From NCBI GenBank assembly GCA_003249955.1, contig QKHS01000081.1:44103-108102 (forward strand): 64,000 nt of DNA, written 5' to 3'. Each line of letters starts with the position of its first letter. Within the stretch, counting starts at the first letter, position 1. The notes below the pieces were generated by a model. The model made no database searches, was not told the origin of the DNA, and saw nothing but the letters and a program-made list of their open reading frames with translations. Below are positions 1 to 64,000 of this stretch, in pieces. This DNA is from Bacteroidales bacterium. GTDB lineage: Bacteria > Bacteroidota > Bacteroidia > Bacteroidales > ML635J-15. The translations under genes and the position numbers were made by a program.

Positions 1-1
1 T

Positions 2-538
2 AAGGACAACGAAATAAAATATCAGGCTAAAGCTACTCACGATCTGGTCATTTTAAGCATGGATATATATAACATGACCAAAGATGAAATAATGACCAGA
101 CTAAGCGGATTAGAATACGATCTCAGCAAATTCCATGAAGCAACTTATAATAACCGCAAAATATATGTAATCGGTGCCGAAAAAGGAGATTCTACGTCAA
201 ATCAGCTATGGTATGATGCTGAAAATCTGTACTTTATAAAAATGACAAAAAATACAAAAAACGGATTACAGGAAGTCTTTTTCAGCGATTATATAAATAT
301 TGAAGGACAAGGCTGGATAGAACAGGAAATAGTTTTTAAAATAAACGGAAAAACATATTTAAAAGAAAAATACTACAATATTCAGATTCCGACAGAAACA
401 AAAAAAGAAATTAATGTAAGTGATTTTAAAAATTTCAATATTTCATTGGAAAGAACTGTTCAGTACATTATTGAATACGGAATCTGTAATCAGGGAAAAC
501 GTGTTTTTGTAATGCTGTGGGATAATTTACCCGGATAG
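2..538 (+). CDS. Conserved protein, C-terminal part, start lies before the window
   Basis: The reading frame is open to the left edge (from base 2) and stops at 538. An ATG at 59 is available, but the frame upstream of it reads as ordinary protein (DNEIKYQAKATHDLVILSMD), so I take this as the C-terminal 178 residues of a longer protein. Visible segments include a Y-N-M-T-K stretch, an I-Y-V-I-G-A-E-K-G strand and a Q-L-W-Y-D-A-E-N-L-Y motif, an alternating beta-strand pattern that recalls LolA-like periplasmic lipid-binding folds common in Bacteroidota. The fold assignment is inference. No catalytic motif is seen. Confidence 0.6.
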   Translation, partial: KDNEIKYQAKATHDLVILSMDIYNMTKDEIMTRLSGLEYDLSKFHEATYNNRKIYVIGAEKGDSTSNQLWYDAENLYFIKMTKNTKNGLQEVFFSDYINIEGQGWIEQEIVFKINGKTYLKEKYYNIQIPTETKKEINVSDFKNFNISLERTVQYIIEYGICNQGKRVFVMLWDNLPG

Positions 539-733
539 TTTTCTTATTATAAAGGATTTTAGTTTAAAGAGTTTAAAATATCGGATTCTGAGAGCCTTTA
601 AAAAACAAAGATAAATGTCGTATAATTTATATTATGTTAAATAGGATATTATAAACCTGACTCCCGGCTATAAAATGTTCCTTTATAATTTCTGTGATAA
701 ATAGCGGATTATTTATGACTCATCCCTTTTTTA

Positions 734-1915
734 TCAAGGTCTTTCTCCGTCATTCTTCTTAACAATTTGTGTATAAACGTTAAGACTGTTCAAATTTACA
801 ATATGAATATCCTTGTAAAAATAATTCAGTATTTTATCATATGTGTATCCTCTTGATGCCATAATCATTGCACTTTCCTGCGATAATCCGACTCCATGTC
901 CTGAACCTTTTCCGTTTACAGTAACAACACCGCTTTTATCCAGGCTCATATTAAAATATGACGATTTCCAGCCCAAATCACTGCGTACAGCCGCAAGCTT
1001 AACAGAATCATTACCAATTTTAAAAGCTGATATTCTTGAATTTGGCATACACACGATTAAATCCTTGACTAATTTGCTGTCAGCGGCTTTAAGGCCTTTT
1101 TTTACAAGAAATGCCTGCCATTCTATACCAGGCATCAAAAGTTTCCACGAATAATTTTTACCGTAAACAGCAAATGTATCACTAACAGGTTTAAGATAGT
1201 CGGCTTTAACATTAACAACATTACGTCCGTCTGCCGTAAGACCGCCACTGTTAAGATGATAAAAAGATTGTATAATATTCATGTATTTATCTACCATTAC
1301 CAGATTTGTGGTTTTTTTGGCAGCCTGAATAATTACTCTGTTTGTTGATTTATTTTTATAGAGCTGACAATGAGATCCGTCACAAAAATCAAAGCCTTCG
1401 GCACCATGTTTAGACAGGTTAAACAATGTAAAAGTCCTTAATACCACTGACATTGCTTTAAAATACTCTTCCGAAGCCAGCGCTGCACCTTCTGCTTCGA
1501 CTATACCTGCTACATATGAATCCAGAGGCACATAATTAATAGCAAAAATATTAAAGTTATCGCGTTTTATTTTAAGCCAGCCTTCGAAACAACGGGCCGC
1601 TTCTACAGAACCTGTATAATTTACAAAAAAAGAAGCTTCTCCAGAATTTACAATACGGATATCTTTATCGGTGGCAAAAGCCTTGGTACGGTTACGATAA
1701 ACAAGATAATCAGATTCTTTTACAATGTTGATATTATTGCCTGTTTCAACTGTATCAATCAACTTTTTATCATCATATACGAGATATTTTCCTTTCTGAA
1801 CAGTAACAGTAATCCCTTGCGGCTTTCTGTCATAAAAAAGTGCAACAGACACTTCCTGAGCAGAAACAATGCCGGCAAAATTTAAGAATACTACAACTGT
1901 TAGAATTCTATTCAT
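734..1915 (-). CDS. SpoIID/LytB domain protein, secreted
   Basis: 393 residues with an N-terminal signal peptide (about residues 1-19, ending SAQ). The middle and C-terminal part carry the SpoIID/LytB signature: a Y-V-A-G-I-V-E-A-E-G segment with the expected catalytic Glu at about 142, the C-D-G-S-H-C-Q metal-site segment at about 178-184, an S-G-G segment, and the C-terminal G-H-G-V-G-L-S-Q motif. The family cleaves peptidoglycan glycan strands as lytic transglycosylases; in Bacteroidota these proteins act in the periplasm, but the exact substrate is not shown here. Its start overlaps the end of lpxB by 8 bases, so the two are probably translationally coupled as the last genes of a surE-lpxB operon. 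Family call is firm, biological role is inference. Confidence 0.85.
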   Translation of the reverse strand: MNRILTVVVFLNFAGIVSAQEVSVALFYDRKPQGITVTVQKGKYLVYDDKKLIDTVETGNNINIVKESDYLVYRNRTKAFATDKDIRIVNSGEASFFVNYTGSVEAARCFEGWLKIKRDNFNIFAINYVPLDSYVAGIVEAEGAALASEEYFKAMSVVLRTFTLFNLSKHGAEGFDFCDGSHCQLYKNKSTNRVIIQAAKKTTNLVMVDKYMNIIQSFYHLNSGGLTADGRNVVNVKADYLKPVSDTFAVYGKNYSWKLLMPGIEWQAFLVKKGLKAADSKLVKDLIVCMPNSRISAFKIGNDSVKLAAVRSDLGWKSSYFNMSLDKSGVVTVNGKGSGHGVGLSQESAMIMASRGYTYDKILNYFYKDIHIVNLNSLNVYTQIVKKNDGERP

Positions 1916-3026
1916 TCATTACTTTAGTTAACATATTTTCGGCTATCCTCTTGTAAATACCCGGTTGATTCAATTCGTTATACAAAGATATGTAATTTTC
2001 TTTTATTGACCGGAGATTTTTTCCTTCCGGCAAAATATTTTTTAATTCTGCCACCAGATTACCTACAGTTAAATCGTTTTGTATTAACTCCTTAACTGCC
2101 GGTTTGTCAAGTATTAAGTTAACCAATGAAATGTATTTTACATTGGCAACAAACCTTGCAATGGCGACCGAAACTTTACCTCCTTTATAACAAACAACCT
2201 GAGGCAAACCGAATAATGCGGCTTCTAAAGTTGCAGTTCCTGATGTTATTAATCCGGCAACCGAATGCGACAATATCTCATAAGTTTGTCCGAAAATAAC
2301 TTTTATTTTTGATTCTTTCAGTATTTCATCGTAAAAATCCTGTTCTATTGCAGGAGCTCCGGTAATAATAAAATTATAATCCGGAAATTTTAAAGCAACT
2401 TCGGCCATTACAGGCAACATATGTTTTATTTCCTGCCTCCTGCTTCCTGCCATCAGTGCTATTACAGGGTTCTGATTCAGTCCGTTCGCTATTCTGAATT
2501 CTTCAATACTTTTCTTTTTATAATTATTTGCAATGTCAACCAACGGATGTCCGAAATACTCCACTCCCACGCCGTATTTTGCATAAAATTCCTTTTCAAA
2601 AGGGAGAATTGTGTACATTCTGTCAACATAATCACGTATTTTATAAACTCTTCCGGCTTTCCACGCCCAAACATTCGGAGAAATAAAATAAAGCGATTTA
2701 AAACCTTTTTCTTTTACCCATTTGGCCATACGAAGATTAAAGCCGGGATAATCGACAAAAATAACTGCATCTGGCTTAAAATCAAGTATTTGCTGTTTGC
2801 AAAGTTTGAAGTTCTTTTTTATGGTAGCGAGATTTTGTAGCACTTCGACAAACCCCATAAATGCCAGTTCACGAATATGTTTCCGCACATTCATGCCCTG
2901 TTTTTGCAGTAAATCTCCTCCCCAACCTTCAAATTCGGCTTCTCTGTCAATAAGTTTTATCTGTTCGGCAAGGTGCGAACCGTGTAAATCACCGGAGGCT
3001 TCTCCTGCAATAATAAAATACTTCAT
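1908..3026 (-). CDS. lpxB: Lipid-A-disaccharide synthase
   Basis: 372 residues, typical length for LpxB. It condenses UDP-2,3-diacylglucosamine with lipid X to form the lipid A disaccharide at the inner membrane. Recognised by the N-terminal G-E-A-S-G-D-L-H-G motif, the Y-P-G-F-N-L-R segment, I-S-P-N-V-W-A-W-K, G-S-R-R-Q-E-I nucleotide-sugar segment and S-G-T-A-T-L-E-A-A-L-F-G-L-P near the C-terminus. The start ATG overlaps the stop of the upstream small membrane protein gene (TAATG), and the gene end overlaps the SpoIID gene, so it lies inside a tightly packed operon. No residue that I know to be critical is missing. Confidence 0.97.
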   Translation of the reverse strand: MKYFIIAGEASGDLHGSHLAEQIKLIDREAEFEGWGGDLLQKQGMNVRKHIRELAFMGFVEVLQNLATIKKNFKLCKQQILDFKPDAVIFVDYPGFNLRMAKWVKEKGFKSLYFISPNVWAWKAGRVYKIRDYVDRMYTILPFEKEFYAKYGVGVEYFGHPLVDIANNYKKKSIEEFRIANGLNQNPVIALMAGSRRQEIKHMLPVMAEVALKFPDYNFIITGAPAIEQDFYDEILKESKIKVIFGQTYEILSHSVAGLITSGTATLEAALFGLPQVVCYKGGKVSVAIARFVANVKYISLVNLILDKPAVKELIQNDLTVGNLVAELKNILPEGKNLRSIKENYISLYNELNQPGIYKRIAENMLTKVMNE

Positions 3027-3343
3027 TATGCAAATTTTAGTACTACAACCAATAACGTATAAATCATTACAGATATTATAACTCCTTTGATTGCATACCA
3101 GTAATCAAGTTTTTTAAAAAGGAAAAACAATAAAAGATTCGGCAAAACACAAATGCTGAAAACTGCTATAAATGATCCTGTTTCATACAAAGTTTCCAGA
3201 AATTCGCCAAACCCCAGTTCTTTGCTTTTCATCAACATAAAAAGATAATAAATACAAAAACTTATTAACGGTAAAACCATTCCTAATATCAGGCCTATAA
3301 ATGGTTTATTGTACTTTTTGATCATGTTTGGTTTTGCGTCCAT
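3026..3343 (-). CDS. Small integral membrane protein in the surE-lpxB operon
   Basis: 105 residues, with three likely membrane segments (about residues 14-36, 56-75 and 84-103) and a short charged linker. I do not recognise a family. It is squeezed between surE (2 bases upstream) and lpxB (overlap in TAATG), so co-translation with lipid A synthesis is likely. An internal Met at residue 7 could also be the start. The position suggests an accessory role in envelope assembly, but this is only context. Confidence 0.75.
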   Translation of the reverse strand: MDAKPNMIKKYNKPFIGLILGMVLPLISFCIYYLFMLMKSKELGFGEFLETLYETGSFIAVFSICVLPNLLLFFLFKKLDYWYAIKGVIISVMIYTLLVVVLKFA

Positions 3344-3345
3344 AA

Positions 3346-4116
3346 TTATTTAATTCTTTTTTTAAGTTCGTTTATAGTGTTATATTCGGTAAAATCAATT
3401 TTTACAGGAACTACCGACGCATAATTATTTGCCAATGCCCATTCATCAGATTCTTCATTTCCAGGTTCAAAATTATGAAAATCTCCTGTAAGCCAATAAT
3501 AATCTCCACCGTAAGGGTCCGTTCTTTTATCAAACTCTTCTTTCCATACTCCTGTTGTTTGCTTACAAATTTTAAATCCCCTGTAATTTTTCTCGTCTGT
3601 AACAGGAAAATTTACATTAAGAGAAACCTGTGGTGGCAGACCGTTCTCCAAAACGTCTTCTATTATTTTGGTTCCGTGTTTTACTACAAGACTAAAATCT
3701 GCATCTTTTGAATGATCAAGAACCGAAAATCCTATTGACGGAATACCGTAAAGACTGGTTTCAATTGCAGCACCCATAGTTCCGGAATATATTACACTTA
3801 TAGCGGAATTTGAACCGTGATTTATCCCGGAAACCATCAGATCCGGCTTACGTGGCAACAACTGGTTTATTGCAAGTTTAACGCAATCTACCGGAGTTCC
3901 TGATACTGCAATAATACTCAGTTCTGTCCCGATTTTAATTTTTCTGGTTCGTAAGGGTTCAAGCAGGCTTATTGAATGACTCATTCCTGACTGACCTTTT
4001 TCCGGAGCAACAACAAACACATCTCCATATGGTAAAACCATGTTTATCAAATTCTCCAGCCCTCTTGCATCAACGCCATCGTCGTTTGATACCAATATTA
4101 ATTTTCTGTCTTTCAC
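3346..4116 (-). CDS. surE: 5'/3'-nucleotidase SurE
   Basis: 256 residues. SurE hydrolyses nucleoside 5'- and 3'-monophosphates in a divalent-metal-dependent manner and is linked to stationary-phase survival. The hallmark N-terminal S-N-D-D-G-V motif (metal-binding Asp 12 and 13) is present, followed by V-A-P-E-K-G-Q-S-G-M-S-H-S, S-G-T-P-V-D-C-V and S-G-I-N-H-G-S-N. It is the first gene of the minus-strand operon surE / membrane protein / lpxB / SpoIID; about 150 non-coding bases separate it from rnz. Confidence 0.95.
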   Translation of the reverse strand: MKDRKLILVSNDDGVDARGLENLINMVLPYGDVFVVAPEKGQSGMSHSISLLEPLRTRKIKIGTELSIIAVSGTPVDCVKLAINQLLPRKPDLMVSGINHGSNSAISVIYSGTMGAAIETSLYGIPSIGFSVLDHSKDADFSLVVKHGTKIIEDVLENGLPPQVSLNVNFPVTDEKNYRGFKICKQTTGVWKEEFDKRTDPYGGDYYWLTGDFHNFEPGNEESDEWALANNYASVVPVKIDFTEYNTINELKKRIK

Positions 4117-4268
4117 TCTAATCCTAATTATATTGCAAAAATAGTAATAGAAGTTGTCGTTTCCTTTTAATAATCAGTTAGTTTTCAACAATTTATTGAT
4201 GAAAATAATTTTTATACTCATTTAAAATTTTTAATCCGCTTATCAGGCAATAAATTAAAGTCGTAATA

Positions 4269-5180
4269 CTATAATTCCAACAGCATTCCGTCTTCTGCTC
4301 CGACAGTGTTTTCAAAGACATCTGATGCTTCTTTGACTAAAGAATCTACATCTTTATAACGCGATGAAAAATGCCCGACTACCAGTTTTTTTGAATTCGT
4401 ATGAATTGCAATTTCTGCTGCCTGTTTTGCAGTGGAATGAAAAGTTTCCTTTGCCATATCCTTTAAATCAGATGCAAATGTCGCTTCATGATAAAGCAAA
4501 TCAACATCTGAAAAATATGCGGTCAGATTCTTTAACGGCAAAGTATCCGTGCAAAACGCGTACGAACGTACTGCTCCGGCTTTGGTGGTAAGTTCCGAAT
4601 TTTTTATTATTTCTCCGTCTTCATCAATCAGATCCTCCCCTGCTTTTATTCTAAGAATCTCTGAGACCGATAATTCGTATCTTTCTATAACATCCTTCCT
4701 GATATTTTGCTGTTTTTGTTTTTCGATAAACAAAAAACCAAAAACCGGTTTGCTATGCTTTAGCGGGAAGCTGTAAACTTCAAAGAATTTATTCTCAAAA
4801 ATAAGATTTTTACCATCTGCAGTCAACGGATGAAAGTTGATTTTGTACTTAAGCTCATCATTATTAAGACTGAGAACTGTTTCATAAATTTCTTTAAGTT
4901 TTGCCGGAGCATAAATATTAAGAGCCTGCTTACGCCCCAACAGATTAAAACTCGACAAAAGTCCGAATATCCCGTAAATGTGGTCTCCATGCAGGTGAGA
5001 TATAAAAATATTCTGCAATCTTCCCAAAGGTACGCTGAATTTTCTCATTTGCATCTGAGTTCCCTCGGCACAATCAATCAGATAAGGTGTTTCGTTATAT
5101 GTTACCACCTGGGCAGTAGGCATGCGTGTAGATGTAGGTAAAGCAGAACTGCTGCCCAATATGCGGATATTAAATTTCAT
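4269..5180 (-). CDS. rnz: Ribonuclease Z (tRNA 3'-processing endonuclease)
   Basis: 303 residues of the short RNase Z (ElaC) type, a metallo-beta-lactamase-fold nuclease that removes tRNA 3' trailers. The Zn ligand motif S-H-L-H-G-D-H (residues 61-67) is intact, with the A-E-G-T-Q segment before it, a long flexible-arm insertion in the middle, Y-H-E-A-T-F, the H-S-T-A-K-Q-A-A segment and V-G-H-F-S-S-R-Y near the C-terminus. It stands alone on the minus strand; the 134 bases between it and the next gene hold nothing I can identify. Confidence 0.95.
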   Translation of the reverse strand: MKFNIRILGSSSALPTSTRMPTAQVVTYNETPYLIDCAEGTQMQMRKFSVPLGRLQNIFISHLHGDHIYGIFGLLSSFNLLGRKQALNIYAPAKLKEIYETVLSLNNDELKYKINFHPLTADGKNLIFENKFFEVYSFPLKHSKPVFGFLFIEKQKQQNIRKDVIERYELSVSEILRIKAGEDLIDEDGEIIKNSELTTKAGAVRSYAFCTDTLPLKNLTAYFSDVDLLYHEATFASDLKDMAKETFHSTAKQAAEIAIHTNSKKLVVGHFSSRYKDVDSLVKEASDVFENTVGAEDGMLLEL

Positions 5181-5314
5181 TTGTTTTTGTTTTGCAAATT
5201 TTGGCCTAAAAATACACTAATTATCGCATTTTTGCTTTATCCGGAAAAGATATCCCTTAATTTTTATATTATTTTTTACTTTCTGATTGCTACAGAATCA
5301 GATCATGCAGATTA

Positions 5315-7192
5315 TTATTCAAAAATATTCCCGGGCGGAATCCCTCCTGCTTTAATAATAGAGTCATTTCTTTCCTGTCTTTTTTGATAATAGTCTTCGA
5401 ATATTTTAACATTATCAATCTGAAGGTTTTCAATTACATATTTATTCCATTTATTCATTTCAGAGACTTTCTTACCGAAATCAACATCATACATGTATTT
5501 GTAAGTTAATATTTCCATATCTTCTTTTGTCTTGTAATAAAGCGAGTCGATTTGTTTTAAAGTAAGATTTTTCATGTCAAGTTGTTCCTGCATCTTTCTT
5601 CTTTCAATCTCACAAATGTCAAAATAAATATTTACAAACGAGTTGGTATAATCTTTAACCATCAACCTGTAAAATGAGTTTGCCTCGTCAAAAACAGTGT
5701 ATGAATTACATAAAACAGAATCCCCGTATTGATTAACGTCAAGTAAAATCTGGATTTTTATTTTACAAAGCTGATCTGTCGTGTAAGCTGAAATTTCTGC
5801 CTGTGTTGCTGTTTTATTCTGCGGCATTGTTTTATCTATAAATACCCTTCTTCCTGGTTGCCAGAATGTAAACTGACCCAAATAAGTATTGTCATAACCA
5901 TAGAACCAGAAAGAAGAATCAACAACAATTTGTTCAGTTACCTTTCGCAGAAAATCACGGCCATAGTTTCCTTCTGTAAAATTTAACTGATAGCCGTTAT
6001 CGGCAAAGAAACCTATTTTTGCTTTCTGACCATCGGTAAGAAGCATTGCAGAGTTATTATCCCAGAAAATTTTGTTATACGGAATAAGAGACAATTTTGC
6101 ATAATCTCCTATCCAGCTATCATAGTCAAAATATGGTAAAATGAAAGTGCTTTCATAATCATAAAAATATAAAACAGCTTTTGAATGCGTGATCCTCGCC
6201 GGTTCTTCCAGACTTTTGTTACTGAAAGTGAGTGCACCACCTGTTACCGAGTGATATCTGAGGCTGTAATCAAAAACAATATAATCGGGAAATGCTCCTT
6301 CTTCAGTAATTCTGAATGACTGTATAATGTCCATATTTACACTGTCAATTCTATCTTCTACTACCGATTCAAAAGGATGTATTTTTGCATCAGCCACATG
6401 AAGTTTTACTTTAAGTAAAAGCATAGTTTCCTTGTCAATCCATATTTCTCCGGAAAAAATGCTGTTTTTGTACTGTTTCGGGGTAAAGGCAATATTAATA
6501 ATAGAACTGTCCGAATAAACAAGATTCAGATCAAAATCTTTTATCATATCTTTTTTATTTAATTGCGTGGGAATAAGAGGAAAATAACAGTTGTTAACGA
6601 AAAGATTCAGCCTTCTGATAGCATTTGAAGTTTCCAGATTCCGGTAAATCCTGTTATCTAAAACGGACAGCCCGATCCTGCCGTTTTTTAAGAACAAATC
6701 AATTATCCTCTGACCTTTTAAAAAGCCGTTGTAATAACATTCCAGTAATTCGGCAGGCTGCTCTCCTATTTCTGTCTCCAGCCCGTAATAAACTTTAGAA
6801 ACGGCTTCGGGATCGTTTCTCAGCATACTTTTTTTGCATTTTAACAAAATATCGTACAAATATTCGTCACCGGCATGAATTGTTACTTCCTGCAATGCCA
6901 GTCCCTGTTGCAACAATAATATCTCACTTTTATTCAATAATAATCTTGCGGGAATTACCTGTGTCTCATAACCAAGGTAAGAAAATACCAATACATCTTT
7001 TTCTATGTCTGCCGAAATGCTGAAAACCCCGTCAGCATTAGTTATAGTCCCTTTTGATTTGCCCTGAACAGACACATTGCAATATGCAAGAGGTTCTTTT
7101 GTACCCGCATCTTTAACATGTGCCTTTATATAAGTCTGTGCAAAGCTGCACAACGACAAAAAAAGGAATATGAATACGATTCCTGCTTTCAT
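5315..7192 (-). CDS. Secreted protein with N-terminal carboxypeptidase-regulatory-like domain
   Basis: 625 residues. Signal peptide at 1-18 (ends SFAQ), then a carboxypeptidase-D-regulatory-like beta sandwich (about 20-105) with the typical A-Y-C-N-V-S-V-Q-G-K-S-K-G-T-I-T-N-A-D-G-V-F core written in pieces here, and S-Y-L-G-Y-E-T. In Bacteroidota this domain often precedes a TonB-dependent receptor, but here the remaining ~500 residues do not form an obvious plug or barrel. The last ~60 residues are charged and helical. The function is unknown; location in the periplasm or outer membrane is inferred from the signal peptide. Confidence 0.75.
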   Translation of the reverse strand: MKAGIVFIFLFLSLCSFAQTYIKAHVKDAGTKEPLAYCNVSVQGKSKGTITNADGVFSISADIEKDVLVFSYLGYETQVIPARLLLNKSEILLLQQGLALQEVTIHAGDEYLYDILLKCKKSMLRNDPEAVSKVYYGLETEIGEQPAELLECYYNGFLKGQRIIDLFLKNGRIGLSVLDNRIYRNLETSNAIRRLNLFVNNCYFPLIPTQLNKKDMIKDFDLNLVYSDSSIINIAFTPKQYKNSIFSGEIWIDKETMLLLKVKLHVADAKIHPFESVVEDRIDSVNMDIIQSFRITEEGAFPDYIVFDYSLRYHSVTGGALTFSNKSLEEPARITHSKAVLYFYDYESTFILPYFDYDSWIGDYAKLSLIPYNKIFWDNNSAMLLTDGQKAKIGFFADNGYQLNFTEGNYGRDFLRKVTEQIVVDSSFWFYGYDNTYLGQFTFWQPGRRVFIDKTMPQNKTATQAEISAYTTDQLCKIKIQILLDVNQYGDSVLCNSYTVFDEANSFYRLMVKDYTNSFVNIYFDICEIERRKMQEQLDMKNLTLKQIDSLYYKTKEDMEILTYKYMYDVDFGKKVSEMNKWNKYVIENLQIDNVKIFEDYYQKRQERNDSIIKAGGIPPGNIFE

Positions 7193-7245
7193 TGCAAATT
7201 GATTAAAACATACTGTTTTTATTCTAAACTCATATCTTAAACTAT

Positions 7246-7728
7246 TTATTCTACTTCAGAAATAATAGCCACATAATTTTTTCCGTATTTTTTTGCACAT
7301 TTGGGACAGGTTGTGTACCACATGTACATTTTTTTCATTTTAAATCCTTTATTTTTTAAAGTTTCGTCATAATCTGCACACCAGTCTCCTGTATCATTAA
7401 ATTGACCTTCATAAATTTTACAATAATAATTTCCTGAAAGTAAGACATTTTCAGCATCTGGAATTTCTTTATCAACTGCCAGATAAATATCCATATTCCA
7501 TTTGGATGTATGATCTGACAGACAAAGCCATTCCTGTACAGCCGCATTTGCGGCACTTACTTTCTCATCAAGTCTCTTAATAACCTGTCCGAAGTTGACA
7601 GGCATGTTAAATATCGTACTAACTTTTGCTTTGATAAATCGTTTGTCTTTCCATTCAAATAATCGATTATCCCACTCTTCCGGTTCAAACTGAGGGCAGC
7701 AAATTAATTCCTCTTTTTCGATTGTCAT
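7246..7728 (-). CDS. Conserved protein with paired C-terminal cysteines
   Basis: 160 residues, no signal peptide or membrane segment, so probably cytoplasmic. It has C-C-P-Q-F-E-P-E-E-W near the N-terminus and C-P-K-C-A-K-K-Y-G-K-N-Y-V near the C-terminus. Similar short proteins in Bacteroidota are often labelled only 'hydrolase'; I cannot see a catalytic triad and would not use that name. It lies 26 bases downstream of the TfoX-like gene on the same strand, so the two may be co-transcribed. Confidence 0.7.
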   Translation of the reverse strand: MTIEKEELICCPQFEPEEWDNRLFEWKDKRFIKAKVSTIFNMPVNFGQVIKRLDEKVSAANAAVQEWLCLSDHTSKWNMDIYLAVDKEIPDAENVLLSGNYYCKIYEGQFNDTGDWCADYDETLKNKGFKMKKMYMWYTTCPKCAKKYGKNYVAIISEVE

Positions 7729-7754
7729 AAATGTTTGTTTTTGTTTTTAGTTAT

Positions 7755-8015
7755 TTAAATTGATTTTTTTAACATATTATAGAACTCTGTTAACTCTTTC
7801 ATACGACTTTTGTCAAGTTCGTGCCATCTGATACCCTGAACAGCTCCCTCCAAAGCATACAACTGATTAATGCAGACGTTTTCATCAATAGCAGCCAGTT
7901 TTATAAAAACTTTTTCACTTCCTGCCCATTTTAACTGCTCAGGAGAATCAATTCCGGCAATTTTTAATTTGTCAGCAAGAGCCCTGCCTATATTGTGAAG
8001 AGATGACAGTTCCAT
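7755..8015 (-). CDS. TfoX/Sxy C-terminal domain protein
   Basis: 86 residues that match only the C-terminal helical domain of TfoX/Sxy proteins: L-H-N-I-G-R-A-L-A-D-K-L near the start, A-G-I-D-S-P-E-Q-L and the L-E-G-A-V-Q-G-I-R-W-H-E-L segment. In Proteobacteria, two-domain TfoX proteins are competence regulators; stand-alone C-domains are widespread and of unknown role. The domain contains a helix-hairpin-helix-like beginning. Cytoplasmic, no export signal. Confidence 0.8.
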   Translation of the reverse strand: MELSSLHNIGRALADKLKIAGIDSPEQLKWAGSEKVFIKLAAIDENVCINQLYALEGAVQGIRWHELDKSRMKELTEFYNMLKKSI

Positions 8016-8352
8016 CTTATTAAATTGTGTATTTTACTTTTAAAACATCTCATTTGCATATTCTCAAATGCAAAATATTTTCTCACGGTTTTATTAAAAA
8101 TTTGTAAAACCAATACGTCACAAATTTAAAAACAATGTTGATTATTTTGTTAAAACAAACAAAATAATATTTAAATTAATATATTAAATCATACACAACA
8201 AAAAAAAACCGCTCATAATCAGGATGTTTTAAGATTATGATTACAAATTGTTAATAAATATAATTAAAATTAATAGTATTAAAAGCAACCTGTAAGAAAA
8301 TATTTCGTAATAATATAAGTCCTTGTTAAGTATTTACTTAAAACCAACTATT
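8016..8352. other. Divergent intergenic region, 337 bases, very AT-rich
   Basis: No open frame of note lies here. It separates the minus-strand TfoX-like gene from the plus-strand T9SS cargo gene, so promoters for both must be in it, but I see no convincing paired -33/-7 elements. The only structure is an 8-bp perfect inverted repeat at 8213-8240 listed separately. Confidence 0.6.
8213..8240. repeat. 8-bp inverted repeat, possible operator
   Basis: TCATAATC at 8213-8220 and its exact complement GATTATGA at 8233-8240, separated by 12 bases. It lies 113 bases upstream of the T9SS cargo start. It could be a regulator binding site, but in such AT-rich sequence a chance palindrome is possible. 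Confidence 0.3.
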
Positions 8353-10653
8353 ATGAAAAAGCAAGTTTTACTTTTACTCGTATTAATGTTTGGCTTTCTG
8401 ACGGTTTTTTCGCAGGAAGAAAGAGCATTTCACTTTACCCCTGACACGACTTACCTGCCGGATGGTTCGGGAGTAAGTTACACAACAACAATTATGGTTG
8501 ACGGTTATGTTGCCGGGCAAACACTGAACTCGCTAAACGAATTTCTGGGAATATGTGTTAATATGGAACATTCATATCTGGGTGATTTAACTATTTCGTT
8601 GTCTTGTCCTGATAATACAACGGTAATCCTTGAGAATCAGGGTGGCGGCGGAACAAATTTAGGAATTCCTCTTCAGGGAGATGGTGATGGTCCCGGTGCA
8701 GGTTATGACTATTGCTGGAACAGTAATCCTGAATATGGGGTAATGAGCAGTGAAGCCAGTAGCTTCACAACATTACCGGCAGGTTCTTACACTTCATTTG
8801 AACCATTCAGCAATTTTTTAGGATGTCCTTTAAACGGGCCATGGACAATTGTTGTTACCGACCATCTGGCCATTGACGATGGTTATATTTTTAACTGGGG
8901 AATTAATTTCGCTGCAAATCCAGGCTGTTTCACAATGCTTACAGGCCGTATTTATGCTGACATGAATTCCAACGGCATTTTTGACGAAACAGACTTCCCT
9001 TTACCGGGAATTACACTGCAGGCTGACCCGGGTCCTTATTACGGCATTACAGATTCTAACGGTTATTACCGTATATGGGTTAATCAGGGAATTTATTCGG
9101 TTCATCAGGTTGGTGTTGAATTACCATGGGAACAATCCTACCCTGCAAGTCCGGACTATCATGTTGTAAATGTGCTTACAGACGAATATGATACAATTCC
9201 TGACCTTGATTTTATTAATATTGCAAATTCTTACTGCCCCGATTTAAGTGTTGACGTTGTTTTGGGAAGTCTTGGAATATGTTCTTACCCTACAATTCAT
9301 GTAAGTTACGAAAATAACGGAACCATAGCCTCTGACAACACAACCATAGCCGTTGAACTGGACGAAAATCTGACATATCAATCAGGAGGAAATCTCATTT
9401 CCCAGGTTGGAAATATTCTCACTTTTAACGTTGGAACAGTCGGCATTGGACAATCCGGACATTTTACGATTACTGCTCAATATTCGTGCGATCCCGATCT
9501 GGCAGGTGCGACAGCGTGTGTATCTGCACACATTTATCCCGACGATCCTTGCGAAGAAGTGAGTGAAGAATGGGACCGCTCTTCAGTGTCTGTAGATGGA
9601 GAATGTGTTGGTGACATGCAGGTTTGCTTTACAATAACAAATACAGGAGAGCCGGGTGAAGGTGACATGGACGGAACTTCCGAATACAGAATATATGAAG
9701 ACAATGTTCTGGTTTATACAGGAAGTTTTCAGATTGCCGGCGGAGATTACCTCGACATTTGCTGGCCTGCTACAGGAACAACAATCAGGCTCGAGGCCGA
9801 TCAACGACCTTTCCATCCCGGCAACAGCCATCCTCAGGAAAGTGTAGAGAACTGCGGAAGCCCGGAAAATTCCCAGGGACAAATTATGGTTGTTCCTCAG
9901 GATGATGAAGACGAATTTGTAGAAATAGATTGCCAGGTGGTTCTTGCTTCTTACGACCCCAACGACAAAGCTGTTGTTCCTGAGGGACTTTTCACTCAGC
10001 ATTTTATTGACACTACAGATGTACTCGAGTACACAATAAGATTCCAGAACACAGGAACAGCCCCGGCTACCAACATTATTGTAACAGATACAATTTCTGA
10101 ATTCCTTGACGTTTCCAAATTCCACCACATGAGTTCAAGTCACCCATGTACTGTGGATATTCTTTACTCAAATATTGTTCGCTGGACTTTTACAAACATT
10201 ATGCTGGCAGACAGCACAAACAACGAACCTGAAAGCCATGGTTACATCAAATTCAAAATTAATCAGGTTCCGGGAAATAATTTCGGGGATTTAATAACAA
10301 ATAATGCGGCTATTTTCTTCGACTACAATTTACCGGTAATTACCAATACAGTATTTAATACTATAGGAAAAATGGGAGATATCACCTCTCCTGCCCCTGT
10401 AATTTATTCTGCCAACCGAAAAGTAAATGTTTATCCTAATCCCGGCAATTCTTTTGTATCGTTCGAAGTTAACTCTGACAATTACGATATAGAGATAGTA
10501 AATTTATCAGGCCAGAAAGTAAGAAGTATAACAGGCATTTCCAGTCCGGTTTATACAATGCAAAGAAGCGGAATGGCAAACGGAATATATTTCTACTCAA
10601 TTACCGACAGTAAAGGTAAAATTGCCTCAGGAAAGTTGATTTTTGAGGAATAA
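8353..10653 (+). CDS. Type IX secretion cargo with P-domain, SdrD-B-like and sorting domains
   Basis: 766 residues from the ATG at 8353, chosen over an in-frame ATG 30 bases upstream because it places a clean signal peptide (MKKQ...FSQ) at the N-terminus. Next comes a proprotein-convertase P-domain-like region (about 40-195; L-G-D-L-T-I-S-L-S-C-P-D, G-P-W-T-I-V-V-T-D), an SdrD B-like unit (about 200-275; D-M-N-S-N-G-I-F-D-E-T-D), a repeat-rich middle, and a conserved S-Y-D-P-N-D-K domain typical of Bacteroidota surface proteins. The last ~75 residues (V-Y-P-N-P-G onward, ending G-K-L-I-F-E-E) form a T9SS type A sorting domain. It is therefore predicted to be exported to the cell surface; no enzymatic domain is seen. 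Confidence 0.88.
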   Translation: MKKQVLLLLVLMFGFLTVFSQEERAFHFTPDTTYLPDGSGVSYTTTIMVDGYVAGQTLNSLNEFLGICVNMEHSYLGDLTISLSCPDNTTVILENQGGGGTNLGIPLQGDGDGPGAGYDYCWNSNPEYGVMSSEASSFTTLPAGSYTSFEPFSNFLGCPLNGPWTIVVTDHLAIDDGYIFNWGINFAANPGCFTMLTGRIYADMNSNGIFDETDFPLPGITLQADPGPYYGITDSNGYYRIWVNQGIYSVHQVGVELPWEQSYPASPDYHVVNVLTDEYDTIPDLDFINIANSYCPDLSVDVVLGSLGICSYPTIHVSYENNGTIASDNTTIAVELDENLTYQSGGNLISQVGNILTFNVGTVGIGQSGHFTITAQYSCDPDLAGATACVSAHIYPDDPCEEVSEEWDRSSVSVDGECVGDMQVCFTITNTGEPGEGDMDGTSEYRIYEDNVLVYTGSFQIAGGDYLDICWPATGTTIRLEADQRPFHPGNSHPQESVENCGSPENSQGQIMVVPQDDEDEFVEIDCQVVLASYDPNDKAVVPEGLFTQHFIDTTDVLEYTIRFQNTGTAPATNIIVTDTISEFLDVSKFHHMSSSHPCTVDILYSNIVRWTFTNIMLADSTNNEPESHGYIKFKINQVPGNNFGDLITNNAAIFFDYNLPVITNTVFNTIGKMGDITSPAPVIYSANRKVNVYPNPGNSFVSFEVNSDNYDIEIVNLSGQKVRSITGISSPVYTMQRSGMANGIYFYSITDSKGKIASGKLIFEE

Positions 10654-10673
10654 GAAAAATTTGATAATTCCAA

Positions 10674-10709
10674 TAAAAAAAGCAGGCATCTTGTGACCTG
10701 CTTTTTTTA
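10674..10709. terminator. Bidirectional rho-independent terminator
   Basis: A-rich run, AGCAGG stem, ten-base loop, CCTGCT stem and T-run. It lies between the convergent T9SS cargo gene and the S41 peptidase gene and can serve both strands. Confidence 0.85.
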
Positions 10710-10723
10710 TTTCATTTATAATT

Positions 10724-12949
10724 TTAATTTTTATTTATAATTTCAATTGCTTTTTCCAGAAGTTCATCCCGGCCCTCTTTTATCCCGTTTATAGTAGGTT
10801 TAACTTCAATATCAGGCACAATGCCTGTTCTTTGTGTTTCTGTACCATCAGGATAATAAATACCTATTCCGCTAATCATAGTACGAATTCCTCCCGGCAA
10901 ATAAATTTCCGAGACATCTCCGTCTGCTCCGGCAGTTGTTGAGCCTATAACAGTTGCATTAGGATGTGTACGATATGCCATTGTATGAAATTCTGCGGAA
11001 CTTTGAGTAACTTCATTTACAATAATTACAACTTTACCTTTGTAGTAGTTTTTATTTTCACTTCCTGCTTTATTAGGGTTTCCGAATTTAAAAAGACCCG
11101 GACTATCGTAACCTGTAGAAGTAAACTTTACAAAATCAGTTGGTTCCGGTAATAAATAATTGCTTAATTTGTAAATAATAAACTCTGACGGATAGTTTCT
11201 TACATCTATTATCAAACCTTTTGTATTTTCAATATATTTCCATAATTCAGGTAAATATTTGCTTTTAACTGTTCCATTATTGAGGTAGGCAATATCATCA
11301 TTTATCAATTTGAAGCATGTGTCATTATTCTTATAACTACGATAAATATCTATTTCATTTAAAGAATAAGTTTTTAAAATTGCATTGTATTCCTTTCCTT
11401 CCCGGGTAAACTCAACATTAATTGAAGAATCATTTGACCTTAAAATGTTTCTTGCCAGATTTCTCAATTGAGTCGGATAGTTCGATGCCGGAGTATATTT
11501 AAGGTTTTCGGAAATAATATCTTCCGGTGATTTATCATTTATCATTGTTATTATATCTCCTTTTTGCAAACCTGTTTCTTTAGCATATGCTTCATTATAA
11601 AAACCTGTAACCACAGGCTTATTTTCAATAATTTTTATTTCAGCAGCACTGTATTTTTTTCCAAAAAAACTATACAAGGCGCCACCACCACCCCAAACAT
11701 TTGCATGAGTATCATGTATTCTTGCTATAAGCTCCAGCACTACAAGCTGATATTCCGTTTCGTTCCCCGCATAAACAAACTTTGGAATAAATTCCTCAAG
11801 TACTGTTTTCCAGTCTTCGCCTATAAGATTTTTGTAAGGGAAAAGATACTGAATTATATTCCAGTAACGATATAAGGACAGAATCCTGAATCCATCATCA
11901 GGATACACCATATCTGAGTATGCTTTCTCATTTGTAAATTCAGGGTTATTTATAAAAAGAGCTAATCCAAAATAGAAATTGCTGTTATCACGCTTTGCTC
12001 TTCTAACTTTTTCCAGTGACGATACCAGATCTGATGAAAAATCTGAGCTTTTAATCCAGTCCAAATCCGGTTTTATCTTTACATAGTCAGTATCGGCCAG
12101 CTTTTTTTGGTTTTCTTTAAACTTTCCAAAACTGTTAATCCAACTAACCAAAATTTTGTCTCTTTCGTCAACTGTACTTACATTAAGAATTTTTGGAAGG
12201 ATTCTGAAGAGTTCATAATCCCAGTTAAATTCTCCTTTAGCAATGTTTGGATGATAGTATTTAAGGAATCCCCATATCAAACCAAGAGTTTTAATATTTT
12301 CTATCTGAAAATCAGTAAGAGAATCTATTTTTATTGCAGAACCATTGTCAAATTCCATGTCCTGAAATGGCGCACTATTCTGTTCATAAATCTTTGCTTC
12401 TGTAATATCATTACTATCAATGGTAATTTTAAGATCATCCATCCAGATTTTTCCTTTTCCTGCCAATAATCCGCCAAAATATATCTGCTCAGATTTTTCC
12501 GGCTTCATTTTTAACGTAATCGAAAACTGAGTCCAGTCGTTTGTTCCTGACACATTTTTCCCGCTCATATTACTGAAAGCTACGCCAGGATCTATTCTCA
12601 TCCAGAGTCCGGCATATCCTTCTGATACATTTTCGGTTTTAATATAGCCGGAAAGAGTTATATTCTTTCCTTCGTAAATATGTGGTAATTTAGCAGTCCA
12701 TGACATAAATGTAACATCTCCTTCAACATATTCAATTGAAACAGAATATTTCCCGCTTTTTACTATAAGAGAATCTACTGATTTTTTGTAATTGTTAGTT
12801 GTATTATTGTTCCAACCCACAGGAACACCGTTTTCAATTTGTTCAAAATCAAGATTTAAACTGAATTCAGACCTAACATTATTTTGTGCAAATAAGCCAT
12901 AAAAAGGAATAATTGAGTTAAGTAAAAAACAAAAAAATATTTTTCTCAT
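10724..12949 (-). CDS. Secreted S41-family peptidase with N-terminal carbohydrate-binding-like domain
   Basis: 741 residues. Signal peptide about 1-22 (ends LFAQ). Residues ~25-180 look like a jelly-roll ligand-binding domain (L-D-F-E-Q-I-E-N-G-V-P-V-G-W beginning, typical of CBM-like modules). A helical linker and a PDZ-like region (G-L-Q-K-G-D-I-I-T-M-I) follow, then the tail-specific protease core with G-L-I-I-D-V-R-N-Y, V-T-Q-S-S-A-E-F carrying the candidate Ser nucleophile, G-S-T-T-A-G-A-D-G and the G-I-V-P-D-I-E-V segment. A periplasmic or surface processing peptidase of the C-terminal processing protease type. Substrate is unknown. Confidence 0.9.
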   Translation of the reverse strand: MRKIFFCFLLNSIIPFYGLFAQNNVRSEFSLNLDFEQIENGVPVGWNNNTTNNYKKSVDSLIVKSGKYSVSIEYVEGDVTFMSWTAKLPHIYEGKNITLSGYIKTENVSEGYAGLWMRIDPGVAFSNMSGKNVSGTNDWTQFSITLKMKPEKSEQIYFGGLLAGKGKIWMDDLKITIDSNDITEAKIYEQNSAPFQDMEFDNGSAIKIDSLTDFQIENIKTLGLIWGFLKYYHPNIAKGEFNWDYELFRILPKILNVSTVDERDKILVSWINSFGKFKENQKKLADTDYVKIKPDLDWIKSSDFSSDLVSSLEKVRRAKRDNSNFYFGLALFINNPEFTNEKAYSDMVYPDDGFRILSLYRYWNIIQYLFPYKNLIGEDWKTVLEEFIPKFVYAGNETEYQLVVLELIARIHDTHANVWGGGGALYSFFGKKYSAAEIKIIENKPVVTGFYNEAYAKETGLQKGDIITMINDKSPEDIISENLKYTPASNYPTQLRNLARNILRSNDSSINVEFTREGKEYNAILKTYSLNEIDIYRSYKNNDTCFKLINDDIAYLNNGTVKSKYLPELWKYIENTKGLIIDVRNYPSEFIIYKLSNYLLPEPTDFVKFTSTGYDSPGLFKFGNPNKAGSENKNYYKGKVVIIVNEVTQSSAEFHTMAYRTHPNATVIGSTTAGADGDVSEIYLPGGIRTMISGIGIYYPDGTETQRTGIVPDIEVKPTINGIKEGRDELLEKAIEIINKN

Positions 12950-13047
12950 AAAGTGCTGTGTTTGTAAACTAAATAAAATTCAAACATTTTAATTTAGCAG
13001 GAAAAATACAAAATTTACAATACAGGTGCAATTTTAATTAAGTATTT

Positions 13048-14178
13048 TCATCGCCCTCTCATAATCCTGTAGCCCAGATTAAATTCGAGATATTCGGCAA
13101 GCATAAAGTTTACAGACCTTACTGCAACTCCCAATGAAAAGTTTTGTGTAAAGTAATACTTCACCCCCAGCCTCTGGTAAAGTTGTTTAAAGTTTCCATA
13201 TTTATAAGAGACGGCATAAATACCTATTCCTCCGGTCAGGTTAAGATTCCCGATAATAAGTTCCGGCTGATAAATAAGTCCGGCTGTAAGATTATTCCAC
13301 CCCACAGGTCCTGGAGTCCCGTCATTATTTGCAGTTAGCCCCCACCAGAAATTCAGATCAACTCCCGGACCGGACCGAAATGCATTTGAATGCTGTACAG
13401 AGTAATAAATTCCTAATCCCCCGATAGCAAAATAATTTGTGTCCAGTTCATGTTCGTTCAACTGGTGATCTCCATACTCAATCATAAAAATAATGTCATT
13501 GCTGCGATCCAAACGCCCTGGTGATTTGGTTGACCTTACATCAGGCCGGCCTGCAGGGTATAATTTCAACTCTACGGATGGAGAATAAAGGTTAAGCCCC
13601 CGGTTAGGACGTTCAAACCCACCGTTCGAGAAATGTGTAAAACAAAATCCGGCTCCTATGTCCATAAAGGAAGTTACTGGATAAGTAATATTTAATCCGG
13701 TATTGAGATAAACAGTCAAACCTGAACCTATTGCAAGATTCATAGGGTTACTTACAGGATCGTAATGGTTCCAGTGCCAGGCTATACCGAATTCAAAATC
13801 GGAGTAAACTTCCAGTTTCTTTAATCTTAACGCCGGAATTCCCAGAAACCCGAAAACAGAATACGGATTGCCAATTTCACTTGTATTAAAATCCCCATAA
13901 TAAAAACCGACTCCGTAATACGGACTTTTGTAAACCTTTTGCCAATCGGTGTAACCGGGATTCTGCCAAAATATTTTTGCCGTTACCGATTTGTATCGGT
14001 CTATAGGTAACCCGGAAAGATTTTCACCACGCACAAAATCATTGGTTGGAATCACAGTTCCGTCACAAAAATTAAAACTTAATCCGGGATATTGTTTATT
14101 TCTAAAAATCCGGCCTTCGCTTTGAGAAAATGATAAAATGCTGATGAGTAGCAGAATAAAAAACAGGGAGCTTTTCAT
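13048..14178 (-). CDS. PagL-like lipid A deacylase / acyloxyacyl hydrolase
   Basis: 376 residues with a signal peptide (about 1-18, ending SFSQ). The middle has the PagL signature T-H-F-S-N-G-G (His182, Ser184, Asn185) followed by a Glu at about 203 in P-S-V-E-L-K, matching the His-Ser-Glu catalytic arrangement known for the outer-membrane 3-O-deacylase PagL. Strand-rich flanks fit a beta barrel. It is longer than PagL of Proteobacteria (~170 residues), with additional strands on both sides, as is usual for the Bacteroidota acyloxyacyl hydrolase family. It probably trims an acyl chain of lipid A in the outer membrane. A candidate TACTTTTG -7 element lies upstream. Confidence 0.8.
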   Translation of the reverse strand: MKSSLFFILLLISILSFSQSEGRIFRNKQYPGLSFNFCDGTVIPTNDFVRGENLSGLPIDRYKSVTAKIFWQNPGYTDWQKVYKSPYYGVGFYYGDFNTSEIGNPYSVFGFLGIPALRLKKLEVYSDFEFGIAWHWNHYDPVSNPMNLAIGSGLTVYLNTGLNITYPVTSFMDIGAGFCFTHFSNGGFERPNRGLNLYSPSVELKLYPAGRPDVRSTKSPGRLDRSNDIIFMIEYGDHQLNEHELDTNYFAIGGLGIYYSVQHSNAFRSGPGVDLNFWWGLTANNDGTPGPVGWNNLTAGLIYQPELIIGNLNLTGGIGIYAVSYKYGNFKQLYQRLGVKYYFTQNFSLGVAVRSVNFMLAEYLEFNLGYRIMRGR

Positions 14179-14207
14179 AAGCTAAGAATTATAATAGTGA
14201 TATTCTG

Positions 14208-14215
14208 CAAAAGTA
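14208..14215 (-). promoter_or_regulatory. Candidate -7 element of the PagL-like gene
   Basis: TACTTTTG on the minus strand fits the Bacteroidota -7 consensus TAnnTTTG and is followed by CAG, 30 bases before the start codon. No good -33 TTTG is found at the usual spacing. Confidence 0.4.
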
Positions 14216-14269
14216 TAGCAGTTAACAGTCTTTGTAAATACTGATTAATCAGTATATTGATGTGAATAA

Positions 14270-15061
14270 TTATAACAATCCCAAACCTGATGCATAAGAA
14301 ATTGCTTCAATTGAATTATTAGCTCCAAGTTTGTCCAGTATCTTCTGTCGGTGCGTGTTTACAGTATGAAGACTTATTGAAAGTTTATCAGAAATTTCTT
14401 TACTGAGCAAACCTTCTTTTACCAGCTTAAGAATTTCCGTTTCCCGCAAAGTAAGTTCCGGTTTTTGAAATTCTTTTCTTATACCGGCATTTTTTCCAAA
14501 GTTTATAGTCTTTCCGGTTTTAAAGTTCAACAACTGGCTGTTTAAACCTTCTTCAGATTTCTGGTCAGGAGAAATATCTATAATTCCTAAAGACAACCAA
14601 AGATTTCCTGAAATATCCAGTTCCAATATCTGATGCTGTTCTATTACCCTGAGATATTTATCTTCCGAATTTAATATCCTGAACTCATTTACAAGTTTAT
14701 AGTTTGTTTTTTCTTCCGAGGAAAAGCGATAAAATAACTTTAATAATGATATCCCGTTTTCGGTTAATGCAATAAAGTCATCCGGATGAATTTTTGAATC
14801 AATAAAGTCCTTTTCCCGCTTGTCAATAAAACCTGACTCATAACCAAGAAAACGGCAAAAATTGTCAGAATAATAAATATGTTCTTTTTTATAATGATCG
14901 AAAACACTGATGCTGCTGTTCCCTATTACAGAAAGCTGTTGCAACATAGTTTTATGTTTCTCCGCAACAGAATAATCCAGCAGTTTTTCATCAAAAATCT
15001 GAGCATTCAGAAGATCTCTGTAAAGTTCGGTTAATTCAATATATTTTTTGCTGTTTTCCAA
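14270..15061 (-). CDS. PAS-domain LuxR-type transcriptional regulator
   Basis: 263 residues, no membrane segment. The first ~60 residues are helical, then a PAS-like sensor region (about 55-165; I-Y-Y-S-D-N-F-C-R-F-L-G-Y-E), and a C-terminal LuxR helix-turn-helix from about 200 (L-T-L-R-E-T-E-I-L-K-L-V-K-E-G, followed by S-I-S-L-H-T-V-N-T-H-R). There is no receiver domain or phosphoacceptor Asp, so it is probably a one-component regulator responding to an intracellular signal. Targets are unknown; the neighbours are a PagL-like gene and an MscS channel gene on the same strand. Confidence 0.85.
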   Translation of the reverse strand: MENSKKYIELTELYRDLLNAQIFDEKLLDYSVAEKHKTMLQQLSVIGNSSISVFDHYKKEHIYYSDNFCRFLGYESGFIDKREKDFIDSKIHPDDFIALTENGISLLKLFYRFSSEEKTNYKLVNEFRILNSEDKYLRVIEQHQILELDISGNLWLSLGIIDISPDQKSEEGLNSQLLNFKTGKTINFGKNAGIRKEFQKPELTLRETEILKLVKEGLLSKEISDKLSISLHTVNTHRQKILDKLGANNSIEAISYASGLGLL

Positions 15062-15123
15062 AAGCCAACCGCATTAGTTAAATACATGTAAAAATAGCTA
15101 AAAACTTTCATTCCGTGTTGATG

Positions 15124-16395
15124 TCAGTTTTTATTTCCGATACTCTTTCTGAAATCTTCCCCCGTAGGATTTTGGAAAACTCTCAGTTCAAATTCAGGAA
15201 TAATCGCTAATACATGATCAAATATATCTGATTGTACAGCTTCGAATTCTACCCATGGTTTTATTTTGCTGAATCCGTAAATTTCCATAGGAATACCGTT
15301 TTCAGTAGGTTCAAGTTGTCTTACCAGAATTGTCATATCTGTATTGATCTTTTCATTCTGTTTTAAATATTGATCCAGATATTTTCTGAACACTCCGATA
15401 TTTGTCATTCTTAAGCCGTTTACAACAATGCTGGTATCTGCATTAAGTGTTTTGTTGTATTTATTAATTTCTTCTGATTTTGAAGGGATATAATCTTTCA
15501 GCAAATAAAATTTTGAAAGTTTTTCGAGTAATTCAGGAGAACAGAACTTAACACTGTTCATATCAATTTTTACAGACCTTTTTATTCTTCTTCCTCCGGA
15601 CTCTTCCATACCGCGCCAGTTGTTAAAAGTCTCGGTTACCAGGGCATATGTAGGAATTGTGGATATAGTATTGTCCCAATTCTGCACTTTTACCGTATTA
15701 AGACTAACCTCAGTTACTGTGCCATCTGCATTACGTGCAGGCATAGAAATCCAGTCTCCTATCCTGACCATATCATTTGTAGTTAATTGTATTCCTCCTA
15801 CAAGGCCAAGAATTGAATCTTTAAAGATTAAAAGAAGTACTGCCGTCATAGCACCTAATCCTGTTATAAAATAACCGACTTCTTTGTTCAATAAAATAGA
15901 CAATGCCGAAATTGCTGCAATAATGAATGCTATTATTTTTACAACCTGAATATAGCTTTTAATGCTTGTTCCTTTTTTCTCTCCTATGGTAACATCATAT
16001 ATTTCGTTAAGCCCGTTCAGGAATGCATTTAAAACCATAGTTAAAACTACAACAAGATAAATCATTGCTGCTTTTTTAATTAATACCACAATAAATTGCG
16101 AGTCCGGAAAAGCAATATTTATTGAATAATAAATAATAATAATGGGTACTATCCGTGAAAATCTGTGAAAAACTTTTTTCTTGACTAAAATATCATCCCA
16201 GGTTGTATGTGTCCTTCGGACAACCTTTTTTATTATTGCAAGAAGCACTTTTTTCGTGATAAAATCAGCTAAAAAGCTTACGGCCAGAATACCGGTTATA
16301 ATAATTATTACACAAAGAACTTCTGAAAAACTGCCTTTGATTCCTATTGTATTGAGCCAGGCCTCCAAATTGGGACTAATATTTTCTCCTGTCAT
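15124..16395 (-). CDS. MscS-family mechanosensitive ion channel
   Basis: 423 residues with about five N-terminal membrane helices (first at ~20-42), the pore-lining helix region (F-I-T-G-L-G-A-M-T-A-V-L-L-L-I-F-K-D) and the following beta domain (I-G-D-W-I-S-M-P, D-G-T-V-T-E-V-S-L-N-T-V-K-V-Q-N-W-D-N-T). Length and architecture resemble the YbdG/mini-conductance group more than E. coli MscS (286 residues). It releases small solutes from the inner membrane during hypo-osmotic stress. Divergent from the M64 peptidase gene, with which it shares a short intergenic region. Confidence 0.92.
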   Translation of the reverse strand: MTGENISPNLEAWLNTIGIKGSFSEVLCVIIIITGILAVSFLADFITKKVLLAIIKKVVRRTHTTWDDILVKKKVFHRFSRIVPIIIIYYSINIAFPDSQFIVVLIKKAAMIYLVVVLTMVLNAFLNGLNEIYDVTIGEKKGTSIKSYIQVVKIIAFIIAAISALSILLNKEVGYFITGLGAMTAVLLLIFKDSILGLVGGIQLTTNDMVRIGDWISMPARNADGTVTEVSLNTVKVQNWDNTISTIPTYALVTETFNNWRGMEESGGRRIKRSVKIDMNSVKFCSPELLEKLSKFYLLKDYIPSKSEEINKYNKTLNADTSIVVNGLRMTNIGVFRKYLDQYLKQNEKINTDMTILVRQLEPTENGIPMEIYGFSKIKPWVEFEAVQSDIFDHVLAIIPEFELRVFQNPTGEDFRKSIGNKN

Positions 16396-16415
16396 GATAA
16401 TAAAATTAATTGTAC

Positions 16416-16423
16416 TACTTTTG
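16416..16423 (+). promoter_or_regulatory. Candidate -7 element of the M64 peptidase gene
   Basis: TACTTTTG, consistent with TAnnTTTG, 25 bases before the chosen ATG at 16449. This supports taking the downstream ATG rather than the in-frame ATG at 16410, which would lie before the predicted transcript start. Confidence 0.4.
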
Positions 16424-16448
16424 TAAAGTAATCATTAAAGATTTAGAA

Positions 16449-17738
16449 ATGAAAGCAGTTTTTAAAATTTTTTTCAATAGTGTATTGTTAGCACTGTTAA
16501 GTATAACATCATTTTCACAAGTAAACTATGATGATTTTTTCACATCAGGAACATTAAGAATAGACTATTATCATACCGGCACTGACAAAACCCAGCAGAT
16601 ATTATTTAAAGAATTGCGAAAAGAACCTTATTGGGGAGGTTCCAGAACCCACCTTATTGATAAGTTCGGTTACGGAAATTACATGGTTAAAGTTGTTGAT
16701 ACCAAATCTGAAAAAATAATTTTCAGTTATAATTTTTGTTCTTTGTTTGAGGAATGGCAGTTTACAGAAGAGGCAAAACTCACTAATAAAGGTTTTCCTG
16801 AATCGCTTATTGTTCCTTTTCCGAAAAACGAGGTTCGAATTGAGCTTTACAGCAGAGTGTTCGAAGACAACAGTTTCGGAAAAATATACGAGCTTGTTGT
16901 AAAACCTGATGATGTTTTTATTAATACAGAAAAAACGGTAAATACCGAAGTCAGGAAAATACACTACGTTGCAGAACCGGATAAAGCTCTTGATCTTGTT
17001 TTTATAGGAGATGGTTATACCAAACCAGAACTAAACGAATTTTATGCTGAAGTAAACTCAACTGCTGAGTTTCTGTTTTCTATAGCTCCTTTTAAAGATC
17101 TTAAGGATAAAATAAACATCTGGGCAGTAGGTGCCGTTTCAGCAGAAAGCGGTACTGATGTTCCGCAGAACGGCATATGGAAATCAACAGCAATGAATTG
17201 CAACTTTGATACTTTTGGCAGCGACAGATATCTCACATCATCTGACTTTCATTCGATACGCAATTATGCCGGGCTTGTTCCGTGTGATCAGATTTGTATT
17301 CTTGTTAATACCGATGTTTATGGCGGCGGCGGAATATATAATTTCTGGAATATCACAAGTTCAAAGAACGAGTATCGCAATGAGGTTTTCGCCCATGAAC
17401 TCGGACATTCGTTAGGGGCTTTGGGTGATGAATATTATGATTCTGAGGTTTCTACCGAAGATATATACAATAAAAAAACAGAACCTTATCAGGCAAATCT
17501 TACTACACTTGTAAATTTTGAAATTAAATGGAAAGATTTAGTCTCTGAAAACACAAAAATCCCTACAGATGTTAATGCCGGCAATGTTAATGTTGTCGGG
17601 GCTTACGAAGGCGGAGGCTATCAGACAAAAGGAATTTACAGGCCTTATATCAATTGCAGGATGAAAGCTTTAGGCTATGAGTTTTGCCCTGTTTGCCAAA
17701 GAACGCTTACCGATGTAATTAAATACCTGAGCGAATAA
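16449..17738 (+). CDS. Secreted IgA peptidase M64 family metallopeptidase
   Basis: 429 residues from the ATG at 16449, which gives a signal peptide ending SFSQ. The N-terminal ~150 residues are a beta-rich M64 N-terminal domain. The catalytic domain has L-V-F-I-G-D-G-Y-T near residue 180, N-V-x-x-Y-G-G-G-G-I-Y-N segments and the zinc motif H-E-L-G-H-S-L-G-A-L-G-D-E near residue 316 (HExxHxxGxxxD type). A C-P-V-C-Q motif lies at the C-terminus. M64 enzymes were named for a Clostridium IgA protease, but in free-living Bacteroidota the substrate is not known. No T9SS sorting domain is visible. Confidence 0.9.
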   Translation: MKAVFKIFFNSVLLALLSITSFSQVNYDDFFTSGTLRIDYYHTGTDKTQQILFKELRKEPYWGGSRTHLIDKFGYGNYMVKVVDTKSEKIIFSYNFCSLFEEWQFTEEAKLTNKGFPESLIVPFPKNEVRIELYSRVFEDNSFGKIYELVVKPDDVFINTEKTVNTEVRKIHYVAEPDKALDLVFIGDGYTKPELNEFYAEVNSTAEFLFSIAPFKDLKDKINIWAVGAVSAESGTDVPQNGIWKSTAMNCNFDTFGSDRYLTSSDFHSIRNYAGLVPCDQICILVNTDVYGGGGIYNFWNITSSKNEYRNEVFAHELGHSLGALGDEYYDSEVSTEDIYNKKTEPYQANLTTLVNFEIKWKDLVSENTKIPTDVNAGNVNVVGAYEGGGYQTKGIYRPYINCRMKALGYEFCPVCQRTLTDVIKYLSE

Positions 17739-17817
17739 ATATTTACAATTTTCTCTACAAATAATAAACACAAATAACATTTATAGTTGATACAATTATA
17801 TCCTTAGAATAAAATAT

Positions 17818-17825
17818 TATTTTTG
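17818..17825 (+). promoter_or_regulatory. Candidate -7 element of the NifX-like gene
   Basis: TATTTTTG matches TAnnTTTG and sits 16 bases before the start codon at 17842. The -33 element is not convincing. Confidence 0.3.
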
Positions 17826-17841
17826 TCAAAACTTTTAATTT

Positions 17842-18213
17842 ATGAAAATCGCAATACCAGCAACAAAGGACAATCAGGTTGACGGACACTTCGGTCACTG
17901 TGATTATTATCAGATTTATACTGTTTCGGAAACAAAAGAGATTACAGGAATGCAAACCATGGAAGCTCCATGTACATGCGGATGCAAATCTAACATAGCC
18001 TCTACCCTTTCTGATATGGGTGTTACAGTTATGCTTGCCGGTGGTATTGGTGCCGGGGCAATAAACGTTTTAAACAGCGCAGGTATTGAAGTTATTCGCG
18101 GGTGTTCAGGAAATACAGAAACACTTGTAAATGACTTTGTAAACGGAAAAATAAGTGATAACGGTAGTACATGTAATCATCATCATGGCCACGGAGAGAA
18201 TTGTAATCACTAA
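17842..18213 (+). CDS. NifB/NifX-type iron-molybdenum cofactor-binding domain protein
   Basis: 123 residues. The ~100-residue NifX/NafY/NifB C-terminal fold is clear: M-K-I-A-I-P-A at the start, D-G-H-F-G-H-C (about 14-20), a C-T-C-G-C cysteine cluster and the A-G-G-I-G-A-G-A-I-N segment, followed by a His/Cys-rich tail (C-N-H-H-H-G-H-G). Family members bind metal clusters; in organisms without nitrogenase their role is unclear, and I see no nif genes here. The Cys/His-rich tail suggests metal binding. It lies 21 bases before the MBOAT gene, but joint function is not evident. Confidence 0.88.
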   Translation: MKIAIPATKDNQVDGHFGHCDYYQIYTVSETKEITGMQTMEAPCTCGCKSNIASTLSDMGVTVMLAGGIGAGAINVLNSAGIEVIRGCSGNTETLVNDFVNGKISDNGSTCNHHHGHGENCNH

Positions 18214-18234
18214 ATTCCTGTAAAAAGCAGACAA

Positions 18235-19656
18235 ATGGTTTTCAGCAGCAGTATTTTTCTTTTTTATTTTTTACCGGTATTTCTTGTCCTTTATTATGTT
18301 GTAAGGCCAAAGTATAAAAATCTGACAGCTCTTCTTTTCAGCATTGTTTTTTACGCATGGGGAGCGCCTGACATGATATACATAGTATTGGGTTCTCTGA
18401 TTATTGATTATTACATTGTCAAATCTTTAAGCAAATCTGAAAAGAGAAGAAAATTACTGCTTCTTCTTTCAGTATTTGTGAATATAGGAATGCTGGCTTA
18501 TTTCAAATACGCGAATTTCTTTGTTGAAAATGTAAACATCATAATAAGCTCTTTTGGAGGTAAAGCTGCTAAGTGGACTGATGTTGTATTGCCGATAGGA
18601 ATATCATTTTTTACATTTCAAAAGCTCAGCTACACAGTTGATATTTATAGAAAAGAAAGTAAAGCGTTGAACAGTTTTGTTGATTACGCCATGTATATTC
18701 TTCTTTTCCCGCAATTGATAGCCGGTCCTATAGTAAGGTATAACGAAATAGAAAACCAGATAACAGACAGATCTGCAAATGAAACCTGGGATAATCGTTT
18801 TTCCGGCTTTTTCAGATTTGTGATAGGTTTATCAAAGAAACTACTGATAGCCAACACATTAGGAGCAAAAGTAGATGAAATATTCCTGATGGCGCCTGCA
18901 GATATGAGTACAAGCATGGCATGGATAGGTGTTATCGCTTATTCTTTCCAGATTTATTATGATTTCTCCGGGTATTCAGATATGGCAATAGGTATTGGTA
19001 AAATGATCGGTTTTAATTTTCCCGAAAATTTCAACAACCCTTATGTATCCAGAAATATTACCGAATTCTGGCGCAGATGGCACATGACATTAAGCCGATG
19101 GATGCGGGATTATTTATATATACCTTTAGGTGGAAACAGAGTTAAAACAAAGGCACGTCTTTACTTCAATCTTTGGGTTGTTTTCTTTTTGTCCGGATTA
19201 TGGCATGGCGCAGCATGGAATTTTGTCGCATGGGGTGTATTTCATGGTTTATTCCTTATTTTAGACAGGCTGTTTCTGGCAAAATTTACAGATAAAATAG
19301 GTAAATTCCCGTCAATAGCCCTAACCTATTTTATTACACTTTTAGGTTGGGTAATTTTCCGGTCAGCAACTTTAAATTATGCATTTGAGTATATAGGAAA
19401 AATGTTCTCTTTTACAGGCTCCGACAGTTTCATTTATTTCAATAATAAGTTTTGGTTTTATATGATTGCCGGAGCAATATTTGCATTTTTTACAATTATA
19501 AAGCCGGGATTAAAAGTAGAAAACAGGATTTTTTACAAATCTCCTTCAAAAGCTGAGATATTGCCGGTTATGATTATTACAGTTATTTTATTGTTTTTCT
19601 GTGCCGGAACTATCGCTATTGGAGGCTTTAATCCGTTTATTTATTTTAGATTCTGA
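18235..19656 (+). CDS. MBOAT-family O-acyltransferase (AlgI/DltB-like)
   Basis: 473 residues with about ten membrane helices. Diagnostic segments are W-R-R-W-H-M-T-L-S-R-W-M-R-D-Y-L-Y-I-P-L-G-G-N, the invariant catalytic His324 in G-L-W-H-G-A-A-W-N-F, and F-Q-I-Y-Y-D-F-S-G-Y-S-D-M-A-I-G. The family moves acetyl groups across the inner membrane for O-acetylation of extracellular polysaccharides. The next gene starts within the stop codon (TGATG) and encodes an AlgJ/AlgX-like partner, as in alginate and related acetylation systems. Confidence 0.95.
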   Translation: MVFSSSIFLFYFLPVFLVLYYVVRPKYKNLTALLFSIVFYAWGAPDMIYIVLGSLIIDYYIVKSLSKSEKRRKLLLLLSVFVNIGMLAYFKYANFFVENVNIIISSFGGKAAKWTDVVLPIGISFFTFQKLSYTVDIYRKESKALNSFVDYAMYILLFPQLIAGPIVRYNEIENQITDRSANETWDNRFSGFFRFVIGLSKKLLIANTLGAKVDEIFLMAPADMSTSMAWIGVIAYSFQIYYDFSGYSDMAIGIGKMIGFNFPENFNNPYVSRNITEFWRRWHMTLSRWMRDYLYIPLGGNRVKTKARLYFNLWVVFFLSGLWHGAAWNFVAWGVFHGLFLILDRLFLAKFTDKIGKFPSIALTYFITLLGWVIFRSATLNYAFEYIGKMFSFTGSDSFIYFNNKFWFYMIAGAIFAFFTIIKPGLKVENRIFYKSPSKAEILPVMIITVILLFFCAGTIAIGGFNPFIYFRF

Positions 19657-20954
19657 TGGAAAAAATAAAAAAATATTGTTTCATTTTCCTGCTGTTATTG
19701 CTATTTGTGCCAATGACACAAAAATTCATAAAGTTTCACATATCCGAGCCTTTAAACGGGACAGCAGCTTTTGGGAATTATCCGTCATTTCACTATAAGG
19801 ATTGGATTTCGGGTAAATATCAACAACTCGCCGAACTATTTGTAAACGATAATTTCGGTTTCAGAAATGATTTGCTAAGATTGGCTAATTCATTTGATTA
19901 TCTCGCATTTAAAACTGCAAATGCCGGAAACGTTGTTGTGGGAAAAGACGATTATTTGTTTTTTGATTATAATATCAAAGGCTATTTGGGAATAAAAACA
20001 CAGGATAGAAATGTAATTGACAGCTTATTTGTAAAAACAGATGAAATGTGTAAAAAGCTAAGTAAACGAAACATAAAGCTTATTTTTGTAATTGCACCAT
20101 CAAATGCTTTTTACTACAGTGATAAATTCCCGCCTCAATACGATACTTACCCGAAAAGAGAAAACGATTATGATTACTATATTCGTAAACTTAACGAATA
20201 TAACATACCATATATAGATTACAACAAATGGTTTCTGGATATAAAAGATACCGTAAGCATAGATTTATTCCCAAAACATGGCACACATTATACATATTTT
20301 TCAGCCATCTGGGTTGCCGACTCTTTGGTTAAATATCTTGAAAATGATATGAATATTGATATGCCGGATATTATTACTATCAGTGCAAAAACTGATTCAA
20401 TGAAAACTTATGAACATGATATTGAAAATGTTATGAACCTGTCTTATCCTTTGCGAAACGATGATCTTTATTACTATAAACTGAAATTTAATTCCGAAGG
20501 CAAGACAAAACCAAAAGTTCTTGCAGTCGGAGATTCTTTTTACTGGCCTGTTATAAACCAGTTAATCCCGGCAAATTGCTTCTCAAACGTAGCGTATTGG
20601 TTTTATAATGATAAAGTTTATCCTGAAAGTTTTAAAACCCCTACCACCACAGATCAGGTTAATCTTGACTCACTCTTTAACGGACTTAATTATATTATAA
20701 TATACACATCTGCCACTTTGTTGCACAGATATGATTATGATGGCTTTGTAGGCGAAATGACAGATTATCTTAACGGGAATTATACAAAAAGGAATCAAAA
20801 CGAAAGACTTAAATTCTGGATTCAGGCAATTAAAGATAACCCTGAATGGCTTTCAAATATTAAAGATAAAGCAACTAAATTAAACATTCCTCTGGAAACA
20901 CAAATAAAAAATGAAGCAACATGGATGGTTGAACATGAAAACAAAAATAAATAG
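19656..20954 (+). CDS. AlgJ/AlgX-like SGNH acetyltransferase partner of the MBOAT protein
   Basis: 432 residues with one N-terminal signal anchor (about 5-24). It has G-K-D-D-Y-L-F-F-D near residue 90, P-S-N-A-F-Y-Y-S-D, a P-K-H-G-T-H-Y-T segment with the candidate catalytic His, and an A-V-G-D-S-F-Y-W-P segment with the candidate Ser. These are the features of ALGX/ALGJ SGNH-fold domains, which receive acetyl groups from the MBOAT channel and transfer them to the polymer in the periplasm. It overlaps the MBOAT gene by one base. The acceptor polymer cannot be named from this window since no glycosyltransferases are nearby. Confidence 0.85.
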   Translation: MEKIKKYCFIFLLLLLFVPMTQKFIKFHISEPLNGTAAFGNYPSFHYKDWISGKYQQLAELFVNDNFGFRNDLLRLANSFDYLAFKTANAGNVVVGKDDYLFFDYNIKGYLGIKTQDRNVIDSLFVKTDEMCKKLSKRNIKLIFVIAPSNAFYYSDKFPPQYDTYPKRENDYDYYIRKLNEYNIPYIDYNKWFLDIKDTVSIDLFPKHGTHYTYFSAIWVADSLVKYLENDMNIDMPDIITISAKTDSMKTYEHDIENVMNLSYPLRNDDLYYYKLKFNSEGKTKPKVLAVGDSFYWPVINQLIPANCFSNVAYWFYNDKVYPESFKTPTTTDQVNLDSLFNGLNYIIIYTSATLLHRYDYDGFVGEMTDYLNGNYTKRNQNERLKFWIQAIKDNPEWLSNIKDKATKLNIPLETQIKNEATWMVEHENKNK

Positions 20955-21141
20955 TACTCATATTACTTGTAACCATATTCATTCCTGAAATTTCTATATT
21001 CATTACTTGCTGCATTTCCCAAAAATCACATGTATTTTCGGGTTTTACATGACTGCTGTAAATTGAGCAATTTTCAGATATTTAAAACTTCATATTTTCG
21101 ATTTATTTATTATTTTTACCCCAAATTAAACATGATTAAGT

Positions 21142-21630
21142 ATGAAAATTATTACAGTTTGCTCTTTTATTATTTTATCGTTTGCACTTACAGCTAACGC
21201 ACAGACAAATGATAATAGAGAATTTTTAAAATTTTGGACGGAATTTAAAACATTTTGCTGTAACAAGGAAAAAACAGGCTTCGGGAATTACCTCTCCACA
21301 CCTTTAACAACTTCATACATCAGTTTCGGAGATGTTGCAGGTGAAAACACTTTCGATGCAGAAAGTTTAGCTAAAGCAGTTTCTGACAGCAATAGTTTTA
21401 TACTACCGGCATGTACTCCCGAATTTAACAATGTTAACTTTGACAGCAAGATTAGTCAGTCTTTGGGTGATTCAGGAGATATTAGCTGGAGCCTGCTGTA
21501 TTCCGAAGAAAAAAATGCCTATATTTATTGCATAATAAAATACGGACCGGTAAGTTGGGGGACATATTATTTATTTGAAAAAACAAACGACTCATATAAA
21601 TTGAAAGAGATAGTAAACGAAGACTTTTAA
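21142..21630 (+). CDS. Small secreted protein of unknown function
   Basis: 162 residues with a signal peptide ending A-N-A-Q (about 1-21). The mature part starts F-L-K-F-W-T-E-F-K-T-F-C-C-N and has a G-D-S-G-D-I-S-W-S-L segment and a Y-G-P-V-S-W-G-T-Y-Y strand. No family recognised. Flanked on both sides by gaps of 190-290 bases without genes, so probably monocistronic. Confidence 0.65.
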   Translation: MKIITVCSFIILSFALTANAQTNDNREFLKFWTEFKTFCCNKEKTGFGNYLSTPLTTSYISFGDVAGENTFDAESLAKAVSDSNSFILPACTPEFNNVNFDSKISQSLGDSGDISWSLLYSEEKNAYIYCIIKYGPVSWGTYYLFEKTNDSYKLKEIVNEDF

Positions 21631-21924
21631 CCGCATGAATTATTATTGTTTTGCAGCCTTACCAGAAATTTTTATGGAAAAATATAAACGAAAAATGTTA
21701 TCCGTAAACATTATCATCAGCAGACATTAATTATTAAACCAATGCTTAATAATTACCGGATATTTATCATATTGTTAAAACGCTTTTCTCAATTAAAGCA
21801 TTCCGGATGGAACAATTGTAAAAAAATTTATACTATTAATCTTTATTTACAAATTATTTTTAATTTCGCAGTGTTTTAAAGCAAAGCACACACAAAGCAT
21901 TTTTTACCGGTAAAATTACATCTG

Positions 21925-24084
21925 ATGGATGATGTGAACAAATATGAACATATTTTAAGACAGAATGAAATTCTTACAAGAGAAAATAACTTTCTGAAAA
22001 ATGAACTTGCGAATACAAAAAAAGACTTGCAGAAAGGAAAAGATACTGATAAAATAAGAAAACTCCTGATGCTGATTAATGAATATTCATTAGATCTGGC
22101 AAATATAAAATCTGATGAAATTTTCTCCTTCGCTTTACAAAAAATAAAAAATTTTCTCGACGCAAAATCCGTTCATTACACAACTTATGACAAAGGAACA
22201 AAAGAACTTGTACTTAAAGAAACGTCCCTGTCTCCCAGAAATCTTAAAATCATAAAAAATATTGTCGGAAAAGATTTAATAGGAATGCGTTTTAAGACTG
22301 ATGAAAAAAAGTATCAACAAATATTAACTGAAAAAATTGCCACTGTACATTCAATACATGAACTCTCATTCGGAATTATTCCTGATTTTGCCGGCAGAGC
22401 TTTAGAGAAAATTTTCAATGTTGGCTGGTTTATCGGAATTGCACTAATTCAAAACAACGAATTACTTGGTACTTTTGTAATAATAGGAGAACAAAATACA
22501 ACAGTCCCTGACAATGAGGTTTTACTTGCATTTGCCGGAATTACTTCAAATGCTCTGGAAAGAAAAAAAGCAGAAGAGAATCTTAAAGACAGCGAGCAAA
22601 AATTAAAAACCTATCTTGAGAGTTCGCCTGACGGAATTTTTATTACTAATTACGATGGGATTGTGCTTGATGTTAATGATTCCGGGGCCAGGCTTACAGG
22701 ATACAGCAAAAACGAGCTTGTCGGAAAAAATGTCAATTTAATTGTACATACTAACCACATGCTACGAATAGATAAGCAGATTGACAGTCTTATAAGCAAT
22801 GGTCAGAATTTCAGGACAAAAATACAATATATTGACAAACCGGGCAAAATACGCAACGCACTTGTAAGCACTGTAAGAATAAACCAGGATCTTTACGCGG
22901 CATTTGTAAAAAACATTGACGATATTATTGAAGCCGAAAACAATCTTATAAAAGAAAAAGAAAAAGCCGAAGAAAGCGACAGATTGAAATCCGCATTTCT
23001 TTCAAATATGAGTCATGAAATCAGGTCTCCGATGAATGGAATTCTTGGTTTTACAAGTCTTTTGAAAAAAGAAAATCTCAGCCATGTAAAAAGAAAAGAG
23101 TTTATCGGCATAATTGAAAAGTGCGGAAATCAACTGCTTTTACTTATTGACGACATCCTCGATATTGCTAAAATAGAAGCCAATCAAATTAAAATTGAAC
23201 TAAAAACCTGCAATATCCATAATATTTTTAACGAAATATATCTTCAGTATAAAGCTAAAACAGATGCGAAAAAAATCGATTTTATATTTGAATACCCTGC
23301 AAACCGTGATTCTCTTTATTTAATAACAGATTGTTTCAGATTTAAGCAAATAATAGTTAATCTGGTTACTAATGCTATTAAATTTACATCTAATGGTTAC
23401 ATAAAAGTCGGATACAATATTATCGGAGATTTTATAGAAATATATGTTGAAGATACCGGAACAGGCATTGAATCAAAAAGTCATGAAATGATATTCGGAA
23501 GATTCAAGCAGGCAGATAATCAGATAAACGGTTTCAGCACAGGAACAGGATTGGGACTTGCAATTACAAAAGGCTTGGTTAACCTGCTGGGAGGAGAAAT
23601 ATTCCTTGATTCAACACAAGGACAGGGAAGTAAGTTTTATTTTAAATTACCATATACGCCGGTTCACGGGAATAATACTGAAAATTCAGAATTCTCAGAA
23701 GAATTTGAAACAACAAAAGCGACTGAAAAAAGAATTCTTATTTGCGAAGATGATAATGACAATTTTGCTTATCTGGACGAAATTGTTAAATCTTTCGGAT
23801 ATAACTCTTTAAGAGCAGAAAATGGAAATAAAGCAATTGAAATTGTATCGGAAGACAACGACCTGCTCTTTGTTTTAATGGACATAAAAATGCCTGTTAT
23901 GAATGGTTATGATGCAACTATAAATATAAAAAAACTAAAGCCATCACTGCCTGTTATAGCTCAAACAGCCTATGCCGGAGCAACCGAAAAACAAAAATAT
24001 ATGCAGTGCGGATTTGATGAATACCTTACCAAGCCTATTTTGATTGAAGATATTTACAGATTGATTAAAAAACATGAAAAATAG
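21925..24084 (+). CDS. Hybrid histidine kinase: coiled coil, GAF, PAS, HisKA, HATPase, receiver
   Basis: 719 residues, no membrane segment, so a soluble cytoplasmic sensor. A short N-terminal coiled coil (1-50) precedes a GAF-like region (about 50-210), a PAS domain (about 220-340; S-P-D-G-I-F-I-T-N-Y-D-G), the H-box M-S-H-E-I-R-S-P-M-N-G with phosphoacceptor His364, the HATPase N, G1 and G2 boxes (N-L-V-T-N-A-I-K-F-T; D-T-G-T-G-I; G-T-G-L-G-L-A-I) and a C-terminal receiver with Asp653 in V-L-M-D-I-K-M-P. All catalytic boxes are intact. No cognate regulator gene is adjacent, so an outside Hpt protein or regulator is expected. Confidence 0.95.
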   Translation: MDDVNKYEHILRQNEILTRENNFLKNELANTKKDLQKGKDTDKIRKLLMLINEYSLDLANIKSDEIFSFALQKIKNFLDAKSVHYTTYDKGTKELVLKETSLSPRNLKIIKNIVGKDLIGMRFKTDEKKYQQILTEKIATVHSIHELSFGIIPDFAGRALEKIFNVGWFIGIALIQNNELLGTFVIIGEQNTTVPDNEVLLAFAGITSNALERKKAEENLKDSEQKLKTYLESSPDGIFITNYDGIVLDVNDSGARLTGYSKNELVGKNVNLIVHTNHMLRIDKQIDSLISNGQNFRTKIQYIDKPGKIRNALVSTVRINQDLYAAFVKNIDDIIEAENNLIKEKEKAEESDRLKSAFLSNMSHEIRSPMNGILGFTSLLKKENLSHVKRKEFIGIIEKCGNQLLLLIDDILDIAKIEANQIKIELKTCNIHNIFNEIYLQYKAKTDAKKIDFIFEYPANRDSLYLITDCFRFKQIIVNLVTNAIKFTSNGYIKVGYNIIGDFIEIYVEDTGTGIESKSHEMIFGRFKQADNQINGFSTGTGLGLAITKGLVNLLGGEIFLDSTQGQGSKFYFKLPYTPVHGNNTENSEFSEEFETTKATEKRILICEDDNDNFAYLDEIVKSFGYNSLRAENGNKAIEIVSEDNDLLFVLMDIKMPVMNGYDATINIKKLKPSLPVIAQTAYAGATEKQKYMQCGFDEYLTKPILIEDIYRLIKKHEK

Positions 24085-24176
24085 ACATGGCAATAAATTA
24101 TATTTACAGACATTATCAATTACTTTTCAAACACTATAAAAAATTACAACTTAAATAAAAACTAAAAAATTTAATT

Positions 24177-24605
24177 ATGAGAACAACTTTTATTGTATTG
24201 GCAATTCTGACAGGATTAAATGTATTTGGTCAGAATGTAACTAAAAAAGAAATCAAAGTCTTTTGCAACGATTTTTCATCTGTTATAGCCTCAGGAGACC
24301 TTAACAAAGCTATGAACTTTCTGGATAAAGATTATGTTAAAACACAACATGACGAATTTCTCGAAGGCAGGACAGATCAATTTTTCAGCGAATTACTTGC
24401 CGGAGAAGATAAAAAAGGGGATTTCACAACTCCTTCAATCAAAGAAATAAAAAGCATTAAAACCGGAAAAATATCATTATCAGAAGATAACGGTGCTGAA
24501 ATTACATTCATAATTGTTCTTAAAAACGGAACAAAAATCACATCAGGAATACATCTGAAAACCGAATCCAAAGACAGTATGGCTTTTGTCGGCGCTGTCG
24601 GATAG
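24177..24605 (+). CDS. Small secreted protein, possibly NTF2/SnoaL-like
   Basis: 142 residues with a signal peptide ending V-F-G-Q (about 1-19). The helix-helix-then-strands pattern (F-S-S-V-I-A-S-G-D-L-N-K-A-M-N-F-L near the start, then four strands) resembles NTF2-like proteins, but I see no diagnostic motif. It follows the hybrid kinase by ~90 bases and ends just before a strong terminator. Confidence 0.65.
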   Translation: MRTTFIVLAILTGLNVFGQNVTKKEIKVFCNDFSSVIASGDLNKAMNFLDKDYVKTQHDEFLEGRTDQFFSELLAGEDKKGDFTTPSIKEIKSIKTGKISLSEDNGAEITFIIVLKNGTKITSGIHLKTESKDSMAFVGAVG

Positions 24606-24617
24606 AACAGGTGAATG

Positions 24618-24666
24618 ACACAAAAAAAGCAGGAGTAAAAATATTTTACCCCTGCTTTTTTTGTGT
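24618..24666. terminator. Strong bidirectional rho-independent terminator
   Basis: A nearly palindromic 49-base element: ACACAAAAAAAGCAGG, a further A/T-rich pairing region, and CCTGCTTTTTTTGTGT. It lies between two convergent genes and has T-runs on both strands. Confidence 0.9.
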
Positions 24667-24675
24667 CTTAATGTG

Positions 24676-26187
24676 TTATTTTTCCGGAGCCGGCATTTCC
24701 TGACGATCAAAAAACATGACAGCGTTCAAATGATCAATTTCATGCTGAAAGATATGAGCAGTATATGCCTGATTTATTCTTTCCTGAACAAAAGTTCCGT
24801 CTGCAAGATAATATTCAACATCTACCCATGATGCCCGGTATGAGTTCCCCGCAATGCCGTTAGCACTTAAACAGGACTGTGATACTGAGAGACAACCGTC
24901 ACTTCTCAGGTTGTATATATCAGAATAAGCAACTATTCTGGGATTAAAATATAATTCCCACGGGCGGTTAATAATTGTTCCTTTATCCTGCCTCTGAATC
25001 CAGACAATATTTCTGTTTATTCCTACCTGAGGAGCCGCAATACCTACCCCTCCTTCGGCAATAACAGTAACTTTCATTCTGTCGGTTAATTGCTGAAGGT
25101 TTTCCTCTCCTATTATTACATTAGAAGAAAGGGTTCTGAGGATTACCGAATCGGGTTGTTCACAAATATCCATTACTTCCATAGCACTTGTAGATGCTCC
25201 TCCAAGAATCAGGTCAATTTCGTCCTGTGTTAACGGCAAAGCCCGGGTACAGGTATCCATATGCAAAGGGAAAGACTCCCCGCAATCATTGTACGCCCAG
25301 ACGAACAAATCATAGTGTGTGCCTGCGGCGACAGAGTTAAGAGTTAAATCAGTGTTTGTCCCAAGATCTGTAGATGTTTCATAGTCATTCCCGATATTAC
25401 ATTTATATCCAGTAGCTCCGGCAACAGGCATCCAGTTCCAGTTTACAGATGTTTCTGTGGTGGTAATTTCTCCGGCAACAGGAGCCTCTGGTTGGATATC
25501 TGTTAAATACGTAAAATCAAAATTGTAAGTTTGTGACACAACCGGGCTATCGGAAAACGAAGTGCTTTCAGGCAAATGACAAGCCGTAACATAACCTGTG
25601 AAATTAAGGACATCTCCCTGATTATAGACAAAGTTCACAGATTTTGCAGACTTCAAAGAAAATTCTGCTATTTTTCCCACATACACGATTGATACCTTTG
25701 ATTCAGAATCTGACTGATTTGTAAGTTTAAGACCCTGCTCCTGCCCGTTACAGTAGAAATTCACAAAATACTGAGAAACAGAACCTCCCTTAAAGCGAAA
25801 TGTGTGTAACCCCTGCCCGGTTTTAAAACTTTCCCTAACAAGAATTTTCCCCGTTGTATCAAATACTTTTACAGATATTTCTTCTCCGGGAACATACACT
25901 TCGATATTAGTTTCACCATAAAACGGATTAGGATAATTTTGCTTCACACACAACTGAGCGGATTTCGCAACCTCACTGCTTATTCCTGATATCATATTAA
26001 TAACCAATCCGGCCTGATAGTTATAAATCATAGTGTCGCAAGCCGATGTGGTATTTTCAATCAATACACTGTCCAGAACAAGCTGTGAACCATTTTGTGT
26101 AATTCCGAAGTCAATATCGATCTGTGTCTGCACATAGGCCGAAAGACTTAAAAACAGTGCTGATAATAAAACCGCTGATTTCTTCAT
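24676..26187 (-). CDS. Secreted multidomain protein ending in a peptide deformylase domain
   Basis: 503 residues from the ATG at 26187, chosen because it gives a clean signal peptide (MKKSAVLLSALFLS..., ending A-Y-V-Q); an in-frame upstream ATG would bury it. After it comes a region with Q-N-Y-P-N-P-F and I-S-V-K-V-F-D-T-T-G-K, which resembles a T9SS sorting domain but lies internally, then a fibronectin-III-like module (about 240-320). The last ~150 residues are a peptide deformylase with all three motifs: G-V-G-I-A-A-P-Q (380-387), D-G-C-L-S (430-434, usually EGCLS) and Q-H-E-I-D-H (481-486). Ordinary deformylases are ~170-residue cytoplasmic enzymes that act on nascent chains; this one should be outside the cytoplasm. 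Its substrate is unknown. Confidence 0.85.
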   Translation of the reverse strand: MKKSAVLLSALFLSLSAYVQTQIDIDFGITQNGSQLVLDSVLIENTTSACDTMIYNYQAGLVINMISGISSEVAKSAQLCVKQNYPNPFYGETNIEVYVPGEEISVKVFDTTGKILVRESFKTGQGLHTFRFKGGSVSQYFVNFYCNGQEQGLKLTNQSDSESKVSIVYVGKIAEFSLKSAKSVNFVYNQGDVLNFTGYVTACHLPESTSFSDSPVVSQTYNFDFTYLTDIQPEAPVAGEITTTETSVNWNWMPVAGATGYKCNIGNDYETSTDLGTNTDLTLNSVAAGTHYDLFVWAYNDCGESFPLHMDTCTRALPLTQDEIDLILGGASTSAMEVMDICEQPDSVILRTLSSNVIIGEENLQQLTDRMKVTVIAEGGVGIAAPQVGINRNIVWIQRQDKGTIINRPWELYFNPRIVAYSDIYNLRSDGCLSVSQSCLSANGIAGNSYRASWVDVEYYLADGTFVQERINQAYTAHIFQHEIDHLNAVMFFDRQEMPAPEK

Positions 26188-26378
26188 GTTCGTTAATTGT
26201 GTTTGGTTTGTAATTGCAAATTTATTAAAATCCGGATACTTAACGACAATATACCTCAAAAAAACAATGCAAAAAATAAACAGTGGTGTTTTAATTTTTA
26301 TAAATATAAAGTATCCCTATTCTATGTTTTTTTATATCTTTACAATTGTATTAGATTTTAATAAATGTTTTCAACAAT

Positions 26379-27182
26379 ATGAAAAAAAGTTTAATCCTGT
26401 ATTCAGCAACAATGCTTATGTTTTTAATTTCCTGCGATAAAAACAAGGCAGATAAGTTTGATATCAATAGTACAGGTGTGCTTTTTACTTATGATTACAA
26501 TACAGAATCAATATTAAATATTTCGGACACTCTTTCAGATGGGGAAATCATCTGGTATGAATTTGATGCTGTTGCCGGCGAAGTATATGATTTATCCTGG
26601 TACGAAAGAGTTTTAACATTTTCTGAGTCCTCTTATTCAACGGATAACAGATATGCCAGTATTTTTGTATCTGCATTTCACGAAAACAAAACAGATGCAT
26701 ACTTTACTGATGAAAAAATTATTTCGGCAGAAGCCTCTGTACACCAAACAATAATAGCTTCGTCCAACGAAAAGGTTTATATTAAAATTACTGAAACAAA
26801 CTCAGGAATGAGCGGAAAATTTATGTTTTATGCCAATCATCTGGTTATGAAACCGGAAACGATAAAAAAAGTAAATAATTCAGAACAGTTTAAAGTAAAT
26901 GCATGCGAAACAAAGATTTTTTGCATAAATGCAATAAAATATGAAACCTATGAAGTCTTCTGCACTCAAATAACACCTTCAGGCTATTATGCAGGAACAG
27001 CCCTTGAAATTGTAACAACAGCATACTTTAATTCAACTGATTATTGTTACAACAGACCGGAATTATGCTATAATAAAAGTATTTCTATGCTTGCACCTGA
27101 AAACGGTAGAATATTTTTATTTTTCAGCGGGCCATATACCGGTGATTCTGCAATTTTTGAGATAGAAGAAACAGACAAATAA
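26379..27182 (+). CDS. Lipoprotein of unknown function
   Basis: 267 residues. The N-terminus has a lipoprotein signal with lipobox-like L-I-S-C and Cys19 as the lipidated residue. The mature part is strand-rich, with no recognised domain. A gene for a protein with one membrane segment starts 15 bases downstream on the same strand, suggesting co-expression. Confidence 0.7.
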   Translation: MKKSLILYSATMLMFLISCDKNKADKFDINSTGVLFTYDYNTESILNISDTLSDGEIIWYEFDAVAGEVYDLSWYERVLTFSESSYSTDNRYASIFVSAFHENKTDAYFTDEKIISAEASVHQTIIASSNEKVYIKITETNSGMSGKFMFYANHLVMKPETIKKVNNSEQFKVNACETKIFCINAIKYETYEVFCTQITPSGYYAGTALEIVTTAYFNSTDYCYNRPELCYNKSISMLAPENGRIFLFFSGPYTGDSAIFEIEETDK

Positions 27183-27197
27183 TCCGGAGTAAAAAAT

Positions 27198-27707
27198 ATG
27201 AATTTAGTAAATCGACAATATAAAATATCACTAAATATAGGCGGATTTAAATACTATGGGGAGACTATTGTTTTTAAACTGCCACAAGGGCCTATTACTG
27301 TAATTACTGGGGTAATTATTTCTTTGCTGACAATCTGTTTTGGTTTTTTAGGCTTTAGCATTGTTGACAATTTTCAGGGAATAAGCAATTCTCTTGAAGC
27401 TCTGTCAATAAATTTCAAAGGAGGCGAAGATCCTGATATTGTTAACAACATTACTGAATATGATTCAAAAGTCAGTTTTATTTATGCGAATACTTCAAGG
27501 CAAACATTAAAAAATGTTGGTATAGAAGACATTGACATAATTGTTGATATTCAGGACTTATATTTTGAAGAAAGTAATTCTGCCTACTCCGATGAAAATA
27601 TCAATTTTATTTTCTCTCATTTGGAAGAATTGAAAATACGCAAAATCAGCAGAGATAACATCCTCGACATTTTTGAAGCAATGAAAACATATGATTTAAA
27701 AAATTAA
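27198..27707 (+). CDS. Protein with one membrane segment, unknown function
   Basis: 169 residues. A strand-rich N-terminus (1-30) leads to one hydrophobic helix (about 36-60), then an acidic, probably soluble region that ends with helices. I do not recognise a family. Placed just after the orphan lipoprotein gene. Confidence 0.6.
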   Translation: MNLVNRQYKISLNIGGFKYYGETIVFKLPQGPITVITGVIISLLTICFGFLGFSIVDNFQGISNSLEALSINFKGGEDPDIVNNITEYDSKVSFIYANTSRQTLKNVGIEDIDIIVDIQDLYFEESNSAYSDENINFIFSHLEELKIRKISRDNILDIFEAMKTYDLKN

Positions 27708-27822
27708 TTCCCTTTAAAAATCTGGTTTAATTCAATTTTAACGCATTAACACTGTCCTTTTTTTTGCTTTTACTCCCTATCATAAAACTTTATTAGTATT
27801 TTTACCATCAAATTATTATTCG

Positions 27823-28587
27823 ATGGATTATAAAACGATAACTCTTGAGATCATTGAAAATACAGGGATTCTGAAAATGAATTATCCTCAGAAACTGAAT
27901 TCTCTCAGTCAGTTGTTTTTTGATGAATTTGATGATGCAATTGAATCAATACTTAACAACACAATCTGTAAAGTATTGATAATCAGAGGAACAGACGAAG
28001 TTTTTTCTGCAGGAGGAGACCTGAAAGAAATCGGGACTGCTGATTATGAAAAAGCATTATTGCTTTGCATGCGTGTTCAAAAATCTTTCGGATCATTGCA
28101 AAACCTGCCGATTCCTGTAATTGCGGCTTTAAGCGGCGTTGTTTTTGGTGGAGGAATGGAACTATCACTACATTGCGACATCAGATTTTGTTCCGGGAAT
28201 GCTGTACTCAGGTTGCCTGAATCTGATTTGGGATTAATCCCGGGAGCTGGTGGAATCAGTATATTTTCAAGATACTTCACCCCCGGCGATGCCGCATATT
28301 ACCTGTTTACAGGAAACCGGATTCCGGTAGAAGACGCTCTGGCTAAAGGATTGATTCAAAAAATATATACTCAGGATGAAATATATGATGAAACACTTAA
28401 ATTCGCTAAAGAACTGACTTTGAAAAGCAGTGAATCTCTGGCTGCAATCAAGAGAGTACTTATTTCCGGCATGTTTGGAAATCTTGACGATACTCTCGTT
28501 ATGGAAACACGTGAGTTCAGCTCTGTACTTCAAAAAAGCGGCAGAGAAAAAATAAAGACATTTTTTGAATCCAGAAGTAAAAAGTAA
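27823..28587 (+). CDS. Enoyl-CoA hydratase/isomerase (crotonase) family protein
   Basis: 254 residues. Crotonase-fold hallmarks are F-S-A-G-G-D-L-K-E-I (oxyanion-hole strand, 61-70), G-V-V-F-G-G-G-M-E-L (106-114) and L-P-E-S-D-L-G-L-I-P-G-A-G-G (Glu133). The first of the two glutamates of classic hydratases seems not to be conserved (a Gly-Asn occupies the place in C-S-G-N-A), so the reaction may be isomerisation, hydration with one acid/base, or something else. The KASIII-KR gene follows after 3 bases and the whole run to 35.5 kb has gaps of 3-10 bases, so it is the first gene of an operon, predicted to act on the product of the KASIII-KR proteins. Confidence 0.88.
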   Translation: MDYKTITLEIIENTGILKMNYPQKLNSLSQLFFDEFDDAIESILNNTICKVLIIRGTDEVFSAGGDLKEIGTADYEKALLLCMRVQKSFGSLQNLPIPVIAALSGVVFGGGMELSLHCDIRFCSGNAVLRLPESDLGLIPGAGGISIFSRYFTPGDAAYYLFTGNRIPVEDALAKGLIQKIYTQDEIYDETLKFAKELTLKSSESLAAIKRVLISGMFGNLDDTLVMETREFSSVLQKSGREKIKTFFESRSKK

Positions 28588-28590
28588 ATT

Positions 28591-30450
28591 ATGACTGACA
28601 GTTTTATTTTCACGGGAACCGGCTTTGTTACAGGCAAATACGAAGTCAACAATGCAGATATTGAAAAATATACTTCGTCGGGATATCTCGAAGGCTTTAA
28701 CGAAGAGCGTATAGCATCTTCCGATGAGTTTAAAGAGTTTTTAAAATCCAACCCGGGAGAAACAGCATTTAACTACATGACTGAGCATATAATGGGCTTT
28801 AAAAAGCGTTTTCATGTGGTTCCGTTCCCTCCTGTCGCCCATAACTACAAAGAAGCTCCCGATTCTCTTGATTTATGTGTGGAAGCAATTGAAATTGCAT
28901 TAAAAAACTCAGGTCTTTCCGGAAATGATATTGATGCATGGTTCGTTGGAACTGCAACCCCTCACCAGTTTGCACCCGGAACCGGAGAATTTGCAAAAGC
29001 TTATTTTACCGACATTGACAATAAAACTCCTGTTTACTCGCTTACATCGGCATGTGTAGGATTTAATATTAATCTTGCCAATGCTATAAGCTATCTTAAG
29101 AATAATCCCGAAGCCCGACATATAGTAATTGCACATGCCGAAGTAATGTCAGCATTACTGCCCGAAGAGAAAGACTTTGTTCCTTTCTCTACTTTTGGAG
29201 ACTCAGGAGCTGCTGTAATTTTAAGCAGAGTTAAAACAAGTTCGCAACAAGGTGTTTTAGCTGTTTCAAATAACGAAGACACAAGAATGCTTGATTTTTT
29301 GGGGGCAGATAAAAAAGGAAACCTGTACATGAACCCAAGAATGGTTAAAATGCGGGCCGTACCCAATATTACAGAAACTGCCTTAAAGCTTATGCAAGAA
29401 TGCGGGTGGACAAATGAAGATTTATTGTACTTCATTCCGCATCAGACAGGAAATGCAATTGTAGGATCTGTGGCAAAACTGCTGGAAATAAACCGGGAAA
29501 AGGTATTTCAGGAAGTTCAGATAAATTACGGAAACCTTTCAGGAGCATCAGTTCCGGCATGTTTCTCTGTACTTGAAAAAAGCGACAGATTAACCCCGGG
29601 AGGTAAAATTATAACATCTGTCGCCGGTCTTGGCGGTGAATTCGGAGGATTTGCATATAAAGTCCCTGACGAAAAACCGGTTTACTGCACAAAACCGGAA
29701 CTGGAAGGTAAAACAATACTGATTACCGGAGCAACAGGAGGCCTGGGACGTGAAATAGCACGCTCTGCCGCTGCCAAAGGAGCCACACTTTTACTTCATT
29801 ACAATTCCAATCAAGAACTGGCTGACGAGCTTAAATTGCAGTTAGAATCAGAATTCGGAACAATTGTAAAACTTCTTAAAGCAAATTTATCCGATAATGA
29901 AGAGCTTTCTGAAATAAGCAATAAAATTAAATCAGAGTTTAAGCAAATAAATTACCTGATTAATACTCATGCAATCACAGGATCTTTGGGAAAAGCCAGT
30001 CAGATTTCAGATGAAGAGTTTAATCATGTTATAAAGTCAAACTACCTGTCTGTCAAGAATTTATGTAACGAACTAAAAGATAACATAAGTGAATGTATTT
30101 TAATTACCGGTTCTGTTGGTGAGGACGCTCAGTTTCCGGGATCAGCATCTTATGTCGCTTCGAAGAGAGCCTTACGTGGCTTTTCTGTAAGTCTGGCTTC
30201 TGAGGTTTACAAGAAAAATACACGTTGTGTTTATTATTTACCCGGCATCATAGACTCCGGCATGATGGGAAAGCTTGAAAAATCACAGGTTATGGCCTCA
30301 ATGAGTATGGTCCGTCAAAAAGAACTTATCCCGGTAAAAGAGATTGCTGAGAGAATGCTCAAATCTGTTTACAGGATTAAAATCCCTAAAGTAAGAATGA
30401 GCTATGAATCTAATTTAAAGGTAATTAAAGACGGGTACTTAAATTTTTAG
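28591..30450 (+). CDS. Fusion of ketoacyl synthase III and active ketoreductase (KASIII-KR)
   Basis: 619 residues in two modules. Residues 1-360 are a ketoacyl-ACP synthase III (FabH-like) with an intact Cys-His-Asn triad: Cys155 in T-S-A-C-V-G-F-N, His284 in P-H-Q-T-G-N and Asn315 in N-Y-G-N-L-S-G-A-S. Residues ~370-619 are a short-chain dehydrogenase with T-G-A-T-G-G-L-G (379-386), Ser508 and the Y-V-A-S-K dyad (Tyr521, Lys525), so an active NADPH-dependent ketoreductase. A single chain could therefore condense and reduce. No signal peptide. It is not a standard FabH (about 330 residues alone), and no acyl carrier gene is visible nearby. The next gene is a paralogue of the same layout, 8 bases downstream. 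Confidence 0.85.
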   Translation: MTDSFIFTGTGFVTGKYEVNNADIEKYTSSGYLEGFNEERIASSDEFKEFLKSNPGETAFNYMTEHIMGFKKRFHVVPFPPVAHNYKEAPDSLDLCVEAIEIALKNSGLSGNDIDAWFVGTATPHQFAPGTGEFAKAYFTDIDNKTPVYSLTSACVGFNINLANAISYLKNNPEARHIVIAHAEVMSALLPEEKDFVPFSTFGDSGAAVILSRVKTSSQQGVLAVSNNEDTRMLDFLGADKKGNLYMNPRMVKMRAVPNITETALKLMQECGWTNEDLLYFIPHQTGNAIVGSVAKLLEINREKVFQEVQINYGNLSGASVPACFSVLEKSDRLTPGGKIITSVAGLGGEFGGFAYKVPDEKPVYCTKPELEGKTILITGATGGLGREIARSAAAKGATLLLHYNSNQELADELKLQLESEFGTIVKLLKANLSDNEELSEISNKIKSEFKQINYLINTHAITGSLGKASQISDEEFNHVIKSNYLSVKNLCNELKDNISECILITGSVGEDAQFPGSASYVASKRALRGFSVSLASEVYKKNTRCVYYLPGIIDSGMMGKLEKSQVMASMSMVRQKELIPVKEIAERMLKSVYRIKIPKVRMSYESNLKVIKDGYLNF

Positions 30451-30458
30451 ACAAAATT

Positions 30459-32279
30459 ATGCAAAACGACAATTATATATTTTCAGGATTTGGTTTCTCG
30501 TACGGGAAATACAAAATTACTAATCAGGACATATCCGAAGCAATAGAAAAAGGTTTTCTTCAAGGCTTCAGCAAAGAAAAAATTCAGAATAACAATAAAT
30601 TCCGGGAATTTAAAGAAAATAATCCCGAAGCTTCTCCTTTCGATTATTTTGCAGGGCATGTAATGGGGTTTTACGAAAGGCATCACGTCACTCCTTTTCC
30701 ACCGACAACAAAAAAATTGTATTACGCGGAAACTTCTCTTGAATTATGCGTTGAAGCAGTAAAAAATGCCTTGGAAAATGCAGGAATTCAGGCCGGAGAT
30801 ATTGATGCATGGTATGTAAGCACAGTTTCTCCTCACGAACAGGCTCCGGGAATTGCAGCAACTGTAAAATCTTTCTTTGTTCCCTTCGCCTGTCACAGTC
30901 CGGCATTTACACTTGCCAGCGGATGTGCCGGATTCAACATAAATCTTGAGACTGCTCTGGGCTATTTCAAATCTAATCCGGAAGCAAAACATATTATAAT
31001 TGCACATACAGAAACGATGTCTTCTTTTCTGACTCAAAGAATAAAATTCGTTCCTTTTGTAACATTCGGAGATGCAGCAGCAGCAGTTGTTTTATCAAGA
31101 TATTATGATGATGAAAAGTACGGGTTGATTGATATTTTAAATCTTCACGACTTAAACATGCTGGATTATGTGGGCGTTGACCACAAAAGGAATCTTTATA
31201 TGGACGACAGAATAATAAAAGACAGAGCGACTGTAAATATTCCCGTAGCTTCCGAAAAATGCCTTGCTCTAAGCTCCTGGAATAAAGAAGATATAGACTG
31301 GCTGGTTCCGCATCAGACCGGAAACGTTATTTTATTGCCGGCAGCAGAATCTCTGGGCATACCCGAATCAAAGGTATTTCTTGAAGCTCAAAACAAGTTT
31401 GGAAATGTTTCCGGCTCAACCGTTCCTTTAAGTCTTGCATTAATGAATGAAAGCGGAAAATTAAAGGACAAAACACGGATATTAAGTGCTACTGCAGGTG
31501 TCGGAGGCAATTTCGGGGCATTTACTTACATTCACAAGACCATTCCGGAAAATAATTCAGAATATTATTTATATGCAAATGAGTTGAAAGGTAAAAATGC
31601 ACTTATTTTAGGAGCCTCGGGACATTTGGGATATGCTGTCGCCGAAGAAATGAAAAAAAGAGGTGCAAACCTTTGGCTTCAGGCTAACAACAATATAGAT
31701 AAACTTAAAAATTTCGATCAGAATCAGATATTAAAATGTGATTTTACAGATCATAGTTCCGTTGAAGAATTTATTGACAGGCTCAATAAATCCGGAATTA
31801 AATTTAATTACCTTATAAATCTTGCAGGAACAACAAATCCTGACAAATGTTTTGATGTAAACTTCAGTTCTCCGGTAAAAATAACAGGTTCACTACTGCC
31901 TTTAATAACAGAGACAATATTCAATCTCGGTACTGCAGCAGAAGATATAGAGCTTTACGGAGCAAACGAATGGATTTCATCAAACAGAGCTTTTCACGGT
32001 TATCTGGCATCTGCAAGCGGCGAATTTTTTAAATCCGGAATCAGAACTGTTTATCTAAGATCTGCTTTTTGCGATTCAGGCATTTCAGAAGAATTCGACG
32101 AAAAGTATTTATTTAAATTCATGTTATCTGTCGGACAGGCATCTCGTCTAAAAACCTCTGACATTAAAGACAATATTGTAAATTCTTTGTATCTTCCAAA
32201 AGTTTTAGGAGTCAGTTATTCATACGAAAATGCAATGCTTGCAGGACGTATGGGATACAAGCTCGAGGTAGATATATAA
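30459..32279 (+). CDS. KASIII-KR fusion paralogue with degenerate ketoreductase domain
   Basis: 606 residues with the same layout as the gene before it and clear similarity along the full length. The KASIII triad is intact: Cys156 (S-G-C-A-G-F-N), His285 (P-H-Q-T-G-N) and Asn316 (K-F-G-N-V-S-G-S). The Rossmann part retains G-A-S-G-H-L-G (385-391), but a gap-free match to the first protein puts Trp505 and Asn509 where Tyr521 and Lys525 sit, and Thr492 for Ser508. The ketoreductase is thus very likely inactive. This fits a heterocomplex with the active paralogue, or a condensing enzyme with a structural or cofactor-binding second domain. The tricorn-like gene starts 10 bases later. Confidence 0.85.
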   Translation: MQNDNYIFSGFGFSYGKYKITNQDISEAIEKGFLQGFSKEKIQNNNKFREFKENNPEASPFDYFAGHVMGFYERHHVTPFPPTTKKLYYAETSLELCVEAVKNALENAGIQAGDIDAWYVSTVSPHEQAPGIAATVKSFFVPFACHSPAFTLASGCAGFNINLETALGYFKSNPEAKHIIIAHTETMSSFLTQRIKFVPFVTFGDAAAAVVLSRYYDDEKYGLIDILNLHDLNMLDYVGVDHKRNLYMDDRIIKDRATVNIPVASEKCLALSSWNKEDIDWLVPHQTGNVILLPAAESLGIPESKVFLEAQNKFGNVSGSTVPLSLALMNESGKLKDKTRILSATAGVGGNFGAFTYIHKTIPENNSEYYLYANELKGKNALILGASGHLGYAVAEEMKKRGANLWLQANNNIDKLKNFDQNQILKCDFTDHSSVEEFIDRLNKSGIKFNYLINLAGTTNPDKCFDVNFSSPVKITGSLLPLITETIFNLGTAAEDIELYGANEWISSNRAFHGYLASASGEFFKSGIRTVYLRSAFCDSGISEEFDEKYLFKFMLSVGQASRLKTSDIKDNIVNSLYLPKVLGVSYSYENAMLAGRMGYKLEVDI

Positions 32280-32289
32280 AGAATTTTTT

Positions 32290-35200
32290 ATGAAAAAAGT
32301 ATTACTTTCTTTTTTCTTCATGATTATTGTTGCATCAGCATTTTCGATTGAAGAAACAAGACTTCTGCGTTTTCCGGCTGTTTATGGTGATACTGTAGTA
32401 TTTTGTTATGCCGGCGATTTATATATAGTATCTATAAACGGAGGTATTGCCACAAGAATAACATCCCACGAAGGTTACGAAATGTTTCCTCATTTTTCTC
32501 CCGATGGTAAAACAATTGCTTTTACTGCTCAATACGACGGCAACACAGAAGTTTACACAATGCCTGTTTCAGGCGGTCAGCCAACAAGAATCACATACAC
32601 TGCCACACTTTCACGCGACGATATTTCGGACAGAATGGGCCCGAATAATATTGTTATGGGATGGACTAATGACGGACAAAATGTAATTTACCGCTCCAGA
32701 TCAAAATCATTTAACGACTTCAAAGGCCATTTATTTCTGGCTCCTGTTGACGGAGGGCTAAGCAAACAAATGCCTTTGTCCACCGGAAGCTGGTGCTCCT
32801 ACTCTCCCGACGGCAAACAACTGGCATTCAACAGGGTATTCAGAGAATTCAGAACATGGAAATATTATAAAGGGGGAATGGCAGATGATATCTGGATTCA
32901 TGATTTTAAAAGCAAAGAAACTGTAAACATCACCAATAATCCTTCACAGGACATATTCCCGATGTGGTATCAGGATAAAATATATTTTCTGTCCGACCGT
33001 GATAAAATTATGAACCTTTTTGTTTATGACATTAATGAAAAAGAAACAAAAAGACTCACAAACTTTGTCCGGTATGATATTAAATTCCCTGTTCTGGGAA
33101 GCGATAAAATTGTTTTTGAAAACGGAGGCTATATTTATTATTATGATCTGGCTCAGTCCAAAGTTGTAAAGATGACCATACGCATACGGGAAGATTTATC
33201 CGCAAGCAGAACAGTTTATAAAGATGCCTCTAAAGATATTGAAAATGTTAATATCGCTCCTGACGGATCAAGACTGATATTGTCTGCCCGCGGAGAAATA
33301 TTTTCAGTCCCGGTAAAAGAAGGAATTACCAGAAACCTTACCAATTCATCCGGGGCTCATGACAGAAATCCGGTGTGGTCTCCAAACGGCAGATACATTG
33401 CTTATATATCCGATAAATCGGGCGAATATCAGATTTACATTCAGGCTCCAGATAAGCCTGACTCTGAAATTCAGCTTACCAATTTTACCGACGGCTACAT
33501 ATACAGCCTTCAATGGTCTCCTGACAGTAAAAATATTTTGTGGCATAATAAAAAACTTGAGTTGAATTTTATAAATATTGATACTAAAAAAATTCAGAAT
33601 GTCTGCACATCTGTAATATGGGAAATAAATAATTATTCATGGTCTCCTGATAACAACTGGATAGCATATTCAGATCAGGACAGCAACAGGGTATCCCAGA
33701 TTTACCTTTACGATTTAAAATCAGATAAAGCAACATGTGTCACTTCCTCCTGGTACGATTCTTACAATCCGGTTTTCAGTAATGACGGGAAATACCTGTT
33801 TTTTATTTCGAACCGGGACTTTAACCCTGTGTATTCAAATACAGAATGGAATATTGCTTACAAAGACATGAGCAGAGTTTATTTCCTCACTTTAACAAAG
33901 GAAACTCCAAATCCTTTTGCACCGGTTAACACAGAAGTCTTTTCACAGGATACTTCTAAAAAGAAGCCTCAGCAGTTATTCAGAATAGACATTAACAACA
34001 TAGAATCCAGGATTGGCGTACTGCCTATGGCTGCAGGTAATTATCACAGTCTGAATTACAACAACAACAGGTTATATTTTGTTGAAAGCCGTCAGGGAGA
34101 AAGTGCAAAACTGAGAATGTTTAATTTTACAGACCTTAGTGCCAAAGACATAGGAAACTATTATTCGTACCTGATAAGTTTTGATTTTAAAAAGATACTT
34201 GTCAGAGATGGGAACTCATGGTATGTTACTGATTTAACAGAAAACGGTATTACTTTAAGTCAACCTGTAAGCATGTCAAATCTTCAGGTAAATGTTGACC
34301 TTAAAGCAGAATGGGCTCAGATATTTGACGAAAGCTGGAGACAGATGCGTGATTTTTTCTATGATCCTATGATGCACAGAGTAGATTGGAAAAAGCAAAA
34401 GGATAAATATGCCGAATTATTGCCATATGTTAATGACAGAAATGACCTTAATTACCTTATCGGAGAAATGATAGGCGAGCTCAACACCGGTCATGCCTAT
34501 GTCGGCGGAGGAGACCGTAAAGAGCTTAAACGGATAAAAACAGGCCTTCTGGGAGCGGAACTCGAGCGTGACAAAAAATCAGGTTATTACAAAATAACTG
34601 ATATTTATGAAGGTGAAAACTGGAAAGAAAATCTTAAGTCCCCGCTTAAAGGAATAGGGCTAAATATAAATGCCGGCGATTATATTATATCCATAAACGG
34701 TATTGACGTAAGCAAAACCAATAATATTTACTCATTACTGGTTGATCAGGCAGACAAAATTATCGAAATAGGGATATCAACAAAACCGGATGATAAAGAT
34801 GTTCAGAAATACTATGTAAAACCAATTGCTGACGAATCAGATTTAATTTATTTTAACTGGGTGCAGTCTAATATACGCAAGGTAAGCGAAGCTACAAACG
34901 GCCAGGTAGGCTACATACACATTCCAGACATGTCTGTTGTGGGACTTAACGAATTTGTAAAATATTATTATCCTCAATTATCTAAAAAAGCACTTATAAT
35001 TGACGACCGCGGAAACGGAGGCGGAAATGTAAGTCCTATGCTTATTGAAAGGTTAAGAAGAGAAATGTCTATGATGGCAATGTCGAGAGATGTACCGGAA
35101 CCAACAATGAAACCCGACGGAATGCTTCTGGGGCCAAAAGTTTTACTTATTGACCAGTATTCTGCTTCTGACGGAGACCTTTTCCCCTATCAATTCAGAA

Positions 35201-35505
35201 AACATAATCTTGGCCCTATTATCGGTGTAAGATCCTGGGGCGGTGTGGTAGGAATACGCGGCAGCCTTCCGTTTATTGACGGGGCAACACTGCATAAACC
35301 CGAATTTGCACACTATGACGAATCAGGATGGATCATAGAAGGCGTTGGCGTTGAACCTGATGTAGTTGTTAATAACGATCCTTATCAGGAGTTTATGGGA
35401 AAAGATTATCAACTTGACAAAGCTATAGAAGTTATAATAAATGAGCTTATAAAGTTTGAAAAAACAAAACCTGCCATCCCCGATTTTCCCGACAAGAGTC
35501 AATAA
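32290..35505 (+). CDS. Secreted tricorn-like S41 protease
   Basis: 1071 residues with a signal peptide (about 1-18). Two beta-propeller regions with WD40-like S-P-D-G-K repeats occupy about 20-640, followed by a tail-specific protease C1 domain, a PDZ-like domain (about 740-850) and an S41 core with I-D-D-R-G-N-G-G-G and the nucleophile segment Q-Y-S-A-S-D-G-D (Ser958/Ser960), then G-G-V-V-G-I-R-G. The signal peptide differs from archaeal tricorn, which is cytoplasmic; secreted versions are common in Bacteroidota. Although only 10 bases follow the KASIII-KR paralogue, this gene is a general periplasmic peptidase and may be a chance operon partner. Confidence 0.92.
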   Translation: MKKVLLSFFFMIIVASAFSIEETRLLRFPAVYGDTVVFCYAGDLYIVSINGGIATRITSHEGYEMFPHFSPDGKTIAFTAQYDGNTEVYTMPVSGGQPTRITYTATLSRDDISDRMGPNNIVMGWTNDGQNVIYRSRSKSFNDFKGHLFLAPVDGGLSKQMPLSTGSWCSYSPDGKQLAFNRVFREFRTWKYYKGGMADDIWIHDFKSKETVNITNNPSQDIFPMWYQDKIYFLSDRDKIMNLFVYDINEKETKRLTNFVRYDIKFPVLGSDKIVFENGGYIYYYDLAQSKVVKMTIRIREDLSASRTVYKDASKDIENVNIAPDGSRLILSARGEIFSVPVKEGITRNLTNSSGAHDRNPVWSPNGRYIAYISDKSGEYQIYIQAPDKPDSEIQLTNFTDGYIYSLQWSPDSKNILWHNKKLELNFINIDTKKIQNVCTSVIWEINNYSWSPDNNWIAYSDQDSNRVSQIYLYDLKSDKATCVTSSWYDSYNPVFSNDGKYLFFISNRDFNPVYSNTEWNIAYKDMSRVYFLTLTKETPNPFAPVNTEVFSQDTSKKKPQQLFRIDINNIESRIGVLPMAAGNYHSLNYNNNRLYFVESRQGESAKLRMFNFTDLSAKDIGNYYSYLISFDFKKILVRDGNSWYVTDLTENGITLSQPVSMSNLQVNVDLKAEWAQIFDESWRQMRDFFYDPMMHRVDWKKQKDKYAELLPYVNDRNDLNYLIGEMIGELNTGHAYVGGGDRKELKRIKTGLLGAELERDKKSGYYKITDIYEGENWKENLKSPLKGIGLNINAGDYIISINGIDVSKTNNIYSLLVDQADKIIEIGISTKPDDKDVQKYYVKPIADESDLIYFNWVQSNIRKVSEATNGQVGYIHIPDMSVVGLNEFVKYYYPQLSKKALIIDDRGNGGGNVSPMLIERLRREMSMMAMSRDVPEPTMKPDGMLLGPKVLLIDQYSASDGDLFPYQFRKHNLGPIIGVRSWGGVVGIRGSLPFIDGATLHKPEFAHYDESGWIIEGVGVEPDVVVNNDPYQEFMGKDYQLDKAIEVIINELIKFEKTKPAIPDFPDKSQ

Positions 35506-35557
35506 GTTATTAACAACTATTGCCGGATATTTCATAATTCTTTATATTTACAAAAAA

Positions 35558-35565
35558 TATTTTTG
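35558..35565 (+). promoter_or_regulatory. Candidate -7 element for the acidic lipoprotein gene
   Basis: TATTTTTG (TAnnTTTG) 20 bases before the start codon at 35586. It suggests that this gene is transcribed separately from the tricorn gene. The -33 element is unclear. Confidence 0.3.
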
Positions 35566-35585
35566 TCGAATTTAAATTTATCATT

Positions 35586-36047
35586 ATGAAAAAAGTATTG
35601 GTGTATGCAATCTCAGGATTGATAATGTTAAGCATGTTCTCATGTGGAAATAAAAAAGCTACCACACTTGAAGAACTAAAGAAAAAATATGATGGAAAAG
35701 AGTTTAAAAATTGTGACAAGTTTATCGAAGCAGCAAATGAAATGATGGAGGTATATTTTGCTACTGTTGATAAAGCCGTTGAAGGCGACGAACAGGCAAA
35801 AAAAGATGTTGAGGCATTTGATGACTTCATGCAGGATTTCGAAAGCCAGGCAGAAAAATTTGAAAAAGAATGTCCTGATAAATATAAAGAATTTGAGGAC
35901 AACTTCGAAAAGGAAATGGACGAATACATGCCAAAAATTATGAAATTATACGGTTTGGAAGACTTGTATGATGATGTAAACAGCGACGATTGGAACGAAG
36001 ACTGGGAAGAAGTTGAAGAAGATGTTACTCAGGAAGTTACCGAATAA
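35586..36047 (+). CDS. Acidic lipoprotein, paralogue of the next gene
   Basis: 153 residues. A lipoprotein signal with M-F-S-C puts Cys20 as the lipidated residue. The mature part is helical and very acidic, ending in a Glu/Asp-rich tail. The core L-x-x-x-Y ... F-x-x-C-x-x-F ... E-K-E-C-P-D-x-Y matches the protein encoded just downstream, so the two arose by tandem duplication. Function unknown. Confidence 0.75.
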   Translation: MKKVLVYAISGLIMLSMFSCGNKKATTLEELKKKYDGKEFKNCDKFIEAANEMMEVYFATVDKAVEGDEQAKKDVEAFDDFMQDFESQAEKFEKECPDKYKEFEDNFEKEMDEYMPKIMKLYGLEDLYDDVNSDDWNEDWEEVEEDVTQEVTE

Positions 36048-36067
36048 TATTTGAATTATAAAACAGT

Positions 36068-36101
36068 AAAAAAGAGATAGTTTATGGCTGTCTCTTTTTT
36101 T
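36068..36101 (+). terminator. Rho-independent terminator
   Basis: AAAAAGAGATAG, a short loop, and CTGTCTCTTTTTT; one G-U wobble. It follows the acidic lipoprotein gene, separating it from its paralogue. Confidence 0.75.
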
Positions 36102-36145
36102 GTTTAAAAGCGGACTGTTTTTTGTAATATACATGTTAAAAAGTT

Positions 36146-36778
36146 ATGAAGTTTTTTAGCCCTATAATAACTTTAATTGCTTTTGCAATTTTATTTTATT
36201 CCTGCAACAGCCCGGATACTGTACCTGTTAAGAAAACCGTAACAAACGACAATACAAATACTGATAGCTTAACCGAAAATAAAACAATACAGGATACTAA
36301 TTATTATTCCCCGGATGAAGATGCAAAACCAAATAAAAATAAAACTGTAAGCCCTGATTATAATATTACTGCTACAGACAAGCATGAAACAGAAATAAAA
36401 AACCCTGCTCCGGTTAACATAAATCCTGACAGCATCACAATCAAAGAAGATCTGTCAAAAGAAATTTCTCATTTAACTGATTTGCTTAATACATACAGTA
36501 GTACAAAATTTAATGATTGCAGTTCATTTGAAACGGCTGTAAAAGATTTTACCAACAGATTTTTTATTGTTATAAGCAAAATTGAATTAACAGATACTTT
36601 ATCAATAAGCAATCTTAAGAAGATGGAAGGTTTTACTGAAATATTTGAACCTGAATTTGAACGCGTTGAGAAAGAATGTCCCGATCTGTATAATGACTAC
36701 ATGGAATACCTTGATGATTATACTGATTTATATTATTCAAAACTCGAATCAATGTTCGGAGAAGATACAGATAAATAG
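36146..36778 (+). CDS. Lipoprotein with linker, paralogue of the previous gene
   Basis: 210 residues. Lipoprotein signal (F-Y-S-C, Cys20), then a ~90-residue low-complexity Asn/Thr/Asp/Lys-rich linker, then a ~110-residue helical domain with the same pattern as the upstream protein: F-N-D-C-S-S-F-E-T-A and V-E-K-E-C-P-D-L-Y. The two proteins share the C-terminal domain but differ in the linker, suggesting that the domain is held at different distances from the membrane. Function unknown. Confidence 0.72.
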   Translation: MKFFSPIITLIAFAILFYSCNSPDTVPVKKTVTNDNTNTDSLTENKTIQDTNYYSPDEDAKPNKNKTVSPDYNITATDKHETEIKNPAPVNINPDSITIKEDLSKEISHLTDLLNTYSSTKFNDCSSFETAVKDFTNRFFIVISKIELTDTLSISNLKKMEGFTEIFEPEFERVEKECPDLYNDYMEYLDDYTDLYYSKLESMFGEDTDK

Positions 36779-36860
36779 TTTTAAAATGCTGCTTATTTGA
36801 AATCATGATATTTTCTTAACTCAAAACTCCCCAAATTTTTAATAAAACAGATTCTTTTTC

Positions 36861-36868
36861 TAAATTTG
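36861..36868 (+). promoter_or_regulatory. Candidate -7 element of pheT
   Basis: TAAATTTG (TAnnTTTG) followed by CATTTT, 20 bases before the pheT start. Confidence 0.4.
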
Positions 36869-36888
36869 CATTTTAAAAATTTACATAT

Positions 36889-39318
36889 ATGAATATTTCA
36901 TACAATTGGCTTAAGAATTATATTGATATTACTGAAAGTCCTGAGGAACTGGCAGCAATTCTAACCCAAATAGGTCTCGAGACCGGCAGTATAGAGGATT
37001 TTTCATCTGTTAAAGGCGGACTCAAAGGTTTTGTTATAGGCGAAGTCCTCACCTGCATAAAACATCCTAATGCCGACAAACTCAGTCTCACAACTGTTAA
37101 CATCGGCGAAGCAGAAGCCCTTAATATTGTTTGCGGGGCACCTAATGTTGCTGCAGGTCAGAAAGTAGTTGTGGCTACTGTCGGAACAATTATTTATTCC
37201 GATCAGGGTTCTTTCGAAATAAAAAGAGCAAAAATCAGAGGTGAAGAATCTGTTGGTATGATTTGCGCTGAAGATGAAATGGGCATAGGAACATCACATG
37301 CCGGCATAATGGTTTTACCTAAGGATACTGTTCCCGGAACTCCTGCATCGGAATACTTCAAAATTGAAAATGATATAGTAATGGAGGTTGACCTCACTCC
37401 TAACCGCATTGATGCAGCAAGTCATATAGGTGTTGCCCGGGATATTGCAGCTTATAAAAATATAACTTACAGATTTCCGGATGTTTCTTCCTTCAAAGTA
37501 TCAAAAAACACTTATAAAATTGATGTAGAAGTTGCAAACCAAGATGCATGTCCGCGATACTCAGGTATTTGTATGGATAATGTTAAAGTTGCAGAGTCGC
37601 CGGAATGGCTCAAAAACAGATTAAAAGCAATAGGGCTTAACCCGATTAACAATATAGTTGACATCACCAACTTTGTACTTCACGAAACGGGTCATCCTTT
37701 GCATGCATTTGACGGAGATAAAATTGCCGGAAACAAGATAATTGTAAAACCGGTTACTGAAAACACGGCTTTTGTAACACTTGACGGCATTGAAAGAAAA
37801 CTGAAATCAAAAGATCTGATGATTTGCAACAACGAAGTTCCTATGTGTATTGCAGGAGTTTTCGGTGGTATTGATGCAGGAATTTCAGATTCTACAAATA
37901 AAATATTTATTGAATCTGCTTATTTTAATCCGACATGGGTTCGTAAAACTGCAAAAACACATGGAATATCAACAGATTCTTCATTCAGATTTGAAAGAGG
38001 TGCCGATATAAATATGACATTATATGCCGCAAAACGTGCTGCTACTCTTATTGAAATGATCGGAGCCGGAGAAATCGCTTCCGGAATTATAGATATTTAC
38101 CCTCAGATTGCTGATAACAAGAAAGTTAAATTTAATTACAGCAGATGTAAAAGACTTATCGGTAAGGAAATTCCGAAAAATGAAATAGACAGAATAATAG
38201 ACGCTCTTGAAATCAAAATAATTGAAAGAAATGAAGATGATCTGTTATTGGAAATCCCGTCATACAGAGTAGATGTTTACCGTGAAGCCGATGTGGTTGA
38301 AGATATTTTAAGAATTTATGGTTATAACAACGTTGAGGTACCTGAGAAAATCTCAATTTCAATAAATAATTCCGAAAGGCCTGACAGGGAAAAACTTGTG
38401 AATATTGTTTCTGATTTACTGGCTTCGCTGGGATATAATGAAATAATGTGTAATTCTCTTATAAATGCAAACCTATTCACCAGTGAAGATGAAAAAAACA
38501 TTGTTAAACTGCACAACCCGTTAAGCAATGATTTAAGTGTAATGCGCCCCTCTCCTATTTACGGAGGCCTGGAAAGTATTGCATATAATATTAACCGCAA
38601 AACTTCTGACATAAAATTCTTTGAATTCGGCAGAACTTATCATGCTAATCAGGACATACCTGAAATATCTGATATAAAGAGATATTATGAATCTAAATTC
38701 CTTGGCATATGGATAAGCGGTAAAAGAAATACACTAAACTGGAATCTTAAAGATAATCCTACTGATTTCTTTTTTCTGAAATCGCATATCAATGTTCTGT
38801 TTTCAAAACTGAATATAAATATTGAAAGTCTTGATTCTGAAGTTTATTCAGATTCAAAATTTGCCTATGCTCAGAAATTCGGTTCAAATAATTCTGTTTT
38901 ATGCACTGCAGGACTATTGAGTTCTGAGTTAGCAAAAAAGTTTGACATACCTCAGGATGTATTTTATGCTGAAATTAACTGGGACTTAGTAATAAAACTT
39001 GTAAGAGAAAATGAAATTAAATATGTTCCGGTTTCTAAATTCCCAAAAGTAAAGCGTGATCTTGCGTTATTAATAGACAAATCCGTTACTTATAAGCAAT
39101 TGACAGAAATAGCTTTTAACACAGAAAAATCATTGCTAACGGGAGTAAATCTTTTTGATGTTTACGAAGGTAAAAACCTTGAGCCGGGAAAAGTTTCATA
39201 TGCTTTGAGTTTTATACTTGAAGACAAAGAAAAAACTATGACCGATAAACAAATTGAAAAGACAATGGAAAAACTGGTAAAGGCATTTGAAAATCAGGCC
39301 GGAGCAAAAATCAGATAA
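36889..39318 (+). CDS. pheT: Phenylalanine-tRNA ligase beta subunit
   Basis: 809 residues, near the usual ~800. It charges tRNA-Phe together with PheS, which is not in this window. Domains in order are the tRNA-binding EMAP-like domain (about 40-150; L-T-C-I-K-H-P-N-A-D-K-L), the B3/B4 editing region (about 210-395; D-F-V-L-H-E-T-G-H-P-type segment, H-A-F-D), B5 (about 405-475), the catalytic-like core and a C-terminal ferredoxin-fold anticodon-binding domain from about 715 (V-S-K-F-P-K-V-K-R-D-L-A-L). It stands alone, with its own promoter candidate and a strong terminator. Confidence 0.97.
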   Translation: MNISYNWLKNYIDITESPEELAAILTQIGLETGSIEDFSSVKGGLKGFVIGEVLTCIKHPNADKLSLTTVNIGEAEALNIVCGAPNVAAGQKVVVATVGTIIYSDQGSFEIKRAKIRGEESVGMICAEDEMGIGTSHAGIMVLPKDTVPGTPASEYFKIENDIVMEVDLTPNRIDAASHIGVARDIAAYKNITYRFPDVSSFKVSKNTYKIDVEVANQDACPRYSGICMDNVKVAESPEWLKNRLKAIGLNPINNIVDITNFVLHETGHPLHAFDGDKIAGNKIIVKPVTENTAFVTLDGIERKLKSKDLMICNNEVPMCIAGVFGGIDAGISDSTNKIFIESAYFNPTWVRKTAKTHGISTDSSFRFERGADINMTLYAAKRAATLIEMIGAGEIASGIIDIYPQIADNKKVKFNYSRCKRLIGKEIPKNEIDRIIDALEIKIIERNEDDLLLEIPSYRVDVYREADVVEDILRIYGYNNVEVPEKISISINNSERPDREKLVNIVSDLLASLGYNEIMCNSLINANLFTSEDEKNIVKLHNPLSNDLSVMRPSPIYGGLESIAYNINRKTSDIKFFEFGRTYHANQDIPEISDIKRYYESKFLGIWISGKRNTLNWNLKDNPTDFFFLKSHINVLFSKLNINIESLDSEVYSDSKFAYAQKFGSNNSVLCTAGLLSSELAKKFDIPQDVFYAEINWDLVIKLVRENEIKYVPVSKFPKVKRDLALLIDKSVTYKQLTEIAFNTEKSLLTGVNLFDVYEGKNLEPGKVSYALSFILEDKEKTMTDKQIEKTMEKLVKAFENQAGAKIR

Positions 39319-39333
39319 CAGGTTTAACTAAAT

Positions 39334-39372
39334 ACATAAAAAAAGCAGGAATAATTCCTGCTTTTTTTATGT
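39334..39372. terminator. Bidirectional rho-independent terminator after pheT
   Basis: ACATAAAAAAAGCAGGAAT pairs with its complement ending TTTTTTTATGT across a minimal loop. It lies between two convergent genes. The stem is the same A7-GCAGG/CCTGC-T7 as two other terminators in the window. Confidence 0.9.
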
Positions 39373-39383
39373 TATCTGGTATT

Positions 39384-40415
39384 TCAATTTGTAGTTGATG
39401 ATGTGTAATAAGGATCGTAACGATTTGCAAAACCGAGATCTTTGGTGTATATTCCTCTGCTGATAGAGTCCAGAGACCTGCTTCCCAAAGGTTTTATTAT
39501 GCTAGAATTAAACCTGCTTGCGAAAAGCCCGTAACCTCCTTCCAGATTTGTGAATGAAGGTTTCTCCTGTACCAACCCGTTAGACGGTGCAGTAACTTCC
39601 ATATAAGTAACATAATTCTCATCTGCAGCTGCCAGATTAAATTCAATACTGTTAGGCATTTTAACCAGTCTCTTTATGCTATCGCCGGCAGGTTTAATCG
39701 AAGCCGACAACAGATTATAAAAAGCAAGCACTGAAAATCTTCCTGTAACTTTAGTTGCCGCATCAGTAGTTTTATATTCTTTTCCCTGATCCCAGACTAT
39801 CGACTTACAGACATCCGAAGTATCTCCATTAATAATTTCAAGATAATTAAAAACAATTGACATTTGAAACACTTTGGCATTATTCCCATTGTAATATTCA
39901 TACAGCCCATTACCATTATAATTGTATATTTCAACTACAGGCATCCCGCTGGTCGGACTTGTTATTGACACATCGTCAATCAACTTCGTTTCTGCTTTTA
40001 CAGTATGTTCTCCGTTATTTATGCTTACAACCAGTTCGTAAGTTGCATCAACATCCATGTTCATCTCTTTTACCCAAATCGTATTTTTATCAGAGGCAAA
40101 ATATCCATCCTCTTTCTGAATAGTGTCAACAGCATCAAAGACCCATGATCTTGAAATGTAGCCGTTTTTATGCTCATTAATAACAACATTTACACTTTCA
40201 TAAAACAAAGAGTCGCTTACCTGTGCCATTACAGAAGCCGGCAAAGGACCTAAAAAACTTTTATTGACTTTTACATACTGAAATTCTGAAGAATGGTCAA
40301 GAACACAATAAACTATAGGAATATCATTCCATTCGCCATTAACCTCAACATCGGTACTGCAGGAAGAAATGAAAATTGAAATTAAAGCGAGGAATATTAA
40401 AGTAATATAATTCAT
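39384..40415 (-). CDS. Lipoprotein, DUF4249-like
   Basis: 343 residues. Lipoprotein signal with I-S-S-C (Cys19). The segment I-V-Y-C-V-L-D-H and Y-V-K-V-N-K-S-F-L-G near the N-terminus, a Y-E-L-V-V strand in the middle and G-G-Y-G-L-F-A-S-R near the C-terminus resemble DUF4249 outer-membrane lipoproteins, which often sit beside TonB receptors. No receptor gene is next to it here. Function unknown. Confidence 0.7.
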   Translation of the reverse strand: MNYITLIFLALISIFISSCSTDVEVNGEWNDIPIVYCVLDHSSEFQYVKVNKSFLGPLPASVMAQVSDSLFYESVNVVINEHKNGYISRSWVFDAVDTIQKEDGYFASDKNTIWVKEMNMDVDATYELVVSINNGEHTVKAETKLIDDVSITSPTSGMPVVEIYNYNGNGLYEYYNGNNAKVFQMSIVFNYLEIINGDTSDVCKSIVWDQGKEYKTTDAATKVTGRFSVLAFYNLLSASIKPAGDSIKRLVKMPNSIEFNLAAADENYVTYMEVTAPSNGLVQEKPSFTNLEGGYGLFASRFNSSIIKPLGSRSLDSISRGIYTKDLGFANRYDPYYTSSTTN

Positions 40416-40420
40416 CTTAT

Positions 40421-40428
40421 TATCTTTG
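40421..40428 (+). promoter_or_regulatory. Candidate -7 element of panB
   Basis: TATCTTTG (TAnnTTTG), 54 bases before the panB start codon. The -33 element is weak. Confidence 0.35.
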
Positions 40429-40482
40429 CGTTAAATTAAAAGTCAAAATTAAAAAAATATTTGGCAATTAAAAAATAAAAAA

Positions 40483-41295
40483 ATGTCAGTACACAAAGAA
40501 GTTCGCAAAATTACCACTCATGTCCTTTTAGAAATGAAGCGCAATAAGAAAAAAATTGCAATGCTAACTGCCTACGATTACAGTATGGCTAAAATTCTGG
40601 ACAGTACCGGAATAGATGTGATTCTGGTCGGAGACTCTGCCTCTAACGTTATGGCTGGTTATGAATCAACACTTCCTATTACACTTGACATGATGATTTA
40701 TCATGCCGCATCGGTAGTTCGTGGAGTAAACCGCGCACTGGTTGTTGTTGATTTACCTTTCGGCACTTACCAAAGCAATTCAAAACTTGCGTTATCATCG
40801 GCTATACGAATAATGAAAGAGACCGGTGCCGCAGCAGTAAAAATTGAAGGTGGCGAAGAAGTTAAAGATTCTGTTAAAAGAATTCTGTCTGCCGGAATTC
40901 CCGTTATGGGACATTTGGGGCTTATGCCGCAGAGCATTCATAAATTCGGAACTTACGTTGTTCGGGCAAAAGAAGAAGAAGAAGCATCAAAGCTTATTTC
41001 GGATGCTCATCTTTTGGAAGATTTGGGCTGTTTTGCTATTGTCCTTGAAAAAATCCCGGCCAGTCTTGCTTCTCAGATAGCATCTGAAATTAAAATACCT
41101 ATCATAGGAATAGGTGCCGGCAGCGTTGATGGCCAGGTATTGGTATTGCACGATATGCTTGGTATTACCCAGGAATTTTCTCCAAGATTTTTACGCCGAT
41201 ATGCAAGCCTTGATAAAATTATCGGAGACGCTGTAGTAAAATATATTGAAGATGTTAAAAACTGTGATTTCCCTGATAAAACAGAGCAATATTAG
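40483..41295 (+). CDS. panB: 3-methyl-2-oxobutanoate hydroxymethyltransferase
   Basis: 270 residues, typical length. It transfers a hydroxymethyl group from methylene-THF to ketoisovalerate, the first step of pantothenate synthesis. Diagnostic segments: M-L-T-A-Y-D-Y near the N-terminus, V-G-D-S-A-S-N-V with the Mg-binding Asp, D-L-P-F-G-T-Y, V-K-I-E-G-G-E and G-H-L-G-L-M-P-Q-S, and G-I-G-A-G near the C-terminus. A pseudouridine synthase gene follows after 24 bases. Confidence 0.97.
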
Positions 41296-41319
41296 CAAGT
41301 TCCTTCTGAAAAAACAATT

Positions 41320-41997
41320 ATGGAGTTTCCCGAAATATTATACGAAGATAATCACATCATTGCTGTTAATAAAAAAGCCGGACAAATTGTTCAGGGCGAT
41401 AAAACAGGAGACATTCCACTCTCTGAAACAGTTAAACAATACATTAAGCAAAAATACAATAAACCCGGTGAAGTATATATAGGTGTTACCCACAGACTGG
41501 ACAGGCCTGTAAGCGGGGTTATTCTGTTTGCAAGAACCAGTAAAGCTCTTACCCGCCTTAATGAACTTTTCCGGACCAAAGAAGCAAAAAAAACATACCT
41601 TGCAATTTGTTCCAACAAACCTCCCAAAGATAGTGACAGATTAACCGGAAATATCTTCCGTAACACAAAACAAAACAAATCATATATGCGGGAAAAAGAA
41701 TCCGCAGAAACAAAGTCTGCAATACTTGATTATAAAGTTATTGCCAAATCAGAAAGATATTATTTATTACAAATTAATCTCCATACAGGACGGCATCATC
41801 AGATACGCTGCCAGTTGGCACATATGGGTTGCCCTATACGTGGCGACCTTAAATACGGATATGTGCGCTCAAATGACAATGGCGGAATTAACCTGCATGC
41901 TTCTGAAATAAGTTTTATTCACCCTGTAAAAAAGGAACTTCTTACAATTAAAGCTCCATTGCCTGACGAGAAAATATGGAAGATTTTTGAATTATAA
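41320..41997 (+). CDS. RluA-family RNA pseudouridine synthase
   Basis: 225 residues. The catalytic motif H-R-L-D-R-P-V-S-G has its Asp at residue 61; further RluA-family segments are A-L-T-R-L-N-E-L-F-R, K-T-Y-L-A-I, the L-H-T-G-R-H-H-Q-I-R segment and G-C-P-I-R-G-D. No S4 domain is present. The exact rRNA or tRNA target cannot be told from sequence. Probably co-transcribed with panB. Confidence 0.93.
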   Translation: MEFPEILYEDNHIIAVNKKAGQIVQGDKTGDIPLSETVKQYIKQKYNKPGEVYIGVTHRLDRPVSGVILFARTSKALTRLNELFRTKEAKKTYLAICSNKPPKDSDRLTGNIFRNTKQNKSYMREKESAETKSAILDYKVIAKSERYYLLQINLHTGRHHQIRCQLAHMGCPIRGDLKYGYVRSNDNGGINLHASEISFIHPVKKELLTIKAPLPDEKIWKIFEL

Positions 41998-42112
41998 AAT
42001 TCATTTTTTTCTGCTTTTCTTACAATCTTAAATGTATAACTATAGTTACTTAATGTATCATTTCTAAAATATTTCTTGATTTTTTATTTACATTTGTTCC
42101 AAAACTGATTAA

Positions 42113-43456
42113 ATGTTGATGGAATACAAATCTTATAACCTTACAAATTACAAAACCAACAAAATTTTAAAAAATTTACCTCAGGAAGCAAAAGAAAGTA
42201 TCGAAGTAGTTGGAAATGTCTTACCTTTTAAAGCCAATAATTATATAATTAATGAACTTATAGACTGGGATAATTATATTGATGATCCTCTCTTTCACCT
42301 TTGTTTTCCTCAAAAAGAAATGCTTAGAGAAAACCACTATAATATGGTAAAAGAGGCTTTGCATAACGGAAGCTCTGCCGAAGAAGTATTTAATGTTTGT
42401 AATGCTATAAGGAGCGAATTAAATCCGCATCCGTCCGGACAACAGTGTTTAAACGTCCCGTTTTTTAACGGGAACAGATTAAACGGAGTTCAGCACAAAT
42501 ATCGTGAAACTGTTTTATTTTTCCCTGGTTCGGGCCAGACATGTCATGCTTATTGCAGTTTTTGCTTCAGGTGGCCTCAGTTTGTAGGGAAAAAGTCATT
42601 AAGATTTGCTGGTAAAGAATCTCACGATTTAATAAAATATCTGAAAGTCCATAAAGAAGTTACCGACATATTATTCACCGGTGGTGATCCGATGACAATG
42701 TCGGCCAATGTTTTCTCCAAATATCTTAACCCGGTGTTGGACAGTTTGGCAGAAACCAATATTCAGACCATAAGAATAGGCACTAAAGCATTATCATTCT
42801 GGCCATACAGATTTGTTACAGATAAGGACTCTGAAGATATGCTCAGGATATTCGAATCAATTGTAAAAAAAGGGATAAATCTTGCTATTATGGCACACTT
42901 TAACCATCCCCGGGAATTAGATACAAATATTGTAAAAGAGGCTATTCTGAAAATAAGAAGTACCGGAGCTCAAATCAGGACTCAATCTCCGGTTTTCAAA
43001 CACATTAATAACGATCCTTTACTATGGGCTGAAATGTGGAGAAAACAGGTAAATCTTAATTGCATACCATATTATATGTTCATGGCCAGAGATACAGGAG
43101 CAAAAGAATATTTTGAAATTTCAATTTCGGAAGCACACCGCATTTTTAAAGAAGCCTACTCTTCGGTAAGCGGCATTTGTCGTACAGTAAGAGGCCCAAG
43201 CATGTCATGTACCCCGGGAAAAGTAATGGTTTCGGGTATTTCTGAAATCCACAACGAAAAAGTTTTTGTTTTAAGATTTATTCAGGCACGTAATTCTGAT
43301 TGGGTTGCAAAACCTTTCTTTGCGAAATACGATGAAAATGCAAGCTGGATAAATGAGTTAAAGCCTGCTTTCAGTGATAAGTTTTTCTTTGAAGATGAAA
43401 TGGCTGAAATTTACCACAGTAAACTTACAGACTGCGAAGAAAATAAATTTGAGTAA
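42113..43456 (+). CDS. KamA-family radical SAM protein (lysine 2,3-aminomutase-like)
   Basis: 447 residues. The radical SAM cluster motif is C-H-A-Y-C-S-F-C (Cys144, 148, 151), preceded by P-G-S-G-Q-T. G-G-D-P-M-T-M-S, typical of the aminomutase family, follows. Near the C-terminus a short T-P-G-K-V segment may hold the PLP-binding lysine, but the usual P-G-G-G-G-K motif is not present. It may be an amino-acid aminomutase or a diverged relative such as an EpmB-like enzyme. A TACATTTG -7-like element lies at 42089-42096. The ATG at 42113 is used; Met3 is an alternative. Confidence 0.85.
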   Translation: MLMEYKSYNLTNYKTNKILKNLPQEAKESIEVVGNVLPFKANNYIINELIDWDNYIDDPLFHLCFPQKEMLRENHYNMVKEALHNGSSAEEVFNVCNAIRSELNPHPSGQQCLNVPFFNGNRLNGVQHKYRETVLFFPGSGQTCHAYCSFCFRWPQFVGKKSLRFAGKESHDLIKYLKVHKEVTDILFTGGDPMTMSANVFSKYLNPVLDSLAETNIQTIRIGTKALSFWPYRFVTDKDSEDMLRIFESIVKKGINLAIMAHFNHPRELDTNIVKEAILKIRSTGAQIRTQSPVFKHINNDPLLWAEMWRKQVNLNCIPYYMFMARDTGAKEYFEISISEAHRIFKEAYSSVSGICRTVRGPSMSCTPGKVMVSGISEIHNEKVFVLRFIQARNSDWVAKPFFAKYDENASWINELKPAFSDKFFFEDEMAEIYHSKLTDCEENKFE

Positions 43457-43477
43457 TCATTTTATAATTTATGCCAT

Positions 43478-43507
43478 AAAAAAAGCCCCGCATTCACGGG
43501 GCTTTTT
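43478..43507. terminator. Bidirectional rho-independent terminator
   Basis: AAAAGCCCCG, loop CATTCA, CGGGGCTTTTT. It lies between the convergent radical SAM gene and rpsA. Confidence 0.9.
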
Positions 43508-43525
43508 CATAATATTTAAAACAAA

Positions 43526-45445
43526 TTATTTTTGTTTCTTTTCCTGCTGAAGTAATTCTTCTTTTAAAGCTGCAAGATCAGTAACATCACCGATAGTTGT
43601 TTTTTCGATTTTGTCACCCTGAGCTTTGGCTTTTTTAGGAGAAGCTGATTTTTCACCTTTAGCTTGTTTTTCTTCCTGAGCCTGAGCTTTATTTATATCT
43701 TCATGTATTCTTGAGTGAGATACAAAGATTTTCTTAGCATCTTTATTGAATTCAATAACTTTGAATTCGAGTTTCTCATCAATTTTAGCAGGTGTTCCGT
43801 CTTCTTTAACAAGATGTTTAGGAGTAGCGAAACCTTCAACACCATAAGGAAGAGAGATGATAGAACCTTTATCGTTCATTTCTACGATTGTACCTTCGTG
43901 AATTGTATCAACTGTAAAGATAGTTTCGAAAACTTCCCATGGATTTTCTTCGATTTGTTTGTGACCGAGGCTTAAACGACGGTTTTCTTTATCTATTTCC
44001 AGAACAACAACATCTAATTCAGCATTGATAGAAGTAAATTCTGCCGGATGTTTGATTTTCTTTGTCCATGATAAATCAGAAATGTGAACGAGTCCGTCAA
44101 CACCTTCTTCGAGTTCAACAAATACACCAAAATTGGTAAAGTTGCGAACTTTTGAGTGATGTTTTGAACCGATCGGGTATCTCTTTTCAATTTCTTCCCA
44201 TGGATCCGGGTGTAATTGTTTGATACCGAGAGACATTTTGCGTTCTTCGCGATCAAGAGTCAGAATAACAGCATCAACTTCGTCACCAACTTTCATAAAT
44301 TCCTGAGCAGAGCGTAAGTGCTGTGACCATGACATTTCTGAAACGTGGATAAGCCCTTCTACGCCGGTAGCAATTTCTACAAATGCTCCGTAATCAGCAA
44401 GAACAACTACTTTACCCTTAACTTTATCACCTACCTGAAGTGTTTCGCTAAGAGAATCCCATGGATGAGGAGTTAATTGTTTAAGACCTAAAGCAATACG
44501 TTTTTTGTCATCATCAAAGTCGAGGATAACAACCTGAATTTTTGAATCGAGAGTAACGATTTCTTCAGGATGAGTAACTCTTCCCCATGATAAGTCGGTA
44601 ATGTGTATTAAACCATCAACACCGCCGAGGTCGATAAATACTCCGTAGCTTGTAATATTTTTAACAGTACCTTCAAGAACCTGACCTTTTTCAAGTTTTG
44701 AAATAATGTGTTTTTTCTGTTCTTCAAGTTCTGCTTCGATAAGAGCTTTGTGAGAGACAACAACATTTTTGAATTCTTCGTTAATTTTAACAACTTTGAA
44801 TTCCATAGTTTTACCTACAAAAATGTCATAATCACGGATAGGTTTCACGTCAATCTGAGATCCCGGTAAGAATGCTTCGATTCCGAATACGTCAACGATC
44901 ATACCGCCTTTAGTACGGCATTTAATGTAACCTTTAACGATTTCGTCATTATCACATGCTGCATTAACACGCTCCCATGATTTAAGTGATTTAGCTTTTT
45001 TGTGTGATAAAATCAACTGGCCGTCAATACTTTCCATATTTTCAACAAAGACTTCTACTTTGTCGCCTACTTTCATTTCGTTTTCGGTACGGAATTCGTT
45101 AGCGTTGATGATACCTTCTGATTTGTAACCAATGTTTACAACAACTTCACGTTTGTTGATAGCTACAATAGTTCCCATTACAACTTCACCTTCTTCAACT
45201 AATTTAAAGGTATTGTTGTAAAGATCTTCTAATTCAGCACGCTGAGCTTTTGAATAAGACTCATCTCTTTTACCGATTAATTCCCAGTTGAAATCTTCAA
45301 TTGGTTTAATTTCTCCGGTTCTTTTCGGAGCAGCTTCTTTTTTAGGTGCAGTTTTAACTTCTGCTACTACTTCTGTTGTCGGTTCTGAGACCTGAACGTT
45401 TTCAGTTTCTTCATTCAAAATCCCGTTTTTTTCTTGTTCTGTCAT
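43526..45445 (-). CDS. rpsA: 30S ribosomal protein S1
   Basis: 639 residues, somewhat longer than E. coli S1 (557). At least five S1 RNA-binding domains can be followed (repeated G-x-V-x-x-x-x-x-Y-G-x-F-V-x-L and G-L-I/V-H-x-S-D/E-x-S-W segments), with a Lys/Glu-rich N-terminal extension (1-50) and a low-complexity basic tail. S1 helps mRNA binding to the 30S subunit; in Bacteroidota it is essential despite rare Shine-Dalgarno use. A well-spaced promoter lies upstream on the minus strand. Confidence 0.95.
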   Translation of the reverse strand: MTEQEKNGILNEETENVQVSEPTTEVVAEVKTAPKKEAAPKRTGEIKPIEDFNWELIGKRDESYSKAQRAELEDLYNNTFKLVEEGEVVMGTIVAINKREVVVNIGYKSEGIINANEFRTENEMKVGDKVEVFVENMESIDGQLILSHKKAKSLKSWERVNAACDNDEIVKGYIKCRTKGGMIVDVFGIEAFLPGSQIDVKPIRDYDIFVGKTMEFKVVKINEEFKNVVVSHKALIEAELEEQKKHIISKLEKGQVLEGTVKNITSYGVFIDLGGVDGLIHITDLSWGRVTHPEEIVTLDSKIQVVILDFDDDKKRIALGLKQLTPHPWDSLSETLQVGDKVKGKVVVLADYGAFVEIATGVEGLIHVSEMSWSQHLRSAQEFMKVGDEVDAVILTLDREERKMSLGIKQLHPDPWEEIEKRYPIGSKHHSKVRNFTNFGVFVELEEGVDGLVHISDLSWTKKIKHPAEFTSINAELDVVVLEIDKENRRLSLGHKQIEENPWEVFETIFTVDTIHEGTIVEMNDKGSIISLPYGVEGFATPKHLVKEDGTPAKIDEKLEFKVIEFNKDAKKIFVSHSRIHEDINKAQAQEEKQAKGEKSASPKKAKAQGDKIEKTTIGDVTDLAALKEELLQQEKKQK

Positions 45446-45507
45446 GTTTTTTACTTGTTTTTTTCTTTAATTTTGTTGGACATTATGTTAATAAAAATTT
45501 CAAGCTG

Positions 45508-45537
45508 CAAAAGTAGTGTTTTTTTCTTAATTACAAA
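45508..45537 (-). promoter_or_regulatory. rpsA promoter, -33 TTTG and -7 TACTTTTG
   Basis: On the minus strand TTTG (45534-45537) and TACTTTTG (45508-45515) are separated by 18 bases, close to the Bacteroidota sigma-ABfr consensus TTTG-N19-TAnnTTTG. It lies 63 bases before the rpsA start codon. This is the best promoter match seen in the window. Confidence 0.65.
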
Positions 45538-45559
45538 GGTGTTTTATTAAAAATATTTT

Positions 45560-46095
45560 GTCGCACTGACGTTAAGCTACCAAGGTACAAACACTAAGTG
45601 CTCAGCACAGCTAAATACACTTAAAAAATAAATTATAAATCTGGTGCTTTGGGGGCTTTTCCAAGTACACGCTTTGTGGCAATAAAAATAATTAGCCACG
45701 AAAGGACGAAGAAAAGTAAAAAATAAATAATGGATTACAGTGCCTTCGACTACGCTCAGTCACCTGACTATCCGTTGACTGAGCGTAGTCGAAGGCAACA
45801 ATTAAAAGTAAAATTAAACAGCTACGAAAGCACTAAAACACTAAAAAAAAGAATATCCCTTTAGTGTTTTGGTGGCAACATAAAAGTAGCAATAGAATTT
45901 AAATTTAATAGCCACAAAATCACAACCACGAAGTGCTCAGCGTAGCTAAAAGCACAAAAAAAGAATCTCCCTTAGTGTCTTTGTGCCTTAGTGGCAATAA
46001 AAACATGACTTTGTGTCTTCCTGTCTTTGTGGTGATAAAAAAGTAAAAGAAATAAACTTTGTGCTTTAGTGGCGAACACAACAACAAAATATGAA
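45560..46095. repeat. Patch of degenerate dispersed repeats between rpsA and the TonB-like gene
   Basis: This gene-free stretch holds many variants of 'CTTTGTG-x-CTTAGTGGC' (for example 45968-46000, 46010-46040, 46053-46075) and of their complement 'GCCACGAAAG / GCTACGAAAGCAC / GCCACAAAATCAC' (45695, 45829, 45911). A longer direct repeat AAGTGCTCAGC-(AC/GT)-AGCTAAA appears at 45596-45615 and 45931-45950. Such low-identity patches are typical intergenic repeats of Bacteroidota chromosomes. I see no coding potential. Confidence 0.7.
45741..45797. repeat. Long perfect hairpin inside the repeat patch
   Basis: Arms of 21 bases (TGCCTTCGACTACGCTCAGT plus C, and the exact complement at 45777-45797), one further A-T pair inside and a 13-base loop. 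The arm sequence, which contains CTTCGACTACGCTCAG, is a mobile-repeat type found dispersed in many Bacteroidota genomes (from general knowledge). It is not followed by a T-run, so it is not a normal terminator. Confidence 0.85.
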
Positions 46096-46202
46096 TTTTT
46101 CATTAAAAATGTATCTCCCTTCCGTTTTACTAATAAACGGATGTTGAATTCTTTTAAAATTTTAATTTTCAACTCCGTAAATATTAGCTAATTTTGCAAA
46201 AT

Positions 46203-46955
46203 ATGTCTGGCTTTTTTAAAAGAAATATTAACGGAATTCTTGGAACAATACTGTTTCACCTTATTGTTATTGTAGCAGCAATGGCTTTTCAGATAAAGAC
46301 CCCACATAGTTCTGAAGAAGATTACATGATAATAGATCCTGAATTTATGGAAGAAATGACAGAACAGGAAAAACCTGATGAAGCCACACAAAAAGAACTT
46401 GATGATATTGAAATTGAAAAATATCTTAACGAAATACGCAATGTCGGATCAAATAACCGTAACAATACCCAGTATGCCGACATGGAAGCAATGTCTCAGG
46501 ATGAATTACAAAAAAAATATGAAGCCGAATTGCTGAAAGAAAAGTACGGCGATGATTACGAAAAAATGCGTAACAGTACCTATAAGGATTATATGAAAGA
46601 GAAACCTGAAAATAATAATACTCAACCTGACAAACAAAGCAGCAATAATAACAGCTCCTCTTCATACGCAGGTCCTGCACTGGTTTATGTAGAACTCGAA
46701 AACCCGAACCGCGGCAAATCATATATCCACGTTCCTGTTTTTACATGTAAAGACGGAGGAAATGTTGTAATAAACATCACCATTGCCAGCGACGGGTCGG
46801 TTAAATCTGCGACTGTGGTTTCAGCAAAATCAAACGGCGATGCCACCTGCATAAGCAATGCTGCAAAAGATGCCGCACTTAAATCAAAATTCACCGTTAT
46901 AGCAGGAGGCAAAACAGAAACCGGAAAAATTACTTATAGTTTTATGCAGCAGTAA
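46203..46955 (+). CDS. TonB-like energy transducer protein
   Basis: 250 residues from the ATG at 46203. The start nine bases upstream is possible, but it would lie inside a TAATTTTG -7-like element. One N-terminal membrane helix (about 12-31), an acidic Glu/Lys-rich helical linker (35-140) with an Asn/Ser-rich stretch, and a C-terminal domain (about 160-250) with V-V-I-N-I-T-I-A-S-D-G-S-V-K-S-A, the two-strand pattern of TonB C-terminal domains. Two cysteines (V-F-T-C and A-T-C-I) may form a disulfide. Expected to span the inner membrane and periplasm. The linker is not Pro-rich as in classic TonB. Confidence 0.75.
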   Translation: MSGFFKRNINGILGTILFHLIVIVAAMAFQIKTPHSSEEDYMIIDPEFMEEMTEQEKPDEATQKELDDIEIEKYLNEIRNVGSNNRNNTQYADMEAMSQDELQKKYEAELLKEKYGDDYEKMRNSTYKDYMKEKPENNNTQPDKQSSNNNSSSSYAGPALVYVELENPNRGKSYIHVPVFTCKDGGNVVINITIASDGSVKSATVVSAKSNGDATCISNAAKDAALKSKFTVIAGGKTETGKITYSFMQQ

Positions 46956-46970
46956 TCTCCTGCAAAATAT

Positions 46971-48031
46971 TTACCTGAAAACATATTCTATTGCCAAACT
47001 GTTAGCAAGCTTGTTTTCTTTATCATACTTATTTATGCCAGTCAATAATTTTTTGTCATTATAAATATAATCTGTTTTTCCGGCAAAACCTTTTTTTGTA
47101 TATACCTCGTTAGTTTTAATCAAATCTCCGTCATAAGTTTTAACATTTTTATATGTCATCACTCCTTTCTTAAAATATTCATAGCTGAGTATTTTTTGAT
47201 AATCACCGTCATAAACAGCCTTACTTATAAGTTTATCATTTTCATCAAATGTAGAAGATTCCATTATCAGACTGTCGGCAACAGAAAACCTGGAAACATA
47301 CTTTCGTATTTTTCCTTTATCATCAAATGTCTGATAAACAGTAATGTAGTAACTCTCATCTGCTTTTTTCCAATTGCAGACCTGAGTAATATCTTTTTCT
47401 TTCTCAAGTTCCACTCCTTCCTCATTGCAATCATACGTCCAAATATGCTCTGTTTTATTTTTCCCGTCTGTAAGCTTTGCTTCAGCCATTTTACCATTCT
47501 GGTTATATGTATATAGCCAAACATTTTTCAGTTTTTCGCCTCCTGTGTACTTTTCAGATCTGACAATTTGGTCTTCACCGTTGTAAACCAGAGGTTCTTT
47601 TCAATAATATTACCATCATCATACTTAGTTGTGTATTCCGAAATTTTTCCTGTCTTGGTCATTTTATACTCAACAATTGTTTTTAGTTCTCCTGATTTTG
47701 AATAAACAAATACTTTACCCGGATTTTTAGCAGTGTCATTCTCATACTCATATGCAAATGCCGTTTTTAAAATACCTTTTTTATCAGATTTATCATGTTT
47801 TAATACTCTTCCCGCTTCATCAAAAGTTTTTTCCTGAACAGTTACTTTACCTTTTTTATCCGTACTTACAAAACTTACCTTTGCAATATTCTTATCCTGT
47901 TTAATCTTTACAGGATCAAAACCGGCACGATAAACTTCGGGATTGTAAGAAAAATTATAATTGTTCTGAGCATAAAGCGAAGACATATAAACCCCGCAAA
48001 AAACGACAATTAATAAAATTATTTTTTTCAT
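46971..48031 (-). pseudogene. Secreted repeat protein gene split by a single-base frameshift
   Basis: Starting at 48031, M-K-K-I-I-L-L-I opens a signal peptide (ends L-Y-A-Q) and the frame runs to 47528. The rest of the protein continues in the other frame to 46971. The join is near 47584: the reading ...K-N-L-W-F in one frame is followed after one missing base by N-G-E-D-Q-I-V-R-S-E-K-Y-T-G in the other, giving a smooth protein of about 353 residues if one T is added to the T-run on the coding strand. The intact product would be a periplasmic or surface protein with repeated Y-D-x-x-G-x-I-x-x units, similar to MORN/YD-like secreted proteins. It may be a true pseudogene, phase-variable, or a sequencing error. 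Confidence 0.8.
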
Positions 48032-48256
48032 TATTTTACTTGTTAAATTCAAAATCATCTTATACAAAGATACGAAATATGAGCTAAGATATTGTATCTG
48101 TTTTTCAAAAAACAGAAAGTTTTTACCATGTGAAATGATTTTGTTATTAAGTAATTCATTATCAGTATAAAAGCTATCGTCATGGTAAAAAAAAGTCAAT
48201 AAATGATAAATATCAATATTTTAATTTTAATTTTACAGGTTCAAAATTTTGGGATT

Positions 48257-49876
48257 ATGATTAAAGAAAACCTGACAGCTTATTTTGAAAATGCTATTCT
48301 TGAAAATTGGGATAAACTATCGTTGCAGGACTATGACAATGGCGGACTCACTTTTGGAGAAATCGGCAACCAGATTTTAAGGCTTCACAGCTTGTTTAAA
48401 GAGCATGGACTGCAACGCGGCGACAAAGTTGTCCTTATCGGTAAAAATTCGGCATACTGGGGGACCGTATATCTTGCAACTGTAACTTACGGAGCGGTAA
48501 TAGTACCTTTGCTTCAGGATTTCACTCCAAAAGATATTTATAATCTGGTAAATCATTCAGATTCAAAATTAATGTTTGCATCTGAGTTCATTTGCCAAAA
48601 ACTTGATTTTACCAAATTTGAATTTTTAAGAACCGTATATTATCTGGATGATTATGCTGTTGCTCATGATTATACTACAGATTTTATCGCTTTTAACAAT
48701 GATATCAGCCCTGTAGATCAGGCACATTTTAAGCTTGAGCATATTGCAAATTCTGAAATTGCTGCAATTCTGTACACTTCAGGCACATCAGGGCAACCTA
48801 AAGGTGTAATGCTTAATCATAATTCTCTGGCTGCAAATATTCGCTATGCAAGAGCAAATATGCCTCTGGAATCGGGCGACAGAATTGTTTCATTTTTACC
48901 TCTGGCTCATTGTTACGGAGCGGCTTTCGAATTCCTGTTCCCTTTTTCAAAAGGATGTACAATTATTTTTCTCGGGAAACTGCCTTCTCCACAGGTAATA
49001 TTAAAAGCTTTCGGAGAAATAAAACCTCGTTTGATTTTATCTGTTCCTCTTGTAATTGAGAAGGTATATAAAAACAAAATAAAGCCTACCATTGACAAAC
49101 CAATATCTAAAGTATTACTTAAGATTCCTATACTTAGACGATTCTTATACAGAAAAGTACTCGACTCTTTAAAAGTTGCTTTTGGCGGAGAATTCAAAGA
49201 AATTGTTATTGGCGGTGCCAAGATGAACGAAGAAGTTGAGACTTTCCTCAGAGCTATCGGGTTTAATTTTGCCATAGGTTATGGTATGACTGAATGTGGT
49301 CCGCTGGTTGCCTATGACGGATGGAAAACAACCAGAATTTACTCAACCGGAAAAGCTGTTGATTGCCTTGAAATGAAAATTGACACTGATGTACCCGGAA
49401 AAGTTGCAGAAATATTGGTTCGCGGAGAAAATGTCATGCTCGGGTATTACAAAAATCCGGAAGAAACAGCCAAAGCTCTTGATGCCGACGGATGGCTTCA
49501 TACAGGTGATCTCGGTGTAATAGACAATAACGGCTATCTTTACATAAAAGGCCGCAGCAAGAGTATGATACTTACAGGCTCCGGACAAAATGTTTATCCT
49601 GAGGAAATTGAATCAAAATTCAATAATTTCCCGCTTGTAAGCGAAGTTGTTGTCGTTAGTCGTAATAATCTTATCACAGCATTGATATATCCGGATCAGG
49701 ACAGAATTAAAAATCAACACCTAAAACCTGAGCAGGTAGAAAAAGTGTTTTTCCATTATCAGAAAAGAGTAAATGAAGAACTTCCGGCTTACATGCAGGT
49801 GAACAAAATTGAGATAAGAGAAACTGAATTTGAAAAGACACCTAAAAAAAGCATTAAGAGGTTCTTATATGAATAG
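48257..49876 (+). CDS. AMP-binding long-chain acyl-CoA synthetase
   Basis: 539 residues from the ATG at 48257, chosen because the upstream in-frame ATG (48203) adds only hydrophobic, non-homologous residues. The AMP-binding P-loop Y-T-S-G-T-S-G-Q-P-K-G, the Y-G-M-T-E-C-G-P segment, and D-G-W-L-H-T-G-D-L-G (A8) with K-G-R-S-K-S-M-I are intact. It activates fatty acids (or similar acids) to acyl-CoA via acyl-AMP. Substrate chain length cannot be read from sequence. It could feed the KASIII-KR proteins 18 kb away, which is only a possibility. Confidence 0.92.
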   Translation: MIKENLTAYFENAILENWDKLSLQDYDNGGLTFGEIGNQILRLHSLFKEHGLQRGDKVVLIGKNSAYWGTVYLATVTYGAVIVPLLQDFTPKDIYNLVNHSDSKLMFASEFICQKLDFTKFEFLRTVYYLDDYAVAHDYTTDFIAFNNDISPVDQAHFKLEHIANSEIAAILYTSGTSGQPKGVMLNHNSLAANIRYARANMPLESGDRIVSFLPLAHCYGAAFEFLFPFSKGCTIIFLGKLPSPQVILKAFGEIKPRLILSVPLVIEKVYKNKIKPTIDKPISKVLLKIPILRRFLYRKVLDSLKVAFGGEFKEIVIGGAKMNEEVETFLRAIGFNFAIGYGMTECGPLVAYDGWKTTRIYSTGKAVDCLEMKIDTDVPGKVAEILVRGENVMLGYYKNPEETAKALDADGWLHTGDLGVIDNNGYLYIKGRSKSMILTGSGQNVYPEEIESKFNNFPLVSEVVVVSRNNLITALIYPDQDRIKNQHLKPEQVEKVFFHYQKRVNEELPAYMQVNKIEIRETEFEKTPKKSIKRFLYE

Positions 49877-49914
49877 TGTGTCACTTTATTTATTTTACGT
49901 TTAGAGAATCTTTT

Positions 49915-51060
49915 ATGAAAAGACTGGTTTCATTTGTTTTTATTGCATTTTTATTATGCAATGTTTTCAGCAATACAGCTTCTGCCCTTTCTCAGGATGT
50001 CCGGATTTCGTTACTTACACAGGACCCGGGCGATGAAATGTATGCTTTTTTCGGCCACACTGCAATAAGAGTAAAAGATGATTCATTAAACATAGACCAG
50101 GTTTACAACTACGGGACTTTCGATTTCAGCACCAAAAATTTCTATATCAGATTTATTAAAGGCGATCTTGATTATTGTCTTTCAATAGACGATTATGACT
50201 ATTTTGTAGAGTTTTCTGCATTTACAAAAAGGACAATACATGAACAGGTTCTTGATTTAAGTTATGAAGAGAGATATAATGTTGTAAGTCTGCTTGAGAC
50301 ATGTTACAATACCCCTGCCCGTTATTACCGCTACGATTTTCTGAAGAATAACTGTTCTACCAAAATACGCGACATTATTGCCGATGCAACAAATAACAGA
50401 AGTAATTTTGCAAAAGCAGATTTTGGCGGAGAAACTTTCAGACAATTATTAAAACCTTATGTAGCAAGAAATTACTGGATAGATTTAGGGATAAACCTTT
50501 TAATGGGTATGGAAACAGACAAAGTTGCCAATCCTGAAGAATACATGTTTTTACCATTTTATATTTTCGATTTTCTGGAGAATTCCGACATGGCTGAAAA
50601 AAGCGTCATCATTGTTGATGCCACTCCGGATAAAAAAGCATCATTTGACTTTAGTTATCTTGCGCCATGGCTGATAGTAATATTTTTAGCCGGTTTGAGT
50701 TTATGGAAAAAAGCCCGTAAAATTGTTTTATATTTTGTATCCGTTGTATTTTCTTTAATTGGCCTGCTGATACTTGCATTGGGAATATATTCCCTTCATC
50801 CTGCTCTCGGTCATAATATGAACATCATCTGGACCATCCCGGCATTACTGATACTGATAATAAGAAAAAACAAGCTTGCAGACTTTGTAAGATATGCCTA
50901 TCTGGCAATAATGCTGCTGATTTTCATAAACTGGTTCTGGTTACCTCAGGAAATGTCTGCAACATTTATCCCGTGGATGCTGTGTATGATGTTTTTACTT
51001 ATTACAGACCTTAATATTGCCGGAAAACTTAAAAACAGGTTCAGATCTGCAAAACACTAA
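49915..51060 (+). CDS. DUF4105-like protein with C-terminal membrane helices
   Basis: 381 residues from the ATG at 49915, which gives a signal peptide. The N-terminal half carries the DUF4105/Lnb N-terminal periplasmic-type pattern: F-F-G-H-T-A-I-R-V, Y-N-Y-G-T-F-D-F, Y-D-F-L-K-N-N-C-S-T-K with a Cys, resembling NlpC-like papain folds (His and Cys). The C-terminal part has five membrane segments (from about residue 235). A periplasmic enzyme with a membrane anchor is likely; the reaction is unknown. Confidence 0.82.
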   Translation: MKRLVSFVFIAFLLCNVFSNTASALSQDVRISLLTQDPGDEMYAFFGHTAIRVKDDSLNIDQVYNYGTFDFSTKNFYIRFIKGDLDYCLSIDDYDYFVEFSAFTKRTIHEQVLDLSYEERYNVVSLLETCYNTPARYYRYDFLKNNCSTKIRDIIADATNNRSNFAKADFGGETFRQLLKPYVARNYWIDLGINLLMGMETDKVANPEEYMFLPFYIFDFLENSDMAEKSVIIVDATPDKKASFDFSYLAPWLIVIFLAGLSLWKKARKIVLYFVSVVFSLIGLLILALGIYSLHPALGHNMNIIWTIPALLILIIRKNKLADFVRYAYLAIMLLIFINWFWLPQEMSATFIPWMLCMMFLLITDLNIAGKLKNRFRSAKH

Positions 51061-51147
51061 ACAATACTGTTAGATCAGGCTTATATTTACACCTCAGGCA
51101 ACCATAAATCGTAAACGGCGTTCTGATTTGTGTAAAAACTACATAAT

Positions 51148-52419
51148 ATGAAAAAGCTTTATTTTATTTTAACATTGTGTTCATTAACCTTGTTTGTTTC
51201 AAATTCATTTTCGCAAACAAAATCAATTCTTTTTCTTGGAAACAGCTACACTTATTACAATGGCGGACTCCCAACAATGCTAAAAAACATTGCAAACTCG
51301 TTGGGCGAGACTATTGAAGTTGAGTCAAATGCTCTGGGAGGCTACACTCTTGAGAATCACTCAACCAATTCCACAAGCCTTGAATTAATTGCATCCCGGA
51401 ATTGGGATTATGTGGTTTTACAGGAACAAAGTCAAAAACCATCGTTTCCTCCTTCTCAGGTAGAGACAGAAGTTTACCCTTATTCAACAGTTTTATGTGA
51501 CTCCATATACAGCAACAACACCTGCACCAAACCTTTATTTTTTATGACTTGGGGATACGAAAACGGAGATGCATCAAATTGTCCGTACTACACTCCTCTT
51601 TGCACATACGAAGGAATGCAATGGCGTTTAAGACAAAGCTATGTTGAAATGGCAGAAGCCAACAATGCCTGGGCTGTCCCATGCGGAATGGCAGTAAAAG
51701 CAGTAAGGGAATCCAACCCCGAAATCGGACTTTACTATACCGATGGCAGTCACCCGTCAATACACGGAACATATCTTGCAGCATGTACTTTTTATTCATC
51801 AATTTATCACAAAAGTGCTGCAGGCGCATACATCCCGACCGAAATTACTGCTGATGAAGCTGCAATATTACAAAATGCAGCATGGGCAGTTGTAAGCGAC
51901 TCTCTTGATATCTGGAGAATTGACACAACAACTGTAAGAGCAGATTTTGAACCTGTATTTCTCACAAAGTCTGTTACCGCGTACCTGATGAATTACTCTG
52001 AAAATTCGGACTCCTGCCTTTGGATTTTTGGTGACGGAACCCAGCAAATGCAATATCTTTCATTGGATAATAATTATCAGATGATGACACATGAATATCC
52101 GGCAGAAGCAGAATATGAAATTTGCCTGATTGCTTATAAAGGCTGCGATGAAGACATGGTATGCAAAACACGTTATATCTTCATTTCCGGCGTAAGTGAA
52201 GAGCCCGGAAAATCATTCACAATATTTCCAAACCCTGTAAAAGATGGTCTTATATGCATTGAAAATGCAGACAAATCTGTTTGCAGAATTTTTAACAGTG
52301 AGGGAAAAATTGTTTTAAAGTCAATAATTACAGACAATAAAATTGATATTTCTGATCTTAACGCAGGAAGTTATATTCTTCAATGCGGGAGTAAAAGCAC
52401 AAAATTTGTTGTTGAATAA
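51148..52419 (+). CDS. Type IX-secreted SGNH/GDSL hydrolase
   Basis: 423 residues, signal peptide about 1-23 (ends S-F-S-Q). The SGNH blocks are F-L-G-N-S-Y-T (Ser33 nucleophile), N-A-L-G-G-Y, L-Q-E-Q-S and D-G-S-H-P-S with the Asp/His pair near residue 205. A PKD-like region follows (about 270-345; S-C-L-W-I-F-G-D-G-T). The C-terminal ~70 residues (I-F-P-N-P-V-K-D-G ... ending K-F-V-V-E) are a T9SS sorting domain. The protein is predicted to be a surface ester hydrolase, acting on a polysaccharide or ester substrate. Confidence 0.88.
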   Translation: MKKLYFILTLCSLTLFVSNSFSQTKSILFLGNSYTYYNGGLPTMLKNIANSLGETIEVESNALGGYTLENHSTNSTSLELIASRNWDYVVLQEQSQKPSFPPSQVETEVYPYSTVLCDSIYSNNTCTKPLFFMTWGYENGDASNCPYYTPLCTYEGMQWRLRQSYVEMAEANNAWAVPCGMAVKAVRESNPEIGLYYTDGSHPSIHGTYLAACTFYSSIYHKSAAGAYIPTEITADEAAILQNAAWAVVSDSLDIWRIDTTTVRADFEPVFLTKSVTAYLMNYSENSDSCLWIFGDGTQQMQYLSLDNNYQMMTHEYPAEAEYEICLIAYKGCDEDMVCKTRYIFISGVSEEPGKSFTIFPNPVKDGLICIENADKSVCRIFNSEGKIVLKSIITDNKIDISDLNAGSYILQCGSKSTKFVVE

Positions 52420-52421
52420 AT

Positions 52422-53354
52422 TTAAGATTTCTTCTTTCTTAAATTCAGGACTGTGCCCGGAGCAGGCTCTGTGCCAATCTCAAGATTATTGTATTTATAT
52501 ATTTTTTTCAATTTTACTGCAAATTTCTGAGATACATCACGCAAGGTCTCTCCTGATTGTAAAATGTATGTCTCGTGCTGTTTATCCGCCTTATTTCTCT
52601 TTGGTTTGATATATATCGGCTCCCCTGTTACAACTCCGGCATCTTTATCCAGATCGTTATATTTTGCAAGCTGCCAGTTCATAAGATCCAATTGCGCCGA
52701 CAATTCTCTTAACGGCAAACTATCTTTTACGAGAATATAAGGGACATTATTATTAGTCAGAATCTCGTTAATGTAAGGATTTATATTAAAATCATCAGCA
52801 GTCTGATTGTTATTGCGGTTACGACGTCTTTCTGCTTTATCACTTTCAGTCTGTTTTACTTCGCCGGAATCATATTTGTTAAGTTCATATTTTTCAATAA
52901 GCTTTATAAGATTCTCAGCATAAGTCGGACTTGTTGCATAGCCGGCTTTCTTTAAACCTTTGGCCCAACCTTCATAATCAGTAATTTTTAACTCGAAAAG
53001 AAAATGGTAACGGCTGTTGTTCTTTAAAAAATCAGAATGGTCTTTGTACGAATCTTCCACACTTTCGTATTTTCTAAAACATTCTCCTTTTGCATCATCA
53101 TCTGCATAAATCTTATCCCCGGTCCAGGTATGACATTTTATTCCGAAGTGGTTATTCCCTTCCTTTGCAAGATATGAATTTCCGTTACCTGATTCCAGCA
53201 TTCCCTGCGAAAGCGTGATACTCGCCGGAACCCCGCTCCTTTTCATTTCTTTTACAGCCATACCGGCGTATTTGGCAATATACTGCTCGGCTGTCATCTG
53301 AGAAAAAACAGAAACTGACAACAATAAAAATGTAAGAACCAAAAAGTTTTTCAT
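52422..53354 (-). CDS. Secreted glucosaminidase with C-terminal LysM domain
   Basis: 310 residues. Signal peptide 1-18. The GH73-type glucosaminidase domain (about 20-165) has S-Q-G-M-L-E-S-G-N-G-N-S with catalytic Glu54 and N-H-F-G-I-K-C, and Y-E-S-V-E-D-S-Y. A charged linker (165-250) leads to a LysM module (about 260-310; Y-I-L-Q-S-G-E-T-L-R-D-V-S-Q-K-F). It should cleave peptidoglycan in the periplasm during growth or division. It ends 2 bases from the SGNH gene's stop, convergent, without a visible terminator. Confidence 0.92.
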   Translation of the reverse strand: MKNFLVLTFLLLSVSVFSQMTAEQYIAKYAGMAVKEMKRSGVPASITLSQGMLESGNGNSYLAKEGNNHFGIKCHTWTGDKIYADDDAKGECFRKYESVEDSYKDHSDFLKNNSRYHFLFELKITDYEGWAKGLKKAGYATSPTYAENLIKLIEKYELNKYDSGEVKQTESDKAERRRNRNNNQTADDFNINPYINEILTNNNVPYILVKDSLPLRELSAQLDLMNWQLAKYNDLDKDAGVVTGEPIYIKPKRNKADKQHETYILQSGETLRDVSQKFAVKLKKIYKYNNLEIGTEPAPGTVLNLRKKKS

Positions 53355-53451
53355 AAAAGAATATGTTTGACGTAAAAATATCTCTTTTAAATATGTCCGG
53401 AGAATAACAATCGCTACAATATTTCAACAACTGGCTGTTAAATCAGCATAA

Positions 53452-53479
53452 AGTCAGAAGTTGGAAGACGGAAGTTGGC
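53452..53479. repeat. Four imperfect copies of a 7-base tandem repeat
   Basis: AGTCAGA-AGTTGGA-AGACGGA-AGTTGGC. It lies in the 286-base gap between the glucosaminidase gene and the next plus-strand gene. The gap otherwise holds no gene. Confidence 0.5.
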
Positions 53480-53640
53480 TGGCTCAATATTTCCGGTTAT
53501 TTAAAATCGGTTACGGCGATTAATTTCTGTTGTTTTTGGAGTTTATAATTCTGTTTTTCCTCTTACAATCCGGCTTTATTTAACTGTTACTGAAAAACCG
53601 GTTAAATAATTACAGAAATTTTATTTATTTTGGAAAAAAT

Positions 53641-55320
53641 ATGTGGATGAAAAACATCATAAAGAAATATATAACAACAATCGTATTGCTGACAACATCT
53701 CTGATGACGTGTTTATCTCAGGATCACTCGTCTCTGTCGGACAAATACGTAAATTATCGTAACCGGCTTCTAAACGAATGGATTGTTGTGAGTTCTGATG
53801 TCGAGCAGTTTGGAGTGAATATTCCGGCTGTTGACCGCAGAATCGATAGTTTGGAGAAACCTATATGGGTTAGCTGGAGCGACGGGAACAGTAATTTTAA
53901 TCACTGGCTGGGAATTCTGGCAACGGAGTACAGATTACTGAAAAATAACGGACAGGACTATCAGGAAACTCTTTCCATGCTTTTATATTCAATGATTGCT
54001 CTTGAAAGGCTGGATTTGTACTCTGAGTATGTTTTAAGAAAATATCACAAAACTGAAACTTATCAAACAGAAGCTGATCTGATAAAATATCCTGATGATA
54101 TAAACGGATTTTTGCTGCGCGATGATGTTTCTCTTGGCTTCTGGCTACAATACTGCAAACATTTTAATTCTGAATACGGCTGGCTCATCGATACAAAAGA
54201 CGGAACAAGTACTTATTTATCTGTTTTTCGTAAAGGTGTTATTGCTAAACAAGGTATGAGTCAGGATAATATTATTTATTTACTTCAATCACTTGCCATT
54301 ACAAAACAACTTGTTGACAATGAAAACATTAGCAATATTGAATTAAAGTTTATAAACAACTACATACCCGACTACCTGAAGTCAAAAAATATACTCAAAG
54401 CAGATACTGTTTTTTTCGGCAAATGGGTAGATGATCTGACCGACAGATTAGTAAACAGATGCAGGCATGATTATCCTGAACAGAAGATAGTTTTAAAGCC
54501 AAAAAAAATGAAGGCTAAACCGTCAAAAAATCATCTCGGCGGAATAATGTCCAGTTACTGGTATATTATGAATCCTGTCACCAATGACCTGGTAGCAGAA
54601 GGAAACGGAGAAGATATGGGAGTCTGGGGGAATTCATACGGAATAGCTGAGGCTGCAAATTTTATAACCGGTAAGGAAATTTATCACACAGATGGCTCTG
54701 ATAAAGGTCTTTCGGCTTATTTATTTAAATCTCTGTTGTTTAAAAGTCTTAATTTCCTTGGACAGGGCGGTTTTCCCGTTCCTGACAATATTGACGACTA
54801 TATGTTCAGAGCGTTGGCAAGCATAGCTGATATAAACCGGAAAGAAAATTCGTTTGACTTGCTTTATTTGCTTGGGGACAAACGTGAAGTGTGGACTTAT
54901 GAGCACAATCCGCTTATTCTGGTATTATTGCATAATGCGAAATACAGTAAAATTTACAAACCGGGAAATGAATTTTACGAAAACGATAAAAAGTACTACC
55001 GTGAATTACTGGGCTTCGCTCCTTTTGACGGACCTTCAAGTGATGACAGCAGGCCTGATTATCATCCTTTCTGGTCTTCTTCGTCAAGGCTTAACTGGCC
55101 TAACAATAAAGGCAACCATAACCGGAAAAATGTTTGGGAATATGCAGGCATGGATTATATGTTTCTGTATAATCTTTATCGTCTGGTTTTTGAACCTGAT
55201 GACTTCAGCCTGCCGCAGAACAGAGAAAACGAGATTGTAACAAAATCATCACAGGCATATCCTGTTCCCAATATGAAAGATATAGATGCAGAATTTTATT
55301 ATTTACCTCCAAAAAAATAA
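53641..55320 (+). CDS. Secreted protein of unknown function, possible alpha-helical toroid
   Basis: 559 residues (start at 53641; Met3 is an alternative). A signal peptide precedes Q-D-H-S. The body is rich in aromatic residues and helices, with segments such as W-V-S-W-S-D-G-N-S-N-F-N-H-W, H-L-G-G-I-M-S-S-Y-W-Y, N-G-E-D-M-G-V-W-G-N-S-Y-G and W-S-S-S-S-R-L-N-W-P. This style occurs in alpha/alpha-toroid carbohydrate-active proteins, but I do not recognise a family. Nothing around it helps to define the role. Confidence 0.65.
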   Translation: MWMKNIIKKYITTIVLLTTSLMTCLSQDHSSLSDKYVNYRNRLLNEWIVVSSDVEQFGVNIPAVDRRIDSLEKPIWVSWSDGNSNFNHWLGILATEYRLLKNNGQDYQETLSMLLYSMIALERLDLYSEYVLRKYHKTETYQTEADLIKYPDDINGFLLRDDVSLGFWLQYCKHFNSEYGWLIDTKDGTSTYLSVFRKGVIAKQGMSQDNIIYLLQSLAITKQLVDNENISNIELKFINNYIPDYLKSKNILKADTVFFGKWVDDLTDRLVNRCRHDYPEQKIVLKPKKMKAKPSKNHLGGIMSSYWYIMNPVTNDLVAEGNGEDMGVWGNSYGIAEAANFITGKEIYHTDGSDKGLSAYLFKSLLFKSLNFLGQGGFPVPDNIDDYMFRALASIADINRKENSFDLLYLLGDKREVWTYEHNPLILVLLHNAKYSKIYKPGNEFYENDKKYYRELLGFAPFDGPSSDDSRPDYHPFWSSSSRLNWPNNKGNHNRKNVWEYAGMDYMFLYNLYRLVFEPDDFSLPQNRENEIVTKSSQAYPVPNMKDIDAEFYYLPPKK

Positions 55321-55448
55321 AACAAAAGCTTCTTTGCTTATATTTCAAATATTATCTATTAATTTTAAAACTTTGCAACAATAATTACGTAACAAAGATT
55401 TGATTCTATGCAAAAAAGCTAAATTTAAGCATTGTAAAAACCTATTAA

Positions 55449-56186
55449 ATGAAACTTACCGGAATTGCCTTATTGTTGTTTATTATCTGCATATACAATT
55501 CTGCATTATCACAGGATCGTAAATATTTGTATCCAGGGATGGAATTTGAAAGTTTTCTTAAGCCGGAACCATTAAACCTTATTATTGATGACTACAATGA
55601 ATTTCATAGTAAAAATGATTTAAATACCTCGCATAGTTTTATAATACCGGATTACACTCAGGGTTTCTCTGTAGGCACAAAAATACATGTACGCTTCAGT
55701 GAGTTTGGAGGAAATGTTCATTTCAACAGTTTCTCAACTGCTTCACAAGGGACAGCCTCTGATGGTACCGAATATTACAACAAAATAATAGTTTCGCACA
55801 ACGGCTTTCTTATTTTTTACAGAATTCTGATAATAAACACCAACTACTTCCGAACAGGCTCCGGAGTGGGGTTTAAAGTGGAACAGTTAAAAACAAAGCT
55901 CAACTTTACAAAAGACCCGTCGGTAAACACCATGATTCCTGCCAACAAAGCTTTAATGTCGGGACAAATAAGTTATAATATATCTGTCGGAGGTCCAAAA
56001 TTCAATATGGACATAGGTGTATTTTACCAAATCCCTTTTTGGAAGATTAGTGTGAACGGTTTAAACACCAGCCTTAACAAGGATTTTGCAAAAGATTACA
56101 GTACGGAGCAAATGAATTTTAATGCTGTTTCCTGGGGTATAAATTTTTGCATAGGGCTTGGTTCTAAAGACAATTATGATTTTTAA
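55449..56186 (+). CDS. Secreted beta-rich protein of unknown function
   Basis: 245 residues with a signal peptide ending A-L-S-Q (about 1-22). The body has alternating strands (G-F-S-V-G-T-K-I-H-V-R-F, G-Q-I-S-Y-N-I-S-V-G-G, F-C-I-G-L-G-S) that would fit a small outer-membrane barrel. No family recognised. It is the last gene before the CRISPR array, 12 bases before the first degenerate repeat. Confidence 0.65.
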   Translation: MKLTGIALLLFIICIYNSALSQDRKYLYPGMEFESFLKPEPLNLIIDDYNEFHSKNDLNTSHSFIIPDYTQGFSVGTKIHVRFSEFGGNVHFNSFSTASQGTASDGTEYYNKIIVSHNGFLIFYRILIINTNYFRTGSGVGFKVEQLKTKLNFTKDPSVNTMIPANKALMSGQISYNISVGGPKFNMDIGVFYQIPFWKISVNGLNTSLNKDFAKDYSTEQMNFNAVSWGINFCIGLGSKDNYDF

Positions 56187-56227
56187 GAAAAAAATAATTG
56201 TAATTTCTTCTATGGTGCGATTATAAA

Positions 56228-56337
56228 ACCAGCTTCCAAACTCTAAATTATCATTATGCGTTTGCTCACGTCATTACAAAGACCTTGCTGTTCGCGATCC
56301 TGACACGCGCAGTCGCCACTCCCATTGCCTTTGTCAG
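56228..56337. repeat. 110-nt element, copy 1, in a spacer position of the CRISPR array
   Basis: Fills exactly the gap between repeats 1 and 2. Shares with the other three copies TTGCTCACG, TTCGCGATCCTGACA and the end TTGTCAG. ATCCTGACA pairs with TGTCAGGAT, the last two or three bases belonging to the adjoining repeat, giving a hairpin with a ~26-base loop. Confidence 0.85.
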
Positions 56338-56433
56338 GATTCAATTCCAGTGTGGTACGATTATAAGCATTTTCAACCACCAATCATGATCAGTTTCTAG
56401 GTTATTTCAATTCCAGTGTGGTACGATTATAAG

Positions 56434-56544
56434 AACACGCTTTCAGACTATAAATTGTCATTATACGTTTGCTCACGCCACTACAGAGGCCTTGCCGTTC
56501 GCGATCCTGACACGCGCAGTCGCCACTCCTATTGCCTTTGTCAG
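56434..56544. repeat. 110-nt element, copy 2
   Basis: Between repeats 3 and 4 (111 bases). Same core as copy 1 with base changes such as GGCCTTGCCG for GACCTTGCTG; the hairpin ATCCTGACA/TGTCAGGAT is conserved. Confidence 0.85.
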
Positions 56545-56770
56545 GATTCAATTCCAGTTTGGTGCGATTATAAGTTCAGCAGCGACAATATTTTATACAC
56601 GATAACACCGTTTCAATTCCAGTTTGGTGCGATTATAAGTACGAAGCTGCCGAAAATGATTCCCGGCAATTTGCCGTTTCAATTCCAGTTTGATGCGATT
56701 ATAAGAAAAGAAAAAGCAAGAGCATACGATGCCATGCAGTGTTTCAATTCCAGTTTGGTGCGATTATAAG

Positions 56771-56880
56771 CAGCATTCAAACTCTAAATTGTCATTATGC
56801 GTTTGCTCACGCCATTACAGAGGCCTTGCCGTTCGCGATCCTGACACACACAGTTGCCTCTCCCTAATTGCCTTTGTCAG
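56771..56880. repeat. 110-nt element, copy 3
   Basis: Between repeats 7 and 8. Starts like copy 1 (CAGC..TTC.AAACTCTAAATT). The core differs after the first hairpin arm (CACACAGTTGCC) but both arms are kept. Confidence 0.85.
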
Positions 56881-56910
56881 GATTCAATTCCAGTGTGGTG
56901 CGATTATAAT

Positions 56911-57020
56911 AACTGGCTTTCGGGCTATAAATTACCATTGCTGTTTTCTCACGCCACTACAAAGACCTTGCTGTTCGCGATCCTGACATGCGCAATTGCC
57001 TCTCCCCTTGCCTTTGTCAG
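56911..57020. repeat. 110-nt element, copy 4
   Basis: Between repeats 8 and 9, directly after copy 3 with one repeat between. Starts like copy 2 (GGCTTTC.G.CTATAAATT). The right hairpin arm is TGTCAGAAT, with one mismatch. Confidence 0.8.
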
Positions 57021-60000
57021 AATTCAATTCCAGTATAGTACGATTATAAGACAATATGCTTGCAAAAATAGCTGAAACACCGGCATTTCAATTCCAGTAT
57101 GGTGCGATTATAAGGTGAAAAATTAAACATGAAAACGCCGGTAACATACTAGTTTCAATTCCAGTTTGGTGCGATTATAAGCAGCATTGATTTGCTCAAT
57201 TATTACAGCAGCAGTCGTTTCAATTCCAGTTTGGTGCGATTATAAGCACATATTGCCGATTTTCCGATTGAGGATAAAGAAGTTTCAATTCCAGTGTGGT
57301 ACGATTATAAGAGCTCTCGCCCATTTAAAAACTGCTTTTAAGTTCTGTTTCAATTCCAGTGTGGTACGATTATAAGTTATGACCTTGCTTCAAAACTTAC
57401 CGCTGCCGGTCGTTTCAATTCCAGTGTGGGACGATTATAAGGCACCATCAATTCTATTTTTCTCTCTTCTTACAAAGTTTCAATTCCAGTGTGGTACGAT
57501 TATAAGAGTTTGTTCGCAAACATCCTCAAATCAAGGTAGCGTTTCAATTCCAGTTTGGTGCGATTATAAGCTTCGCTCCCGATACCTATTGTTTGTGCAA
57601 GTGTTTGTTTCAATTCCAGTTTGGTGCGATTATAAGCAGGTAGAAATAGAGGCAAATTATGGAGATTAAAAAGTTTCAATTCCAGTTTGGTGCGATTATA
57701 AGGGCTCAAACATGTCTCCTTTTGCGCTTAAATAATCCGTTTCAATTCCAGTGTGGTGCGATTATAAGCTATTACAGGGTTGGAAATTCGGCAGACCTAT
57801 TATGTTTCAATTCCAGTGTGGTGCGATTATAAGACTGTTAACTGAAATTGCAGGAGCGGTACAACGTCGTTTCAATTCCAGTGTGGTGCGATTATAAGGT
57901 GATTATAATTACTGTTCTTATCGTTATTTTTAGGTTTCAATTCCAGTGTGGTGCGATTATAAGATTATTTTAATTTTTTAACTCAACTGGTTCTTTTCAC
58001 GTTTCAATTCCAGTGTGGTGCGATTATAAGTATCTGTCTACCGCAGTTCGCAGGCCATTTATCTGTTTCAATTCCAGTGTGGTGCGATTATAAGTCATAT
58101 GGACACCGATCATTTGAACAAATAATTAGTTTCAATTCCAGTGTGGTGCGATTATAAGGAAGTGCCTATATGCCATACATCGGCCTGACGGAGTTTCAAT
58201 TCCAGTGTGGTGCGATTATAAGTTACTCGGACAGCAGCTCCGGCTAAAGATAAGGAGTTTCAATTCCAGTGTGGTGCGATTATAAGTATCGACTCCGGGA
58301 TCTGCTCTATGAAGATATCCACGTTTCAATTCCAGTGTGGTGCGATTATAAGCGATCTACTGATTCTGAAAAGCGGGCATTGATAGCTGTTTCAATTCCA
58401 GTGTGGTGCGATTATAAGTCAGTTCTAGGCAATATAATACTTACATAATTTCCGTTTCAATTCCAGTGTGGTGCGATTATAAGTTTTCAGGGACCCAGGG
58501 AGAATCATGCTTACCTAGTTTCAATTCCAGTGTGGTGCGATTATAAGCAGCATTACCTAAAGCGGGATTAATAGCACTTGCAGGTTTCAATTCCAGTGTG
58601 GTGCGATTATAAGCTTTTCGTCAAAAAAAATCGTGATTCGGTTCATTCGTTTCAATTCCAGTGTGGTGCGATTATAAGCCAGCATGTAATCAGGCTCCGC
58701 GTCCGCATTATAGTTTCAATTCCAGTGTGGTGCGATTATAAGTGATTTTATAACAGAACTTTCTAAGCCGTGATTTTGTTTCAATTCCAGTGTGGTGCGA
58801 TTATAAGACTGTGAAGTAGTACAACGCGATATGCTTGCAAGCCCCGTTTCAATTCCAGTGTGGTGCGATTATAAGCAAAAAAGGATTTTCTGTTATTTTG
58901 GGATTATGGGCGTTTCAATTCCAGTGTGGTGCGATTATAAGACACTATTAAAGATACTATGCTTTCGTATTTTTCGTTTCAATTCCAGTGTGGTGCGATT
59001 ATAAGCTTCGAAAAGGATTAGGTGTTATGAGTAATCTTCCGTTTCAATTCCAGTGTGGTGCGATTATAAGGCTTGGGTTCTTAATCTTAACTATCACATT
59101 ACTCAGTTTCAATTCCAGTGTGGTGCGATTATAAGCGTGTGCGCCCGTTTGTTAACATCATTTTTAACCTGTGTTTCAATTCCAGTGTGGTGCGATTATA
59201 AGCAAGCGACTTATCATAGAAACGTAAATAAACATCACGTTTCAATTCCAGTGTGGTGCGATTATAAGACTGATCTACTTTTCCAACCGGCGACATTATC
59301 AAAGTTTCAATTCCAGTGTGGTGCGATTATAAGCCTATTAAACCTAAATAATAAGCTATATTTAATTCTGTTTCAATTCCAGTGTGGTGCGATTATAAGA
59401 ATACCCAAATTAATTACAGACTGCTTTTTACGTAAGTTTCAATTCCAGTGTGGTGCGATTATAAGCATGTAGTATATTGTTGCTGTAGAAGTTTTACCAA
59501 CGTTTCAATTCCAGTGTGGTGCGATTATAAGTTCGTGTCGCAAATAATGATAAGACCCTGCTGGCATGTTTCAATTCCAGTGTGGTGCGATTATAAGAAT
59601 ACTTACAAAAACAACGTACTCACAATGTCGATAACGTTTCAATTCCAGTGTGGTGCGATTATAAGCTATTTTATTTTCTCTCAAAAAAGGCTCAACACTA
59701 GTTTCAATTCCAGTGTGGTGCGATTATAAGCTTGTTTCTACGATGTTTATCATTATGATATTGACAGTTTCAATTCCAGTGTGGTGCGATTATAAGCTTC
59801 AGGAGCTTTTACAACCACAAGACCTAACCCAGTTTCAATTCCAGTGTGGTGCGATTATAAGAAATTAAAGGAACATTATTAAAAGATGATCAGGAATGGT
59901 TTCAATTCCAGTGTGGTGCGATTATAAGATTCTAAAGTATTTACCTGATATATCGTTCCGTCGTTTCAATTCCAGTGTGGTGCGATTATAAGACCGTATT

Positions 60001-63000
60001 GTTGTAGCCACGATCGTGGCTTCAGGAGTTTCAATTCCAGTGTGGTGCGATTATAAGCGATAGTCTTTTTTTATGAGACTTCCATATTTTTCGTTTCAAT
60101 TCCAGTGTGGTGCGATTATAAGTAGGCATCAGAAGAGCTTTAGCCGGAGCAGTAAGCAGTTTCAATTCCAGTGTGGTGCGATTATAAGTCCCATCCCGGA
60201 AAATCTTTTAATAACAAAATATTGTTTCAATTCCAGTGTGGTGCGATTATAAGTCCTGCCATTGAAGCTTCAGAATAGAATGGTCCTAGTTTCAATTCCA
60301 GTGTGGTGCGATTATAAGACGTAAACGCGTACCTGGTGCCGAAAATTCTGACCAGTTTCAATTCCAGTGTGGTGCGATTATAAGAATGAGGACAATAAAT
60401 CAGTTTTTTGTAAAAACACGTTTCAATTCCAGTGTGGTGCGATTATAAGTGCTGCTCTTGCTTACCTTACTGTTGTTAAAGCTCGTTTCAATTCCAGTGT
60501 GGTGCGATTATAAGTATCGTTTACGTTGTTGTTTACCCGCTTGATCAGCTGTTTCAATTCCAGTGTGGTGCGATTATAAGTCTTATATTTGCCGTTAATT
60601 TCAATGCCCAGGCTTGTTTCAATTCCAGTGTGGTGCGATTATAAGCAAAGGTTAGGGTTAGCATACGTTTATGAATGATTGTTTCAATTCCAGTGTGGTG
60701 CGATTATAAGGGGGTTAACCTAAAATTGGAATATGTAACACCTCAGTTTCAATTCCAGTGTGGTGCGATTATAAGACTTTTCAAGTTCTGTTTTACGCTC
60801 AAATTCCAGTTGTTTCAATTCCAGTGTGGTGCGATTATAAGGGCATAGCTTCTGGAAACAGATCTATAGCACACAAGTTTCAATTCCAGTGTGGTGCGAT
60901 TATAAGACTGACTGAAATAAACGATCACATTAGAAACGATTATGTTTCAATTCCAGTGTGGTGCGATTATAAGGAAAAATACCCACACTTATTTAAAAAA
61001 TTAAATTGGGTTTCAATTCCAGTGTGGTGCGATTATAAGATCAGGATTATGGCTGGCAACTTACCGGCTATATGGTTTCAATTCCAGTGTGGTGCGATTA
61101 TAAGCACTGTTTGTTTTCGGTTTCCACATTTTTTTATGTGGTTTCAATTCCAGTGTGGTGCGATTATAAGAATTCATAAAACTCAAAAAGCTTTCTATCT
61201 TGCTGCGTTTCAATTCCAGTGTGGTGCGATTATAAGTACAGATAGTTATGGAATCAAAGGATTTACAAAAGGGTTTCAATTCCAGTGTGGTGGGATTATA
61301 AGTTTGCATATCAGAAATTTGCCCGTTAAAAATCCCCGTTTCAATTCCAGTGTGGTGCGATTATAAGGATCTGATCGGGCTCTATTTTGTCGGAAAATTC
61401 TTTGTTTCAATTCCAGTGTGGTGCGATTATAAGATATATCTCTTCATCATAATGCCCAGGATGCAACTGCGTTTCAATTCCAGTGTGGTGCGATTATAAG
61501 CTGATAGAAATTTTACTGTTTTTCCGTTTGAAAGCAAGTTTCAATTCCAGTGTGGTGCGATTATAAGAATTGAAGATATCTGAATTAGAAAAAGAATTAG
61601 AAAGTTTCAATTCCAGTGTGGTGCGATTATAAGCTTTCTACTTAAGTCATGATTTTTTGGCCAAAAAAAGTTTCAATTCCAGTGTGGTGCGATTATAAGA
61701 AGGTGGTGGTGGCGAATGGACACGCCCGTCAGACGTTTCAATTCCAGTGTGGTGCGATTATAAGTATATGCCGAAAGGCGCAGGTTATTTGGCTGGAAAG
61801 TTTCAATTCCAGTGTGGTGCGATTATAAGAACTGGGGAAATGGTGTTGAACAAAACTTTTCGTCGTTTCAATTCCAGTGTGGTGCGATTATAAGCGAAGA
61901 GTATGTAAAGTATTATTAAAAAATGATTATGTTTCAATTCCAGTGTGGTGCGATTATAAGAAAAAGGAGCGTATGGATCGCCTATATATAAATATGTTTC
62001 AATTCCAGTGTGGTGCGATTATAAGTTTTGCGAGAAAGTATTTAAAGCCTTTGGTTTCTGAGTTTCAATTCCAGTGTGGTGCGATTATAAGCGGAAATGA
62101 AATAAACACACTCAAACAATCGGTTGTTTCAATTCCAGTGTGGTGCGATTATAAGAAACATCTAAAAATAGGCTAATATCAATAGTTTCAGTTTCAATTC
62201 CAGTGTGGTGCGATTATAAGTACGTCTGGTAAGGCTTGGAAGAATTGGGTTTTCAGTTTCAATTCCAGTGTGGTGCGATTATAAGGTGATTTTATAAACA
62301 GACGCTCAAGCCATCCATGATTGTTTCAATTCCAGTGTGGTGCGATTATAAGCCTGTGCCGCCGGTGCTGTTGTGTAATTTTCAACAGTGTTTCAATTCC
62401 AGTGTGGTGCGATTATAAGCATCATATTTATCAATTTTTTTGTCAAAGTTTCATTGTTTCAATTCCAGTGTGGTGCGATTATAAGCATGTAATATATTGT
62501 TGCTGTAGAAGTTTTACCCACGTTTCAATTCCAGTGTGGTGCGATTATAAGTGAATTTCATCCACGGGCTTTGAGGCTTTTTTCTTGGTTTCAATTCCAG
62601 TGTGGTGCGATTATAAGCAAACCATTGCCTTGTTAGCGGTAATTGTAAATTCAGTTTCAATTCCAGTGTGGTGCGATTATAAGTCCGGAGGTGTGTATCT
62701 CAGATGGGAAAACGACAGTTTCAATTCCAGTGTGGTGCGATTATAAGATTTAACAGATGAAATGACCAAAGAGGAAAAGGCAGTTTCAATTCCAGTGTGG
62801 TGCGATTATAAGAAAGGTGGCCAATCAGATGTTGCAAAATCTCAGTCAGGTTTCAATTCCAGTGTGGTGCGATTATAAGCTTAACCTCTTTAATAGCGAT
62901 TGTGCTAGTAGCCAAGTTTCAATTCCAGTGTGGTGCGATTATAAGCGAACGTTCAACAATAGTTTGAACACCTAAAGTACGTTTCAATTCCAGTGTGGTG

Positions 63001-64000
63001 CGATTATAAGTATTCTTATTTGGTTATACTTCGATGTTAATTCTGTTTCAATTCCAGTGTGGTGCGATTATAAGGTAGTTTTTTATTGTTTAATTTAAAT
63101 TTATTTTGTAGTTTCAATTCCAGTGTGGTGCGATTATAAGATGATGGGGTTACTTTGAAATGGTACGAAAAGTTTGTTTCAATTCCAGTGTGGTGCGATT
63201 ATAAGTCAATATGTCAATTGTATTGGTTCTTTCGAACACAAGTTTCAATTCCAGTGTGGTGCGATTATAAGTATTTTATTTTGTTGCGAAGACAGCGCAA
63301 TATTTACGTTTCAATTCCAGTGTGGTGCGATTATAAGAGCAATAAAATTCCTTACGATTTAAAGCCTCTCATGTTTCAATTCCAGTGTGGTGCGATTATA
63401 AGCAGCCACAATCGCTTTTGATGCCGCAACGTCTGTTAAGTTTCAATTCCAGTGTGGTGCGATTATAAGGGTTTATGGGCTGAACTTTCCGTAGCCGATA
63501 AAGTGTTTCAATTCCAGTGTGGTGCGATTATAAGCGGCTTAACAGTCATGGGCCTTATAACAGGTCTAAATACGTTTCAATTCCAGTGTGGTGCGATTAT
63601 AAGATTTACGCACAATTTATGAATCCAGTTTTAAAAAAAGTTTCAATTCCAGTGTGGTGCGATTATAAGTTCAGAAAAGTCAATGTCAATTCTGTCTGTA
63701 GCCTGCGTTTCAATTCCAGTGTGGTGCGATTATAAGCCGCTTTGAATCCAGAATGTTGCTGTTCCCTTAGCGTTTCAATTCCAGTGTGGTGCGATTATAA
63801 GAATATGAAAACATGGCTAACAGGTTGTATGATGCCAGTTTCAATTCCAGTGTGGTGCGATTATAAGAAGTATTCGACATTGAGCGTGATGAAACAAAAA
63901 TACGTTTCAATTCCAGTGTGGTGCGATTATAAGCACAAAGAATCAGAATTACAAATAAATTGCGTAAAAGTTTCAATTCCAGTGTGGTGCGATTATAAGA

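Follow-up and report, generated by a model that had tools for sequence, protein, structure and literature searches.

In SDR enzymes such as FabG, helices a4 and a5 form the dimer interface, and human mitochondrial HSD17B8/CBR4 is an SDR heterotetramer with an inactive partner. Engineered butanol routes based on NphT7 reportedly use a condensing, a reducing and a hydratase enzyme in that order. PqsBC of Pseudomonas aeruginosa is a FabH-like heterodimer of two divergent KASIII paralogues, one of which has a degenerate catalytic site; we know of no ketoreductase (KR) in PqsBC. PqsB lacks all three condensing residues and PqsC lacks the Asn (PMC4807248). The locus described here likewise holds two divergent KASIII paralogues, one of them with a degenerate site, but the degenerate site is that of a fused reductase, and the Cys-His-Asn set is present in both copies, so that neither subunit is without a condensing triad. 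As in HSD17B8/CBR4, an active and a non-reducing SDR occur together, an analogy only, as the human proteins are not fused to a condensing enzyme. The proposed order of enzyme steps is that of the NphT7 routes, which are engineered and use separate proteins. In an open-access library that leaves out most subscription journals and bioRxiv, we found no description of the fusion, the pair or the dead-KR system.

The window, by which we mean the whole stretch of 64,000 nucleotides that was analyzed, contains a crotonase gene followed by two genes for KASIII-KR fusions, copy 1 and copy 2 (Table 1). The sequence-only reading of this DNA had described the three as tightly packed, and the ORF calls bear this out, with 3 bases between the crotonase and copy 1 and 8 bases between copy 1 and copy 2. 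Each fusion matched ACP_syn_III, ACP_syn_III_C and adh_short in Pfam. Direct reading also agreed with the residues given earlier: Cys155, His284 and Asn315 in copy 1, Cys156, His285 and Asn316 in copy 2, and Tyr521 and Lys525 of the copy 1 KR replaced by Trp505 and Asn509 in copy 2. The third SDR residue, Ser508 of copy 1, is changed besides, to Thr492. Both proteins retain the glycine-rich cofactor motif that had been claimed for them (ITGATGGLG in copy 1, ILGASGHLG in copy 2). Copy 1 thus has the Ser-Tyr-Lys triad and glycine-rich motif of an SDR ketoreductase, and it aligns with 3-oxoacyl reductases of the FabG type. The pair differs from these in that both KR domains are fused behind a KASIII half and that the KR of the window's copy 2 is without the triad.

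Table 1. Positions in the window of the crotonase, the two fusions and their parts, and the gene that follows.
Feature	Position	Strand	Remarks
Crotonase (enoyl-CoA hydratase fold)	27823..28587	+	254 aa; ECH_1 PF00378 2.4e-48; E113, E133 kept
Copy 1, KASIII-KR fusion	28591..30450	+	619 aa; C-H-N intact; KR S508-Y521-K525 intact; AF2 mean pLDDT 92.7
Copy 1 KASIII half	28591..29664	+	aa 1-358; FabH-like fold
Copy 1 KR half, active-type	29698..30372	+	aa 370-594; PF00106 4e-32; triad SYK
Copy 2, KASIII-KR fusion	30459..32279	+	606 aa; C-H-N intact; KR triad changed to T492-W505-N509; AF2 mean pLDDT 92.1
Copy 2 KASIII half	30459..31535	+	aa 1-359
Copy 2 pseudo-KR half	31581..32189	+	aa 375-577; PF00106 3.3e-10; purifying selection among relatives and versus L066
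Helix a5 of copy 2 pseudo-KR	31965..32033	+	aa 503-525; copy-2-specific conserved H513, G514, S518, G521, E522
Tricorn-like S41 protease	32290..35505	+	10 bases 3' of copy 2; linkage only in the window's own family

The predicted models of both fusions have a thiolase-type fold matching FabH. For copy 1 the PDB was searched with Foldseek, both copies were searched with VIA, and in each case the KASIII half took up the match lists. The structural-match alignments to FabH/KASIII entries (PDB 2ebd, 1hn9 and 6x7r) showed about 26% identity. Compared with FabH, the pair has about 30 residues inserted close to the N-terminus, the fused KR and a C-terminal hairpin, the last seen in the AF2 single-chain models of both fusions. 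Two Arg residues, one near the FGDG motif and one after the catalytic His-Gln, which we take to belong to the substrate/CoA site of FabH, were replaced in 12 of 12 aligned fusion rows, so that the pair lacks this mark of FabH proper, the enzyme of fatty-acid initiation. The genome's own FabH (L003) keeps both, along with the FabH Trp, which is Tyr or Phe in the fusion rows; a third Arg was not alignable with certainty. The replacement in both copies argues mildly, by sequence, against CoA being bound as in FabH. A biotin route of the BioZ kind was considered; BioZ appeared among the structural and sequence matches and did not rank above FabH. An HMG-synthase beta-branching cassette, which has an HMGS-type site and a donor ACP, was also considered; the site here is Cys-His-Asn instead, and a search of the window's contig for an ACP gave no match; nor was an ACP, ligase or transporter gene found among the conserved neighbors of the loci.

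Searches at E <= 1e-10 returned 206 relatives of copy 2 and 197 of copy 1, and whole-genome searches found matches to the fusions in 40 genomes. Only a few Bacteroidales families carry the system, and in one of them it occurs in 30 of 31 genomes. Both copies were clear in 38 of the 40 genomes, and they lay on the same contig in 33, or 34 when a fragment at a contig edge is counted; the earlier reading would have been refuted had neighborhoods elsewhere not kept the pair together, and they mostly do keep it. The copies were unlinked in three genomes (G702, G380 and G403), G577, which is 92% complete, had copy 1 alone, and G687 had fragments not assignable to either copy. A 1096-aa open frame in G701 that looked like a natural head-to-tail fusion of both genes crosses a 100-N gap, and was therefore not taken as evidence of fusion and was kept out of the tree.

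The reading had further asked whether the crotonase always stays with the active/inactive pair, and here its picture is only partly supported: the pair mostly holds together, but of 41 loci sources 23 have the crotonase linked, 5' of copy 1. In one subclade 8 of 9 genomes have it at another place, close to a gene that we take to be lysine-2,3-aminomutase-like in 7 of 8 loci, and it is unlinked in the three loci of family f157. In G620 a crotonase search gave no match at E <= 1e-15. At the same threshold the crotonase of the window is the sole match in its genome. The two Glu residues that are catalytic in enoyl-CoA hydratase were present in 33 of 33 sequences.

We then compared the catalytic residues across relatives. 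The Ser-Tyr-Lys triad was present in 152 of 153 readable rows of copy 1 and in only 19 of 154 rows of copy 2, while the KASIII Cys-His-Asn set was found in both copies in every row with the columns filled. The loss of Tyr and Lys in copy 2 is clade-wide and not confined to this genome, a restriction that would have refuted the earlier reading, and the copy 2 reductase is, to judge from the lost triad, dead in most copies examined. Copy 2 was found with an intact Ser-Tyr-Lys, with a partial change (F-K) and with a full change (W-N, H-I-A). The KR triad also persists in copy 2 of families f149 and f157 and in some further copy 2 rows, and therefore the arrangement with one KR is not essential to the system.

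In the full tree, from which P0074 and P0220 (under 560 aa) and the G701 pair were left out, 31 upstream copies separated fully from 31 downstream copies with a support of 0.996, and the KASIII half alone gave the same split with an SH-aLRT of 100. The completeness of this split implies that the pair is old and that each copy has kept its position; the two fusions are, by this phylogeny, ancient paralogues. The KASIII-half tree, built like the AU test from 89 rows chosen out of 309, needed two changes for KR loss, one in Salinivirgaceae and one in the main clade. A single loss was not rejected by the AU test (p 0.424), so two independent losses were dropped as a firm claim in favor of one or two.

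Judged by NG86 dN/dS values of 0.04-0.31 in 11 close KR-lost pairs, which overlap in that loci are shared between pairs, the dead KR of copy 2 is under purifying selection, and its fold is predicted with confidence to be intact. Conservation was scored in sets thinned at 80% identity, comprising 91 copy 1 rows, 80 or 78 KR-lost copy 2 rows and 12 copy 2 rows with intact Ser-Tyr-Lys; the set of 80 omits Salinivirgaceae only, and the set of 78 omits all rows whose Ser column holds His, namely Salinivirgaceae and the HYV/HYI rows. The dead KR is less conserved overall than the copy 1 KR. In the KASIII half, conservation in copy 2 equals or exceeds that in copy 1, with a mean column entropy of 1.18 versus 1.41 bits in sets that differ in make-up. 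Ten columns were conserved in copy 2 only, five in the KASIII half (A28, Y89, V201, D241 and D255) and five in the KR, all of the latter in helix a5, by thresholds that for this helix were chosen after the entropies were known. The His, Gly, Ser and Glu of the helix were kept in 12 of 12 copy 2 rows with intact Ser-Tyr-Lys, and therefore this constraint is independent of triad loss; the G521 column is mostly Trp in these rows, and H513 is Met in 1 of 3 Salinivirgaceae copies. A conserved helix a5 specific to copy 2 is consistent with a putative heterocomplex.

The explanation that we prefer, and that we regard as an even call, is that the two ancient paralogues make up one heteromeric condensing enzyme with one kind of working KR and a structural pseudo-KR, whose product is dehydrated by the crotonase. 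Copy 1 would associate with copy 2 through the KASIII halves in the manner of a FabH dimer, and the pseudo-KR would reduce nothing but serve through helix a5 as the docking partner of the copy 1 KR. One or both Cys sites would condense acyl and malonyl units, the copy 1 KR would carry out a single reduction of the 3-oxo group, and the crotonase would remove water to give a 2-enoyl thioester, with CoA or the general ACP of the cell as candidate carriers. We think it rather unlikely that a stronger version holds in full, namely an obligate asymmetric heteromer in which both condensing sites and one reductase are live, the pseudo-reductase has become a docking scaffold and the crotonase is its own (with an altered aldehyde dehydrogenase in the middle in some lineages). 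Such a machine would produce a 2-enoyl thioester independently of fatty acid synthesis and would stand in for thiolase in a mostly ruminal Bacteroidales subclade. Copy 2 offers a natural replicate series of an enzyme half turning into a structural part, found with its triad present, partly changed and fully changed, while the partner keeps its triad and four helix positions outside the triad hardly vary in any of these states. Should the heteromer be real, it would extend the idea of one live and one supporting subunit, as in PqsBC and KS-CLF, to fused reductase sites, and would point to an undescribed acyl pathway in the 30 genomes of that one family.

The copies could instead form two separate homodimers acting in sequence, copy 1 condensing and reducing and copy 2 only condensing, with the pseudo-KR structural within its own homodimer; since copy 2 would condense without reducing, the chain would have one reduced and one unreduced position. 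We consider this somewhat unlikely. Both KASIII sites have the full Cys-His-Asn set, unlike PqsB (PMC4807248), copy 2 has conserved KASIII positions of its own, and helix a5 could equally serve a copy 2 homodimer. The genome with copy 1 alone and the three with unlinked copies fit separate enzymes, and the pairing in 38 of 40 genomes, with linkage in 34, speaks against them.

It is doubtful that the cassette is a thiolase-independent C4 route, a natural counterpart of the engineered NphT7 pathways in which malonyl and acetyl units would give an acetoacetyl- and then a 3-hydroxybutyryl-thioester, the crotonase crotonyl-CoA, and butyryl-CoA dehydrogenase the next step. No full-length thiolase match was obtained in 4 of 4 searched genomes of one subclade (G371, G472, G620 and G678), whereas the window genome has a full thiolase. 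In the two loci of that subclade that were read (L121 and L125), one run holds what we take to be genes for an acyl-CoA dehydrogenase, EtfB, EtfA, a CoA-transferase subunit and a MaoC-like protein, and in G420, also without a full thiolase match, a 568-aa acyl-CoA dehydrogenase adjoins EtfA/EtfB-like genes; the same search in the window genome gave no short match, only a 591-aa form. The aminomutase-like neighbor of the subclade crotonase fits this route, as does the presence of KamD in 9 of 15 pair genomes versus 40 of 378 others, a count to be read with the clustering of pair genomes by family. Both f157 genomes, the sole f90 genome and 3 of 4 f180 genomes lack KamD, and lysine fermentation was therefore rejected as the general context. 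The two replaced FabH Arg residues also speak against the route, as does stereochemistry, in that a FabG-type KR gives the R-alcohol and crotonase acts on the S-alcohol.

A redundant fatty-acid initiation system, a second FabH/FabG whose second KR is merely decaying, is disfavored as highly improbable: the FabH-like folds, the many different states of triad loss and the lower overall conservation of the dead KR would suit it, but the replaced Arg residues, the purifying selection and the separate FabH-like gene of the same genome, which adjoins a plsX-like gene (L003), go against it.

The tricorn-like S41 protease that follows copy 2 was considered as a member and is probably outside the system, as its 11 proteins occur in 10 of 41 loci sources, all from the window's family, and the flanks differ elsewhere. 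In five other loci, and not in the window, an odd aldehyde-dehydrogenase-like gene lies between copy 1 and copy 2. Salinivirga cyanobacteriivorans, which is cultivated, is a named relative that would open the system to testing.

In the window, 3 bases separate the crotonase gene from the first of two KASIII-ketoreductase (KR) fusion genes, and 8 bases separate this copy 1 from copy 2. The residues that the sequence-only reading had assigned to the fusions, an intact KASIII Cys-His-Asn triad in both and a KR Tyr and Lys replaced by Trp and Asn in copy 2, were all as stated when read directly, and the Ser of the short-chain dehydrogenase (SDR) triad is also gone from copy 2, where Thr492 is found. 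Both catalytic-type Glu residues are present in the window crotonase. Relatives of the tricorn-like protease were found in 10 of 41 locus sources, all from the window's family; in locus L086, two genes that by reading look like S41 peptidases come after the fusion pair. Positions 24676-26259 (-) of the window encode a 527-aa protein with a peptide deformylase domain at its C-terminus and, at residues 109-174, a Por secretion-tail match below the cut-off, an odd combination.

Positions of the fusion genes, their neighbors and the inter-copy ALDH-superfamily genes
Feature	Position	Strand	Remark
Crotonase	27823-28587	+	
KASIII-KR fusion copy 1	28591-30450	+	619 aa
KASIII-KR fusion copy 2	30459-32279	+	606 aa
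Tricorn-like S41 protease	32290-35505	+	starts 10 bases past copy 2
ALDH-superfamily gene between copies	L086:10526-11743		
ALDH-superfamily gene between copies	L089:5654-6904		
ALDH-superfamily gene between copies	L084:5412-6641		
ALDH-superfamily gene between copies	L091:9521-10786		

We counted relatives at E <= 1e-50 in family, order, class and phylum genome samples. Within the window's family 30 of 31 genomes had them, the sole miss being a 73% complete genome, and an even sampling of the order yielded 15 carriers among 393 genomes, spread over five families and 6 of 206 genera, while the single carrier in the class (1/296) and phylum (1/395) samples was the window genome itself. Among the carriers is a named species, Salinivirga cyanobacteriivorans (P0223), and we took family f180 as Salinivirgaceae because the KASIII half of its row L093_1 matches that of P0223 exactly. 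A genome contig scan gave seven loci, with rumen or reticulum named in two titles and RUG names, which presumably denote rumen genomes, on four. Both copies were clear, whole or partial, in 38 of the 40 genomes with matches, 37 of them through at least 2 matches and G699 through a contig-edge fragment assigned to copy 1 by the tree; G577 had copy 1 alone, and G687 had fragments unassignable to copy. Two matches lay on one contig in 33 of the 40 genomes; the copies were unlinked in G702, G380 and G403, and in G684 and G687 they ran into contig ends.

In a 309-row tree, a single branch (support 0.996) divided all 31 upstream from all 31 downstream copies, and the same division appeared in an 89-row tree of the KASIII half (SH-aLRT 100). 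The KASIII triad was kept in both copies in every row with filled columns. The KR triad of copy 1 was S-Y-K in 152 of 153 readable rows and T-Y-K in one. In copy 2, S-Y-K was retained in families f149 and f157 and made up only 19 of 154 readable rows, so that the loss of Tyr and Lys noted earlier is not limited to the window genome; the other states were TWN (34), AFK (31), NWK (19), TFK (12) and rarer ones, with HIA, HVA or HLF in Salinivirgaceae. Close relatives are among these rows, which do not count as independent events. By parsimony, the tree of the KASIII half requires two changes for KR loss, and the AU test did not reject a single loss.

The dN/dS of the copy-2 KR was 0.04-0.31 in 11 close KR-lost pairs, which share loci and are thus non-independent, with some dS values near saturation, and it was far below 1 in every pair; the pair L093/L094 yielded no value. 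Among the 10 pairs with all four values, it exceeded that of the copy-2 KASIII half (0.02-0.09) in 10 and that of the copy-1 KR in 6. Median identity among KR-lost genomes was 0.43 for the KR of copy 2 and 0.48 for that of copy 1, and 0.59 and 0.58, respectively, for the KASIII half; predicted models had mean pLDDT values of 92.7 (copy 1) and 92.1 (copy 2). By these measures, the dead copy-2 reductase is maintained.

Columns were called copy-2-specific at <0.3 bits across a non-redundant set of 78 KR-lost copy-2 proteins and >1.5 bits across 91 copy-1 proteins, thresholds fixed after an initial look at the data. There were 10, and the five in KR all fell in helix a5 (residues 503-525 of copy 2): H513, G514, S518, G521 and E522. 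Sixteen columns were conserved in copy 1 only, eight of them at residues 508-528, surrounding the KR triad, and two of these were triad residues. Salinivirgaceae copies had all five a5 residues in 2 of 3, with Met at 513 in the third. Triad-intact copy-2 proteins retained the H, G, S and E in 12 of 12 (G521 was mostly Trp), so for the most part the a5 constraint is a property of copy 2 itself, independent of catalysis. Because a5 contributes to the subunit interface in FabG-type SDRs, we hypothesize that in copy 2 it serves in docking.

We put at about even the chance that the two copies form a heteromer that would condense, reduce once and pass its product to the crotonase. Condensation would occur at one Cys site or both, the single reduction would fall to the copy-1 KR and dehydration to the crotonase, with copy 2 adding another condensing site and a pseudo-KR for docking; we infer the heteromer itself as well as carrier, substrate and product. 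The main rival, in which the copies would act as sequential homodimers, seems to us appreciably less probable; a copy-2 homodimer would also account for a5 conservation. The most specific pathway guess, a thiolase-free C4 route, is improbable. The components are of already known kinds (KASIII, SDR and crotonase), and targeted searches of an open-access library gave no description of paired fusions whose condensing sites are intact and of which one has a degenerate yet conserved reductase half.

Whether the pair and the crotonase always stay together had been raised from the sequence alone; linkage of the pair mostly held up (one contig in 34 of 40 genomes, counting G699), and that of the crotonase did not always: among 41 locus sources, 23 had it 5' to copy 1, one of these with an intervening gene. 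In a mostly ruminal subclade the crotonase was elsewhere, as one unlinked copy in 8 of the 9 genomes tested, with 45-48% identity to the window's; G620 had no crotonase match at E <= 1e-15. A gene that we take to be lysine-2,3-aminomutase-like was near the unlinked crotonase in 7 of 8 loci (L107-L111, L113 and L114; none in L112), split over two frames in L110, and a 337-353-aa gene lay between the two, with one extra gene in L113. An ALDH-superfamily gene sat between the copies in five loci from three families; it was found in 4 of the 393 order genomes, each pair-bearing and each with the gene between the copies, and also in G698. The ALDH motif GQxC carries the catalytic Cys, and because GQAAVC replaces it in 4 of 4 aligned inter-copy proteins, these may be non-catalytic or altered. 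The remaining flanking genes differed among loci.

The window genome has acyl carrier protein (ACP) matches on contigs other than the window's, as well as a FabH-like gene adjoining a plsX-like gene. Two loci (L121:5995-10082 and L125:2334-6420) hold a run of genes that by reading are acyl-CoA dehydrogenase, EtfB, EtfA, a CoA-transferase subunit and MaoC-like; both genomes had no full-length thiolase match. A short-chain dehydrogenase match (L004), a weak thiolase-family match and a second ACP-like match occur together at about 37851-59177 of contig G000:C91, possibly a separate polyketide-type cluster.
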